A DNA stretch of 64,000 bases from Candidatus Dormiibacterota bacterium (GCA_027313505.1 DAHVDN010000006.1:24913-88912); one strand, 5' to 3'; positions 1 to 64,000 are shown, numbered from the stretch's first letter. The notes: a model not told the origin generated them from the letters alone. Translations and numbers: made by a program.

Positions 1-476
1 GGCCGGCCTGCCTTTGTCGGGGTAGGGTGGACCGGTCCCGCCGAGATGTAGTCGGCTCCGTCGCGAACCGCCGAAACAACCTGATCACGGTCGTGCGTCG
101 AGGCACCGACGAGGACGTCAGGTCCCAGGCGGACACGGGCCTCCGACAAGGGCATGTCCTCATGGCCTAGATGCAGCCCGTCCGCCCCGCAGCTCACGGC
201 CAACTCCAGGTGGTCATCCACCACAAAGAGGACTCCGGCCCGGTGGCAGATCTCCACACACCGCCTGGCGAGTGCCTCAAGGTCCCTGGGCGCCGCCCCC
301 TTCCGCCGGAGCTGAAAAATGTCGACCCCGCCATCGATCGCAGCCGAGAGCAGCTCAAGAAGCGCCGCTTCGGGGGTCGCGTCGTCGCTGACCAAATATA
401 GCCGAGCAGATCTGAGCCGGTTCCGTCGGCCGCTGCCGCTCTCCAGCCCTCCTTGTCCGGCCGAAGCTGTGGACAT
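1..476 (-). CDS. thiE: Thiamine-phosphate synthase (ThiE), 3' end truncated by window edge
   Basis: Minus-strand translation MSTASAGQGG...RLYLVSDDATPEAALLELLSAAIDGGVDIFQLRRKGA...HLGHEDMP...GASTHD...GADYISAGPVHPTPTKAGRP; ThiE motifs; ATG at 474-476. Confidence 0.85.
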   Translation of the reverse strand, partial: MSTASAGQGGLESGSGRRNRLRSARLYLVSDDATPEAALLELLSAAIDGGVDIFQLRRKGAAPRDLEALARRCVEICHRAGVLFVVDDHLELAVSCGADGLHLGHEDMPLSEARVRLGPDVLVGASTHDRDQVVSAVRDGADYISAGPVHPTPTKAGR

Positions 477-672
477 TCTTCAATTCTATTCAGGGATGAG
501 GTCAACCCCCGTATTGGCATCTGCTGGCCACCGGCGATGGGTCTGCACACGGCACCGCAGGACCTGGCGGCGTGCCCCATCCCGGCAGCGCACAGCTCGT
601 CGAACCGGGGCACAACACGATGGTTCGTCGGCCACCAACTGTCGTCCGACTCGTGGTCGCCGAAGCGGCTGG

Positions 673-1923
673 TCAGCCCAAGACTCTGCTCTCCAAGAGC
701 CGGCGAACCTCCTCCTGGACCTCGACGACGGCGTCCGCAACCTCGGTGGCGAGAATGCCGGCCCGGCCCCTGGTCTGGGCCAGTCGCAGTCCAGCCTCCC
801 CGTGCAGAAAGACCCCCGCCCTGGCCGCCTGTGTAGGCTGGCTCCCCTGGCTGAGCAACGCCCCGATCAGACCGGAAAGCACGTCGCCGGTGCCTCCCAT
901 CGCCAACGCGGAGGTCGCGTGCGAGTCAGTCCACATCTCGCCGCTCGGGTCGGCCACCACAGTGCCAGCCCCTTTGAGGACCACGACACAACCAAACTCC
1001 CTGGCAAGTGCTCCGGCCGCCGCCGGCCTGTCCGCTTGGACCGAGGCTGCATCGGTCGCAAGCAGTCGAGCAGCTTCCAGGGGGTGGGGGGTGATCACGC
1101 AACCCCTCGGAACTCTCCCCCGCAGCCGGGGCGAGGTGGAAATCACGTTGAGGCAGTCGGCGTCGAGGACCAGTCGCACTCCTCGATCGGCCAACCCCTC
1201 CAGGACGACGGCGACGAAGTCTGAAACCGGCTCCGCCTGTCCGAGTCCAGGGCCGCAGACAACCGCGCTGGCATCAAGGAGTTCCTTGGCAATCTCTCGA
1301 GCCGCGTCACTGCCGTATCCGGCGCCTTCCCCAGTTACCCGGAGGCGGATCACCTCCGGCGGCAGTCGGTCAAGGGTTGAGGACCGGTCCATCAGCGCCT
1401 TCACCTTGCCAGCACCTCCCCTCAGGGCCCCCATGCAAGCCAGCACCGCAGCCCCGGGAAGACCGGGGCTTCCGGCAAGCACAACCACCGTCCCGAAGCT
1501 TCCTTTGTTTCCATCCTCCGAACGCTCGGGTAGAAGGACTTCAGGGGGAAGCTGCTCATATGACAGCGACCCAATGGAACCGGTGAAGACCGCCACCGCG
1601 ATGGCGAGCCCGGCGTCATGGCTGAGGGTGATCTCCAGGCCTGGCACCGCCAACCCCGCGACCGTCACCTCAGGCGCACCTCCGCGCCGGTGCGTCACGG
1701 CAATGCTCGGATAGGTGGGTATCGACCGGCCGGTGCCGCCAAATGCCTTCCGCACCGCCTCTTTTGCCGCCCAGCGAGCTGCCAGCCGCTCAGGCCGGCC
1801 CTCGCAGTAGATGGCCTCCTCGGCTGTGAACAGCTTCGCCACAAATCTGGGCCGCCGCTCACAGAGCTTGGCGACCCTCTCCACAGAGGTGACATCAACG
1901 CCCACGGACAGCCCACCTTTCAT
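673..1923 (-). CDS. Fusion protein: N-terminal holo-ACP synthase (AcpS) + C-terminal ADP-dependent NAD(P)H-hydrate dehydratase (NnrD/YjeF_C)
   Basis: N-term GVDVTSVERVAKL...FTAEEAIYC...RWAAKEAVRKAFG (AcpS); C-term GTVVVLAGSPGLPGAAVLA...GPGLGQ...LDADCLNVI...TPHPLEAARLL...LKGAGTVVADPSG...GGTGDVLSGLIGALL (NnrD). Confidence 0.9.
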   Translation of the reverse strand: MKGGLSVGVDVTSVERVAKLCERRPRFVAKLFTAEEAIYCEGRPERLAARWAAKEAVRKAFGGTGRSIPTYPSIAVTHRRGGAPEVTVAGLAVPGLEITLSHDAGLAIAVAVFTGSIGSLSYEQLPPEVLLPERSEDGNKGSFGTVVVLAGSPGLPGAAVLACMGALRGGAGKVKALMDRSSTLDRLPPEVIRLRVTGEGAGYGSDAAREIAKELLDASAVVCGPGLGQAEPVSDFVAVVLEGLADRGVRLVLDADCLNVISTSPRLRGRVPRGCVITPHPLEAARLLATDAASVQADRPAAAGALAREFGCVVVLKGAGTVVADPSGEMWTDSHATSALAMGGTGDVLSGLIGALLSQGSQPTQAARAGVFLHGEAGLRLAQTRGRAGILATEVADAVVEVQEEVRRLLESRVLG

Positions 1924-1951
1924 CCGGAGCTAGTCCCGGGAGGGGGGTTGT

Positions 1952-3784
1952 TCACTCAACGGTGACGGACTTGGCCAGGTTGCGAGGACGATCCACGTCG
2001 TAGCCTCTGGTCATCGCAGCGTGGTAGGCCAGCAACTGCCCCACTACAGCTGTGAGAAGTGGCGAGACGACCTCCGGCACCCTCGGCACCTCCACGGTGA
2101 ACTGGACATGATCAGCCAAGGTCGTATCTCCTTCGCTCACTACTGCCAGAACCGGGCTTTGACGGGCGTGGACCTCCTGGATGTTGCTGCGCACCTTCTC
2201 CCGCGTTGATGAATCGGTGGCAAATGCCACCACGGGCATCTCCTCGTCAAGAAGCGCGATCGGCCCGTGCTTCAGCTCCCCCGCAGGATATCCCTCGGCG
2301 TGCACATAGGCCACCTCCTTCAGCTTGAGGGCCGCCTCCATCGCGGTCGGATAGTTGTAGCCGCGTCCCATGTACACCGCACTTCGATGCTCGGCCAGCC
2401 AGGCTCCGAGATCCGCGAACTCATGGTCCCTGGAAAGGAGCTGTCGCTGAGCCGCAGACACCGAGCGGAGCGCGGCCGCCAGTTCTCGGATATCACCCTC
2501 ACCCCTGCTCCCCCGTGCCTGGGCGAGGCGCAGCGCCAGCAGCACGGAGCAGGCCACCTGGTTGGTGAAGGTCTTGGTTGCGACCACGGAGATTTCCGGT
2601 CCGGCGTGGAGGTTGATCACCCCGTCCGCCTCCATGGCCAGGGTGCTGCCCACCACGTTGGTCAGCGCCAGAACGAAACTCCCACGTTCCCGGGCCAGCC
2701 TGGCCGCTGCCAAAGTATCCGCTGTCTCCCCGGATTGGGAGATCGCGACCATCAAGGTCGAGGAAGTCGAAGGTTGCGGCCGGTAGCGCCACTCCGAAGC
2801 AACCTCCACCGTGGCCGGGATCCCCGCTAAATCTTCAAGGGCGTTTTTGGCGATCATCCCAGCATAGAAGGCGGTCCCGGCCGCCACAATCTGGACGCGC
2901 TCTATGCGACGCAGCTCTTGATCACCGGAGGCCCAGTCGGAAAACTCGACCCGTCCATCACTGAGGAGTCGTCCGCGCAGGGCGTTCTCCAGCGCGGCCG
3001 GCTGCTCGTGGATCTCCTTGGCCATGAAGTTGGGGTACCCTCCCCTCTCCGCCTGAATCACGTCCCACTCCACCCGAATCACTCGTGGGACCAGCTCTGC
3101 GCCATCAGCAATGGTTGTGACCACGGGACCAACCGGGCTCAGGACCGCCATCTGTCCCTCTCCAAGAACGATCGCCTGCCGCGTGTAGGGGATGATTGCC
3201 GTCAGGTCGGAGCTCAGAAACCACTCATCAGTCCCAACGCCGACCACCAACGGTGCGTTGAGGCGGGCGCCGATGAGTGTGTCCGGATCGGTGGAGCTAA
3301 GCACGACGACCGCGTAGGCCCCGCGAAGCCGACCGAGCGCCGTGCGTGTGGCAACCACCAGGTCGCCCTGGTAGTACGACTCGATGAGATGTGGCAGGAC
3401 CTCCGTATCGGTCTCGGAGGTGAAGATGTGTCCCTGGGCCCGCAGTTCGTTCCTGAGCTCAGCAAAATTCTCGATTATCCCGTTGTGGATGACAAAGAAA
3501 CGGCCAGTGCAATCCCGATGGGGATGGGCATTCTCGTGGCTGGGCTTCCCATGGGTAGCCCAGCGGGTGTGTCCCATTCCCACTCGGCCGAGGATCTCTT
3601 CGCCGTCGATCCTGTCCAACAGTGCCTCAACCTTCCCGGCGGAGCGGATGCTTGTGGGGGCGCCATCCGCCCCGAGGACCACCACCCCCGCCGAGTCGTA
3701 ACCGCGATACTCCAACCGCTGGAGACTATCCAGGAGAACGGGAGCGGCCACGCGAGGCCCGAGGTATCCGATGATGCCGCACAT
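1952..3784 (-). CDS. glmS: Glutamine--fructose-6-phosphate aminotransferase (isomerizing)
   Basis: MCGIIGYLG N-terminal Cys nucleophile, GHTRWATHG, SQSGETADTLAA, LKLKEVAYVHAEGYPAGELKHGPIAL, C-term PRNLAKSVTVE; start trimmed to the MCGI codon. Confidence 0.97.
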   Translation of the reverse strand: MCGIIGYLGPRVAAPVLLDSLQRLEYRGYDSAGVVVLGADGAPTSIRSAGKVEALLDRIDGEEILGRVGMGHTRWATHGKPSHENAHPHRDCTGRFFVIHNGIIENFAELRNELRAQGHIFTSETDTEVLPHLIESYYQGDLVVATRTALGRLRGAYAVVVLSSTDPDTLIGARLNAPLVVGVGTDEWFLSSDLTAIIPYTRQAIVLGEGQMAVLSPVGPVVTTIADGAELVPRVIRVEWDVIQAERGGYPNFMAKEIHEQPAALENALRGRLLSDGRVEFSDWASGDQELRRIERVQIVAAGTAFYAGMIAKNALEDLAGIPATVEVASEWRYRPQPSTSSTLMVAISQSGETADTLAAARLARERGSFVLALTNVVGSTLAMEADGVINLHAGPEISVVATKTFTNQVACSVLLALRLAQARGSRGEGDIRELAAALRSVSAAQRQLLSRDHEFADLGAWLAEHRSAVYMGRGYNYPTAMEAALKLKEVAYVHAEGYPAGELKHGPIALLDEEMPVVAFATDSSTREKVRSNIQEVHARQSPVLAVVSEGDTTLADHVQFTVEVPRVPEVVSPLLTAVVGQLLAYHAAMTRGYDVDRPRNLAKSVTVE

Positions 3785-3899
3785 GTCTAGGTCCCACCTC
3801 CCCGCGCTTGGCCACCTTCTCAAAGACAAACGCACCGGCTCCCTCCCAGGTTACATACATGGCGCTTTCGGGCTCCGCCCGGAGTTCCCAGGAGACGGC

Positions 3900-4892
3900 T
3901 CAGGGGGTCGGACTTGGATTCGGAGAGGGGCTTGCCGTAGACGAGGGCAGTTGAGCCACACTGACGACCACCGTGACCGTTGAAACTGAAGTGGTCACGC
4001 CGCTGGGCAAGTTCAAGCTCACCTGATACGAGGTGTCCTTGGAGATTCCGGAAATGTTGATCGGCTGGGTGTCAAGGGCCCCTAGTCCATCGACGGTACC
4101 AGGAGGGCCGGTCGCTGTGACCGTCAGCGGAGTCACCTGAGCGCTGGTTACCTGAAACCCGGAGGCGACCTGCCCACTCAGGATGTAGTCCACCGGCAGG
4201 GTCACCTGATTCGCTTCAGACGTGATCACGGCATGGACGGTGACTACGCTCGGCGACCACGTCACGTCCGAGGCTTGAACGCCCTTCGCGAGTGGTACCA
4301 CCACATTCTCGGTGAGCGGAACCGACGCGTGCCAGGAGGATAGGTTCAGGCTCACCTCCGCCTGCAGGTGGGACATGATGCTCGCCGGTGCCCGCACCTT
4401 CACCTCGGCAGGAGTCGATGTCGTGGCTTGGGAGTTGAACTGATATCCTGCCTGCGGCAGATTCTTCGAGGGGACCACGACCCTCACCGGAAGTAGTGCC
4501 GTCTCCCAGCGGTCAATGGTGACCGTCACCTTGCTGGGGGCCGACCAGAAGAATACGTTGGGGTCCGCTATTGCCGTGCCAAGGCGAACCTGGTACACCC
4601 CAGGCCCCTTTATGGAGCTGAGGTCGACCGAAGCAGACAGGTGCTCTCTGACCTGCGGGCTGTGGACGTTGGAGTAGACCCCACCGACTTTGACTGGGAC
4701 ACTCTTCGGCGGATACAGGACCAGCAAGTTCGAACTAAGGCCGACCAGTTGCGGAGTGACGTAATAGGTCCCGATGGCCGGGGGATTGCTGGCGTAGACG
4801 ACCCCAACCCACATCCCGCAGGCGACCGCTAGCGCGAGCAGCTTCAGGCGCCAGTTGCGAACTAAGAACCGCGTTACACCCACCCGAGTCAA
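3900..4892 (-). CDS. cdaR: CdaR/YbbR-domain protein, regulator of diadenylate cyclase, with Ser/Pro-rich C-terminal tail
   Basis: N-terminal TM segment (NWRLKLLALAVACGMWVGVVY), repeated YbbR-like beta domains, adjacent to cdaA. Confidence 0.8.
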   Translation of the reverse strand: MTRVGVTRFLVRNWRLKLLALAVACGMWVGVVYASNPPAIGTYYVTPQLVGLSSNLLVLYPPKSVPVKVGGVYSNVHSPQVREHLSASVDLSSIKGPGVYQVRLGTAIADPNVFFWSAPSKVTVTIDRWETALLPVRVVVPSKNLPQAGYQFNSQATTSTPAEVKVRAPASIMSHLQAEVSLNLSSWHASVPLTENVVVPLAKGVQASDVTWSPSVVTVHAVITSEANQVTLPVDYILSGQVASGFQVTSAQVTPLTVTATGPPGTVDGLGALDTQPINISGISKDTSYQVSLNLPSGVTTSVSTVTVVVSVAQLPSSTASPSPNPSPTP

Positions 4893-5773
4893 CTCCGTCC
4901 CGCTGGAGTCGCCTGGCCGCTCCTCGAACCGCGCGACCGAAGGCGAAGACTCCGGCGATGGCGCTCGTACAGAGGCAGGCGCAGAAACGCGCCGAGTCGA
5001 TTGGTGAGGGCATCGGCGTCCAATTCGGCCTCCAGCTCACCCCCGAGCGCCCAACTTATCCGCCCGCTCTCCTCCGAGACCACGACAACCCCAGCGTCAG
5101 TCACCTGGGTCAGCCCGATCGCCGCCAAGTGCCGGGTGCCGCTACGCGGATTCTGGTCCGGACGCTCAGCCAACGGCAGCACGCAGCCAGCAGCTACGAC
5201 CCGCCCCCCGTGGACCAGCGCTGCGCCATCGTGCAGAGGAGACTTGTATGTGAAGATGGTTCCGAGCGCCTCCGCGCTCAGAATGGCGTCCAAACGCACC
5301 CCTGTTGATGCAATCTCTTCGAGGCCGACATCGCCCTGAAGGACGATCAGGGCGCCGGTCGACGACTCGCTCAATCTAACTGCGGCACGGGTGACCTCAT
5401 CGACTGTCCTGCGGAGCTGGGCCGTCTCCGGCGCCAGCAACCCTCGACGCAAGCTGCCCAACCTGCCCATCTGATCCAGCGCTCGGCGAAGCTCAGGCTG
5501 AAACAAGATGATCACACCAATCAGGATCACCTGGCCACCGTTGCTGTAGATGAATTCCAGGACCGGTAGATGGAGAATGAACGCCACCGCTCCCAGCGCG
5601 CCGATGAGCATTAGCCCCTGGAGCAACTGCACCGCCTGTGTCCCCCGAACCAGGACCAGCAGGCGGTACACCAAAAACGTGATGATCGCCACGTCGACGA
5701 CGTCGCGCCAGCTGACCCCCTGGAGCAGCACCCTCAGCGTCTCGCCAAGGTTCAGGCCACCCAAGACCATCAT
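4889..5773 (-). CDS. cdaA: Diadenylate cyclase (DisA_N domain, CdaA type)
   Basis: TM N-terminus plus GTIFTYKSPLHDGAALVHGGRVVAAGCVLPL and SGTRHLAAIGLTQVTDAGVVVVSEESG motifs. Confidence 0.93.
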   Translation of the reverse strand: MMVLGGLNLGETLRVLLQGVSWRDVVDVAIITFLVYRLLVLVRGTQAVQLLQGLMLIGALGAVAFILHLPVLEFIYSNGGQVILIGVIILFQPELRRALDQMGRLGSLRRGLLAPETAQLRRTVDEVTRAAVRLSESSTGALIVLQGDVGLEEIASTGVRLDAILSAEALGTIFTYKSPLHDGAALVHGGRVVAAGCVLPLAERPDQNPRSGTRHLAAIGLTQVTDAGVVVVSEESGRISWALGGELEAELDADALTNRLGAFLRLPLYERHRRSLRLRSRGSRSGQATPAGRS

Positions 5774-5798
5774 TTGGACACACTCGCGGCGCGGGAAA

Positions 5799-6746
5799 TC
5801 AACTCAAGTCAGAACCGTAAATGGCTGCCAATAGCGCCAATTGAACCCAATAGCGGTTCTCGGCCTGATCGAAGACAATCGATTGCGGCCCGTCCATCAC
5901 CGAGTCGGTGATCTCCTCACCGCGGTGTGCAGGCAGGCAATGCATCACCCTGACCCCCTGAGGCGCTCGTCCCAAAACACCTTCGTTTATCTGATATGGA
6001 CCAAAGTCCTGGCGCCGATCTTCGTGCTGGTCTTCCTGGCCCATACTGGTCCAAACGTCAGTGTAGATCACATTCGTGTCCTGCAGGCCCTCGTCAAGGT
6101 CGTTAGTCACCAGCACGCTTCCGCGGCCCTCGCTCCCTGACCGGCACGCCCCTGCCAGCACCACTTCGGACGGTCCGTACCCCGGTGGGGTGACGACTCG
6201 AAGGTCCAGGTCCGCCACATGAGCCGCTTCCAGCCAGGAGGCGCAGACGTTGTTGCCATCCCCCACAAACGTGATCCGAGCGCCGGCTAAGTGACCGACA
6301 GACTCCTGGACTGTCAGGCAGTCCGCGAGGATCTGGCATGGGTGACCCTGGTCCGTCATCGCGTTGATGACCGGCCCGTCCATGCTCGCCGCCAGGCCGA
6401 GGAGGTCTCTCTGCGATGGGATCCGAGCCACAAGGCCGTCCACAAACCGATCCAGGATCCTTCCCACGTCGGCAACGGACTCCCGCCGTCCCAACTCGAT
6501 CTCTCGATCGAACAAAGCGATCGGGTGCCCCCCGAGGCGGTTGATTGCTGCCTCGAAAGATACTCGGGTGCGGTTACTGGGACGCAGAAAGACCATGGCT
6601 ATGGAGCGTCTTCCGAGAGGTGTCCCCGGGTCGGCGCCGGACTTAAGCCGCGCCGCCATCTGGAGCAACCCACGCAGATCCTCTGGAAGCAGGTCCTTAA
6701 CCGCTAGGAAGTCCTGCCCGCGAAGTCCGGTTGCCACTTGGTTCAC
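5799..6746 (-). CDS. argF: Ornithine carbamoyltransferase
   Basis: FLRPSNRTRVSFEAA, GHPIAL, DQGHPCQILADCLTV, VMHCLPAHRGEEITDSVMDG. Confidence 0.9.
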   Translation of the reverse strand: MNQVATGLRGQDFLAVKDLLPEDLRGLLQMAARLKSGADPGTPLGRRSIAMVFLRPSNRTRVSFEAAINRLGGHPIALFDREIELGRRESVADVGRILDRFVDGLVARIPSQRDLLGLAASMDGPVINAMTDQGHPCQILADCLTVQESVGHLAGARITFVGDGNNVCASWLEAAHVADLDLRVVTPPGYGPSEVVLAGACRSGSEGRGSVLVTNDLDEGLQDTNVIYTDVWTSMGQEDQHEDRRQDFGPYQINEGVLGRAPQGVRVMHCLPAHRGEEITDSVMDGPQSIVFDQAENRYWVQLALLAAIYGSDLS

Positions 6747-6810
6747 CCGTGTCTGCCGTCAGCCACTGCTCTGCCGCCAGTATAGGAGCGAACGACCCAG
6801 GAGCTGAGAA

Positions 6811-7236
6811 TCAGCGCTTGGTGTACTGAGGAGCTTTGCGGGCTCGCTTGAGTCCGGGCTTCTTGCGCTCCTTCATTCGAGGGTCCCGGGTCAGCAGGCC
6901 AGCTGCCTTGAGTTGGGGTCGGAGATCGGCATCCATTGCACAGAGAGCGCGGGCCAGTCCATGAGCGACTGCTCCAGCCTGACCAGCGACCCCGCCCCCC
7001 TCCACCTTCACGGTGACGTGAAATCGATCGCTGAGCCCAGTGACCCGTAGGGGCCGAAGCGCTGCTTCCTCCAACTCGCGGCGCCCGAAGTGGCGCAACG
7101 GCTCGCGGTCATTGACCACTGCGGTTCCTTGCCCCGGATAGAGTCTCACCCTGGCCACCGCCGTCTTGCGGCGTCCCGTCCCGTAGGAATACCGCAGTTG
7201 CTCTTCGTCGCTCACAGGCGCACCACCTCCCCGCAT
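6811..7236 (-). CDS. rpsI: 30S ribosomal protein S9
   Basis: [18 protein letters not shown]... [24 protein letters not shown]. Confidence 0.97.
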
Positions 7237-7685
7237 TCACCGAAGCTAACCGCCACCGGCCGTTGGGCCTCGTGGGGGTGATCGGATCCCGAGTACACCT
7301 TGAGCCGCTTCAGCTGCCTGGTACCCAGGTTGTTGTGCTGCAACATTCCCCTTACCGCCTCGCGGAGAGGGAAGGTCGGGTCGCGCTTCACCACCTCGTC
7401 GTAGGTACGCTCCCGTCTGCCCCCTGGATATCCGGTGTAGTGGTCGTAGATCTTGGTGGTGCGCTTGCTGCCCGTGACCACCAGTTCTGCAGCGTTGACT
7501 ACCACCACGTGGTCCCCCATCAAAGCGTGCGGAGTGAAGCTTGCAAGATGCTTTCCGCGCAAGATCCGGGCGATGTTGACGGCCAGTCGACCGAGAGTCT
7601 CGCCCCGTGCGTCCACAAGCCACCACTGCTCGGCCGCCGTAGCCTCGCTCGCTACAAAACTACGCTGCACTACCGCGCTGCTCAT
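7212..7685 (-). CDS. rplM: 50S ribosomal protein L13
   Basis: [45 protein letters not shown]; start trimmed to [10 protein letters not shown] (ATGA overlap with truA). Confidence 0.95.
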
Positions 7686-8470
7686 ATGCGAACTCCCAGC
7701 ATTGCTGGCCGATGGTACTCCACTCTCCACTGGTGCAGCCCGTGCGCCGGCGCGGGCTGCCACCTGCCCAGCCCTGGCTCCGGCCGCGCCAGCGCTGCGA
7801 CCAACGCCGAAACAGACAACCTTCGCCATCCCACCCTAACCAGGGCACCCACCAAATTACGCAGCATTCCCCTCAAGAAGGCGTCCGCCCGAATCTCGAA
7901 GGTGATGAAGCCGTTGACCGCCGTGACCGCCGCTTCATCTACGGTTCTCCTGGTCGATCCGTCCGCCTCAGGACTCGATCCAAACTGCGCAAAGTCATGA
8001 GTACCAATCAAGGCGCCGGCCGCCTCTTGAATCGGTCCAAGCTCCAAGCCGCGGTGGAGCTGCCATGCGAAGCGGGCACCGACCGGAGACGGTGCCTGGG
8101 CTGGTCTCACAAAGTAACGGTAGGTTCGCCGCCAAGCTTCGCGCCGCGGATCGAAACCACTCTGCGCCAGGCGGCCGCCCACGACGGCGATGTCAGCTGG
8201 CAGCTTGGAATTGCATCCCTGAACGAGGAGCTCCGGCTGAGGGGTCCCGACCAACTCAAATGCCACCACCTGGCCGTGAGCATGCACCCCGGCGTCGGTC
8301 CTGCCGGCCGCGCGCAGCCGCGGCCTCTCCCCGGTGACGGCAGCTAGCGCTTCAGCGAATCGGCCAGCCACCGTCGCGACCCCAGGCTGAGCTTGCCAGC
8401 CGTGGTAGTTGGTTCCTTCGTATGCGAGCTCCATCCGATAGGTGGCGGGAGCTGAACTCACAACGCTCAC
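7682..8470 (-). CDS. truA: tRNA pseudouridine synthase A
   Basis: YEGTNYHGWQAQPG, RAAGRTDAGVHAHGQVVAF, FLRGMLRNLVGALVRVG. Confidence 0.95.
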   Translation of the reverse strand: MSVVSSAPATYRMELAYEGTNYHGWQAQPGVATVAGRFAEALAAVTGERPRLRAAGRTDAGVHAHGQVVAFELVGTPQPELLVQGCNSKLPADIAVVGGRLAQSGFDPRREAWRRTYRYFVRPAQAPSPVGARFAWQLHRGLELGPIQEAAGALIGTHDFAQFGSSPEADGSTRRTVDEAAVTAVNGFITFEIRADAFLRGMLRNLVGALVRVGWRRLSVSALVAALARPEPGLGRWQPAPAHGLHQWRVEYHRPAMLGVRI

Positions 8471-8820
8471 TCCACAAATTCCATGATCACAACCGGCGCC
8501 CCATCCCCCTGCCGGGTGCCGTTGCCAATGATCCGAGTGTAGCCTCCGGGCCGATCACGGAACTGCTCGGCGTACTGAGTAAAAAGCTTCGCCGCCACAT
8601 CCTCTCGCGTGACCACCCTGGCGACCCGTCGACGGGCGTGGAGGTCATCCGTCTTGGCAGTTGTGACCAGCTTCTCCACCCAGCGGCGGATCTCCTTGGC
8701 TTTGGCCTCGGTCGTCTCGATTCGTCCGTGTTCGAACAAGGCAGTGGCCAAGTTCTTAGTGAGGGCGATTCGGTGGGCGGAGGTGCGCCCGAGCTTCCTT
8801 CCAGACTTGAGGTGACGCAT
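8467..8820 (-). CDS. rplQ: 50S ribosomal protein L17
   Basis: MRHLKSGRKLGRTSAHRIALTKNLATALFEHGRIETTEAKAKEIR. Confidence 0.96.
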   Translation of the reverse strand: MRHLKSGRKLGRTSAHRIALTKNLATALFEHGRIETTEAKAKEIRRWVEKLVTTAKTDDLHARRRVARVVTREDVAAKLFTQYAEQFRDRPGGYTRIIGNGTRQGDGAPVVIMEFVE

Positions 8821-8825
8821 AGCCC

Positions 8826-9797
8826 CTAGCGATCCCCCGACTGGAAGATGGACTCGATTTCCTCCTCGGGAACAAAGCCCTTGGCGACCAACTTTTGCTT
8901 GATCTCGTCGAGAGACTTGGTGCCGAAATTGCGAAGAGCCAGCAGCTCCTCTAGACGCATTGACAGGAGCTCACCAACTTTGCTGATGTCATTTGCCTTA
9001 AGGCAGTTCAGAGCCCGGACGCTGAGCTCCAACTCCTCAACGGGGACCGCCCCAAGCCTGGTCTGCAGATCGGTACCGGCCGCCGCGGACTCGGTTGCGG
9101 CCGTCAGGCTTTCACCGAAGCTCGAGAAGAGGTCCAAGTGGCGGGTGTAATACTGGGCGGCATGGCTGACGGCCTCCACCGGACTGATCGTCCCGTTCGT
9201 CCACACCTCCAAGACCAGCTTCTCCCAGTCAGTGTCCTGACCGACCCGTGTCTTCTCCACCAGGAAGTTGGCCTTGACCACGGGGGTGAAGATGGAATCA
9301 ACCGGGATCACCCCGATCGGTTGCCCTTCCTTTTTGTTCTTCTCAGCCGGGGTATAACCACGGCCCCTCTCCACAGTCAGGTCCATGCGCAGCCTGGCCT
9401 GAGCTCCGTCCAATGTACATAGGTACAGATCGGGATTGGCGATCTCTACATCACTGTTAGGAGAAATGTCTGCGGCCGTGACCCGCTTGCCCCCGTGGAC
9501 CTCCAGCGTGAGGTGCGCGCCCTCTGGGTTGTGGCAGGTCAGACTCAGCTGCTTGAGATTGAGCAGGATCTCCCCAACATCTTCCTTGACGTGCTTGATG
9601 CTCGAGAACTCGTGAGCGACGCCGTCGATGGACACGGCCGTCACCGCGGCGCCGGTCAAGGACGAGAGCAGCACCCGGCGCAGCGAGTTGCCCAGAGTCG
9701 TGCCATATCCTGTCTCCAGGGGCTCGATCTCAAAGCGCCCGTGATCGGTCGAGCTTAGGACCTCGTGTACTGTCGGTTGAATCGCAGTCTCTGGCAT
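8826..9797 (-). CDS. rpoA: DNA-directed RNA polymerase subunit alpha
   Basis: FEIEPLETGYGTTLGNSLRRVLLSSLTGAAVT...; C-terminal alphaCTD ELSVRALNCLKANDISKVGELL. Confidence 0.97.
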   Translation of the reverse strand: MPETAIQPTVHEVLSSTDHGRFEIEPLETGYGTTLGNSLRRVLLSSLTGAAVTAVSIDGVAHEFSSIKHVKEDVGEILLNLKQLSLTCHNPEGAHLTLEVHGGKRVTAADISPNSDVEIANPDLYLCTLDGAQARLRMDLTVERGRGYTPAEKNKKEGQPIGVIPVDSIFTPVVKANFLVEKTRVGQDTDWEKLVLEVWTNGTISPVEAVSHAAQYYTRHLDLFSSFGESLTAATESAAAGTDLQTRLGAVPVEELELSVRALNCLKANDISKVGELLSMRLEELLALRNFGTKSLDEIKQKLVAKGFVPEEEIESIFQSGDR

Positions 9798-9842
9798 GTG
9801 AAGTAATTTCCTCGTGACTGAAGGGCGTGGATGCCCCGGTGG

Positions 9843-10475
9843 TTAGCGGGAGTACCACTCGACGATCAATTGCTCGTCGATGCTGGTCTCCATCTCCCCG
9901 CGCTCTGGATGCCGGCTGACGTCAACGCGGAACTCCTGAGGATATAGAGTGAGCCAGCTCGGGACCGCCTGGCCCCCGCGGAATTCCACGGAGCGGCGAA
10001 TGGGCTCCAACTCGCGACTCCGTTCCCGCACCTGAACGACCTGTCCGGTCCGAAGCTGATAGGAAGGGATGTTCACAGCCCTCCCATCCACTTGGAAGTG
10101 CCGGTGTGACACCAGCTGACGAGCCTCCCGTCGCGAGGAAGCGAACCCCGCCCGGTACACGACGTTGTCAAGACGCTGCTCCAACATCTGCAGCAACACC
10201 GTGCCGGTGACCCCTTTTCCGTGTGAGGCGTCGTCGAAGTAGTTCTGGAACTGAGTCTCGAGCACCCCGTATATTCGGCGGCCCCGCTGCTTAGCTCGCA
10301 GCTGGATCCCGTACTCGCTGATGCGCCGTCGTCGAGCCAGCCCATGCTGACCTGGAGGGGTCGCATTGCGTTTGGTGAACGTGCATCGGTCACCGACACA
10401 CTTCTCGCCCTTTAAGAAGAGCTTGACCCCCTCCCGTCGGCAGAGCCGGCAGACCGGAGCGTGCGGATTTGCCAT
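9843..10475 (-). CDS. rpsD: 30S ribosomal protein S4
   Basis: CRLCRREGVKLFLKGEKC, LEQRLDNVVYRAGFASSRREARQLVSHRHFQVDG; start trimmed to MANPHAPVC. Confidence 0.96.
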   Translation of the reverse strand: MANPHAPVCRLCRREGVKLFLKGEKCVGDRCTFTKRNATPPGQHGLARRRRISEYGIQLRAKQRGRRIYGVLETQFQNYFDDASHGKGVTGTVLLQMLEQRLDNVVYRAGFASSRREARQLVSHRHFQVDGRAVNIPSYQLRTGQVVQVRERSRELEPIRRSVEFRGGQAVPSWLTLYPQEFRVDVSRHPERGEMETSIDEQLIVEWYSR

Positions 10476-10485
10476 ATCAGCCCCC

Positions 10486-10881
10486 TCAGACTCGGCGCCG
10501 CTTTGGCGGGCGACATCCGTTGTGCGGCACCGGGGTGACGTCGACGATCGCGCTGATCTCGAGCCCGGCGGCCTGCAGCGAACGTATCGCCGCCTCACGC
10601 CCTGATCCCGGCCCTTTGACCAGCACTTCAATTGACTTCAGTCCATGTTCCATGGCCCTCTTCGCCGCACTCTCAGCGGTGACCTGTGCCGCGAACGGAG
10701 TGCTCTTTCGAGAGCCCTTGAATCCTGAGGACCCGGCACTCCCCGAGGCGATGACATTGCCCTGAGGATCCGTCAAAGTGACAATCGTGTTGTTGAAGGT
10801 GCTGAGCACGTGCGCCTGGCCAACCGCGATGTTTTTGCGCTCGCGGCGCCGGGTCCGAACCACCTTCTTCTTCTTCGCCAA
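10486..10881 (-). CDS. rpsK: 30S ribosomal protein S11
   Basis: [46 protein letters not shown]...; C-term [17 protein letters not shown]. Confidence 0.97.
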
Positions 10882-10925
10882 ACCGTCTCCTCGACTAATT
10901 GCGGCCCGAGCCCCGGACCAACTGG

Positions 10926-11309
10926 CTACTTGCCCTTCTTCCGCCGCACGCCGACTGTCTTGCGTGGACCGCGGCGGGAACGCGCATTGGTCCTCGTACG
11001 CTGCCCCCGGACCGGGAGGCCCCTACGATGCCGAAGGCCACGGTAGGTACCAATCTCCATCAATCGCTTGATGTTGAGAGCCACCAAGCGACGGAGGTCT
11101 CCCTCTACCCGACCCGGCAACTCCTTGGCAACCACATCACGGAGGCGGCTGACTTGGACCTCGGTTAGATCGTTCACCTTCACCCCGGGATCGATTTGGG
11201 CAATCCGTAGAAGCCGATGGCTGGTCGTCAGCCCGATCCCGAAAACGTAGGTCAGCCCGATTTCTATGCGCTTGTCCCTGGGTAGGTCCACACCGGCAAT
11301 GCGAGCCAT
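10926..11309 (-). CDS. rpsM: 30S ribosomal protein S13
   Basis: [50 protein letters not shown]. Confidence 0.97.
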
Positions 11310-11316
11310 CCTTCTC

Positions 11317-11430
11317 CTACCCCTGCCGCTGCTTGTGCTTGGGGTTTTCGCAAATCACGCGGACCGTGCCGGAACGCCGAATGACCTTGCATTTGTCGCA
11401 GATCCTCTTAACCGACGCCCGGACCTTCAT
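11317..11430 (-). CDS. rpmJ: 50S ribosomal protein L36
   Basis: Manual translation [37 protein letters not shown] (37 aa, not in the ORF track). Confidence 0.95.
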
Positions 11431-11458
11431 CGCCAACTCCTAAGGGATTAAGTCGCCG

Positions 11459-11683
11459 TCAAACCAACCGGGTGAGGATTCTTCCCCGACCCGGATCGGT
11501 GGCCGATCTCTCGACCATTACCCTATCTCCCGGAAGGAGTCGAACACTCGCCAAGCGAGCCCGACCGGATGCATGCGCCACCATCTTGTCCCCGCCCTCC
11601 AACTCGACCCGAAAGAGCGAGTTTGGCAAGGGCTCAAGGATTCGACCCCGGAGAACACCGGGCTCGTTCAAGTTGGAGGGCAC
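11459..11683 (-). CDS. infA: Translation initiation factor IF-1
   Basis: GRILEPLPNSLFRVELEGGDKMVAHASGRARLASVRLLPGDRVMVE; located between map and rpmJ. Confidence 0.93.
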   Translation of the reverse strand: MPSNLNEPGVLRGRILEPLPNSLFRVELEGGDKMVAHASGRARLASVRLLPGDRVMVERSATDPGRGRILTRLV

Positions 11684-11740
11684 ACAAAAGCCCGAGCAGA
11701 CTTCGCCCGCAGAGAGTATAGCCGATCCGAAGAGTTGGAA

Positions 11741-12511
11741 TCACGCAAGGCTGGCAACTCGGGGGGCAAGAGTGGTCAGCACCTCTGGCCCCGACTCGGT
11801 AATGGCGATCGAATGTTCGAAGTAACACGACCGACGACCGTCGGCAGTGACCACTGTCCAGCCATCCGGACGCACGACCGTCCCCGGTTCGCCCTCGTTC
11901 ACGATCGGCTCTATGGCGATGCACAGGCCAGGGCGGATCTCGACCCCCTTACCCGAGGTGCCGTGATTGGGTACCTCCGGATCCTCGTGCATGTCCCGTC
12001 CGATCCCGTGTCCGGTGTAACCCCTCACAATCGAGAAGCCGTTCTTCTCCACGTGACTCTGGACCGCATGACTGATATCTCCAATCCGATTGCCAGGCTG
12101 AGCTGCCGCGATCCCCAGACGCAGAGCCTCCCGGGTCACCTCGATGAGCCGTGCCGACTCCGGCTCGATCTGCCCACATCCCAGAGTGATCCCGGCATCT
12201 GCCCACCAGTCCCGATACACCAGGCCGCAGTCGAGACTCACCAGATCCCCCTCCTTGATCCGAAGACCGTCAGGGATGCCGTGTACGACTTGGTCGTTCA
12301 CAGAAACGCAAAGATGCTTTGGGAAGCCGTCATAGCCCAGGAAACCAGGAAAACAGCCTCGACGACGGATCTCTCGGTTGGCCGCCCGGTCCAGCTCGGA
12401 GGTGGTCGCTCCCGGTTGAACCAATTGAGCCAGGACCTCGAGGACCTCGGCCAGGAGCCGTCCGGCATGGCGCATGAGGGCGATCTCCTCTGGTCGCTTG
12501 AGAATGATCAC
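11741..12511 (-). CDS. map: Type I methionine aminopeptidase
   Basis: MIILKRPEEIALMRHAGRLLAEVL...VHGIPDG...YTGHGIGRDMHEDPEVPNHG...IEPIVNEG. Confidence 0.96.
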   Translation of the reverse strand: MIILKRPEEIALMRHAGRLLAEVLEVLAQLVQPGATTSELDRAANREIRRRGCFPGFLGYDGFPKHLCVSVNDQVVHGIPDGLRIKEGDLVSLDCGLVYRDWWADAGITLGCGQIEPESARLIEVTREALRLGIAAAQPGNRIGDISHAVQSHVEKNGFSIVRGYTGHGIGRDMHEDPEVPNHGTSGKGVEIRPGLCIAIEPIVNEGEPGTVVRPDGWTVVTADGRRSCYFEHSIAITESGPEVLTTLAPRVASLA

Positions 12512-13089
12512 AAAAGAACTCGAAGGAGACTGGAATTAACCTCGGCCACCGGCGCAACTCCGCTGATTTTGACCACGGGCACCTGATCCGCCAGATACGC
12601 CAGCACAGGTTCTGTCTGGTCGCGATAGATGGCAAGTCGCTCCGTCACCACCTCGGGCCGGTCATCCTCACGGTGCTCGACGCCCGACCTCCGAGATAGC
12701 CGCTCGACGAGTTCCTCGGTGGGTACGTCCAACACCACCACCAGATCGAGCGGCCGATCGATCTGCGCGAGCAACTCCTGTAGGGCACGAGCCTGCGCGA
12801 CAGTCCGGGGAAAGCCGTCAAGCACAAATCCGGTGCCGACCGCTCCCTGCTCTAACCGGTGCCGGATCATCCCCACGATCACCTCGTCCGGCACCAGCTT
12901 GCCGGCAGCCATGTATGAGGAGGCCATCTTTCCCAGCTCAGTTCCCGCTGCCCGGTGCTCGCGGAGCATGTCGCCCGGCGCGATGTGCTCAAGCCCTTGA
13001 TGCCTTTGCAGAAGGTCCGCCTGCGTTCCCTTGCCCGAGCCCGGCGGGCCAAACAGGATCAGGTTCCGCTTAAGTCCATTCCCCTCCAT
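12508..13089 (-). CDS. adk: Adenylate kinase (short form)
   Basis: NLILFGPPGSGKGTQADLLQ, PGDMLREH, GFVLDGFPRTVAQARAL. Confidence 0.95.
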   Translation of the reverse strand: MEGNGLKRNLILFGPPGSGKGTQADLLQRHQGLEHIAPGDMLREHRAAGTELGKMASSYMAAGKLVPDEVIVGMIRHRLEQGAVGTGFVLDGFPRTVAQARALQELLAQIDRPLDLVVVLDVPTEELVERLSRRSGVEHREDDRPEVVTERLAIYRDQTEPVLAYLADQVPVVKISGVAPVAEVNSSLLRVLL

Positions 13090-13097
13090 CTCATCCC

Positions 13098-14450
13098 TCA
13101 GCGAATGAAGCCCCGGTACTGCCGCATCAGCAACTGGGTCTCCAACTGTTTCATGGTGTCCAGGGACACCCCCACCACGATCAGGACGGCCGTGCCGCCG
13201 AGATAGAGGCCGCTATTGGGCTGCTGGCCGGTTAGGAATGCGGTCAGCAGCGGGAGCACCACCGTCACCACCCCCAGGAAGATCGCGCCTGCCAATGTGA
13301 TCCGGCTCATCACCCGAGCCAGATATTGAGCGGTGGCAGCGCCCGGCCGGATTCCCGGAATATAGGTCGCGGACTTCTTCAAGTTGTCCGCGGCGTCGTC
13401 GGGGTCGAACGTGACCGCGGTGTAGAAAAAGGTGAACCCCATTATGAGGGCGAAGTAAATCACCTCATATCCGATGTCCACGGCCAGATTCGGCCCCACT
13501 GGGTTCCAGTAGGTATGGAACCAGGTCGCCGCCTGGCCGATCACCCCCCCGGACTGCCCAACCGGAGGCAAGAAGAAGTTCGCGAATAGGGTTGGGAAGA
13601 ACATGATCGAGATGGCAAAAATGATTGGAATAACTCCAGCCTGGTTGACTCGAAGCGGCAAAAAGCTGCTCCGACCCTGATAGACCTGCCGGCCCACAAC
13701 ACGCTGTGATGACTGGATGGGAATCTTGCGCGTCGCCTGCTGCACGAAAATAATCCCTGCAGCGACCAAGATCCCGATGATCGCGAAGACAAAGATCGTG
13801 AACGTTTGGCTGTGCCCGCCGTTGGTGAAGGTGATCAGCCCGTTGGGAATCTGCGCCACGATCCCGGTCATGATGATGATAGACACCCCATTTCCCAGCC
13901 CATACTCAGTGATCAGTTCCCCGAACCACATCATCACGACCGTGCCCCCGGTGAGAATGATGATGATCCCCACGGTCGCAGGAAATGAGGTATTTGGCGA
14001 GAGGATGTTCTGGCCCCGGAAGGTGTAGGTCTCGAAGAGGCGGGTGTACCCGAAGGATTGAAGAAGGGCCAACCCGACAGTCATGTAACGGGCGTACTGG
14101 GTGAGCCGACGCCTTCCCAGGTCACCTTCCTTCGACATCTCCTTGACTCGGGTGGAGATGACGGTCATCAACTGCATGATGATCGTGGCATTGATGTAGG
14201 GGTTCAAGCCCAGTGCCACGATCGAGATACCAGCATTGGACCCGGTGCTGAACCCACTTCCTGAGAATAGGTTGACCAGCCCCAGAATGCTGTTGCTGTC
14301 GAAGAGTTGCTTCAAGACCCCGCCGTTGACGCCCGGAATGGTTACCGAAGCCAACATCCGGAACACGACGATGAGACCGATCGTGATCAGGAGCTTGCGG
14401 CGAAGCTCAGGGACCTGCATGGCGGCGCGAAGGGCACCGAACAGGTTCAT
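13098..14450 (-). CDS. secY: Preprotein translocase subunit SecY
   Basis: PGVNGGVLKQLFDSNSILGLVNLFSGS...LGLNPYINATIIMQLM...GRRRLTQYARYMTVGLALLQ; multi-pass membrane protein. Confidence 0.96.
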   Translation of the reverse strand: MNLFGALRAAMQVPELRRKLLITIGLIVVFRMLASVTIPGVNGGVLKQLFDSNSILGLVNLFSGSGFSTGSNAGISIVALGLNPYINATIIMQLMTVISTRVKEMSKEGDLGRRRLTQYARYMTVGLALLQSFGYTRLFETYTFRGQNILSPNTSFPATVGIIIILTGGTVVMMWFGELITEYGLGNGVSIIIMTGIVAQIPNGLITFTNGGHSQTFTIFVFAIIGILVAAGIIFVQQATRKIPIQSSQRVVGRQVYQGRSSFLPLRVNQAGVIPIIFAISIMFFPTLFANFFLPPVGQSGGVIGQAATWFHTYWNPVGPNLAVDIGYEVIYFALIMGFTFFYTAVTFDPDDAADNLKKSATYIPGIRPGAATAQYLARVMSRITLAGAIFLGVVTVVLPLLTAFLTGQQPNSGLYLGGTAVLIVVGVSLDTMKQLETQLLMRQYRGFIR

Positions 14451-14947
14451 GGCTCGCTAACCTGCCCTCCGTCGGACGACTCGGGCCCCCCTTCTTCTGA
14501 TTCGTCCACGAGCTCCACCTTGCCGCCCGCCGCTTCCACGGCGGCGCGAGCCGACCGACTGACGCGGTGGACCCGAACGGTTAGCCGTGGAGGTGACCCT
14601 CCACCGCCCAACAACTTCACCGGACGGCGCGTGTGCCGAACCAATCCCACCTGGTTGAGCAGCTCCGGCCCGACTATGGCGCCGGCCTCGAACCGGTGCA
14701 GGTCCCGGCAGTTCACGACCTGATACTCAGTCCGGAAGCGGTTGTAGAAACCCCGTAACTTGGGCACCCTCTGAGTAAGAGGCATCTGCCCCCCCTCAAA
14801 GCCCCTGGGCAAACTCCAGGAGGTCCGCGATCCCTGTCCTTTCTGCCCGCGCCCCGCGGTCTTGCCTCCGCCAGCGGAGATCCCTCGGCCCACCCTCTTG
14901 CGCGGGCGTCGACTCCCCTTGGCAGGTCGAACCTCATCCAGCCTCAT
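14447..14947 (-). CDS. rplO: 50S ribosomal protein L15
   Basis: [25 protein letters not shown]...[19 protein letters not shown]. Confidence 0.95.
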
Positions 14948-15165
14948 TTGACGACTCCGCCACTCGACGTGGCCGCAACCTCTTCGACCCTAAGGAGGTG
15001 AGGCACCGTGGAGATCATCCCGCGGATGGCAGGGTTGTCCGGGTGCTCAACAGTCTGGTGCAACCGCTTGAGCCCAAGAGCCGCGATTGTGCGCTTCTGG
15101 TTCTCCGCATATCCTATGGCACTCTTTGTCCAGGTGACCTTGAGGGCCGACCGAATCTCACTCAC
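14944..15165 (-). CDS. rpmD: 50S ribosomal protein L30
   Basis: [62 protein letters not shown]; likely GTG start overlapping the rpsE stop. Confidence 0.9.
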
Positions 15166-15718
15166 CGGGCGTGTCACCCACCTGGGCTGCTGCTTGAGAC
15201 GATCGCAGCCCAAGCTCGGCCAGCGTCCGGCCCCGCAAGTGCGCCACGGTCTCGGCGGTCCTCAACTCCTTGAGGGCCTCAATGGTGGCTCGGACCGTGT
15301 TGATCGGATTGTCGCTACCAAGCGATTTGGTCAGGATGTCTTTGATCCCGGCTAGCTCTACCACCGCCCTCATGGCTCCCCCGGAGATAACCCCAGTACC
15401 CGGCGATGCGGGACGGAGGAGGACTCGCGCCGCCCCTTCCTTGCGCAGAACCGCGTGCGGGATCGTCCGCCCCACCATCGGCACCTGGATCATGTGCTTC
15501 TTGGCGTCATCGACACCCTTGCGAATCGCCTCGGGCACCTCCCCGGCCTTACCGAGCCCGGCTCCGACACGGCCTGCGCCGTCGCCGACCACAACCAGCG
15601 CGCTGAAGGAGAACCGACGGCCTCCTTGAACTACCTTTGCAACCCGATTCAGGCTCACCACCCGTTCGGCGAACTCTCCCCGGGCCTCCCGGTCGGCGCG
15701 CGCAATGTTCATGCTCAT
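15158..15718 (-). CDS. rpsE: 30S ribosomal protein S5
   Basis: [57 protein letters not shown]. Confidence 0.97.
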
Positions 15719-15728
15719 GAAATACTGC

Positions 15729-16085
15729 TCAGAACTCCAGACCGGCCTCGCGGGCCGCGTCAGCTAGGGCTTGGACTCGACCATGGTACAGGTAGCCGCC
15801 GCGATCGAAGACCACCCGCTTCATCCCAGCCGCTACCGCTCTCTCCGCGACCGCCCTGCCCACCGCGGCAGCGCTCTCACGATTTGACCCCTTTGCCACA
15901 ATACCCGGATCAGCTGTGCTGGCCGAGGCGAGGGTATGCCCCTGGCTGTCATCTACGATCTGGGCGTAGACGTGGCGCAGACTTCGGTACACGCAAAGGC
16001 GCGGACGATCGGCAGTCCCGGTGACGCGCTTGCGAACTCTCCGGTGCCGGTGCTGCCGCGCCGAATCACGATCTTGGTTGGTCAT
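15729..16085 (-). CDS. rplR: 50S ribosomal protein L18
   Basis: [42 protein letters not shown]...[27 protein letters not shown]. Confidence 0.95.
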
Positions 16086-16086
16086 A

Positions 16087-16635
16087 TCAGCCCTTGGCCC
16101 CCTTGCCACTCTTGCCCGCCTTGCGCCTCACGACCTCACCGCGATAGCGAACTCCCTTCCCCTTGTAGGGCTCGGGCGGCCTCGTGGACCGAATCTTGGC
16201 CGCGAGCTGCCCGACTGACTCCTTGTCCATGCCACTCACGGCAATCCTCGTGGGCTCTGGGACCTCCACTCTAAGGCCCACAGCCGGAGTGATTCGGATG
16301 GGATGCGAATACCCGAGCTGCAGTTGGAGGTCAGAGCCTTGAAGTGCGGCTCGGTAACCGACGCCTTGCAACTCCAGCTCCCTCCGGAACCCGGTCGTCA
16401 CTCCGGTCACCATGTTGGCCACCAGAGTGCGGCTGAGGCCGTGCAAGGAGCGATGCGTCGAGGAGTCGGTGGGCCTTTCGACCAGGACCTGGTCCCCAGT
16501 CTGGTGTGCGCTTATCGGATACGGCAGCGTCCGACTCATCTCACCCAGCGGGCCGCTGACGCGCACCGTGGGACCTTCGATCGTCACCGTGACCCCCGCC
16601 GGCAAATTGATCGGGGAGCGGCCAATCCTAGACAT
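16087..16635 (-). CDS. rplF: 50S ribosomal protein L6
   Basis: [37 protein letters not shown]...[27 protein letters not shown]. Confidence 0.97.
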
Positions 16636-16638
16636 CCC

Positions 16639-17034
16639 CTACCAGACCTCTGCTATGACTTCACCGCCCAACCCTTGCTGCCGCGCCAACCGCCCGGACA
16701 TGATGCCCTTCGGAGTCGAAACTATGGCGGTCCCCAGCCCCCCCAAGACGCGGGGAAGATCCTGATTGCCCCGGTACACCCGTAACCCAGGACGGCTGAC
16801 CCGGCGCAGGCCGTTGAGGGCACTACCCTCTTTGGTCTGACGCTTGAGGTCCATCCACAGCTGCTTGTGGGTCATGTCCTCACTGGTGCCGAAGGCGGCG
16901 ATGTAGCCCTCCTCCTGCAATACCCTGGCAATCTCCACCTTGACCTTGCTGGCTGGCATCTCAACCCTTGGGTGGCCCGCCATGTTGGCGTTGCGCACCC
17001 GGGTCAACATGTCAGCGATCGGATCACTCTGCAT
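16639..17034 (-). CDS. rpsH: 30S ribosomal protein S8
   Basis: MQSDPIADMLTRVRNANMAGHPRVEMPASKVKVEIARVLQEEGYI...; start trimmed. Confidence 0.96.
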   Translation of the reverse strand: MQSDPIADMLTRVRNANMAGHPRVEMPASKVKVEIARVLQEEGYIAAFGTSEDMTHKQLWMDLKRQTKEGSALNGLRRVSRPGLRVYRGNQDLPRVLGGLGTAIVSTPKGIMSGRLARQQGLGGEVIAEVW

Positions 17035-17041
17035 CTGCTTC

Positions 17042-17227
17042 CTACCAACTCGACTTACGCACCCCGGGGATCTGTCCCTGGGAAGCATGGATTCTAAAGC
17101 AAATCCTGCAGAGTCCGAATTTGCGCATGTAGCCCCGTGGTCGACCACAGAGATTGCAGCGACTCCGTGCCTGCACCGGGAACCTCGGGGCTCGCCGGCT
17201 GGCCATCACCTTGGACTTCTTGGCCAT
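17042..17227 (-). CDS. rpsN: 30S ribosomal protein S14 type Z (zinc-binding)
   Basis: 61 aa with [22 protein letters not shown] two CxxC motifs. Confidence 0.96.
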
Positions 17228-17239
17228 TTCCTGCCCCTC

Positions 17240-17791
17240 CTAGCGCCGGAACGGCATGCCCAGCGCAGCCAGCAGGCTGCGCCCCTCGGCATCCGTCTCG
17301 GCGGTGGTCACGATGGTGATCTCAAGTCCCCTCAACTTGTCGATCTTGTCATAGTCGATCTCAGGGAACACCAGTTGCTCCCGGAGCCCCAGCGTCATAT
17401 TGCCGTGCCCATCAAAGTGAGCGGCGATCCCCCGAAAGTCGCGAATTCTTGGCAGGGCGATGCTGATGAGCCGATCGAGAAACTCCATCATCCGAACGCC
17501 CCTAAGGGTCACCTTGAGACCGATCGGCATCCCCTCCCGGAGCTTGAAGGCGGCAACGGACTTTTTGGCCTTGCGCACAGTGGGCTGTTGGCCGGTGATC
17601 AACCGAAGGTCGGTCGATGCGGCGTCAAGGGCTTTACCGTTTTGGGTTGCCTCTCCCACCCCCACGTTGACTACGATCTTCTCCAGCTTAGGAACCTGCA
17701 TCACGTTCAAATAGCCGAACTCTGTGATCAAAGCGGGCACGACCGTCTCACGGTACATCTCGGTGAAGCGGGGAGTGATTGCTTGGGTCAT
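17240..17791 (-). CDS. rplE: 50S ribosomal protein L5
   Basis: [66 protein letters not shown]. Confidence 0.97.
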
Positions 17792-18168
17792 GCCTTTGGA
17801 CCGCGCAGATAAGCCTCGCCGCAGCTCTTGCAGTAGGGCACGTATTGTTCACCTTCCAGCCGTCGACCCAGACTCGTCGGCTGGTCACAGCGGTTGCAGA
17901 TCAGCCGAACGTTGCTGTAGTGAAGTGGCGCGGGGAAGTCGACGATACCTCCCTGCATGGCGCTGGTGCCACCACGCTGTTGGCCCGCTCTCTGATGGCG
18001 CTTTCGGATGTTCACCCCCGCCACCACGACCCGCTGATCAGGGGAGAAGGTGCGTTGAACGACCCCTCGCTTGCCGCGTTCACTTCCAGAAATCACCACC
18101 ACCGTGTCGCCTGATCTGATGTCCAAGGCACGAACGTGCGGACGATCCTGCGACTTTTGGCCGGGCAT
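17788..18168 (-). CDS. rplX: 50S ribosomal protein L24 (with C-terminal Cys4 zinc-ribbon-like segment)
   Basis: [42 protein letters not shown]...CNRC...CKSC. Confidence 0.94.
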
Positions 18169-18170
18169 TT

Positions 18171-18539
18171 TCAGAGCACCTCCGGAGCGAGTGACACGAT
18201 CTTCATAAAGTTGCGCTCCCGCAGCTCACGGGCGACTGGACCGAAAATTCTGGTCCCCCGGGGGTTGTTCTGCGGATTGATCAGCACCGCGGCATTGTCG
18301 TCAAACCGAATTCGAGTCCCGTCCGGACGACGGCACTCCTTGGCGGTTCGCACCACCACTGCCTTGACCACGTCACCCTTCTTGACCCCGGAATTTGGCT
18401 GAGCGACCTTGACTGCCGCCACGATGATATCCCCCAACGAGGCATAGCGGCGGTAGGAGCCTCCGAGAACCCGGATGCAAAGTATCTCCCGAGCTCCGCT
18501 GTTGTCCGCCACCTTGAGGACAGTCTCCTGCTGGATCAT
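18171..18539 (-). CDS. rplN: 50S ribosomal protein L14
   Basis: [28 protein letters not shown]... Confidence 0.97.
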
Positions 18540-18542
18540 GGG

Positions 18543-18821
18543 TTATCGCGCCCTCTCCACAATCTCGACCACTCGCCAGCGCTTGGTGCGGCTGAGAGGC
18601 TTGGTCTCCATGATGCGGACGCGGTCTCCCACGCGGCATTCGTTGATCTCATCGTGAGCCTGGAATCGACGACTGCGGCGGAGAACCTTCCGATACAGGT
18701 TGTGGGCCCTGAGATCCTCAACCTGGACCACTACTGTTTTCTCCATTTTGTCGCTTACCACCAGCCCTACGCGCACCTTGCGTCGTGCTCTGACTTCAGA
18801 AACGGGCGCCTCAGCCATCAT
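18543..18821 (-). CDS. rpsQ: 30S ribosomal protein S17
   Basis: [76 protein letters not shown]. Confidence 0.96.
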
Positions 18822-19042
18822 TCCTCCCCCACAAGGTCCGCCATCTCGCGCCCTCTAACCAGGGTGTGAATGCGCGCGATTCCCCGCCTGACCTCACGGA
18901 TCCGGCGGTGCTGCTCAAGTTGCCCGGTTGCTCTTTGGAGGCGCAACTGGAGCAGCTCCTGGCGACGCTCGCTCAGGGTCTGGGTCAACCCGAAGTCGTC
19001 CATGTCCCGAAGCTGCTGCAATTCATCACGGTGCTTGCTCAT
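18818..19042 (-). CDS. rpmC: 50S ribosomal protein L29
   Basis: [56 protein letters not shown]. Confidence 0.93.
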
Positions 19043-19476
19043 GACTCAGCATCCCCGCTCGGAGCCGTCTCCTCAAGAGCGACAAACCTAGTCTTGACCG
19101 GCAGCTTGTGGGCGGCAAGACGCATAGCCTCGCGTGCCGTCTCCAGCCCAACTCCATCCATTTCAAACAGGATACGTCCGGGGCGCACGACCGAGACCCA
19201 CCCCTCAGGGTTCCCCTTACCGGAACCCATTCGAGTCTCGGCAGGCTTCTTGGTGATCGGCTTATCGGGGAAAATCCGAATCCAGATCTTGCCCCCGCGA
19301 CGCACGTGGCGAGTCATAGCGCGTCGTGCCGACTCGATCTGGCGGTTGGTCATCCAGCACGGCTCCAAGGCCTGCAATCCGAACGGCCCAAAAGCCAGGG
19401 TGGAACCTCGGTGGGCCGCTCCGGTCATCCGTCCCCGGTGGACCTTGCGGTGGGCTGGTCGGCGAGGGATCAGCAT
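19039..19476 (-). CDS. rplP: 50S ribosomal protein L16
   Basis: [75 protein letters not shown]; start trimmed. Confidence 0.96.
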
Positions 19477-19477
19477 C

Positions 19478-20377
19478 TCAGCTTGTCTCCGTCTTCTTCG
19501 CCGACTTGCGGGCCCCGCGGGCAGATGGCTTGGCCTCAGCATCGGTCGCGGCAGCCTTGGCAGGCCGTTTGCGAGCGACAGGCTTCTTCTCGGGGGCCAC
19601 CTCAGCGGCGGCCGCGGGAGCGGTTCCGGGGGACCCCTCAAGTGACGGGACAATTCCGGCCTCGACCGCCAACGGAGCCACCCCACCAGCCGCCGGCTCC
19701 GATCCAGCCGCAGCCACGACCTCGACTACCGGTGCCGCGACCGGCTGCAGCGGCGCGAACTCGCCACGATAAATCCAGACACTGACGCCAATCTGGCCGA
19801 AGGTGGTCTTCGCCTCGGTCTGGCCGTAGTCGATGTCGGCTCTTAGGGTATGCAGTGGCACCCGGCCATCACGATCCCACTCCCGGCGACTCATATCACC
19901 GCCTCCGAGGCGCCCGGACACCTGGATGCGCACGCCCTTGGCCCCGGCGCGCATTGCCCTCATCACCGACTGCTTGACCGCCCGCCGAAACGCGATCCGC
20001 TTCTCGAGCTGGTTGGCAACATTCTCTGCCAGCAGATGGGCGTCCAACTCTGGCACCTTGATCTCTTGGATCGTTACCCGAACCTTCTTTCCCGAAATAC
20101 GCTCCAAGTTGTCCCGCAGGGCGTCGACCGAGGCACCGCTCCTCCCGATGACAATTCCCGGCTTTGCCGTGTGAATTATCACCGTGAGCTGATTCACCGA
20201 GCGCTCGGTCTCAATGCGCGCGACGCTGGCATTGCGCAGCCGACTCATAATCAAGGCGCGCATCGCCAGATCTTCCTGAAGCAGCTTGGTGTACTCCGGA
20301 CCGCTCGCGTACCAGCGGGCGTCCCAGTTACGGTAGACGCCGAGGCGAAAGCCGTTGGGGTGGACCTTGTGTCCCAT
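19478..20377 (-). CDS. rpsC: 30S ribosomal protein S3 with ~92-aa Ala/Pro/Lys-rich C-terminal extension
   Basis: [24 protein letters not shown]...[26 protein letters not shown]; low-complexity tail after [10 protein letters not shown]. Confidence 0.96.
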
Positions 20378-20386
20378 GTCCCTTAC

Positions 20387-20803
20387 CTACTCCTCTTCAT
20401 CACCATTGCCGGAAGCAGCCACCGTCGGCGCCGTCTGAGGGCCGCGCCGACGCGCGCGACCGGGACGGTCCAAGTTGTCCTCAACGACCGCCACCAGGTG
20501 GCAAGTCCGCTTGAAGATCGAGTACGAGGATCCCCGAGCGCGGGGCCTGAACCTCTTAATGATAGGGCCTCCATCGACCTCCAAGCGCACCAGCTGCAGA
20601 CGGTCGCGGTCCAGGCTAAAGTTGTTCTCGGCGTTGGCGGCCGCCGAACGCACTACCTTGCTCACGTCCTCGGCCGCGGCTTGCGGCATGAACGAGAGCG
20701 TTGTCAGCGCTTCGGTGACCGGCATGCCCTGAATGAGCCCTGCCACCAACCGCGCTTTGCGAGGAGGTACCCGGACCCACTTGGCTGTCGCCTGAACCTG
20801 CAT
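20387..20803 (-). CDS. rplV: 50S ribosomal protein L22
   Basis: VRVPPRKARLVAGLIQGMPVTEALTTLSFMPQAAAEDVSKVVRSAAANAENN...RFRPRARGSSYSIFKRTCHLVAVVED. Confidence 0.96.
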   Translation of the reverse strand: MQVQATAKWVRVPPRKARLVAGLIQGMPVTEALTTLSFMPQAAAEDVSKVVRSAAANAENNFSLDRDRLQLVRLEVDGGPIIKRFRPRARGSSYSIFKRTCHLVAVVEDNLDRPGRARRRGPQTAPTVAASGNGDEEE

Positions 20804-20819
20804 TACTTAATCTCCAGCG

Positions 20820-21104
20820 TTACTTGAGCGAGCTACTGCGCTCGGTGTGATGGCCATGGCCCCGAAACCGCCTGGTGGGCACGAACTCCCCCAGCTTGTG
20901 CCCTACCATCGCCTCGGTCACAAAGACCGGCACGTGCTTTCGTCCGTCATGGACAGCGATGGTGTGCCCGAGCATCTCCGGGAAGATGTCACTCCGCCGT
21001 GACCAGGTCCGAATCACGCGCTTCTCCTTGGCGTGATTCATCTCCAGAACCTTCTGGAGGAGCGGGGCGTCACAGAACGGGCCCTTTTTGACAGACCTAC
21101 TCAT
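20820..21104 (-). CDS. rpsS: 30S ribosomal protein S19
   Basis: [23 protein letters not shown]...[44 protein letters not shown]. Confidence 0.97.
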
Positions 21105-21107
21105 GGA

Positions 21108-21932
21108 TTATTTGCGTCTCCTGCGCACGATCATTCGATCGGTGGCCTTGTTGTTGCGGGTTCTGTGCCCGAGTGCCGGCTTGCCCCAGGGGGTCTGAGG
21201 ATGGCCACCAGGTCCGGAACGGCCCTCGCCGCCTCCGTGGGGATGGTCAAACGGGTTCATGGTCGATCCACGGACCGTGGGACGGAAACCGCGCCAGCGA
21301 TTTTTACCAGCTTTGCCGATAGTCTCGTTGGAATGATCGGAGTTCCCAACCTGCCCGATCGTGGCCCGACAGCGCACGTCGAGTAGACGGACCTCTCCGG
21401 AGGGCATACGCATCTGGGCGTACCGGCCCTCCCTGGCCACCAACTGCGCTCCCACGCCGGCGCTGCGGACCAGCTGCCCACCCCGGCCTAGCTGGACCTC
21501 AAGGTTATGAACTGTGGTCCCTAGAGGGATCCGGCTCAGAGGCAGCGCGTTCCCCGGTCGGATGTCTGCCTTCTCCCCGGCCATAACCTGATCGCCGACG
21601 ACCAGACCGTCTGGAGCCAGGATGTAGCGCTTGTCCCCATCGCGGTAGTGGACGAGGGCAATCCGAGCACTGCGGTTCGGGTCGTACTCGATAGCCGCCA
21701 CCTGGCCCGGGACGTCGACCTTATCGCGCTTGAAATCGATCACCCGATAAATGCGCTTATGGCCACCACCGCGGTGCCTTACGGTGATCTTGCCAGTCGC
21801 GTTGCGCCCCGAGTGCTTCTTTAAAGCGACTGTCAGCTTGCGCTCAGGCCGGCTCTTGGTCACCTCCTCAAAGGAGCTGACACTCATGAAGCGCCTCCCG
21901 GGGGAGGTCGGTCGGTAGCGATTTACCGGCAT
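21108..21932 (-). CDS. rplB: 50S ribosomal protein L2
   Basis: [32 protein letters not shown]...GVAMNP-type C-term [39 protein letters not shown]; start trimmed to [11 protein letters not shown]. Confidence 0.97.
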
Positions 21933-21933
21933 T

Positions 21934-22236
21934 TCAGACTCCCTCGAAAAGATTGGCAATGGTCTCGCCCGGCTCAAGAGTCACGATGGCCTTCTTCCAG
22001 TCCCGGCTTCGACCCACAATCCGTCCACCCCGACGCATCCTGGTGCGGACCTTGCCCTTGACTACCATCACGTTTACTGAGGCGGTCTTGACTTTAAACG
22101 CCGCCTCAACCGCCTGCTTGATCTCAATCTTGTTGGCGCTCGAGGCAACTCTGAACACATACCTCTGGTGGGCCATGCCCGCGTACGATTTCTCGCTGAT
22201 GACCGGTCTGAGCAGAATCTCCGACGGATCCTTCAT
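21934..22236 (-). CDS. rplW: 50S ribosomal protein L23
   Basis: [57 protein letters not shown]. Confidence 0.95.
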
Positions 22237-22856
22237 CCCAGATGCTCCACGACCACACCCAGCGCCGCTCGGGTGAAGATGATGGTGTCGGCGATCAACA
22301 CGTCACGTACATTGATGTTAGAGGCCAGTAGCAACTTCACCTGGGGAATGTTTCGAGCCGAGAGCACCAAGTTTTCAGAGTGCTCGGCAACGATAACCAG
22401 GACCCGGCGACCAGCTCCGACCCGCTCCAAAAATCCAGCGAAGTCACGGGTCCTCGGACGCTCGTATTCAAGGGACTCAGCAAGTTGAATCACCCCGTCT
22501 GCCGCCTTGGCCGCGAGCGCGGACCGCAGCGCCAGCCGACGTTGCTTGCGCGGCATCGCCAATTGGTAGGTGCGAGGGGTTGGGCCAAACACTGTCCCAC
22601 CTCCGCGCCAGTGAGGGGCGCGAATGGACCCCTGGCGGGCCCTACCTGTCCCCTTCTGCCGGTACGGCTTGCGTCCGCCACCGCTGACCTCTCCGCGGGT
22701 CTTGGTGTCATGCGTTCCCTGACGAGACCCTGCCAACTGGCGGACCACCGCCTGGTGAAGAACGGCCTGGTTGACACTGATACCGAATACGGAATCTGCC
22801 AGCTCCTCAGAGCCGCTCTCGGTTCCGTCCTGGCTCCGAACGACCGCCTGGGGCAT
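22233..22856 (-). CDS. rplD: 50S ribosomal protein L4
   Basis: [73 protein letters not shown]. Confidence 0.96.
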
Positions 22857-23497
22857 CAGTGTTGCCCTCGGACCTTGCGGATTCTGGGGCGTGACTGGGA
22901 CACCATCAGAAGGCCGCCAGTGGCACCGGGAACAGCTCCCTTGACCAAGAGAAGATTGCGCTCCTCGTCCACCCGGAAAATCTCCAGGCGCTGGACCGTT
23001 GATCGTTTGGCGCCCATGTGGCCCGCCATCGGCAGACCCTTGAAGGTACGAGCGGCGTCGACCGAACCGACCGAACCGGCCTGGCGAATGTTGTGGCTTC
23101 CGTGAGTGACCGGACCCCGCCCGAAGTTGTGGCGCTTGTGCTGGCCGGCGAATCCCTTGCCTTTACTCACCCCGGAAACGTCAACTTTCTGACCCACCTC
23201 AAAGGCCGAGACCGTCAGAGTATCCCCCACTGCCGCATCAGACGAGCCGGGGAGCTCCCGTAGGTAGCGATGAGGTTCGACCCCTGCTGCGTCGAAGTGG
23301 CCTCGCGAGGGTGAGTTGATCTTCTTGGGATTGGCCCCGAATCCAACTTGAACACCATCGTAGCCGTCGACGGCGAGACTTTTGACTTGGACGACCGGGC
23401 AGGGACCGGCCTCCAATACCGTCACGCCATAGCAGCGCCCATCCTCGCTGAACACCTGCGCCATCCCCAGCTTACGCGCCAGCAATGAGGTGCCCAT
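22856..23497 (-). CDS. rplC: 50S ribosomal protein L3
   Basis: LLARKLGMAQVFSEDGRCYGVTVLEAGPCPVVQVKS...GKGFAGQHKRHNFGRGPVTHGSHNIRQAGSVG. Confidence 0.96.
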   Translation of the reverse strand: MGTSLLARKLGMAQVFSEDGRCYGVTVLEAGPCPVVQVKSLAVDGYDGVQVGFGANPKKINSPSRGHFDAAGVEPHRYLRELPGSSDAAVGDTLTVSAFEVGQKVDVSGVSKGKGFAGQHKRHNFGRGPVTHGSHNIRQAGSVGSVDAARTFKGLPMAGHMGAKRSTVQRLEIFRVDEERNLLLVKGAVPGATGGLLMVSQSRPRIRKVRGQH

Positions 23498-23802
23498 CAG
23501 AGCTTGATCTCAATATTGACCCCGCTGGGCAAGTTGAGATGCATCAAGGCATCCACCACCTTGGGGTTTGGATCCAGGATGTCGACGATTCGCTTGTGGG
23601 TGCGCATCTCAAATTGCTCGCGTGAATCCTTGTCAATGAACGGCCCGCGAATCACCGTGTACTTGTTTATCTCCGTAGGCAATGGCACCGGGCCCACCAC
23701 CTGCGCCTGGTTACGAGCCGCGGTCTCCACGATCCGGGCCGCCGCTTGGTCCAGGACCCGATGGTCATAGGCTTTGAGTCGAATCCGTATTCGCTGTGCC
23801 AT
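23497..23802 (-). CDS. rpsJ: 30S ribosomal protein S10
   Basis: [76 protein letters not shown]; start trimmed. Confidence 0.97.
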
Positions 23803-23824
23803 TGGCTTTATATGAATCCGGGCG

Positions 23825-25009
<1,185 letters not shown>

Positions 25010-25058
25010 CTTTACCTGCCCTTCGTCTTTGGTGCTCTGCTCTGGCTTCTGATTCTGT

Positions 25059-27176
25059 TCAACTCTTCCGCTTGGCCGTGATTTCCTCTGCCAGCGACTG
25101 CGGCAAGTCCTGGTAGTGGTCGAACTCCATCGTGTAGCTGGCGCGACCCTGGGTCATGCTACGCAACTGCGTGGCGTAGCCGAACATATTGGCCAAGGGG
25201 ACTTCGGCATGCACCGTCTGCATGGAGCGGCGGCTCTCCATCCCCAAGGTGTGGCCCCGCCGCGATGCCAAGTCCCCAATGATATCCCCTAGGTTGGCCT
25301 CCGGGACTGTTACATCTACTTTCATGATCGGCTCAAGTAAGACCGGAGCCGCCTTGCGCATGGCGTCCTTCATACCCATTGAGCCCGCGATCTGGAAGGC
25401 CTGCTCCGAGGAGTCAACATCGTGGTAGGACCCGTCATAAAGGGTCACCTTGACGTCCACCACCGGGTACCCGGCCACCACCCCCGCCTGAAGAGCGTCA
25501 ATGCACCCCTTCTCGACTGGCGCGATGTACTCCCGGGGGATCGACCCGCCGACGATCTTGTTCACGAACTCGAATCCCTTGCCGGTTTCATTGGGCTCGA
25601 CCTCGAGCTCGCAATGGCCGTACTGACCGTGGCCGCCGGTTTGGCGGACAAAGCGCCCGGTGCCCTTGGCCTGACGGCGTACAGTCTCCCGGTAGGCGAC
25701 CTGAGGCTTGCCCACGTTGGCATCAACTTTGAACTCGCGCAAGAGGCGATCGACAATCACCTCGAGGTGAAGCTCTCCCATCCCGGAGATGAGGTTTTGC
25801 CCAGTCTCTGGCTCCGTCCTCACCTGGAAGGTTGGGTCTTCCTCGGCCAGCTTCTGGAGGGCTATCCCCAACTTGTCCTGGTCCGCCTTGGTCTTGGGTT
25901 CGATGGCCACGGAGATGACCGGCTCCGGAAAGACGATGGACTCCAAGACGATCGGCGCATGCTCGTCGGCCAGAGTGTCTCCGGTCGAGGTGTGGCGGAG
26001 GCCAATGGCCGCGGCGATGTCGCCAGCGAGTACCTGATCGATCTCCTCTCGTCGATTGGCGTGCATCTTGAGAATCCGACCGACCCGTTCGCGTTCGCCT
26101 TGACTGGCGTTGTACACGTAGCTGCCGGACTTCAGCACCCCGCTGTAGACCCTGAAGAAGGTCAGCTTCCCGACGAAGGGATCCGTCATGATTTTGAACG
26201 CCAATGCCGAGAACGGTGCCTCGTCGGAGGCCTCCCGCATCAGCTCCTCATCGGTGGCGGGGTTCTTCCCGGTGATCGGTGGCCGGTCGAGAGGGCTCGG
26301 AAGGAACTCGACCACAGCATCGAGCAACGGCTGGACGCCCCGATTCCGCAGGGCCGCCCCACAGAGGACCGGAAAAATCTCCGCAGCGACCACCCCCCGC
26401 CTCAGGGCAAAGCTCAGTGCGTCGTCGGCGACCGGTGAGTCGTCGAGGTAGGCCTGCATCAGCTCGTCGTCGAATTCGGCGGCGGCTTCTACCAGCTCCT
26501 GCCGAGCCGCCTTTACCCGATCCCTCAGCGACTCCGGGATCTCCTTGGTGTCCAAGGCCGTACCCAGATCATCTGTGTAGACCACCGCCTTCTGCCGGAT
26601 TAGATCAACCACCCCTTCGAAGCCCTCCTCGGCTCCGATCGGGAGTTGCACCGGCACCGCCCGTGCCCCCAAGCGCTCCCGGATGGAGGTCACCGCGGCA
26701 TCGAAGTCGGCGCCCAACCTGTCCATCTTGTTGATGAAGCAAATCCGGGGAACGTCATAGCGATCCGCCTGCCTCCAGACTGTTTCCGACTGAGGCTCAA
26801 CCCCGCTCACAGCATCAAAGACGGCGATGGCGCCATCCAAAACGCGCAGGCTTCGCTCGACCTCGACCGTGAAGTCGACATGACCAGGGGTGTCGATGAT
26901 GTTGATCTGGTGGCCCTGCCACTCGGCGGCGGTCGCCGCTGAGGTGATCGTTATCCCACGCTCCTGCTCCTGGACCATCCAGTCCATGGTCGCCGCCCCC
27001 TCATGTACCTCGCCCATCTTGTGGATACGCCCGGTATAGAAGAGAACCCGCTCAGTCGTCGTGGTCTTGCCAGCGTCAATATGGGCCATGATCCCGATAT
27101 TGCGGACGCGCCCCAATGGCACTTTGCGCCCATGCGCGAGCGCTCCGCTAGTGGCCATCGTGGACTGTGTGGGCAT
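25059..27176 (-). CDS. fusA: Elongation factor G
   Basis: [25 protein letters not shown]...[46 protein letters not shown]. Confidence 0.98.
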
Positions 27177-27185
27177 GGGGATATC

Positions 27186-27656
27186 TCAATACCTGAAGTG
27201 CGAGAACGCTTTGTTGGACTCGGCCATCTTGTGGGTGTCTTCCTTGCGCTTGACGGCTTGACCCATTCCGTTGCTGGCATCCATCAGCTCGGCGGCAAGC
27301 TTGTCGGCCATGCTCTTGCCGTGCCTCTGCCGAGCGCTGCGGATGATCCAACGCCTTGCCAGGGCCAGCCGACGGTCGTGCCGGATCTCAACTGGCACCT
27401 GATAGGTGGCACCACCCACGCGCTTGGGCTTAACTTCCAGGATAGGGGTCGCGTTCCGCAGGGCCACATCGAACACCTCTAGCGGCTCCCGCCGCTGGCT
27501 CTTTGCGATGCGGGTCAAGGAGCCATAGACGATCTGCTCGGCAGTGCTGCGCTTGCCGTTGAGCATGACGCAGTTTATGAACTTGGCTAACCCCTCACTC
27601 TTATATACGGGGTCAGGCACTACCACGCGGCGCGAAATCCTTTGGCGTCTTGGCAT
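27186..27656 (-). CDS. rpsG: 30S ribosomal protein S7
   Basis: MPRRQRISRRVVVPDPVYKSEGLAKFINCVMLNGKRSTAEQIVYGSL... Confidence 0.97.
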   Translation of the reverse strand: MPRRQRISRRVVVPDPVYKSEGLAKFINCVMLNGKRSTAEQIVYGSLTRIAKSQRREPLEVFDVALRNATPILEVKPKRVGGATYQVPVEIRHDRRLALARRWIIRSARQRHGKSMADKLAAELMDASNGMGQAVKRKEDTHKMAESNKAFSHFRY

Positions 27657-27657
27657 C

Positions 27658-28101
27658 TCAGGACTTCGCCGGCTTCTCGCGCTTGGCGCCGTACTTGCTC
27701 CGGCCCTGCTTGCGAGCTTTGGTACCCGCGGTATCGAGGGCGCCGCGCACCACGTGATACCGCACTCCTGGGAGGTCCTTGACCCGGCCGCCCCTCACCA
27801 GCACCACCGAGTGCTCCTGGAGGTTATGACCGATGCCGGGGATATAGGCAGTTACCTCGATCTTGCTGGTGAGCCTGACCCGAGCCACCTTACGAAGGGC
27901 CGAGTTCGGCTTCTTCGGAGTAGTCGTGAAGACGCGCACACAGACCCCGCGCCGCTGGGGCGCACCCTTGAGGGCGGGGGACTTGGTCTTCTTGACGAGC
28001 GGGGCACGGCCCTTGCGGACCAACTGCTGAATGGTGGGCAAACTGAACTTATCCTTGGAGAACGCTGGCCGTTCCGGGGCGACGACCACACATGGACGCA
28101 T
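27658..28101 (-). CDS. rpsL: 30S ribosomal protein S12 (true start possibly the TTG at 28041)
   Basis: [100 protein letters not shown]. Confidence 0.96.
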
Positions 28102-28320
28102 GCGCCCCTCCGGAGGCGCGGAAGTTGATTCTACCTGCGGCTCCCGAGCGTGTCAAACTCGCACTCCCCGCCGGTGCCGCATGAGCAGGCGGGGATCTCT
28201 GGGATCGAAGCGACCGGAACCTCCCTGCGGGCCCAAATCCGATGGAGTGAGCCGGCCCCACCACCTATTCCGGGCTACCCCCTCAGCCCGGGAGGATGGC
28301 TGCATCAGGCCACCATCACC

Positions 28321-28539
28321 TCATCTGCCAGCTTTCGGAGAGAAGCGGCCTGGGTACGAGCCCCACCTTGTCCACCCGGCGCAGCTCATCGTGGAGTGCG
28401 ACCAGGGCCCGTACAGCCCAGGACAGGTAGGACAGCCGGCCATGTGGGCGTGCACCGCTGCCTGGTCCGATACGCTCAGCTCATGATGGATGAGGTCAGA
28501 CGCCATATCCCGGGCTTCGGCGCAGGTGAGCTCGTTCAC
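28321..28539 (-). pseudogene. Frameshifted zinc-finger anti-sigma factor remnant
   Basis: GTG start overlaps the sigma stop (GTGA); VNELTCAEARDMASDLIHHELSVSDQAAVHAHMAGCPTCPG then the family-like continuation VRALVALHDELRRVDKVGLVPRPLLSESWQMR* lies in another frame. Confidence 0.55.
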
Positions 28540-29050
28540 AGACTGCCCTCGGCGAGTACGCCGACCAGCGTCTGCCTCCTGCGACGGAGGTGGGATTTTA
28601 AAGTGGCGAGCGGCGTCCCAACCAGGGCAGCGATCACCGTGACGGTCCACCGTCCTAAGAAATGCAGGATCACCGTCCGACTCTGATCCGGGCTAAGTTG
28701 GGCGAAGGCCGAACGCAGGCGAGAGGACTCTTGACCCGCGATCACCACGGATTCAGGATCCACGGTGTAAGCCGGGGCACCCCAGAGGGCTTCCCGTCGC
28801 AGTGATCTGTCCCTGTGGGCAGCTGACCGGCGCTGACGAAGTCGGTCGTGGCAGGAGCTGATGCAGATCCTCTGGATCCAGGAGCAGACGTTCGCCTATG
28901 AGCGTAACCCCGACCTGGCCCTGAGTGCTTTCAGGATCGAGTCTTGAAGCGCATCCTCGGCCGCCTGCCATTCTCTGAGCATCGACGCCGCCAGGCTCAC
29001 CCACCGGGAGCGGGGCCCTTCACGCAGGAGATCAATTCATCCTCGGTCAT
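28536..29050 (-). pseudogene. Decayed ECF-type sigma-70 factor (in-frame amber plus 5' frameshift)
   Basis: Manual translation: MTEDELIS-[frameshift]-REGPRSRWVSLAASMLREWQAAEDALQDSILKALRARSGLRS*ANVCSWIQRICISSCHDRLRQRRS...VDPESVVIAGQESSRLRSAFAQLSPDQSRTVILHFLGRWTVTVIAALVGTPLATLKSHLRRRRQTLVGVLAEGSL; sigma regions 2 and 4 recognisable. Confidence 0.65.
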
Positions 29051-29522
29051 GGCTTCCTGCATTATCGGCCCGGGGAACCGTCTGGTTGACGAACCGACTG
29101 GCCCCAGATGGGGGCGCATGGGCACCCGTCGTGGCCATCAGCCAGCTGCCTCACCGGCCTTGGCGGGTCACCTTTAGGTTGTGCACTCGGCTGGCAGCCG
29201 ACCGGGAGTCCCCGCCAGAGGCGCTGTTAGAGTTGGACGGAGTCTAATTAAAGGAGGTCTGCTTGATCGCCGAGTCCATGATTCCTTCAACCAATGTTTG
29301 GAGGCCGGACAGAGCTGAGCGCACTCGGCCGCCTGCCCGATGACCTTTCAGCCTTCCCTCGCCGCGGGTTCGGGGGCCAAGGAGGCGGCGGACCGACACG
29401 CCGCCAGCGGTGGGCAGGCACCCTGAGTGGCCACAACTTCTGCCCACACCGTCGCGCTCCCTCCCGCTGCGGCCCGGGTACCCCCAGCCCCTTTGGCCCG
29501 GCCTGGTGGGTACGCTGGACGC

Positions 29523-30008
29523 TTGGACCGTGACCTCCCGATCGGGGGTGCCTCCCGGAGCGCTGCGCTGAAGTCTATTTCACCTGGAACCACGGACGAG
29601 ATCGCTGCAGCGCTGCGGGCGGAGGGACTTCGTGCAACAGACCCCAGGGTCGGAGTTTACCGAGCCCTCACCGAGCTGGGCGGGCATCGCTCCGCGGATG
29701 AGATCGCCACCCACCTCTTGAGATCGGGACGCGCGTTCGCGCGAGCGTCAGTTTACAACGGGTTGGAGACGCTGGCTCACGTAGGAATGATCCTCAAGGC
29801 GGAGGCCGGCCCCGGTGCCACGCTTTATGAGGTCAGCACCCAGTGGCACCATCATTTTGTCTGCCGACGCTGTCACCGCGTCATCGACGTCCCCTGTGCC
29901 GCCGGACGGCCGTCGTGCCTCACACCGGATCCTGCGCTTGGCCTTGTGGTCGACCAAGCGCAGGTTATCTTTCGGGGCTACTGCGGGGAGTGCGCTGACC
30001 GCAGCTGA
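29523..30008 (+). CDS. Fur/PerR family transcriptional regulator (ORF open from 29427; TTG start at 29523 suggested)
   Basis: AALRAEGLRATDPRVGVYRALTELGGHRSADEIATHLL...RASVYNGLETLAHVGMI...WHHHFVCRRCHRVIDVPC...GYCGEC. Confidence 0.85.
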   Translation: MDRDLPIGGASRSAALKSISPGTTDEIAAALRAEGLRATDPRVGVYRALTELGGHRSADEIATHLLRSGRAFARASVYNGLETLAHVGMILKAEAGPGATLYEVSTQWHHHFVCRRCHRVIDVPCAAGRPSCLTPDPALGLVVDQAQVIFRGYCGECADRS

Positions 30009-30032
30009 GGTCTGGGAGCCGCGAGGCCCAGC

Positions 30033-31526
30033 TCAGTCGAGCGAGACCATGACATGCTTGACCTGGGTGTACTCTTCAACCGAGTAAGAAGAGAGGTCCT
30101 TCCCGTATCCGCTCTGCTTGAAGCCCCCGTGTGGCATCTCACTCACAAGCAGAATATGGGTGTTGACCCACACCGTTCCAAACTTCAGGCGGCGGGCCAG
30201 CCTCATCGCTCGGCCGACGTCCCTGGTCCAAACCGACGCCGCAAGTCCGTAATCGACCGAATTCGCCCAGGTCACCGCCTGGTCCTCATCCGTGAACCTC
30301 TGAACCGTGACCACCGGCCCGAAGACCTCGCGCTGGACGATCTCAGCCTGTTGCGAGTTAGGTAGGACTACGGTGGGCGGGTACCAGAACCCTGGCCTCG
30401 CGATGCCGGATCCACCGGCGACCACCTCCGCCCCGGCGCCGCGAGCCCGGTCCACAAAGCCCGCCACCCGTTCCAGGTGAGCACGGGAGACCACAGGGCC
30501 CATCTCGCTCTCGGGTTTCTCCGGGGAGTCCACCTTGAGCGCCTCCACCGCTGGCAGGAAAGCGGACATGAAGGTATCGTAGAAACGCTCCGCAACCAGG
30601 ATCCGAGTTGCCGCAGTGCAATCTTGACCGGAATTGTAGAATGCCCCGCCCCGGACCCCTTCCACAGTCGCCTCCAGGGCGGCGTCGTCAAAGATCAGCA
30701 CTGGCGCCTTGCCACCCAACTCAAGGTGGACTTTCTTGAGAGTGTCCGAGGCGGCCCGGGCCACGTCGCGTCCGGTGCTGACATCGCCCGTCAGAGATAC
30801 CATGCCGATTCCCTGGTGCCGGACAATTCCAGCACCAACTGGCAAGCCTTCTCCGGTGATCACGTTGAGAACCCCCGGCGGCAGGACCTCGGCAGCGAGC
30901 TCCGCGAAGCGCAGCGCTGACAGAGGGGTCCATTCCGAGGGCTTGAGGACGACGGTGTTCCCGGCAGCCAGAGCCGGTCCAAGTTTCCAGATCGCCATGA
31001 GAAGTGGGTAGTTCCAGGGTGCGATCGAGCCCACCACCCCAATTGGCTCGCGGCGCAACATGCTTGTGAACCCAGCCGCGTACTCACTCACGGCCTTGCC
31101 CTCCAGGCAACGGGCCGCCGAAGCGAAGAAACGTAGCGCATCGGCCATGGGAGGAATCTCTTCAGTTCGTGCAAATGAGATTGGCTTGCCGACGTTTGCC
31201 GACTCCATCTGAGCGAGCTCCTCGGCATGGCTCTCCACTTGGTCCGCTAGACGAAGCAGGGCATCGCCGCGCTCTCTCGGGGTGGTCTCCCCCCAACCGC
31301 TGTCGAATGCCCTCCGGGCTGCACTCACGGCACGATCGACGTCTTCGAGGGTGCCGTTCGGGACTTCCGCGATCACCTCACCGGTCGCGGGGTTGACAAT
31401 CTGCTGCTCGGTCTCTCCCGCGCTCTCCACCCATTCGCCGCCGATGAAGATCTTGGCTCGGCCAGGTCCTATGGGCACCTTGGCTCCCTCCCCGTGTTTG
31501 GCTCGGTTCTGATAAGGCCCCGACAA
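30033..31526 (-). CDS. Aldehyde dehydrogenase family protein (betaine/aminobutyraldehyde dehydrogenase-like)
   Basis: [36 protein letters not shown]...[36 protein letters not shown]...[15 protein letters not shown]...[14 protein letters not shown]...[12 protein letters not shown]. Confidence 0.93.
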
Positions 31527-31551
31527 GCGATTAGCTCTGGCTGGGATGGGC

Positions 31552-32868
31552 TCAAGTGGACGTCCTCAACTCAGCATCAGCGCTGGCCAGGTTGCGCTCG
31601 ATTATGTCTAGTCCTCGGTCCAGGACCTCGTCGGGGATGTTGAGGGGCATAAGGGTCCGCAGAACATTTTGATAGGGCCCAGCCTTCAGCAACAGCAAAC
31701 CGTCCTGCCGACAGCCCTCGAGTATCCGGGTTGCCGCCTCCGACGCCGGCGTGGTGCCTGGCCGGTCTGTGACCAGTTCGAGGGCTGCCATGGCGCCAAG
31801 GCCGCGGACATCTCCGACTATGCGGAACTCGTTCTTCCAATCGGCCATCCGCTCCTCGAGCAGTGATCCGAGAGTGGTTGCTCGTGCCAACAGCTTTTCG
31901 TCTTCAATCACGTCTAGAACCGCCAGCGCTGCGGCACAAGCTACCGGGTTGCCGCCATATGTGCCGCCCAGACTGCCTGGCTCCGGGCCATCCATAACGG
32001 AGGCGTTCCCCACCACCCCTGAGAGCGGTAGTCCGGCGGCCACGCTCTTGGCGAATATCGTCATGTCGGGACTAACCCCGGAATGCTCAATGGCGAACAT
32101 GCGCCCGGTTCTGCCCATGCCGCTCTGCACCTCGTCTGCGATGAGCAGGATCCCATGCTCGTCGCAGACCCGCCGAAGGCCTTGGAGGAACTCTGCGGGG
32201 GCGGGCACAAACCCACCCTCTCCGAGAACAGGCTCGATAAGAAAAGCGGCCACCTGTTCCGCCGGAATCTCCTGATCAAGGAGCCGTTGCAGGTCTTCGA
32301 GACAACGCTGAACGCTCCAGCCCCGAAACTCGTACGGATACGGTGCCCGGTAAACTGCCGGCGCGAAGGGCCCAAACCCCTCCTTGTAGGGCCGATCCGT
32401 TCCGGTCAACGTCATCGCCAGGAGCGTCCGGCCGTGGAACGCACCGGTGAAGCCTATGACTGCAGTCCGCCCAGAGTACGCCCGAGCGATCTTCACTGAG
32501 TTCTCCACGGCCTCTGCTCCGGAGTTAAAAAGGATCACCTTCTGGCTGCCGGCGCCTGGAGCTAGGCTGGCAATCCGCGCGGCCAGCCGGAGATAGGACT
32601 CATAGCCGGCGACCTGGAACGAGGTGTGCGTCAGCTTGTCCAGCTGCCGGTGCGCAGCGTCCAGGACCAGCGGATGGGAGTGGCCGACATTCATCGCCCC
32701 GATCCCACCTGCGAAATCCAGGTACTCGGTCCCGTCTGCCCCCCACAGCAGTGAACCGCGCGCGTGATCCACGAAGACTGGGTGGGCCGACTTCAACCCA
32801 CGAGGGAGGTACTTCCCCCTCAGCTCCGCAAGCTCCGCCTGCGACGGCTGTCCCGGAACTTGGCTCAC
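31552..32868 (-). CDS. gabT: Class III aminotransferase, 4-aminobutyrate aminotransferase-like
   Basis: [22 protein letters not shown]...[46 protein letters not shown]...[51 protein letters not shown]...[16 protein letters not shown]. Confidence 0.9.
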
Positions 32869-32917
32869 CTTGTGAACCTTAAGCGGCCAGAACTTCCGCT
32901 CACTATGTGTCCAACGG

Positions 32918-34561
32918 TCAGAATTGGGCGGATTCCTTGTGCATGGTCTCTAGGTGGGCGGCCAGTTGAAGTTGGAATCGTACTTCAGAGTCGCCCAAGT
33001 CTAGACCCAGGATGTCGGTCACCCGATCTAGGCGGTAGCGCAGGGTGTTTGGGTGGATGTGAAGTGACGCGGCCGCGCCCCGGCGTTCGAACCCCTTTTC
33101 CGCCAGGGCGATAAGGGTCTTCACCAATGTGTCACCACCACGCTGGCTCCGTAGGCGCCCGAACATTTGCTCCCTGAAAGCTGACCGGGCATCGGCATCG
33201 CCGGTCAGTACGCGCAGCACCAGCATCTCCTCATAGCGACGCATTTGGCCTGGCTGAATGTGGCCCAAGATTGACACGGCCTCCTGAAAGCTGCGCCGTA
33301 CCCCGTCAGCGCCAGGATATGCTCGGCCCAGAGCCAGGCCCCCGCCATCGGCCTTCTGAGTCCTCCAAATCGCTCCGGGGTCACGGCCATCCCTCATTAG
33401 AAAGATCAGCTGGTTGGGCCGGCTGGAAATGAGGCCGATCTCACCAACTGCAGTCAGGCGGTGGCGAAGCGCCTCCCCGAGGCGATCGCGGCGCACCACC
33501 CCTTCACGGGTGAGCTGGGCAGAGGGATCCAGAGACAAGATGGCGACGCGGTAGGTCCCGGCCGGGTCGAACCCAAGCATGTTGGCGCGTTCCAAGCTGT
33601 GCGGGCTAGCGTCGAAGCGACCCTCCAAGAGCGCATCCAAGAAGGTTGTGCCCAGGCGCGTTTCGACTGCGGCCAGCTGCCTCTGACCCGCGATATGAAG
33701 GGCCGCAACCGTGGCGGCGTGTTCGGCGGCCCGTATGTGCAGCTCGCTCAGCTCAGATTGCCCCTCGATGATCCACACCAGTCCGACCAGTTCACCGCGC
33801 AGCCATATGGGGCAGACGACCCTACCGGCCAGACCCAGCTCTTTGCTCCCATCGATCCTGACTGGGGCCCGAGCGGAGAGAATCCGGCCCAACTCCCCTG
33901 TTCGCTCCAGGTGCCTCAAAACCGCCGTCGGCGTGGCACCGGTGGCCAAGGTCTCCTCCCGAACCGGGTCCTCCGCAGATGGCTCGCGCCAGTTTGCCAA
34001 GACCCGACCTTCGGGGTCTTCGATCGTGATGTCACGTTGGATGAGACCGCCGAGTGTGTCCGCCAGGTTTTGAAGCGTGCCGGCAGTCACCGCGGCCTGG
34101 GTCAACGCCCGGTGTATGAGCGAAGCCTGCTCGATCACGGTGTAGCTCTCGGCCAGAATCAGGGTGTTCACCGCTTGGGTGATTGCAGCGAATGGGATCT
34201 CCCATGGGATCTCGAGGAGGGGGAGGGCTGTCTCATCGGCCCGTTCCATCACCGGGTTGGGAAACCGATCAAGAAATTTGGGCACCGCGAGCGCCACGCC
34301 GGCCAGGCGGCGGTTTGCAAACTCTCCTATCAGCGCCACCTGCTCCTCCACGCTCGCCGGCCATGACACTCCAGTCGTCAATAGGAGCTGGCCGGGGCTG
34401 GTCCAGGGCAAAGGGTCAGGGACATCCACGACATGGGCCCAACTGACATCACCATCCACCCCCCGCTCGCCCGCCACCAACCGGGCGTCGCGGAAAGCCT
34501 CAATGGCCAGGACCTTGGAGAGCCTCACGCCAGGTTGCCGGCTCCGCTCGGATGGCGGCAT
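32918..34561 (-). CDS. PucR family transcriptional regulator
   Basis: N-terminal PucR domain (WAHVVDVPDPLPWTSPGQLLLTTGVSW), C-terminal PucR-type HTH (EKGFERRGAAASLHIHPNTLRYRLDRVTDILGLDLGDSEVRFQLQLA). Confidence 0.85.
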   Translation of the reverse strand: MPPSERSRQPGVRLSKVLAIEAFRDARLVAGERGVDGDVSWAHVVDVPDPLPWTSPGQLLLTTGVSWPASVEEQVALIGEFANRRLAGVALAVPKFLDRFPNPVMERADETALPLLEIPWEIPFAAITQAVNTLILAESYTVIEQASLIHRALTQAAVTAGTLQNLADTLGGLIQRDITIEDPEGRVLANWREPSAEDPVREETLATGATPTAVLRHLERTGELGRILSARAPVRIDGSKELGLAGRVVCPIWLRGELVGLVWIIEGQSELSELHIRAAEHAATVAALHIAGQRQLAAVETRLGTTFLDALLEGRFDASPHSLERANMLGFDPAGTYRVAILSLDPSAQLTREGVVRRDRLGEALRHRLTAVGEIGLISSRPNQLIFLMRDGRDPGAIWRTQKADGGGLALGRAYPGADGVRRSFQEAVSILGHIQPGQMRRYEEMLVLRVLTGDADARSAFREQMFGRLRSQRGGDTLVKTLIALAEKGFERRGAAASLHIHPNTLRYRLDRVTDILGLDLGDSEVRFQLQLAAHLETMHKESAQF

Positions 34562-34605
34562 TTCGATGATCGCCAGAACTTGGACTCGGGCATCAGGGCA
34601 TCAGC

Positions 34606-36015
34606 TCAGTGGGCCCCAATCCGCTCCGCAATCGTTCGACCGGTAGGCGGGATCCCTGTGGCCTCGACTCTGGCATCCACACGACCCAACCCAGCTTGGA
34701 CGAACCGCACACCGAGCCACCGAAACGGCTCCACCTCCCAGTTCGGGGAGCGGTGACCCACCAGTGGCAAGGAAGTCAGATCGGAACTGGTCCCGGTGAT
34801 CAAGTCCGCCAGAGTCCTTCCGGCCAGATTGGAGGTGGCCACCCCGTGTCCCGTGTAGCCGTAGGCCCAGGCCAGCCCCTCAGCGGGATCGTAGCCGACC
34901 TGAGGCATCCAATCTCTTGGCATCCCCAGGACCCCGCCCCAGGCATGGGTGAAGGCGACCGTCGACAGGGATGGGAACCAGGCGCGAAAGAGTTGGCGCA
35001 GTTTTGCGTGCGTCGCAGCGTGGTGCTCGCTCGAGGCTCGGATGGCCGAGCTGAAGCTGTACGGGGCCCCTCTCCCTCCCACCAAAACACGCCCGTCCAC
35101 TGTCCTGTTGAGGTAGTCGACACTGAGACGCATGGACGAAACCAACACCCGCCGACGCCAGCCAACCTCCTCCAGTTGGGGCGGGGAGAGGGGTTCAGTC
35201 AAGACGATCAGGGAATAGAGGGGAAGAACCCGACGGTGAAACCTGGCCAGCTGGCTAAGATACGCCTCCAGTCCCAAGACCACCACGGCGGCACGCACCT
35301 CTCCGGTGCTGGTCGCCACCAACGGACTCGGACCAGAGACGATCCGATCCACGGTGGAACGCTCGTAAATGACTCCGCCTCGGCGCTCCACCGCCAGCGC
35401 CAACCCTCGTACCAGCTTTCCCGGGTGAACCGACGCTCCGCACTCACTGAATAGCCCACCCTCGACTTGCGAGATCTCAACCAACTGCTGGCACTCCTTC
35501 GATCCCAGCCGTTGGTAGTCGTCACCCCACCCAGCATCACGAAATTCGGCAGCCATCGCCTCCAGAGGCGAAAGCTGGCCAGGCCCCCTGGCAACAAGCA
35601 GCACTCCTGACCGTTCGAAGTCAGCGTCAATCGATTCATCCCGGAGGACGGCCGAAATATGCCCGACGGTATCTTTCATGGCGACCCTGAGCCGTCGCGC
35701 GGCTGCACTTCCAAACCACTCCGCCAGCCGGGCTGGGCCGATGTTCAGTTCGGGTACACACCAACCCCCATTGCGGCCCGAGGCTCCCGATCCGACACGA
35801 TCACGCTCCAGCACAACCAGCCGGAGCTTCGGGTTCCTTCGAAGAAGCTCATAGGCTGTCCAGAGAGCGGTGAACCCGCCTCCCACGAGCACCACGTCGG
35901 CCGAAACGGTCCCTTGTAACGCCGGCCTCAGAGGAGGGGCGGGCGTGGATGTCAGCCACCAACTCTCCGGAACCATCCCTTCTAGCCCCACGATCGTCTT
36001 CGGCACCGGACCCAT
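34606..36015 (-). CDS. FAD-dependent oxidoreductase (DAO/PuuB-like family)
   Basis: SADVVLVGGGFTALWTAYELLRRNPKLRLVVLERDRVGSGASGRNGGWCVPELN; C-term YTGHGVATSNLAGRTLADLITG; start trimmed from the 530-aa ORF. Confidence 0.85.
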   Translation of the reverse strand: MGPVPKTIVGLEGMVPESWWLTSTPAPPLRPALQGTVSADVVLVGGGFTALWTAYELLRRNPKLRLVVLERDRVGSGASGRNGGWCVPELNIGPARLAEWFGSAAARRLRVAMKDTVGHISAVLRDESIDADFERSGVLLVARGPGQLSPLEAMAAEFRDAGWGDDYQRLGSKECQQLVEISQVEGGLFSECGASVHPGKLVRGLALAVERRGGVIYERSTVDRIVSGPSPLVATSTGEVRAAVVVLGLEAYLSQLARFHRRVLPLYSLIVLTEPLSPPQLEEVGWRRRVLVSSMRLSVDYLNRTVDGRVLVGGRGAPYSFSSAIRASSEHHAATHAKLRQLFRAWFPSLSTVAFTHAWGGVLGMPRDWMPQVGYDPAEGLAWAYGYTGHGVATSNLAGRTLADLITGTSSDLTSLPLVGHRSPNWEVEPFRWLGVRFVQAGLGRVDARVEATGIPPTGRTIAERIGAH

Positions 36016-36161
36016 CACTGTGAGGCTCCGACAGGCGGCTGGCGCGGCACATTCATCAGGGGTGGATGGTAACGCCCCGCGCTGGTCAAAGGATTTCTGT
36101 GCGCTATGCACACTTATTCGGCCACACTTCTGGCCTTCCGACACATAGACGAGAGCCGACG

Positions 36162-37670
36162 ATGTCCCTAGAGTGTCGCCCCATGAATGTTGGAACAACT
36201 TCGCTCGACCCCGTCCCCTCGCAACCCGCCACCCAACCCTCTGGCGGCGTGGTCGCAGGATTGCGTCACAACACCCTCAGCCTGTTCGACACGACCGCAG
36301 TAGCCGTGGCCAGCGTCGCCCCGGCCTACAGCATTGCCGCGACCGTCTTTCTGCTCGTAGCCGCCGTCGGGTTGGCGTCGCCAGCTGCGCTCATCGTCAG
36401 TTTTCTTCCCGTTCTGTTCATCGCGGTCGCCTACTACTACATGAATCGCAAGGATCCCAACTGTGGAGCCTCATACTCCTGGCTCGCCAGCACCGTGAAT
36501 CCCTACCTCGGATGGTTCAACGGGTGGGTCCAGACCGCAGCCAGCGTGCTCTTTTGCATCGCGGCCCCAGTTCTGGCGGGGGTGAACACCCTGGCCCTCC
36601 TTCAGTCATTCGGCTGGATCAGCGCCAGCGCCGCTGGCAGCCCCGGACTGACCGCGGTGATCGGGCTTGGCTGGCTGGTTCTGGTGACCGCCATGGTCGT
36701 CTACGGAATCCGCCTCACGGCCAACTTTCAGTGGGTCATGGTCGGGCTGGAATATCTGGTCGTCCTGTCCTTTTCCATAGCCGGGCTGGTGCGGGCACTC
36801 AGCTCGCACCCGGTCGGATCCCGGGCTATCTCGCTCTCATGGTTCAGCCCTACTTCCATCGAAGGGCTCACCGGGCTGGCCAGCGGTGCGGTGCTCGGAG
36901 TCTTCTTCTTTTGGGGATGGGATACCGCAGCCAACCTCAACGAGGAGTCTGAGGATGCCTCGCTAAACCCCGGACGAGCTGGGATCATCAGCATGTTTAT
37001 CCTCCTGATCATCTTCTTGGTCAACGTGGTCGCGATGCAGTCTCTGCTGCCGGCGCACGTGATCTCCACTCAGGGCGGCAACGCGCTCTTCTACTTCGCA
37101 CATCAGCTGGCGCCGGCGCCGCTGGATGACCTCATGCTGCTCGCCATCCTCAGCTCCACTGTCGCCACCACCCAGACGACCCTGCTACCGGCCTCCCGGG
37201 TCACTTTCTCGATGGCTCGCGACGGGGTTTTCCCGAAGCTGTTCGGAGCTGTTCACTCCCGGTTCCTCACCCCTTGGCTTGGAACCCTCGCCCTGGCCCT
37301 GGTTAGCGTGATCGGGATCGTCATAACCACGGTCTCACCCACCGTGAATGGGACCTTCACCAACCTGATCAACAACATCGGAGTACTGGTCGCCTTCTAC
37401 TACGGTATCACCGGAATCGCCTGCTTCTGGGCCTACCGTAAGGTGCTGACCCAGAGCATCTGGATGTTCCTGCTGGCGGGTATCTTGCCGCTCGTGAGTG
37501 GAATATTTCTGTTCTGGGTCGGGTACCAGGTCGTAGTTCAGGCTGGCCTGGGTCCCTCCATGCCCATTCTGGTCACCTTTATTCTCGGAGTGCCCTTGGT
37601 GCTCCTGGCCAGAATCCTGTCCCACTCTGACTTCTTCCACAAGCCGTCGGTTGTCTACGGTTTGAACTGA
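36162..37670 (+). CDS. APC family amino acid/polyamine permease
   Basis: ~12 hydrophobic segments; LSLFDTTAVAVASVAPAYSIAATVFLLVAAVGLASP...NPYLGWFNGWVQTAASVLF...FFFWGWDTAANLNEESEDASLNPGRAGI. Confidence 0.88.
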   Translation: MSLECRPMNVGTTSLDPVPSQPATQPSGGVVAGLRHNTLSLFDTTAVAVASVAPAYSIAATVFLLVAAVGLASPAALIVSFLPVLFIAVAYYYMNRKDPNCGASYSWLASTVNPYLGWFNGWVQTAASVLFCIAAPVLAGVNTLALLQSFGWISASAAGSPGLTAVIGLGWLVLVTAMVVYGIRLTANFQWVMVGLEYLVVLSFSIAGLVRALSSHPVGSRAISLSWFSPTSIEGLTGLASGAVLGVFFFWGWDTAANLNEESEDASLNPGRAGIISMFILLIIFLVNVVAMQSLLPAHVISTQGGNALFYFAHQLAPAPLDDLMLLAILSSTVATTQTTLLPASRVTFSMARDGVFPKLFGAVHSRFLTPWLGTLALALVSVIGIVITTVSPTVNGTFTNLINNIGVLVAFYYGITGIACFWAYRKVLTQSIWMFLLAGILPLVSGIFLFWVGYQVVVQAGLGPSMPILVTFILGVPLVLLARILSHSDFFHKPSVVYGLN

Positions 37671-37680
37671 TCCAATTTCG

Positions 37681-37716
37681 GGCCGGCGGGGCGGCTCCGA
37701 AGCCGCCCGTCCGGCC
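37681..37716 (+). repeat. 36-nt near-perfect intercistronic hairpin between APC permease and aminotransferase
   Basis: GGCCGGCGGGGCGGCT-CCGA-AGCCGCCCGTCCGGCC: 16-bp arms with 2 mismatches, 4-nt loop; no T-tract. Confidence 0.75.
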
Positions 37717-37725
37717 GAACCTGAG

Positions 37726-39108
37726 GTGCTTGCCATGCCCAACATGTCCGCTCGTCCAGTTGACTCCAATCGTGTTGCTGAGCTGACTGCTCGGGAGGAG
37801 GCACAGTTTCGGCAGGCTCGACCGCGCTCGCAGCAGTTGGTGGAACGAGCCAGAATGCACAGCCCGGGGGGGGTGCCATCCTCGTTTCAGGACAGCCCTC
37901 CGTTCCCGATCTTCATCGATCGGGGCCACGGTAGCCGGGTCTGGGACGCCGACGGCAACGAGTACGTCGACTTCCACAATGGCTTCGGGGTCAACGTGGT
38001 CGGCCACAGCCACCCCGCAATCGTGGCTGCCGTCTCCACAAGAATCGCGCTGGGATCTCACTTTGCCCAGCCGGGCGAGGACTTCATCCTCGTGGCGGCG
38101 GAGCTGGCGGATCGCTTCGGCCTTCCCCAGTGGCGGTTCGCCAACAGTGGTACCGAGACCACCCTGGACGCGCTTAGACTGGCCCGCGCATTCACAGGTA
38201 GAGAGCGAGTCATCAAGATCGAGGCCTCGTACCACGGGCACCACGATGGCTTGATGGTTTCGGTCGAACCCTCCCCAGAGCTGATGGGACCAGCCGACGA
38301 CCCTCGGCCCGTTCCCCAATCCGAGGGCATCCCAGCCACAATCTCCAATCTCGTGAACGTGGTCTCCTTCAACGACATCGAGGCTGTGGAGCGCGCCTTC
38401 CAGCACAACCCCGGGGAGATCGCCTGCATCATCGTGGAGCCCGCGATGATGAACATCGGCATCGTGCTGCCAGAGGCGGGTTACCTCGCCAGCCTAAGAG
38501 AGACGGCACACCAAAACGGCGCTCTCCTCATCTTCGACGAGGTGAAAACCGGAGTGACCCTATCTAGAGGCGGGGCCACTCAACGATTCGGAGTGACCCC
38601 TGATCTGGTATGCCTGGCCAAGGCCATAGGGGGAGGACTACCCTGCGGCGCTGTCGGCGGGAGGGCCGACGTCATGGCTCTCATATCAGATGGCCGCGTC
38701 AGTCAGATGGGAACCTTCAATGCCAATCCGCTCACTATGGCGGCGTCCAGGGTAACTTTGACCGAGATCCTGACTCCCATGGCGTACTCTCACTTCGAAG
38801 CGTTGGACGAGGTCCTGCAGGGCGGTCTGGACCAGGCAATCGCCGAAGCCGAACTGCCGTTCCATGTGATAACGATGGGGGCCCGGGGCGGAATGACCTA
38901 TCGAGCAGCCCGAGTGCGCAACTATCGGGATTACTTGGAGATAGACAAGTCTCTGGCATATCTGGCCTGGCTGTACCAGTGCAACCGGGGAGTCCTCATG
39001 GCCCCAGGAGCAGAGGAGAACTGGACGCTTTCAGTTCAACACACCGAAGACGACGTCCAACGCTATGTGGACAACTTCCAGGCCATGGCCCGGGCCCTTC
39101 GCTCCTGA
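37726..39108 (+). CDS. Class III aminotransferase (glutamate-1-semialdehyde aminomutase-like fold, PLP-dependent)
   Basis: MHSPGGVPSSFQDSPPFPIFIDRGHGSRVWDADGNEYVDFHNGFGVNVVGHSHPAI...FANSGTETTLDALRLARAFTGRERVIKIEASYHGHHDGLMVS...LLIFDEVKTGVTLSRGGATQRFGVTPDLVCLAKAIGGGLPCGAVGG. Confidence 0.9.
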   Translation: MLAMPNMSARPVDSNRVAELTAREEAQFRQARPRSQQLVERARMHSPGGVPSSFQDSPPFPIFIDRGHGSRVWDADGNEYVDFHNGFGVNVVGHSHPAIVAAVSTRIALGSHFAQPGEDFILVAAELADRFGLPQWRFANSGTETTLDALRLARAFTGRERVIKIEASYHGHHDGLMVSVEPSPELMGPADDPRPVPQSEGIPATISNLVNVVSFNDIEAVERAFQHNPGEIACIIVEPAMMNIGIVLPEAGYLASLRETAHQNGALLIFDEVKTGVTLSRGGATQRFGVTPDLVCLAKAIGGGLPCGAVGGRADVMALISDGRVSQMGTFNANPLTMAASRVTLTEILTPMAYSHFEALDEVLQGGLDQAIAEAELPFHVITMGARGGMTYRAARVRNYRDYLEIDKSLAYLAWLYQCNRGVLMAPGAEENWTLSVQHTEDDVQRYVDNFQAMARALRS

Positions 39109-39188
39109 GCCCGGTCAGGACTGCTGTTGCAGCCGATGAGTGCGGGAGAGCTGGCGGGCAAATTCCCGACCAGCCCTCCCCGCAGCCG

Positions 39189-43550
<4,362 letters not shown>

Positions 43551-43655
43551 GGCCTGTCCGCCTCCTGGCGAATTGGTGGATGAGCGGGTATCCGGGCGCG
43601 GCCAGCTCGCCGAAATTGACCGCGCCAGCGAAGGTTCTGTGAATCCGTATCACTC

Positions 43656-46600
43656 TTATCGGCCGATGTCCTCGGCATCGTCACGTTCGTCGCGCTCAAG
43701 ATTGATGCCTAGTCCAAGTGGCATGTCAGGCATGTCATCTTCGGCAAAAACGATCTGCTCTTCGTTCTCGGACATGATCTCAACGCCCAATCCGAGGCCC
43801 TGAAGCTCCTTGACCAGGACCCGAAATGACTCCGGGATGCCCGCGTCGAGAGTGTTGTCACCCTTGACGATTGCCTCATAGGCTTTGACTCGGCCCACGA
43901 TGTCGTCGGACTTGATGGTAAGGATCTCCTGGAGGATGTGGCTGGCACCGTACGCTTCCAGTGCCCAGACCTCCATCTCACCAAATCGCTGTCCGCCGAA
44001 CTGAGCCTTTCCGCCCAGGGGCTGCTGGGTGACCAGACTGTAGGGTCCAGTGCTCCGGGCGTGGATCTTGTCCTCCACCAGGTGATGCAGCTTCAGCATG
44101 TAGATGATGCCCACGGTGATGGGCTGATCGAAGGCTTCGCCGGTCCTGCCGTCCCGCAGGACCACCTTCCCGTCCCGGGGCAGCCCCGCCCTCTCTAGCT
44201 CGTCCTCGATCTCGGCCTCTGACGCGCCGTCGAACACGGGGGTGGCAACCTTGATCCCCAGCGCCGAAGCGGCCCACCCCAGATGGGTCTCGAGCACCTG
44301 CCCAAGGTTCATCCGGCTGGGAACCCCCAGAGGGTTGAGAACGATCTCGACGGGTGTGCCGTCGGGCAGGAAGGGCAGATCCTCAATCGGCATGATCCTG
44401 GCGATGACACCCTTGTTGCCATGCCGTCCGGCCATCTTGTCGCCCTGACTGATCTTGCGCTTCTGAGCGACATAGATGCGAATCATCTCGTTCACCCCGG
44501 CCGGGAGCTCATCCTTGGCGGTGCGGCTGAAGTGCTTCACGTCGACCACCACTCCCCGCTCCCCGTGGGGAACGCGCAAGGAGCTGTCCCTGACCTCCTT
44601 GGCCTTCTCGCCGAAGATCGCCCGCAAAAGCCGCTCTTCGGCCGACAGCTCCGACTCACCCTTAGGGGTGGTCTTACCCACCAGGATGTCACCCTGCTGT
44701 ACCTCGGCGCCGATGTAGATGATCCCCCGCTCGTCCAGATTTCGGAGGCTCTCCTCGCCGACATTGGGAAGCTCGCGGGAGACCTCCTCCGGCCCGAGCT
44801 TGGTCTCCCGGACCTCCACCTCGAACTCCTCGATGTGAATCGAGGTGTACTTGTCCTCGCGCACCACCGACTCACTGATCAGGATCGCGTCCTCATAGTT
44901 GTATCCCTCCCAGGGCATGAAGGCGACCAGGACGTTCTGCCCCAGCGCCAGCTCGCCCCGGTCGGTGGCGGGACCGTCGACCAGCACCGCCCCCGCCTCC
45001 ACGTGGTCTCCGGGATCCACGATCACCTTCTGCGATAGGCAAGTCCCCTGGTTGCTGCGCACGAACTTGTGCACTCCGTACCAGACGTCGCTCCCCTTTC
45101 CGTCAGGGTGAAACAGGATTCCGAGGCCGCTGTCCTGGCCGCTCCGCACCACGCGCACCCGCTCCCGGTCGATCTCCGCCAGCGGAACATTGATGCCGAC
45201 GACCGTGCCGGCCTCCGGCGCGGTGATCAACTCACCGCTGTCCTTGGCCGCATAAAGCTCCATTCCGGTGCCCACCACCGGGGAATCGGTCGCGACCAGA
45301 GGAACCGCCTGGCGCTGCATATTGGAACCCATGAGCGCCCGGTTGGCGTCGTCGTGTTCCAGGAACGGGATCATCGCCGTGGCCACCGACACGATCTGCT
45401 TGGGGGAAACGTCGACAAAGTCGACGTCGGTCACGGGAACATCCTTGAAAGTGTGCCTGGTTCGCGCCGGGGTGTGCTCCACCCGGAACCCGCCCTCGGT
45501 GGAGATTGGTGCGTTCGCCTGCGCCACCGTGTACTTGTCCTCCTCATCGGCGGAGAGAAAGTGAATCTCGTCGGTAACCCAGGGGATGATCCTGACCTCG
45601 GTGACACCGGCGGTGGTCAGCTTCTTGACATCCGCCGCCTGGAGCACGGTCCCAGCCGCCAGTCCGCCGGCCGCTTCGCGCAACTCCCGACCGATGAGGC
45701 GGTCTGCGTCATCGCCGAGGGTCATGGTGTGATACACGCGCCGGAACGGGGTCTCAATGAAACCAAAGTCGTTCACCCGTGCGAACGTGGCCAGCGAACC
45801 CATGAGCCCGATGTTCGGCCCCTCGGGAGTCTCAATCGGACAGATTCTGCCGTAGTGACTGTGGTGGACATCCCGGACATCGAATCCCGCCCGCTCCCTG
45901 GAGAGGCCGCCCGGACCAAGCGCCGATAGGCGGCGCTTATGGGTGAGCTCCGAAAGGGGATTGGTTTGGTCCATGAACTGCGACAGCTGTGAGGACCCGA
46001 AGAACTCCTTGATCGCGGCCACCACGGGCCGGGCGTTGATCAGCGAAGCCGCGGTAACTGTGGTCGCATCGCAGATCGTCATCCGCTCTTTGATGATGCG
46101 TTCCATCCGGAGCAGCCCAGTCCGGAACTGGTTCTGCAAGAGCTCCCCCACGGCCCGAACCCGACGGTTGCCCAGGTGGTCGATGTCGTCGGCTTCCCCG
46201 TGGCCATTGTTAAGGTCGATGAGGCGCCGAATGATGTTGATGAAGTCCTCATGAGCCAGCACCCGCAGGTCCTTGTCCTCAGCCCGGGCCCGAGCGTCGG
46301 CCTCCGAGAAGCCCAGCCGCTTGTCCAGCTTGAAACGTCCCACACGACCAAGGTCAAAGCGCCTAGGGTTGAAGAAGAGCGCCTGCAACAGGTTGCGGGC
46401 GTTCTCCACGGTTGGCGGGTCTCCGGGCCTGATCTTGCGGTAGAGCTCGATGAGCGCCTCGTTGACGTCATGGCTCGGGTCCTTCTCCAAAGTGGCGTCG
46501 ATGTACCGGTGCTCCGGATCCAGGTCGACTTCACTGAAGAACTGACGGATGTCGTCGTCGCTGGGGTAGCCCAGCGCACGGATCAGGGTCGTCGCCTGAA

Positions 46601-47186
46601 ACTTCCGCTTGCGGTCAATCTTGGCCGTGAGGATGTCCTTGTTGGAGGTCTCGATTTCCAGCCAGGCACCCCGGTTCGGAATGAACTTGACCGCGTAGAG
46701 CGGCCGACCGGTCACCGGGTGCTCTGGTCCGGCGGTGAAGTAGACCCCCGGAGAGCGCACCAGTTGGCTCACCACGACCCGCTCGGTGCCATTGACCAGG
46801 AAGGTCCCCTCACCAGTCATCATCGGAAAGTCGCCTAGGTAAACCTCGGATTCCTTGATCTCACCGGCCGACTCACCCGTCTTGATGTGCAGGCGAGTTG
46901 TGATCCGCAGTGGCGCCGCGAAGGTCATGTCGCGGTTGCGACACTCCTCCTGATCGAACTTGGGCTCGCCGAAGCTGTAATCAAGGAATCTCAGCTCATA
47001 GTTCTTGCCGGTGTAGTCGGTGATCGGGTTGATCTCATCGAAGAGCTCCCGCAACCCGGACTCAACGAACCAGCGAAAGGAGTTAAGCTGCGTCTCAATC
47101 AGGTTGCCCACCTGGAGCATCTCCGGGATCTTCCCGTAACTGAGGCGAGCGGGCGCGGCAGGCATGGCAGCACGAATTGGCGGCAT
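43656..47186 (-). CDS. rpoB: DNA-directed RNA polymerase subunit beta
   Basis: [86 protein letters not shown]. Confidence 0.98.
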
Positions 47187-47322
47187 TGGCTAAAGTTCTC
47201 CAGGCAAACGGAAACGTAGGGTGAACTTCACAGGTGGCGGAGGGTCAATGCTACCACACTGCGAAGGCGCACCTGCTGGGGCACCCCAGCCACTCGATCC
47301 CCGGATCGTTCGGGAGGCCGTG

Positions 47323-47703
47323 TTATTTGATCTCGGCGGAAGCGCCAGCCTCCTGGATCTTCTTTGCCACGGACTCTGCCTCCTCGCGAGAGACCCCCTC
47401 CTTGACTGCCTTTGGAGCGCTGTCGACCAGGTCCTTTGCCTCCTTAAGGCCAAGCCCGGTGATCTCCCGCACCGCCTTGATAGCGGCGATCTTCTGGTCA
47501 CCCGCGGCGGTCAGAATAACGGCGAACTCGGTCTGCTCCTCCGCCTCGACAGGACCCGCGCCAGTCGGGGCCGCGGCCACAGCAACAGGGGCCGCAGCGG
47601 TGATGCCGTACTTCTCTTCGATGAGCTTCTTGGCGTTTACCAGATCCAACACGGTCCAGTCGGCTAGCGCCTCGACGAAGTCTTCAACCTTGACCTTGGT
47701 CAT
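47323..47703 (-). CDS. rplL: 50S ribosomal protein L7/L12
   Basis: [72 protein letters not shown]. Confidence 0.96.
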
Positions 47704-47768
47704 TCTGTCTCTCCTTCCGTTGATGTGAGTTCATTCTCAACACGTCCTGAGCAGCCCGGGCCTGATTG

Positions 47769-48311
47769 TCAGGCGGCCTGCTTGGCCTCCAGCAGCCCCA
47801 CCAAGTCACGAACCGGCGCCTCCAGCAACCCAACCAGTTGGCTCATCGGCGCCTCAAGGACCCCTAGGAGCTGAGCCAGGAGCACATCCCTCGACGGCAG
47901 GTCCGCCAGTTGCCGGACCTCGGCTGGCGAGAGAATAGTCCCTTCCGCGATCCCACCCCGCACCATCTCCAGCCGCCGGTTGGAGCGGGCGTACTCCACA
48001 AGGACCCGCGCCGGAGCGCTCAGATCGTCGTAGCTGATGGCCAACGCGGTCGGACCGACCAGCTGCGGGCTGAGAGCCGCGATGCCGGCCTCCTCGCTGG
48101 CCCGCCGAGCAAGGGTGTTCTTGACCACGACATAGTCAATGCCCTCCCTCCGCAGCGACGCCCGAAGGCTCTCCAGCTGCTCCACCGACAGCCCGCGGTA
48201 ATCGGTCAGTACCGCGCTGCGCATCCTTCCGAGCATTTCCTTCAGCTCGGCGACATCCCGCTGTTTGCCTTCCGGGATCCTGGCAGCACCATGCTTTTTG
48301 GCGGCGATCAT
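47769..48311 (-). CDS. rplJ: 50S ribosomal protein L10
   Basis: KQRDVAELKEMLGRMRSAVLTDYRGLSVEQLESLRASLRREGIDYVVVKNTLARRA; start trimmed. Confidence 0.95.
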   Translation of the reverse strand: MIAAKKHGAARIPEGKQRDVAELKEMLGRMRSAVLTDYRGLSVEQLESLRASLRREGIDYVVVKNTLARRASEEAGIAALSPQLVGPTALAISYDDLSAPARVLVEYARSNRRLEMVRGGIAEGTILSPAEVRQLADLPSRDVLLAQLLGVLEAPMSQLVGLLEAPVRDLVGLLEAKQAA

Positions 48312-48590
48312 TCGGGGCCTCCTGAAGCTCCGGACCCGAATCCCAAGCGGATTGCCGGCGAGTCCTGGGACCCACACTCACAACTCACCTGCGCGGGGTC
48401 GGGTTTGAGCAAAATTTGCCCCCGCGGTCTCGGGTGCCGGCGAACGCGACTGTTACAACCGTTGGGACAGTATAGCGGGTCTAAGGACAGGCCCCTTCTT
48501 CGGCCTGGACACCGACCCAACCTTCAGCCACCGCCCGGCGACCCCTCCCCTTTGCCCGCTAGAGACCCACCCCCACCGACGGAGGGGGCA
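48312..48590 (-). promoter_or_regulatory. Probable rplJL leader region (L10-leader-like), structure not verified
   Basis: ~280-nt non-coding interval between rplA and rplJ with a perfect CAGGCC-N8-GGCCTG hairpin (48488-48507) and a TATACT -10-like hexamer on the minus strand. Confidence 0.35.
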
Positions 48591-49301
48591 TCAAGCAGCG
48601 CTCATGCGTCCGGCCGCGAGGGGGTCTACCCGCACGCTCGGCCCAATCGACGGCGCCAGAAAGCAGGCCTTGACGTAGGAGCCCTTTGCCGCAGATGGCT
48701 TGGCCTTCACGATGGCCTCCATCATGGCGGCCAAGTTTTCATAGAGAGCGGACTCGTCGAAGCTGGTCTTGCCGACTGGGACATGGATGATTCCGTAACG
48801 GTCCACCCGAAACTCAACCCGCCCCGCCTGCACCTCCTTGATCGCGCGGGCGATGTCGAAGGTGACAGTCCCAGCCTTGGGATTGGGCATGAGCCCTCGA
48901 GGCCCGAGAATCTTGCCCAAACGCCCTACGGACCCCATCATGTCCGGGGTCGCCAGAGCCACGTCAAAGTCGGTGAATCCGTCCTGTACCCGCTTGACAA
49001 GCTCCTCCGCTCCCACGAGATCGGCACCAGCCTCCCTGGCTTCGCGCTCCTTCTCGCCTTGCGCGAAGACCGCTATCCGGCGAGACTTGCCGGTTCCATG
49101 CGGTAGGACCACGCTGCTGCGCACCATCTGATCCGCGTGGCGAGGGTCCACCCCCAACCGGACATGTAGTTCAACCGTGCCGGGGAAGGAACTGCTGTTG
49201 ACCTGCTTGACCAGGGCGATCGCCTCTCGCGGGTCGACCAGTTCCTTGCCTTCCAAAAGCTTTGCCGCCGCCTGGTAGCGCTTGCCGTGACCTGCTGGCA
49301 T
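48591..49301 (-). CDS. rplA: 50S ribosomal protein L1
   Basis: [28 protein letters not shown]...[41 protein letters not shown]. Confidence 0.97.
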
Positions 49302-49354
49302 CGAACTTCCTCCGGTGGTGCAATCGGGGTTTTAGCGCCCTCCCACCTCATTAC

Positions 49355-49783
49355 TTAGACGGTTATCTTTACGCCCATGGATCGCGCCGTCCCCTCCACC
49401 ATCTTGGCGATCGCTTCGAGGTCCCCAGAGTTCACATCAGGCAGCTTGGTCTGGGCAATCTCCAGCGCCTGAGCATGGGTGAGCTCTCCGGCCTGCTCCC
49501 GGGGAGGCTTGGACGAACCCTTGGGAATTCCCGCAGCCCTCTTGATCAGGTCTGCGGTGGGCGGAGTCTTGGTGACGAAGGTGAAGGTGCGATCCTCGTA
49601 GATCGTGATCTCGGCCGGGATCACCAGCCCCGCCTGGGCGGCGGTCTGCTCGTTGTAGGCTCGGCAGAACTCCATGATGTTCACCGAGTGCTGACCCAAG
49701 GCCGGGCCTATGGGATACCCCGGGCTCGCCTTCCCCGCCTCTATCGCGAGCCGCAAAACGGTCTTGACCTTCTTCTTGCCCAT
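49355..49783 (-). CDS. rplK: 50S ribosomal protein L11
   Basis: [69 protein letters not shown]. Confidence 0.97.
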
Positions 49784-49794
49784 CTCTCAGCCTC

Positions 49795-50355
49795 CTAGCG
49801 CAACCGCTCCACCTGGAGCAGGTCGAGCTCCACCGGAGTCTCCCTGCCAAACATGTTGACCATGACCTTGAGCTTTCCCTTCTCGGCGTTGATCTCTCCA
49901 ACCTTACCGTGGAAGTCCGTGAACGGACCGTCCACGACACGCACCGAGTCCCCCTCCTTGAACTCCACCTGGACCTTGGTGGCGACATCGCCTCCGATCT
50001 GGTGCAGGATGGATCGCATCTCAGTCTCGTGCAGCGGCACCGGGTGGGTCCCGGATCCGACAAAGCTTGTGACCCCTGGGGTATTGCGCACCACATACCA
50101 GGACTCGTCCGACATGACCATGCGGACCAGAATGTAGCCCGGGAAGATCCTCTTGGAGACGTGGCGGCGCTGGCCATCTTTGATCTCCAAGACCTCCTCA
50201 GTGGGGACCAAGACCTCAAAGATCTGGTCGTGCATGTCCATCGATTCCACCCGCTTTAGCAGGTTTGCCTTGACTTTATCCTCGTGCCCCGAATAGGCGT
50301 GAATGACGTACCAACTGGCTTGTTCGGTCACTTCTGAGGTATTGGCTGCGGTCAC
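49795..50355 (-). CDS. nusG: Transcription termination/antitermination protein NusG
   Basis: WYVIHAYSGHEDKVKANLLKRVESMDMHDQIFEVLVPTEEVLEIKDGQRRHVSKRIFPGYILVRMVMSDESWYVVRNTPGVTSFVG; KOW motif. Confidence 0.97.
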   Translation of the reverse strand: MTAANTSEVTEQASWYVIHAYSGHEDKVKANLLKRVESMDMHDQIFEVLVPTEEVLEIKDGQRRHVSKRIFPGYILVRMVMSDESWYVVRNTPGVTSFVGSGTHPVPLHETEMRSILHQIGGDVATKVQVEFKEGDSVRVVDGPFTDFHGKVGEINAEKGKLKVMVNMFGRETPVELDLLQVERLR

Positions 50356-50385
50356 GGCTGAGCTCCCGATGACTTCATGGCGTGT

Positions 50386-50718
50386 TCAAGGTGTGGCGGC
50401 GGCGCTCGGAGTCGCCGTCGGCCCCGGTGAAACCGATGGTGTGGCAGTGGCTGACGGCGTGGCCCCAGCCGTGGGCGTCGGGGTCACTGTCGCCGTGGCC
50501 GTGGTCGTATAGAGCGGAGCCAGTGCGGCGGTCAGGCCGAAGTCCACCAGCCCCAGGAAAGCAGCCATCAGCACCACGGTCACTATCACCACGCCGGTCA
50601 TCTGACGGAGTTCTGGCCAGGTAGGCCAGACCGTCTTTCGCAGTTCGCTCCATACCTCTCTTAAGTAACTCCCCGACTCCCCCCGTTCCGGGGAGGTGTC
50701 GCTTGCGACGTTGGCCAA
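50386..50718 (-). CDS. secE: Preprotein translocase subunit SecE with Thr/Ala/Pro-rich C-terminal tail
   Basis: SYLREVWSELRKTVWPTWPELRQMTGVVIVTVVLMAAFLGLVDFGL then TTTATATVTPTPTAGATPSATATPSVSPGPTATPSAAATP. Confidence 0.92.
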   Translation of the reverse strand: MANVASDTSPERGESGSYLREVWSELRKTVWPTWPELRQMTGVVIVTVVLMAAFLGLVDFGLTAALAPLYTTTATATVTPTPTAGATPSATATPSVSPGPTATPSAAATP

Positions 50719-50750
50719 ATGTGGATCCTCTCAGCCGCTCACTTGTTCTG

Positions 50751-50823
50751 CAGGGGCGGCACGATTCGAACGCGCGACCTGCGGTTTTGGAGACCGCTGC
50801 TCTACCAGCTGAGCTACGCCCCT
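50751..50823 (-). tRNA. tRNA-Trp (CCA)
   Basis: AGGGGCGTAGCTCAGCTGGTAGAGCAGCGGTCTCCAAAACCGCAGGTCGCGCGTTCGAATCGTGCCGCCCCTG; 7-bp acceptor stem, anticodon loop CTCCAAA, intact T-loop. Confidence 0.95.
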
Positions 50824-50845
50824 TTGAGCTAAAGGCTGACGCCCC

Positions 50846-50998
50846 CTACTTGGTCTCGCGATGGGCGGTGTGGCGTCGGCACCTACGGCAGTACTTGCGC
50901 AACTCCAGCCGATCCGGATCGTTGCGCTTGTTCTTCTGGGTGGTGTAGTTGCGCTCGCGGCACTCGCCGCACTGCAGGGTAATTATGGTGGCAGGCAC
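50846..50998 (-). CDS. rpmG: 50S ribosomal protein L33
   Basis: Manual translation [50 protein letters not shown] (50 aa, GTG start; not in ORF track). Confidence 0.94.
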
Positions 50999-51211
50999 CG
51001 GAAGACTCTCCAGACAAAAACGCCTGGCCGAGCCAGGCTTGCGCCAGTATATCTGTCCTGCCCCCCCCAGTCAATCTCGGGGCACCCTGGCACCATCCAG
51101 AGAGCGGACGCAGCCGCCTCATTCTGGCACCCCTCCAATTCCGAGGCCGGTTTCACGACTTCGTTGCAACCGGCCTCGGGTAGGGCGAAGGACCTGGGCG
51201 TTTCTAGAGGC

Positions 51212-51790
51212 GTGATCGTCAATCTGTCGACCCTTTCGGAAACCGGCCTAGACCAATGGCTGGCGGCGGAACTCCACCGCACCCTTGGTCCTCTGGGCGT
51301 TGGTGACCGCAGCTGGCCTGAGCTTCCACTTGCGCCGGGCTCTCCCGGGCGTCCGGGCTTCGACGGGAGCAGGTTCACCAGGATAGTCAGGCTCGGGGCC
51401 GGTGCGGTGGTGTTGACTGCGGCCGCGGGCGGCATGGGACTGGCATCTCAGGGACTGGGCCAGCGGACGATTTTCGGCGCTCCATCGATCTCATCGTCCT
51501 TGAACGGTCAGGTGCCGTCGAGCGCTGGCACGAACCGCGACACCAACGGCTCTTCTCTTGACCGAGCCGCCCTGCTTGGGCGCGGTCAGGGACGGGGCCC
51601 TACCGGTCGGCACCGATATGACGTGGGGCTTGTCCCGCCGCACGCGACCGGTTTGGCCGCGGGCCACTACGGGTCGGGCCACCTGCCCGCTGACGCTTCG
51701 AAGCGGCCCTCGGCAGCCGACTCCGCCAGCCACCGGACTCAGGGAGCCACTCAATTGCAACCGCCCTCAGGGAAGGAGACTCACCGGTGA
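51212..51790 (+). CDS. Single-TM protein, paralogue of the 54437-55020 product (anti-sigma-like)
   Basis: ETGLDQWLAAELHRTLGPLG then TM RLGAGAVVLTAAAGGMGLA; stop overlaps the GTG of the TadG-like gene (GTGA), supporting a real coupled CDS. Confidence 0.55.
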   Translation: MIVNLSTLSETGLDQWLAAELHRTLGPLGVGDRSWPELPLAPGSPGRPGFDGSRFTRIVRLGAGAVVLTAAAGGMGLASQGLGQRTIFGAPSISSSLNGQVPSSAGTNRDTNGSSLDRAALLGRGQGRGPTGRHRYDVGLVPPHATGLAAGHYGSGHLPADASKRPSAADSASHRTQGATQLQPPSGKETHR

Positions 51791-52878
51791 TACCTAGAAG
51801 CTCAAGATCGGAGCGCGGCCAGGTGACCGTGCTGTTCGCGATAGCAGCCGTGGCCCTGGTCGCGGTGGTCGGGCTGGCGGTTGACGCAGGCACGAGCTAT
51901 GTCGACCAGCGTTCCCTCCAGGCTGGGTCCGATACCGCCTCCACCACCGGTGCCAGCATGTTGGCCGCGGACTTCCACGCCTGTATCACTTCTGGGATAC
52001 TTCCCTATACGAACGCCAACGTCGCCTCGGCCGTGACCTCCATAGCCGACACCGCTGCGGCGGCATCCGGGAAGGTCACCAGCCTGCCGGTCGTGGACTA
52101 CGTGGAGTACGACGGCGCCACCCTGACAGACGTTGGAGCCGTCGCCTCCTACGGTGGACCGTTTTGCACCTCGAGCTCGGGACCGGGCACATGGGCCGGA
52201 CCAATGGGGGTCAGGGTCCTGGCAGGCAACACCCACCAGACACTCGTGCTCCAGATTGTCGGCATCCATAGGGCGAGCGAGCAGGCAACTTCAACCGCGG
52301 CCTTCGGAGTGATCACCTCCGGAACTGTCATCCCCTTCGTGGCCTGCGCCGCTGGGCCGCTGATAAATCCCGCAGACCCTGGACTGGTCGGCGGGCAGAT
52401 CGTCCCGGGCGACACGGTGCTGCTTGCGAACAAGAAGGGGTCTCTGGGTTGGGACACCAACTGCAACCAGGTCAAGGACGCCAACTTCAAGGGTTTCCTG
52501 CCCTGCCCACCAGGGTCCAAGCCGACGTGCACCATTGAGGTTGCCTCCGGGATCACATCGGGACCGTGGCAGGGCGGATCGGCCTGCGGTCAATGGCCTT
52601 CGGACATCGCGGTCGGAGACGTGGTGGATGTCCCCCTGGTATCGGCCGCCACCGGCGGTGGCTCCAATATCAACCTCGCGGTCCTGGGAATCATCCAGGT
52701 ACAGATCACAGTGAACAGCTGTTCCGGCGGCGGTGACTTCAATCTGGAGGGTGTGGTGCTCCAGCAAGGGACGGTCACCGGAAACATCCTCCTGTGCTCC
52801 ACCACTTCATCTCCCAACTGCGACAACGCCCCGTTTAACCTTCCCTCGGAGGCAACCGGTGTCCAGCTGGTCAACTAG
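51787..52878 (+). CDS. TadG-like pilus assembly/pseudopilin-type protein (Flp TadE/G-like N-terminus)
   Basis: RSERGQVTVLFAIAAVALVAVVGLAVDAGTSYVDQRSLQAGSDTASTTGASMLA. Confidence 0.8.
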   Translation: MIPRSSRSERGQVTVLFAIAAVALVAVVGLAVDAGTSYVDQRSLQAGSDTASTTGASMLAADFHACITSGILPYTNANVASAVTSIADTAAAASGKVTSLPVVDYVEYDGATLTDVGAVASYGGPFCTSSSGPGTWAGPMGVRVLAGNTHQTLVLQIVGIHRASEQATSTAAFGVITSGTVIPFVACAAGPLINPADPGLVGGQIVPGDTVLLANKKGSLGWDTNCNQVKDANFKGFLPCPPGSKPTCTIEVASGITSGPWQGGSACGQWPSDIAVGDVVDVPLVSAATGGGSNINLAVLGIIQVQITVNSCSGGGDFNLEGVVLQQGTVTGNILLCSTTSSPNCDNAPFNLPSEATGVQLVN

Positions 52879-53275
52879 AGGCGCCAAGCGCGGCCAGAGC
52901 CTGGTTGAGTTCGCCATTGTGCTGCCGATCCTCCTGCTCTTGATGTCCGGAGGAGTTGACCTCACCAGGGCGTTCTTCGTAGGGGTCCAGATCTCCGACG
53001 CCTCCCGCCAGGCCGCCCTGTACGCCGCCAACAACCCAGACAGCTACAACCAGGCGGCACTCCAGACCATCGCTGAGGAGAACGCCGGGAGCGGGCTGCT
53101 GGTTTGCCCGGGCGGCGATCTCCACGTAACCCTCAACCCAGACACGAGCGTCACCCCTGCCACCGCACCCTTCAATCAGCAGGTGACAGTCGTCTGTGCC
53201 CTTCCGATGCTCACTCCGGGCATCCCCGGGCCGGTAGACATCCGGGCCACCGCCACCATCCTAATCGTGCCTTGA
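52859..53275 (+). CDS. TadE-like pseudopilin
   Basis: AKRGQSLVEFAIVLPILLLLMSGGVDLTRAFFVGVQISDASRQAALYAANNPDS; GTG start overlaps end of previous CDS. Confidence 0.82.
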   Translation: MSSWSTRGAKRGQSLVEFAIVLPILLLLMSGGVDLTRAFFVGVQISDASRQAALYAANNPDSYNQAALQTIAEENAGSGLLVCPGGDLHVTLNPDTSVTPATAPFNQQVTVVCALPMLTPGIPGPVDIRATATILIVP

Positions 53276-53739
53276 AAGCGAGCAACGGCCGCCGCCGGCT
53301 GCGCCAACTGGAACTGGGGGCGACCATGGTGGAGTTCGCCCTAGTGGCGCCACTCTTCTTCGCCCTCCTGATAGGGATCTTCAGCGCCACAACCTATGTA
53401 TTCGAGGTCCAGGTGGCCAACGATTCAGCCCAGGCGGCAGCGAGGTGGGGAGTGGCGTCGGCGAACTTCGCTGGAGCCACCCCCGCGCCACAATGCTCCG
53501 GCGGATCACCCCCAGCCGGAATGGTGAGCGCGGCCCAGGCAGCCGCCGGTCCTCTCGCCAGCTCCATCACCGCAGCCACCATGACCGTCTCCGCGGCCAC
53601 CCCATCGGCGGCTTCGGGGCTGAACACCAGCACAGATGGCTGCCAGGTCGAGGTGACAGTTCCATACGTCAGCTTTGGGGGCTTCTTCGACCTCGGGCCC
53701 ACCCACATCACCGCCACCGCGGTCGACTACGTCACTTGA
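53272..53739 (+). CDS. TadE-like pseudopilin (second copy)
   Basis: LELGATMVEFALVAPLFFALLIGIFSATTYVFEVQVANDSAQAAARWGV; TTG start overlapping the previous stop. Confidence 0.8.
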   Translation: MKASNGRRRLRQLELGATMVEFALVAPLFFALLIGIFSATTYVFEVQVANDSAQAAARWGVASANFAGATPAPQCSGGSPPAGMVSAAQAAAGPLASSITAATMTVSAATPSAASGLNTSTDGCQVEVTVPYVSFGGFFDLGPTHITATAVDYVT

Positions 53740-53834
53740 GCGCTTCCACGCGGTGGGTTTTGTAACCGGTTCAGCACCGTCAACGGGCATTGGAGCCAGC
53801 TCACAATTGACGTGAGTCGTGCAAACTGAGGGGC

Positions 53835-54443
53835 GTGCCGAGGGACCAATACCGACCCGGGTCTGACGTCGACTTCGAACGCCTTTACAGGGACTGCCGC
53901 GGACGGCTGCTCCAGACCGTGACCGCTGTGGTCCGCGACCCCACAGAGGCGGAGGACTGTGTCCAGGAGACCTTTGAGCGGGCCTACGCTGCTTGGCCGA
54001 AGTTTCGGCCAGAGGCTCCAGCTGCCGCCTGGCTGCACCGGATCGCGATCAACGTGGCGATCTCACACCGCCGCCGGCAGAGTCTCCGGCAGGTTGGAGA
54101 GACTGTGCGGCGCCTTGGCAGACCCTCGCCCGCTCCCGACGCCGCCAGCTCGACCGACACCCTCGACCTGGTCGAGGTGCTGCGCCGGATCCCACCACGC
54201 CAGGCGGTCGTGATCGTGCTGCGGCACCTTCATGGCTACAGCAACAGAGAGATAGCGACGGCACTTGGCGTCCCCGAGCGGACGGTGGCCTCGCGGCTTG
54301 CGGCCGCAAAGCGTCGGCTGGTTGCCGACCTTGCTGCCTACCACCTGGAAGGACAAGAGGAAGGACAAGAGGAGTTGGTCCCGATCGTTTCTTCGGAGGC
54401 GCAGGTGCACCAACACCCGATGCGAGGTGCCCCCGATGTCTGA
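53835..54443 (+). CDS. ECF RNA polymerase sigma factor
   Basis: DFERLYRDCRGRLLQTVTAVVRDPTEAEDCVQETFERAYAAWPKFRPEAPAAAWLHRIAINVAISHRRR...EVLRRIPPRQAVVIVLRHLHGYSNREIATALGVPERTVASRLAAAKRRL. Confidence 0.92.
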   Translation: MPRDQYRPGSDVDFERLYRDCRGRLLQTVTAVVRDPTEAEDCVQETFERAYAAWPKFRPEAPAAAWLHRIAINVAISHRRRQSLRQVGETVRRLGRPSPAPDAASSTDTLDLVEVLRRIPPRQAVVIVLRHLHGYSNREIATALGVPERTVASRLAAAKRRLVADLAAYHLEGQEEGQEELVPIVSSEAQVHQHPMRGAPDV

Positions 54444-55020
54444 TCAATTCGACAGGTGGCTGGACGCTGAGCTGGTGACGAGCCTGTCTCAGACAGGGGC
54501 CGAGCCCGGGCCAACCGAGCCCACCTACAAGAGACTTCAGCGCCGAGCAGCGGCCGGTTCGGCGGCCCGACGGCGCATCTGGCACCGTCCCGTCACCCGC
54601 TTAGGGGTGGTCGTCATGGTGTCGGGCGCCCTGCTTGCCGGAGGGACCGCGGCGGCGGCCGTTCACGTGCTCGGACCAGCTCTCGGAAACCAATCGAGTT
54701 CGGGGCTGATCACACCCCGAGGGACATGCCAATCGCCCACCGTTTCGCCCACCGCCGGCCCCAGCAGTGAGGCCACGGCGGGATGCCAGAGCCCAGGGGC
54801 CAAGGGTGGGGTGGGGCGGGGCAGCCCTCATAAGACCCCCGGCTCACACCGCGCGTCCCCGTCCTCCTCGTCGAGTAAGACACACCCCACAGGAAGCCCG
54901 ACCCATCCAGGCCGCGCCGAGCATTCCCCCCACCCCGCTCACCCGACGCATCCGCCGACGCCCACCCACTCTGGCGGCAACGGCAACGCAGGGTCTGCAG
55001 GCCATTCCGGGAAGGGGTGA
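54437..55020 (+). CDS. Putative anti-sigma-like single-TM protein with His/Ser/Pro-rich C-terminal region
   Basis: Overlaps the ECF sigma 3' end; MSDQFDRWLDAELVTSLSQTG...RLGVVVMVSGALLAGGTAAAAVHVLG...HKTPGSHRASPSSSSSKTHPTGSPTHPGRAEHSPHPAHPTHPPTPTHSG. Confidence 0.7.
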
Positions 55021-55269
55021 GGGGTTTGAAGCGGTCGCTGTGCGTCTCCCTCCGGCTAGGGCGCTCTCCCTTTCCCTGGCGCGCTAACTCTCTGGAGGCG
55101 CCCGAATGGATCGGGGTCCCGCCTGTGTCAGTGGGTGGACACCTCTAACAAATTGAGCCCCTGCCGGGTGATTGGCGTTACTCTGGCGTTTCCCTATACG
55201 GCGCTATCGTGATCGCGCTGAAACGGCGCCAAACTTCAGACCGGCTACCGTAGTGGTCACAGGACACCT

Positions 55270-56670
55270 ATGAACCCTCAACCATCCGGACGAATCACCC
55301 AGTTCCCCGGCGAGCACCCGCGCGGTCGGTGGAGCACCGGCCGGTCCAAGGTGGTTCCTGGCTTCTGCCCGCCACAGCCGACTTCGCTGGACGAGCTGGG
55401 ACTTCCGTTCTCCTTTGTCTGCGAGCTGATCCTCAAGATCATGTACTTCAACGGCAACATCCTGGGCCGTGATGTCGCGGCCCGGGCCTGCTTCCCTTGG
55501 AGCGTAGCCGCCGAGGCCCTCAATTTCCTGGCATCTGAGGGCTACTGCGCCACCACAGGGATACGCGGCTCCCACGGTGCGGGCGCGGACTTCGCCGAGA
55601 GCCTTCAGTACCTGGTGACCAACGCTGGTCGGGAGCGAGCACGGGAGATCTTGGAACTCAACCAGTACTCAGGGCCCGCGCCGGTACACCTTGACGACTA
55701 TCTGGACAGCGCCCGGGCTCTGTCTGACGAGTCTCCGACAATCTCAGCGGAGGACCTAAAGCAGGCGCTGAACCATCTCGTGGTGCCGGCGCATCTGATA
55801 GAGGTGGTCGGAACCGCGCTCACAGGGCGCCAGGCCCTCTTCCTCTACGGTCCCCCCGGAAATGGGAAGAGTTCCATCGCCGATGCCTGCGCCACGGTGC
55901 TCGGCGATCCCATCTTCATCCCTCACGCGCTCTACGTTCATGGTGAGGTGATCCGGCTCTTCGACCCGGTGCACCACCGCCTGGTATCTGGCCCCCCAAT
56001 AGCGCATGACCGACGTTGGGTTCTGGTCTATCGACCCGTGGTTCATGCGGGAGGTGAGTTGAAGGGAAACGAGCTGGAGCTCGCCTTCGATCGAAGCCTG
56101 GGCTTCTACGAGGCTCCGCTCCAGCTCAAGGCGAACGGCGGGATCTTCCACGTCGACGACTTTGGCCGACAGATGATTCCGCCTCGGCAAATCCTCAACC
56201 GCCTGATCGTGCCGCTGGAGTCTGGACTCGACTACCTCAATGTGGCCAGAGCTGGAACAACGGTGAGTGTTCCCTATGCCACCGTCCTTCTGCTCTCGAC
56301 CAATCTCGATCCGGGCGAGTTGGTGGATGAGGCGTTTCTGCGTCGGGTTCGCTACAAGGCACTGGTCCCCGACCCAACCTTGGACGAATTCAAAACCATC
56401 TTCGAGCGAGTCTGCCAATCACGGGCGGTGCACTACAGCGACACCGCCGTCGAGTACTTGCTCAAAATGCACTATGAGCCGGTGGGCCGCCCTCTGAGAG
56501 GGTGCCACCCCAGAGACATCGTCGAGCAGATGGTGGCGACGGCCCGCTACCTGGGCGCCCGTCCCGAGCTCAGCCAGGAGATGATTGACAAGGTGGCCAA
56601 GGCCTATTTCTCGGATATCAGGCCGTCTTCAAGTCAGCACCTCGGGGGTAACGCGCGCACCCTCAGCTGA
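55270..56670 (+). CDS. AAA+ family ATPase (466 aa)
   Basis: Walker A ALFLYGPPGNGKSSIADA; Walker B-like GGIFHVDDFGRQ; sensor-1-like VLLLSTNLDP. Confidence 0.8.
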   Translation: MNPQPSGRITQFPGEHPRGRWSTGRSKVVPGFCPPQPTSLDELGLPFSFVCELILKIMYFNGNILGRDVAARACFPWSVAAEALNFLASEGYCATTGIRGSHGAGADFAESLQYLVTNAGRERAREILELNQYSGPAPVHLDDYLDSARALSDESPTISAEDLKQALNHLVVPAHLIEVVGTALTGRQALFLYGPPGNGKSSIADACATVLGDPIFIPHALYVHGEVIRLFDPVHHRLVSGPPIAHDRRWVLVYRPVVHAGGELKGNELELAFDRSLGFYEAPLQLKANGGIFHVDDFGRQMIPPRQILNRLIVPLESGLDYLNVARAGTTVSVPYATVLLLSTNLDPGELVDEAFLRRVRYKALVPDPTLDEFKTIFERVCQSRAVHYSDTAVEYLLKMHYEPVGRPLRGCHPRDIVEQMVATARYLGARPELSQEMIDKVAKAYFSDIRPSSSQHLGGNARTLS

Positions 56671-57049
56671 AGTCGCCGGCCGGAGCTCTAACCTCGGGAA
56701 GAGCTGTAGCCACCATCTCCGGCCTTGGATCAGTCGCCTTCTGTACCTGTCCGTGACCAAAGATGCGAAAGCTGCCTCGGACCACCACGACCTCAAACAC
56801 CCCGCATGTGGAAGCTCGACCAGCTCGTTGGTTGCTCTCAGCTTGGCCTGCCGACGAGACCCCTTACGGGCTGACGCGCTCCACCCACCGGCCAGGCCCA
56901 GAGCGACCATCGTTGTAATCGACCGTGCTGCGGAGTAAATTGCAAGGGTCGTGGCGAGACGATCTCGGATGCCAGACACCCTGGGGCACCCAGAAGTGGG
57001 CCCGGCGGAGTCACGACAACTCCGAGCCTCCCTCCGACTTCAATGAGTT

Positions 57050-57508
57050 GTGTGGGGTCGAATACCCTTCGCCGCGGGAGCAACGGCGGCTGCGTCAGCT
57101 CTCGTCTCCGGCTCGGGGGCAGTTGTTGCGGTTCCGGCTTTCGCATCGGCTGGCATCGCGTGCCTGGGTTTCGACCACCTGCACCAGCTTCGGAGAAGTC
57201 GGGTGGCCGGACTCAGGGCGGTGCGCGGCCACGTGTGTCAAAGCCCAACACTCCAATGCGCCGTCCCATCGGCCGGCGTGAGCGCAATAGTGGTGGCGTC
57301 GGTCCGCGGTGTTCCAGACTGGGCGCTGGCAGTGGTAGTGGTCGGGGCTGCGGCCTTACCCTGGGTGGCTCGGGAAGCCGTGATGGCAGCGGCGTCCAGC
57401 TCCCCAGCCATCTCCCATCTCGTCACCAGATGGGAGGAGCGTGCCATCCATGCGCAGCGCAGGAGTCTGGAAGTTACCGAGGGCCGCTGGCGTGACACCA
57501 GGTGGTGA
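57050..57508 (+). CDS. Hypothetical protein with hydrophobic segments
   Basis: 152-aa ORF with TM-like stretches (AASALVSGSGAVVAVPAFASAGIACLGF; WALAVVVVGAAALPWVA); no family recognised. Confidence 0.3.
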   Translation: MWGRIPFAAGATAAASALVSGSGAVVAVPAFASAGIACLGFDHLHQLRRSRVAGLRAVRGHVCQSPTLQCAVPSAGVSAIVVASVRGVPDWALAVVVVGAAALPWVAREAVMAAASSSPAISHLVTRWEERAIHAQRRSLEVTEGRWRDTRW

Positions 57509-58061
57509 TCGACCACTGGCGCCACCGGCCTTCTTGGAATGGATGAGATGGCGCCCGGATCGGCGACGGTCTCTGCCTGGGCCCGCAGGGAACCAAACAC
57601 CGCAGGTCAGGGCGCCGGCGGGCGGTTACCGCGAGCCTCTTGAATTCGGTCCACCACCTGTTCGACTCCATGAGCCGGTCGGGCGAGCTGACCAGGCAGA
57701 TTAAGCTTCGGTGAGCCAAAGTCGGCGCCTGCGACCATGCCTCACGACGGGGCGAGCGCCGTTCGACCGAAAAGATGCCTGACCGGAGCCCGGGCAAAGC
57801 ATTGACCCAAGAGGTTCTCGCCGGAGATAGCTCTGCGCCCCCTACACAGTCCTAAGCCGGAATCGGACAGCGACTCTGCTGCCAGTGGCCATCTTCGCCA
57901 ATTGAGCCCAATCACGGGGTTCTGTTGCTTGCTCGCGACTTCCTGACATCGGCTGAGACCTGCCGCGGCCGGCGGCCCGGTCCCGCGGAGCTCTGGAGCA
58001 GTCAGCAGCTCTCGGATCATGGAGGCTCGGCAGGCATCCCTGTCTTGATCCGTTGGCTGAG

Positions 58062-58811
58062 CTAGGGCGCCGACCTCAGCGGCCACGCCCCATCGTCGTC
58101 CCGCGGAACCAGACCCTGTCGGCGCAGGTAGGCGGCGAAGTCGGCGGCCTGGGAAAGCGCTGCCCGGACCTGCAACTCATGCACGGAAGTTGCGGTCAGT
58201 GCGGCCAGGTCGGGATATCTGACAGCCAGTGCGCGAGCCACTCCCAAAGCCGCCAGCGCGTCGCTACGCGCATTGTGGGCCACCCCAAGCTCCACCTGGT
58301 AGACCCGAGAAGCGTCGACTAGAGTGCGCCTGCCAGGACGATAGCGGTCCACATGCCGATCCAGAATCAGCGGGTCCACAATCGGCCCTACCGGACCGCC
58401 GAGCCGCGCCTCCAGCGAGCGGACGCCATGCCGGCGGCACTCCCGGTCCAGCAGGGTGAAGTCAAATCTGGCGTTGTAGGTAACCACTGCGGCCCCGGCC
58501 GCCATTGCTGTGGCCAGCGTATCGACAATCTCCGCGACACCCTCCCCGGCTGGGCGTCCATTCTCACGTGCTTCCTCTGATGTGATGCCGTGAATGGCGG
58601 TTGCCTCGGGGGGGATCGGGAGGCCAGGATCCAGCAACCAGCTCCTCTCACCCTCCCCCCCATTCCCGAGGTAGGCGCTCACGATTCGCTCTTTGTCCAC
58701 GTCCAAACCGGTGGTCTCGGTGTCGAATGCGAGTAGCGGCCCCGCCGCCCAGCCCGTCACGCCGCCCACACTCTTGGGTGGGGCCGGTAAAAGCCTCCCG
58801 CCGGTCGCCAA
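58062..58811 (-). CDS. DnaQ-like 3'-5' exonuclease (DEDD family)
   Basis: LLAFDTETTGLDVDKERIVSAYLG...AIHGITSEEA...VVTYNARFDFTLLDRECRRHG...GVAHNARSDALAALGVARAL. Confidence 0.88.
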   Translation of the reverse strand: MATGGRLLPAPPKSVGGVTGWAAGPLLAFDTETTGLDVDKERIVSAYLGNGGEGERSWLLDPGLPIPPEATAIHGITSEEARENGRPAGEGVAEIVDTLATAMAAGAAVVTYNARFDFTLLDRECRRHGVRSLEARLGGPVGPIVDPLILDRHVDRYRPGRRTLVDASRVYQVELGVAHNARSDALAALGVARALAVRYPDLAALTATSVHELQVRAALSQAADFAAYLRRQGLVPRDDDGAWPLRSAP

Positions 58812-58948
58812 CTTCGCAATCTATGGATTGGTCCACCTCCGAATCGAACGACCAGACGGTACCACCATCCAGCTGCGGGCGACAGTCAGTGCGCAGTGCT
58901 GGTTGACAGCTGCCTGGGATCTGGCTCTAGAGGCACTCTGCGGCGCCG

Positions 58949-59221
58949 GTGGTGGGGGCCGCCGCCAAATGCCTAGGTCTGCCAGCGGAGGGGAGGTCCA
59001 TCGCCACCCAAGACGATGCGCTGCTCGTGGTTCAACTTCTGCGGTGGTGGAGCGAGGTCGGCGCCGAAGAAGCTGCCCAGACCATATCCGCCGCCAACTT
59101 CGACATCGAGATGGCGTCGGCCGATGACCCGCCGCCCGCCAAGCTCCCAACCTTCGGGGAGGCGGTAGCCACCTTGGTAAAAAACGGCCTACTGAACGAG
59201 GCTCTGTCACACAACATTTGA
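58949..59221 (+). CDS. Hypothetical small protein
   Basis: 90-aa ORF MVGAAAKCLGLPAEGRSIATQDDALLVVQLLRWWSEVGAEEAAQTISAANFDIEMASADDPPPAKLPTFGEAVATLVKNGLLNEALSHNI; protein-like composition. Confidence 0.35.
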   Translation: MVGAAAKCLGLPAEGRSIATQDDALLVVQLLRWWSEVGAEEAAQTISAANFDIEMASADDPPPAKLPTFGEAVATLVKNGLLNEALSHNI

Positions 59222-59448
59222 AACTTGGTTGCCCTGTGGGCACGGCTGAGTTCAACAGCCCGCGAAAGCGGGAGCGCTTGGGCGAGCCCCGACTCTACGA
59301 GAACCTCGAGGCCATTGCGGGTGCCTCGCCCACTTCCGCCTACGAGCCCGCTCGTAAGGGAAGGGAAGGCATGGCTAGCTGACGGAAGGCGCGGCCCGAC
59401 TTTTTTCCATGGCGGTAGCCGATTGACTGGCGCGGGCGAGCGCAATCG

Positions 59449-59537
59449 CTGAGATCAACGGAACCCGGGGCGCGGATTGAACCCGCGACCTCTTCCTTAC
59501 CAACTGTCACGGCCCGTGCGCTGTGCGGCTGAGATCA
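59449..59537 (-). repeat. tRNA 3'-half-derived repeat, copy A
   Basis: 80-bp unit flanked by CTGAGATCA direct repeats (59449, 59529); contains minus-strand TTGGTAAGGAAGAGGTCGCGGGTTCAATCCGCGCCCCGGGTTCCG (59459-59503) resembling the anticodon loop to 3' end of tRNA-Thr(GGT). Confidence 0.75.
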
Positions 59538-59823
59538 GGCCACGGTCAAGAGGTTGGCCAGTCAGGTGCTTTTCGCGGCCGCTGGGCCGGCGCTGATGAA
59601 CTTTCACCACCTGATCCACGCCTTCCCGTCCCGGTACTGCCCAGAGCGCGGTCGACTTGGGCACGGTCTCGGACCTTCTGGACCACTCCAACGTAATCCT
59701 CAGTCTCTCCACCGATGCCGGGGTCGCGCACCCCCTCAAGCTCCGGGCGAGTGACCAACCAGCCCGTCCGCCACTCCGTTAGCATTGACCCTCTGACAGC
59801 GGACCGACGCGGGGGTTGAATCG

Positions 59824-60114
59824 ATGGCGGGCTACGTGCTGGCCGACGTGGAGTGGACCGACGAGGCGGGGCGGCAACGTTATCGGGAGCTGCTGTCGCC
59901 GACCCTGGCCAGGTACGGTGGAGAGTTCATCGTAGCCACGACTCAGGTGGACGTCGAGGAGGGTGACTGGCAGCACGCCGGCATCCTCGTGATGATTCGG
60001 TTCCCGACCGTCGACGGAGCCCGGGCCTGGTACGCATCGGAGGAATATCAGCCCGCGCGACGGGTCCGCCGGGAATCGTCGCGCTCCCGCTTGATGATCT
60101 TCGAGGGCGATTGA
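59824..60114 (+). CDS. DUF1330 domain protein
   Basis: 96 aa MAGYVLADVEWTDEAGRQRYRELLSPTLARYGGEFIVATTQVDVEEGDWQHAGILVMIRFPTVDGARAWYASEEYQPARRVRRESSRSRLMIFEGD. Confidence 0.85.
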   Translation: MAGYVLADVEWTDEAGRQRYRELLSPTLARYGGEFIVATTQVDVEEGDWQHAGILVMIRFPTVDGARAWYASEEYQPARRVRRESSRSRLMIFEGD

Positions 60115-60185
60115 GCGTCCCCCGGTAGCGAAACCGTCCCACGAAATCGCGGCCTAGCCGGGTGCAACCGGAGTTGGTTACCGCC

Positions 60186-60274
60186 GCCCTGAGATCAGCG
60201 GAACCCGGGCTGGGGATTGGACCCGCGACCTCTTCATCACCAGCTATTACGGCCCTTGCGCGGCGCTGCTGAGA
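60186..60274 (-). repeat. tRNA 3'-half-derived repeat, copy B
   Basis: 80-bp unit flanked by CTGAGATCA (60186, 60266); minus-strand CTGGTGATGAAGAGGTCGCGGGTCCAATCCCCAGCCCGGGTTCCG. Confidence 0.75.
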
Positions 60275-60512
60275 TCAGTGACGCCACCCTGACCTGTTCA
60301 CCTATGTGGTCGTCGAGAGGCCGGTCTCGGCTCCGATTTCACCGGCTTGCCGGATATGCCTTCTCCCGCTGAGCGGGTCCAGCACTCTGACGTCCAGTAC
60401 CTCAAACCGAATGCCAGCACCAGTGAAAAAGCGGGACCGCTATCCTCGCTGCCAGGCGATTTCAACCGGAGCGGCTGACGGGCCGGTCCCAAAGGAAATC
60501 ATTTGGGACGAA

Positions 60513-62204
60513 TTACAAGCTGTCCAGGTACTCGCGAACCATCAGCGTCGCGGTTGATCCCTCTCCAACTGCAGCGGCCACGCGCTTGACCGACCCATGA
60601 CGGATATCTCCAGCCGCGAACACCCCTGGCATGCTGGTCTCCAAGACTGATGGAGGGCGCTCGAGTTGCCATCGATGGGCCGGTTCCGAGATCTGCGCCA
60701 AATCCCGCCCTGTGAGCACGAATCCGTTTCTGTCGAGTGCGAGCGCGCCAGCCAACCACCCGCTATGGGGGCTGGCCCCGATGAACACAAAGAGGGCGTC
60801 CGCGCGCACGGTGCGGGCGCCGCCCCCGTCGGCGTCCCGCAAGACGAGCGCCTCCAGGTGCTGGTCTGTCTGCGCTCCGATGATCTGCACAGCATTTCGC
60901 ACCGTGATGCTGTCGGAGGCTCGGATCTCCTCGACGAGGTAGTCGGACATGCTCGCAGACAGCTCCCGGCCACGAATAAGCATCGTCACCCTGGCTCCGA
61001 CGGCTGCCAGGTGGGTGGCGGCCTGGCCGGCCGAGTTCCCTCCCCCCAGGATGTAGACGTCCATGTCGGCCATCGACTGCGCCTCGGACACCGCCGCTCC
61101 ATAGAAGACCCCGGCACCAACCAGGGCATCGACCTGAGGCACCCCGAGCCGACGGTACTCAACCCCACCGGCCAGAACCACGGCACGGGCGGCCGCCTCG
61201 TCGCCGTTGGAGAGCGTCACCAGCCGCTCGGCCCCACTTACGCGGAGGGCCTGACCAGCGCGGGCCACCACGGTGTGGACTCCGAGCTGTTGCGCTTGGC
61301 GTGCGGCCCGCTCTGCCAGCTCACCACCGCTGATGCTCCAGGGAAATCCCAGGTAGTTGCGGATCTTGGAGCTGGTGCCAGCCTGGCCGCCGATCGCGTC
61401 TGATTCAACAACCAGGGCGGACAGTCCTTCCGACGCCGCGTACACGGCGGCCGCCAATCCAGCAGGTCCCGCTCCTATGATGGCCACGTCGTAAGTTCCG
61501 GCACGAGGCCGCGTACTGGCACCGAGCGCCTCGGCAAGCTCGTCGCCCTTTGGATCCTGCAGTGCCTGGCCGTCGTAGAGCACCACCCCAGGCAGCCTGT
61601 CGGCCCCAAGGTGGTGTTCATCGAGCAGGGCCCTACCCCGAGGCGAGTCAGCCGCCACCAGCCCGGTCGCTACCCCGTTGCTCTCAAGCCAGCCGCGCAG
61701 CTCGCGACCGCGCGACTGGTCCGGTTGGTGGATGATCACCGCCTTCTCGTAGCGGGGTTGGTGCTGGCGTGCCCACAAGCGCAGCGCCTCCCCAATGACG
61801 GGGTAGAGCTCCTCCTCGGGACTTGCCCACGGCATGCCGAAGTAGAAGTCGATCTGATTGCGGGTGAGCGCTCGGACAATGTCAGCTTCGGCGCTGACGT
61901 CGCCCACATCGATGACCAGTGCGCGCTTTGTCCTGGGATGAAGGTCGCGCGCACGGATGAGGAATTCGACCCCGGTCATCTCGGGCATCCACATCGGCGC
62001 GATCACGACAGCCACCGGCCGCTGGCTCTGCGCGGCCGCCGTCAGCAACTCCAGCCCGGCGGCAGCTCCGTCGACCGCGACGACCTCGTAGTCACTGCCG
62101 AATCGCCGACCCAGGTCCCGCTGGAGCGCCGCGTCATCCGGACCGGCGCGACCAACGATGGCGATCAGCGTCGGCCCTGGACGGGGCGGCGGTTCCCGTC
62201 CCAT
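60513..62204 (-). CDS. Receiver-like domain fused to FAD-dependent thioredoxin reductase-like oxidoreductase
   Basis: N-term VVIAPMWMPEMTGVEFLIRARDLHP; C-term YDVAIIGAGPAGLAAAVYAASEGLSALVVESDAIGGQAGTSSKIRNYLGFPWSISGGELAERA...VYILGGGNSAGQAATHLA...VFAAGDIRHGSVKRVAAAVGEGS; start trimmed to MGREPPP (ATGA overlap). Confidence 0.88.
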   Translation of the reverse strand: MGREPPPRPGPTLIAIVGRAGPDDAALQRDLGRRFGSDYEVVAVDGAAAGLELLTAAAQSQRPVAVVIAPMWMPEMTGVEFLIRARDLHPRTKRALVIDVGDVSAEADIVRALTRNQIDFYFGMPWASPEEELYPVIGEALRLWARQHQPRYEKAVIIHQPDQSRGRELRGWLESNGVATGLVAADSPRGRALLDEHHLGADRLPGVVLYDGQALQDPKGDELAEALGASTRPRAGTYDVAIIGAGPAGLAAAVYAASEGLSALVVESDAIGGQAGTSSKIRNYLGFPWSISGGELAERAARQAQQLGVHTVVARAGQALRVSGAERLVTLSNGDEAAARAVVLAGGVEYRRLGVPQVDALVGAGVFYGAAVSEAQSMADMDVYILGGGNSAGQAATHLAAVGARVTMLIRGRELSASMSDYLVEEIRASDSITVRNAVQIIGAQTDQHLEALVLRDADGGGARTVRADALFVFIGASPHSGWLAGALALDRNGFVLTGRDLAQISEPAHRWQLERPPSVLETSMPGVFAAGDIRHGSVKRVAAAVGEGSTATLMVREYLDSL

Positions 62205-62980
62205 CAGAGGGGCAGGGGGTGCAGTAGCACCCCGCTTCCGGGGGCGCGCCCCGAGACCACCCTGCACCACTCCACCGCATCGATCGACTGCACTTCACCA
62301 CCATCCCCACGAGTGTAGGTGCCTCCTGCCAGACCGGTCAGATGGAGAGTGAAGGGGTCGTTGTGCAGAGAGGCCCACTCCGCGACCATGTCGGCCAGGA
62401 TCCGCCCGTCGTGGTCAGCGGTTACCACTAGTGGCTTCTCCACTGCCCGCGCAATGTCAACGCGGTGGATCCAGAGGTCCCGGGTGAAGCCCATGTCGAA
62501 CAACCATCCGACCGGCACCCACCCGAATGGTGGGCCTATCGGCAGGACCCGAAGGCCCCGGACTGGGGCTGGGAGCCTCCGCCGAGCGCGAAGTGCGCGC
62601 CGCGCGGCCCTCTCGTAGCCAGCCACCAGCTCCGCCGGCGACATGCTCCGCCGGTCCTGCACCTGGGCCTCGTTGACGCCATCCACCCAATGTTGCCCAT
62701 TGATCGTCCTCGTCAGCGGCAGCCCGGTCCGGAGCTGATGCACGAACTCGCGAACTGACGCCTGGGCACACGCCGATCCGACCACGTGGCCCACCAGCGA
62801 GCGCACGTCCCACCGAGTGCAATCGGTAGGCCGCGACCAGTCCTGTGGCCCCAGCGTGTGCAGAAGGTCAAGGAAGCGCTGGTTCTCGACCAAGGTGAGT
62901 GCCATGGCTTCCCGGTGCTCGATCCGACCAATCACCCCTGCGGCGGTGACGGGACCGGCGTGTCGCGCCACTGGCAGCAT
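62204..62980 (-). CDS. Maleylpyruvate isomerase family (MDMPI/DinB-like) protein
   Basis: LVENQRFLDLLHTLGPQDWSRPTDCTRWDVRSLVGHVVGSACAQ...; MGFTRDLWIHRVDIARA. Confidence 0.8.
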   Translation of the reverse strand: MLPVARHAGPVTAAGVIGRIEHREAMALTLVENQRFLDLLHTLGPQDWSRPTDCTRWDVRSLVGHVVGSACAQASVREFVHQLRTGLPLTRTINGQHWVDGVNEAQVQDRRSMSPAELVAGYERAARRALRARRRLPAPVRGLRVLPIGPPFGWVPVGWLFDMGFTRDLWIHRVDIARAVEKPLVVTADHDGRILADMVAEWASLHNDPFTLHLTGLAGGTYTRGDGGEVQSIDAVEWCRVVSGRAPGSGVLLHPLPL

Positions 62981-63161
62981 GCGCGCAGTCTACGGCCCGG
63001 TGGCTCGTCGGTAGTGAAAGTCTGGCACGAGCCGGCGACTGGGGAGGCGGGCCTTTTTCTCCTATCCCCGCTGCCCGGCTGCGTTTGGTCGCTGGTCTCG
63101 TCCCCAAGGATTACCGTTGGACCTGCTCAAGCGCGTCTCATCGCGGTGGCCCTTGGACAAG

Positions 63162-63290
63162 CGGAGCCCGGGGCGGGGCTTGGACCCGCGACCTCTTCCT
63201 CACCAACGATTTGAAGCTGTACGCTGTGCTACTGCCGTCCCGGTTAGATCAAGAATCCGTCCACTTATGTGGTCTTGAAAAGACCCCTCA
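63162..63290 (-). repeat. tRNA 3'-half-derived repeat, copy C (diverged)
   Basis: minus-strand TTGGTGAGGAAGAGGTCGCGGGTCCAAGCCCCGCCCCGGGCTCCG (63162-63206) with intact T-stem; downstream TATGTGGTC block shared with copy B. Confidence 0.65.
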
Positions 63291-63442
63291 GGGGCCCTGC
63301 AACGGCACCGTGATCACCGTCTCAGGCTCCTTTGGGCCCACCGGGAACATCACCTGGCCAGGGCCGTTGCATGGCGGATGATCTGTGAAACTTGCGAGGC
63401 GGTCTCGGTGGTCGCGGTGGCTTAGGACAGGCCGCGGCACTG

Positions 63443-63937
63443 TCATCCCTGAGTCTCTGCGGGCGAGGTCCCTGCGGCCTGCGAGGTCAAGTGCGCGGTC
63501 AGGTTGTCGAGCATCCAGGCCGTACCCCCCTCAGGCAGTTCGGGCTGGTCAAGGCCGTCGAGGTAAACGCCTTGCTCAGTCCAGGTCAGCACGGTGCCGG
63601 CCGCGTCGTTGCCGAACTCGATCGCGGCGACCGACACAGAGATCCGTGCCTGGTCAGCGTACATCTCGTAGCTGTACACGATCCGCTGGTCCGGCACGAT
63701 GTCGTAGTACAGGGCGTTGTCGGCGACCATTCGCCCATCGGTCTCCTGGAAACCAAAGCGCTCTCGCCCGCCTACCCGAAAGTCGAACTCGATGTAACCG
63801 GATGTTGCCTCCTCGGGCGGATTGAGCCCCTGTGTCTTGGCCTCGGAGTCGGCGAATACGGCGAACACCAGAGCCGGTGCCGCCGGGAAACTGCGCTCGA
63901 TGGTGAACGTGTTGAAGACGACTGAACGCTCGGTCAT
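63443..63937 (-). CDS. SRPBCC/AHSA1 family protein
   Basis: FTIERSFPAAPALVFAVFADSEAKTQ...SGYIEFDFRVGGRERFGF...YYDIVPDQRIVYSYEMYADQARISVSVAAIEF...GTVLTWTEQGVYLDG. Confidence 0.85.
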   Translation of the reverse strand: MTERSVVFNTFTIERSFPAAPALVFAVFADSEAKTQGLNPPEEATSGYIEFDFRVGGRERFGFQETDGRMVADNALYYDIVPDQRIVYSYEMYADQARISVSVAAIEFGNDAAGTVLTWTEQGVYLDGLDQPELPEGGTAWMLDNLTAHLTSQAAGTSPAETQG

Positions 63938-64000
63938 GATCTCCGCTTTCGGTTCTCAAGATTTTCGGCTAAGTAGTAGCCGAGCCGATCACGACGGCGT

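Follow-up and report, generated by a model that had tools for sequence, protein, structure and literature searches.

A TadG–TadE–TadE operon beside an ECF sigma factor gene in Candidatus Dormibacterota: a possible spare tip set for a Tad pilus

Introduction

The described system closest to the locus reported here is the Kil (Tad-like) pilus of Myxococcus, in which one shaft is served by four minor-pilin complexes, encoded in separate clusters, that act as interchangeable tips (PMC12075869). The Kil minor pilins are TadE/F/G-like; the interchange of tips was shown in Myxococcus predation, and the authors propose the same arrangement for other Tad pili (PMC12075869). Control by two components is known from the flp/tad cluster of Pectobacterium, which has its own kinase and response regulator (PMC3767616). 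In the literature that we searched we found no ECF control of TadE/TadG, which does not in itself show that there is none.

Here we analyze a seven-gene locus in a 64,000-nucleotide stretch of DNA (the window, hereafter) from a MAG of an uncultured Candidatus Dormibacterota bacterium (G000: 3.18 Mb in 277 contigs, 92% complete and 2.7% contaminated, a draft broken by many contig ends). Our comparisons rest on sequence and gene position throughout, in genomes of uncultured members. We suggest, with a confidence that is evenly poised for the reading as a whole, that the TadG–TadE–TadE trio is a spare set of Tad tip proteins whose machinery is supplied in trans, that the adjoining ECF factor and single-TM protein form its dedicated switch, and that the AAA+ ATPase is an accessory remodeller.

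Results

Layout of the locus

The locus (positions 51212–56670) runs in the order WLxxEL/one-TM protein, TadG, TadE, TadE, ECF sigma factor, second WLxxEL/one-TM protein and AAA+ ATPase, with all seven genes on the plus strand; gene calls, and Pfam for TadG, both TadE proteins and the ECF factor, bear out this content and order as first given in a preliminary description of the DNA. The features are as follows.

50846..50998, minus strand: rpmG (ribosomal protein L33), from the gene call; border gene, outside the locus proper
51131..51235, no strand assigned: conserved non-coding block upstream of the TadG operon (ACG..T(C/T)GTTGC-N10-CGGGTAG...GTTT...GTGA), from sequence conservation
51212..51790, plus strand: lead ORF (TM1) with LDQWLAAEL motif, one hydrophobic segment and low-complexity tail; divergent relative of the protein encoded from 54436
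51787..52878, plus strand: TadG-type minor pilin, 363 aa (PF13400, 2.2e-7); orthologs 28–46% identical
52859..53275, plus strand: TadE-type minor pilin 1 (TadE1), 138 aa (PF07811, 5.4e-12)
53272..53739, plus strand: TadE-type minor pilin 2 (TadE2), 155 aa (PF07811, 2.3e-10)
53822..53827, plus strand: CAAACT, a -10-like hexamer 8–13 nt before the ECF start, read by eye
53835..54443, plus strand: ECF sigma factor (Sigma70_r2, 2e-17; Sigma70_r4_2, 5e-15)
54436..55020, plus strand: single-TM protein (TM2) with FDRWLDAEL motif, overlapping the ECF gene (family HMM, 5e-10); candidate ECF regulator
55270..56670, plus strand: AAA+ ATPase with N-terminal winged-helix-like part (weak P-loop matches; structure model at pLDDT 86)

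The start-to-stop overlaps that had been pointed out at 51787, 52859 and 53272 are real: TM1 and TadG meet in GTGA at 51787, TadG and TadE1 overlap by 20 bases (52859–52878), and TadE1 and TadE2 meet in TTGA at 53272. TM2 opens at the ATG at 54436 and shares eight bases with the end of the ECF gene. Coding signal is clear in TadG, TadE1, TadE2, ECF and AAA, and weak in TM1 and the low-complexity half of TM2.

Profile searches with the models that the preliminary description had proposed (PF07811, PF13400, sigma70 regions 2 and 4) place TadG, both TadE proteins and the ECF factor above cut-off, with weak P-loop matches for the AAA protein. TadE1 and TadE2 score 46.1 and 40.8 bits (cut-off 22.9) and TadG 31.5 bits (cut-off 22.3), in line with Tad/Flp minor pilins. 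The conserved block at 51131..51235 was also considered as a structured RNA leader; this was rejected, the block having no match in Rfam and folding not consistently better than shuffles (z-scores +1.0 to -2.7).

Two similar membrane proteins, at the head of the operon and behind the sigma gene

The resemblance of the lead ORF to the later one-TM ORF, both previously called anti-sigma-like, holds up. The 64-kb window has exactly two instances of the pattern [FLIMV][DE]xWLxx[EQ]L, one in TM1 and one in TM2, where 0.02 would be expected per shuffled window; an ORF 37% identical to TM1 occupies the same place, between rpmG and TadG, in a genome of the same genus (G289); and in G307 the ORF immediately upstream of TadG contains FERWLELEL and a hydrophobic segment. 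Given this motif count and these two ORFs, we regard the two similar one-TM proteins as a real symmetry, and the view of TM1 as a spurious ORF is reversed despite its weak coding signal. TM1 has no match in the sister genus and falls outside the reach of the TM2-family HMM.

That HMM, built without the window member, finds TM2 at 5e-10. At nearly every site examined, the protein that follows the family's ECF paralogs opens with a short [FL][DE]xWLxxEL or DLDRLLxxEL motif, continues through a Pro/Arg linker into one hydrophobic helix, and ends in a low-complexity tail. TM2 has no zinc anti-sigma (ZAS) HxxxCxxC motif at its N-terminus, no Cys before the TM segment, and no Pfam or NCBIfam family above cut-off; its conserved position next to the ECF gene makes it a candidate anti-sigma factor.

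Gene order around the trio is conserved in the family

TadE domains are present in all 18 genomes of the GTDB family, at 2–12 per genome and mostly in several sets. The trio adjoins rpmG in the window and in G289, G302, G135, G275, G119 and G143. The ECF gene directly follows it in six genomes (the window's, G135, G275, G151, G119 and G143), and the AAA gene comes in turn in four of these (the window's, G135, G275 and G151), its position lying beyond contig ends in G119, G143, G239 and G289. The full order TadG–TadE–TadE–ECF–TM–AAA is kept in the sister genus. Conservation of the order, which the preliminary description had singled out for checking, is thus found for the trio, the ECF gene and the AAA gene together, rather than a tad locus next door with the ECF and AAA genes not conserved. 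Elsewhere the association varies: in G301 and G302 the orthologous ECF–TM pair follows a different set, TadE–TadG–TadE (L221, L222, L225), in G306 it precedes TadG–TadE–TadE, and some tip sets of the family have no sigma gene.

The ECF pair: switch or neighbour

The ECF protein consists of Sigma70 regions 2 and 4 only (Pfam), as expected of an ECF factor; it matches TIGR02983 at 2.4e-30 but under the cut-off of that model. By eye, gCAnACT or gCAGAAT stands at the -10-like place before the start in 11 of the 14 ECF paralogs compared. Given this hexamer near the start codon, the ECF gene may be transcribed by the housekeeping factor as a leaderless message, which would leave the promoter of the TadG operon as the place for ECF control. 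We looked for a promoter motif common to the three units (ECF gene, TadG operon, AAA gene) and found none. The earlier term "sigma-controlled" therefore stands as far as the conserved ECF neighbourhood goes, and not as far as a shared ECF promoter; it is from that neighbourhood that we infer ECF control of the TadG operon.

We consider next that the trio is a real spare tip set but that the ECF–TM pair and the AAA gene only happen to lie beside it and have targets elsewhere, which we hold to be possible though less than probable. Many genomes of the family carry a second ECF–TM pair with no Tad link, and in several a close paralog of the pair lies among unrelated genes; the ECF and AAA genes each have their own upstream stretch with a -10-like hexamer (249 bp for AAA); and the trio occurs without an ECF gene in G310 and on the rpmG side of G302. 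The ECF tree argues the other way, in that the Tad-linked factors of the sister genus and of G301/G302 group together, apart from the unlinked paralogs (G306 is separate, and the position of the window sequence is poorly supported), so that one ECF lineage keeps a tip set as its neighbour although the set itself changes. It is because the pair accompanies tip sets in this manner that we take it to be the likely switch. Sigma genes are also enriched near tip sets, lying within about 6 kb of 10 of 19 sets in five genomes where ~9% would be expected (binomial 1.5e-6, counted from gene positions in genomes that are not independent, so that kinship inflates the significance). The third point against mere neighbourhood comes from the AAA gene.

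An AAA+ family that recurs beside Tad genes

The nearest named relatives of the window AAA protein are Candidatus Dormiibacterota records, and the family extends to Chloroflexota, Acidobacteriota, some Acidimicrobiales and others. Neither Pfam nor NCBIfam has a matching model for this family; the window protein scores 22.1 bits against bpMoxR (cut-off 27), which places it outside the MoxR/NorQ profile. The structure model (pLDDT 86) is an AAA+ fold whose nearest solved folds are 8p49, Lon, Mg-chelatase BchI and NorQ, at TM-scores of 0.3–0.5 by query length and 12–18% identity; a sequence search of the PDB with the family mostly hit remote AAA proteins, in alignments centred on the P-loop. An Iet anti-phage/defence system was rejected because the match to IetA is confined to ~55 residues around the P-loop and does not extend over full-length IetA.

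The window's family has two AAA copies, 56% identical, and only the rpmG-side copy is Tad-linked. In Dehalococcoidia the AAA gene is divergent from genes for a vWA protein, an ECF factor, CpaB, CpaE, TadA, TadB and TadC (one of these loci, L064, also shows Flp); in three other GTDB families of the phylum a CpaF-type ATPase follows it; and a single contig binned as Nitrospirae has it in a divergent arrangement with Flp, TadE, TadE and CpaB. On a tree of 117 members, Tad linkage requires six changes, at least five of them forced by starred branches, and falls in five separate places; 84 of the 117 members are not near Tad genes. By our estimate ~3% of the G000 sequence is 9 kb or less from Tad genes, and the linkage is thus more than we would expect by chance. 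With no Pfam model and with Tad neighbours at five distinct points of its tree, the family is a candidate for an accessory ATPase in Tad systems.

Motor, shaft and other TadE/TadG sets are encoded on other contigs

As the preliminary description had noted for the window, core Tad machinery is missing here: no motor ATPase, TadB/C platform or Flp pilin gene lies on the window's contig. Its alternative that the machinery is encoded elsewhere was right, and the genome search that it proposed for tadA/B/C leads to two contigs. C166 carries a histidine kinase, Flp, CpaB, CpaE, TadA, TadB, TadC, a DUF192-like gene and a second TadA/CpaF, with a TadE–TadG–TadE set at its other end; C213 carries an ECF-like gene, CpaB, CpaE, TadA, TadB, TadC, TadE, TadE and TadG. 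There are three TadA/CpaF-type T2SSE ATPases (two on C166, one on C213), one prepilin peptidase (Peptidase_A24, C222) and one detected Flp_Fap pilin (C166), a count that is a lower bound, since short Flp pilins can miss the Pfam cut-off and the assembly is 92% complete. No secretin was found in this 92% complete assembly.

Against this one detected Flp pilin stand at least four TadE/TadG sets, the window's and at least three on other contigs; TadE domains occur on C166, C213, C55, C25 and in the window. C25 might be taken for a second copy of the locus, but at its rpmG end it matches the sister-genus genome G143 at 99.6% identity, and we therefore read it as bin contamination by a sister-genus species. 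The window trio is a stand-alone three-gene minor-pilin cluster of which there are several per genome, as in Kil. Kil tips are three-helix-bundle heterotrimers of pilin-like folds; the structure model of TadG, at pLDDT 35, is unusable for that comparison. G000 follows the Kil plan of one detected Flp pilin and several stand-alone minor-pilin sets, and the simplest reading of the window trio is a spare tip set with its machinery in trans. An extra minor-pilin (tip) set is a better wording than the earlier one of an orphan surface or secretion module.

Alternatively, the trio might not belong to a pilus, its TadE/TadG-like products using their N-terminal helices as anchors for a complex at the cell surface or in the envelope. 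There is no motor gene in cis, and the C-terminal part of TadG has no domain match in Pfam. We nevertheless think this unlikely in a genome that has motor genes, an Flp pilin and a prepilin peptidase, and for TadE proteins that start with G-Q/A-x-x-VEFA, as is typical of the TadE family. Another alternative, very improbable in our view, is decay from a once complete tad locus whose motor genes have been lost. Dehalococcoidia AAA relatives do adjoin full tad loci with an ECF gene, but every gene here is an intact open frame, several genera of the family have the trio without motor genes, no motor gene was seen at the trio site in relatives, and the window AAA protein is not nested among those of Dehalococcoidia on the tree.

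Discussion

Returning to a spare tip set under its own switch, the arrangement suggests one pilus with different tips on command. The TadG–TadE–TadE operon would encode one of several alternative minor-pilin sets of the bacterium, whose products would be processed by the one prepilin peptidase of the genome; the machinery encoded elsewhere in the genome would then mount them on a Tad/Flp pilus with the one Flp pilin as its building block. The ECF factor and the overlapping WLxxEL membrane protein, as its candidate anti-sigma factor, would decide when this tip set is made; TM1, heading the tip operon, could offer the sigma factor a second point of contact, and the AAA+ ATPase might act as an accessory remodeller of the pilus or of a pilus regulator.

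If tip sets come with a sigma switch, then tip choice in Dormibacterota becomes a measurable transcriptional decision. The recurrence of an undescribed AAA+ family next to Tad genes would also hint at an accessory component still missing from the picture of pili in Chloroflexota-type bacteria. A wider claim, which we put forward as doubtful at present, is that Dormibacterota exchange the tips of one Tad pilus through dedicated ECF switches, and that this AAA+ family is an unrecognised Tad accessory ATPase, in Chloroflexota and further afield, with either pilus subunits or the sigma/anti-sigma pair as its target.

Among known systems, canonical tad/flp loci, in which TadE, TadF and TadG accompany TadA, TadB, TadC, CpaB, CpaE and Flp, share with the window TadE/TadG genes and operon-like overlaps; unlike them, the window has no motor, Flp pilin or CpaB/CpaE in cis, and its machinery lies on other contigs. 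Systems of an ECF factor with a membrane anti-sigma likewise have an ECF gene overlapped by that of a single-TM protein, whereas the candidate partner here lacks the zinc motif and any Pfam or NCBIfam match above cut-off. The Pectobacterium flp/tad cluster also has a dedicated regulator beside its Tad genes, two-component there and an ECF sigma factor in the window. The AAA+ fold is common to the MoxR/NorQ, Mg-chelatase and Lon-type ATPases and to Pyrococcus Q8U0N8 (8p49), and the vWA gene divergent from the AAA gene in Dehalococcoidia is a further likeness; the window protein differs from all of these in its winged-helix-like N-terminal part and its low TM-scores. The kilLMN clusters of Myxococcus xanthus come nearest: like the window trio, each comprises three minor-pilin genes, a genome has several of them, and most stand away from the motor genes; in Kil they serve one major pilin, and in G000 one Flp pilin was detected. 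The window differs in that its tip role is a proposed one, and in that, whereas the text of PMC12075869 mentions no sigma factor, its trio comes with an ECF–TM pair and an AAA+ gene attached.

A conserved non-coding block precedes TadG

Upstream of TadG, the sequence contains a conserved non-coding block that also occurs at loci L017, L052, L055, L219, L220, L240 and L241, with ACG, GTTGC, CGGGTAG, GTTT and GTGA as its invariant parts. An Rfam search with the block returned no family. At L220, where rpmG (ribosomal protein L33) lies 1.3 kb off, the block stays with TadG.

Window 51131-51235: conserved non-coding block upstream of TadG
L017 (contig C25 of the source bin, G000; 3.5 kb): rpmG and TadG-TadE-TadE, as far as the ECF sigma factor start
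L245 (contig C104 of relative G301), 1147-8221: CpaB-like gene and TadG-TadE-TadE set, then a DnaB-like gene
L062:4392-5795 and L070:9839-11242: relatives of the AAA+ ATPase, with N-terminal segment GERLIRAGVVTEGQVENALKEQ...GGRLGQNLARLG

The rpmG of C25 is 99.6% identical to that of a sister-genus genome, and this contig is read as bin contamination. The L245 set, with no motor gene nearby, is perhaps a tip set carried by a mobile element.

Related tad loci

In the family's second full tad locus, an ECF sigma gene comes first, as seen in L014 (G000 C213); in G135 C18, G143 C47 and G301 C51, the sigma domain of this locus lies ~5 kb from TadE. In Dehalococcoidia (L060, L064, L067), a vWA and Ig-domain protein separates the tad/ECF cluster from a divergent AAA gene. 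Pfam-based counts of Flp, the major pilin, may be too low, because a small Flp pilin (L064:6046-6258) falls narrowly under the Pfam cut-off.

By eye, the segment at the start of the L062 and L070 AAA relatives looks similar to the N-terminal MshEN/T2SSE domain found in pilus ATPases; Pfam reported no such domain there. The nearest model to the ECF of the Dehalococcoidia tad loci is that of the BldN family.
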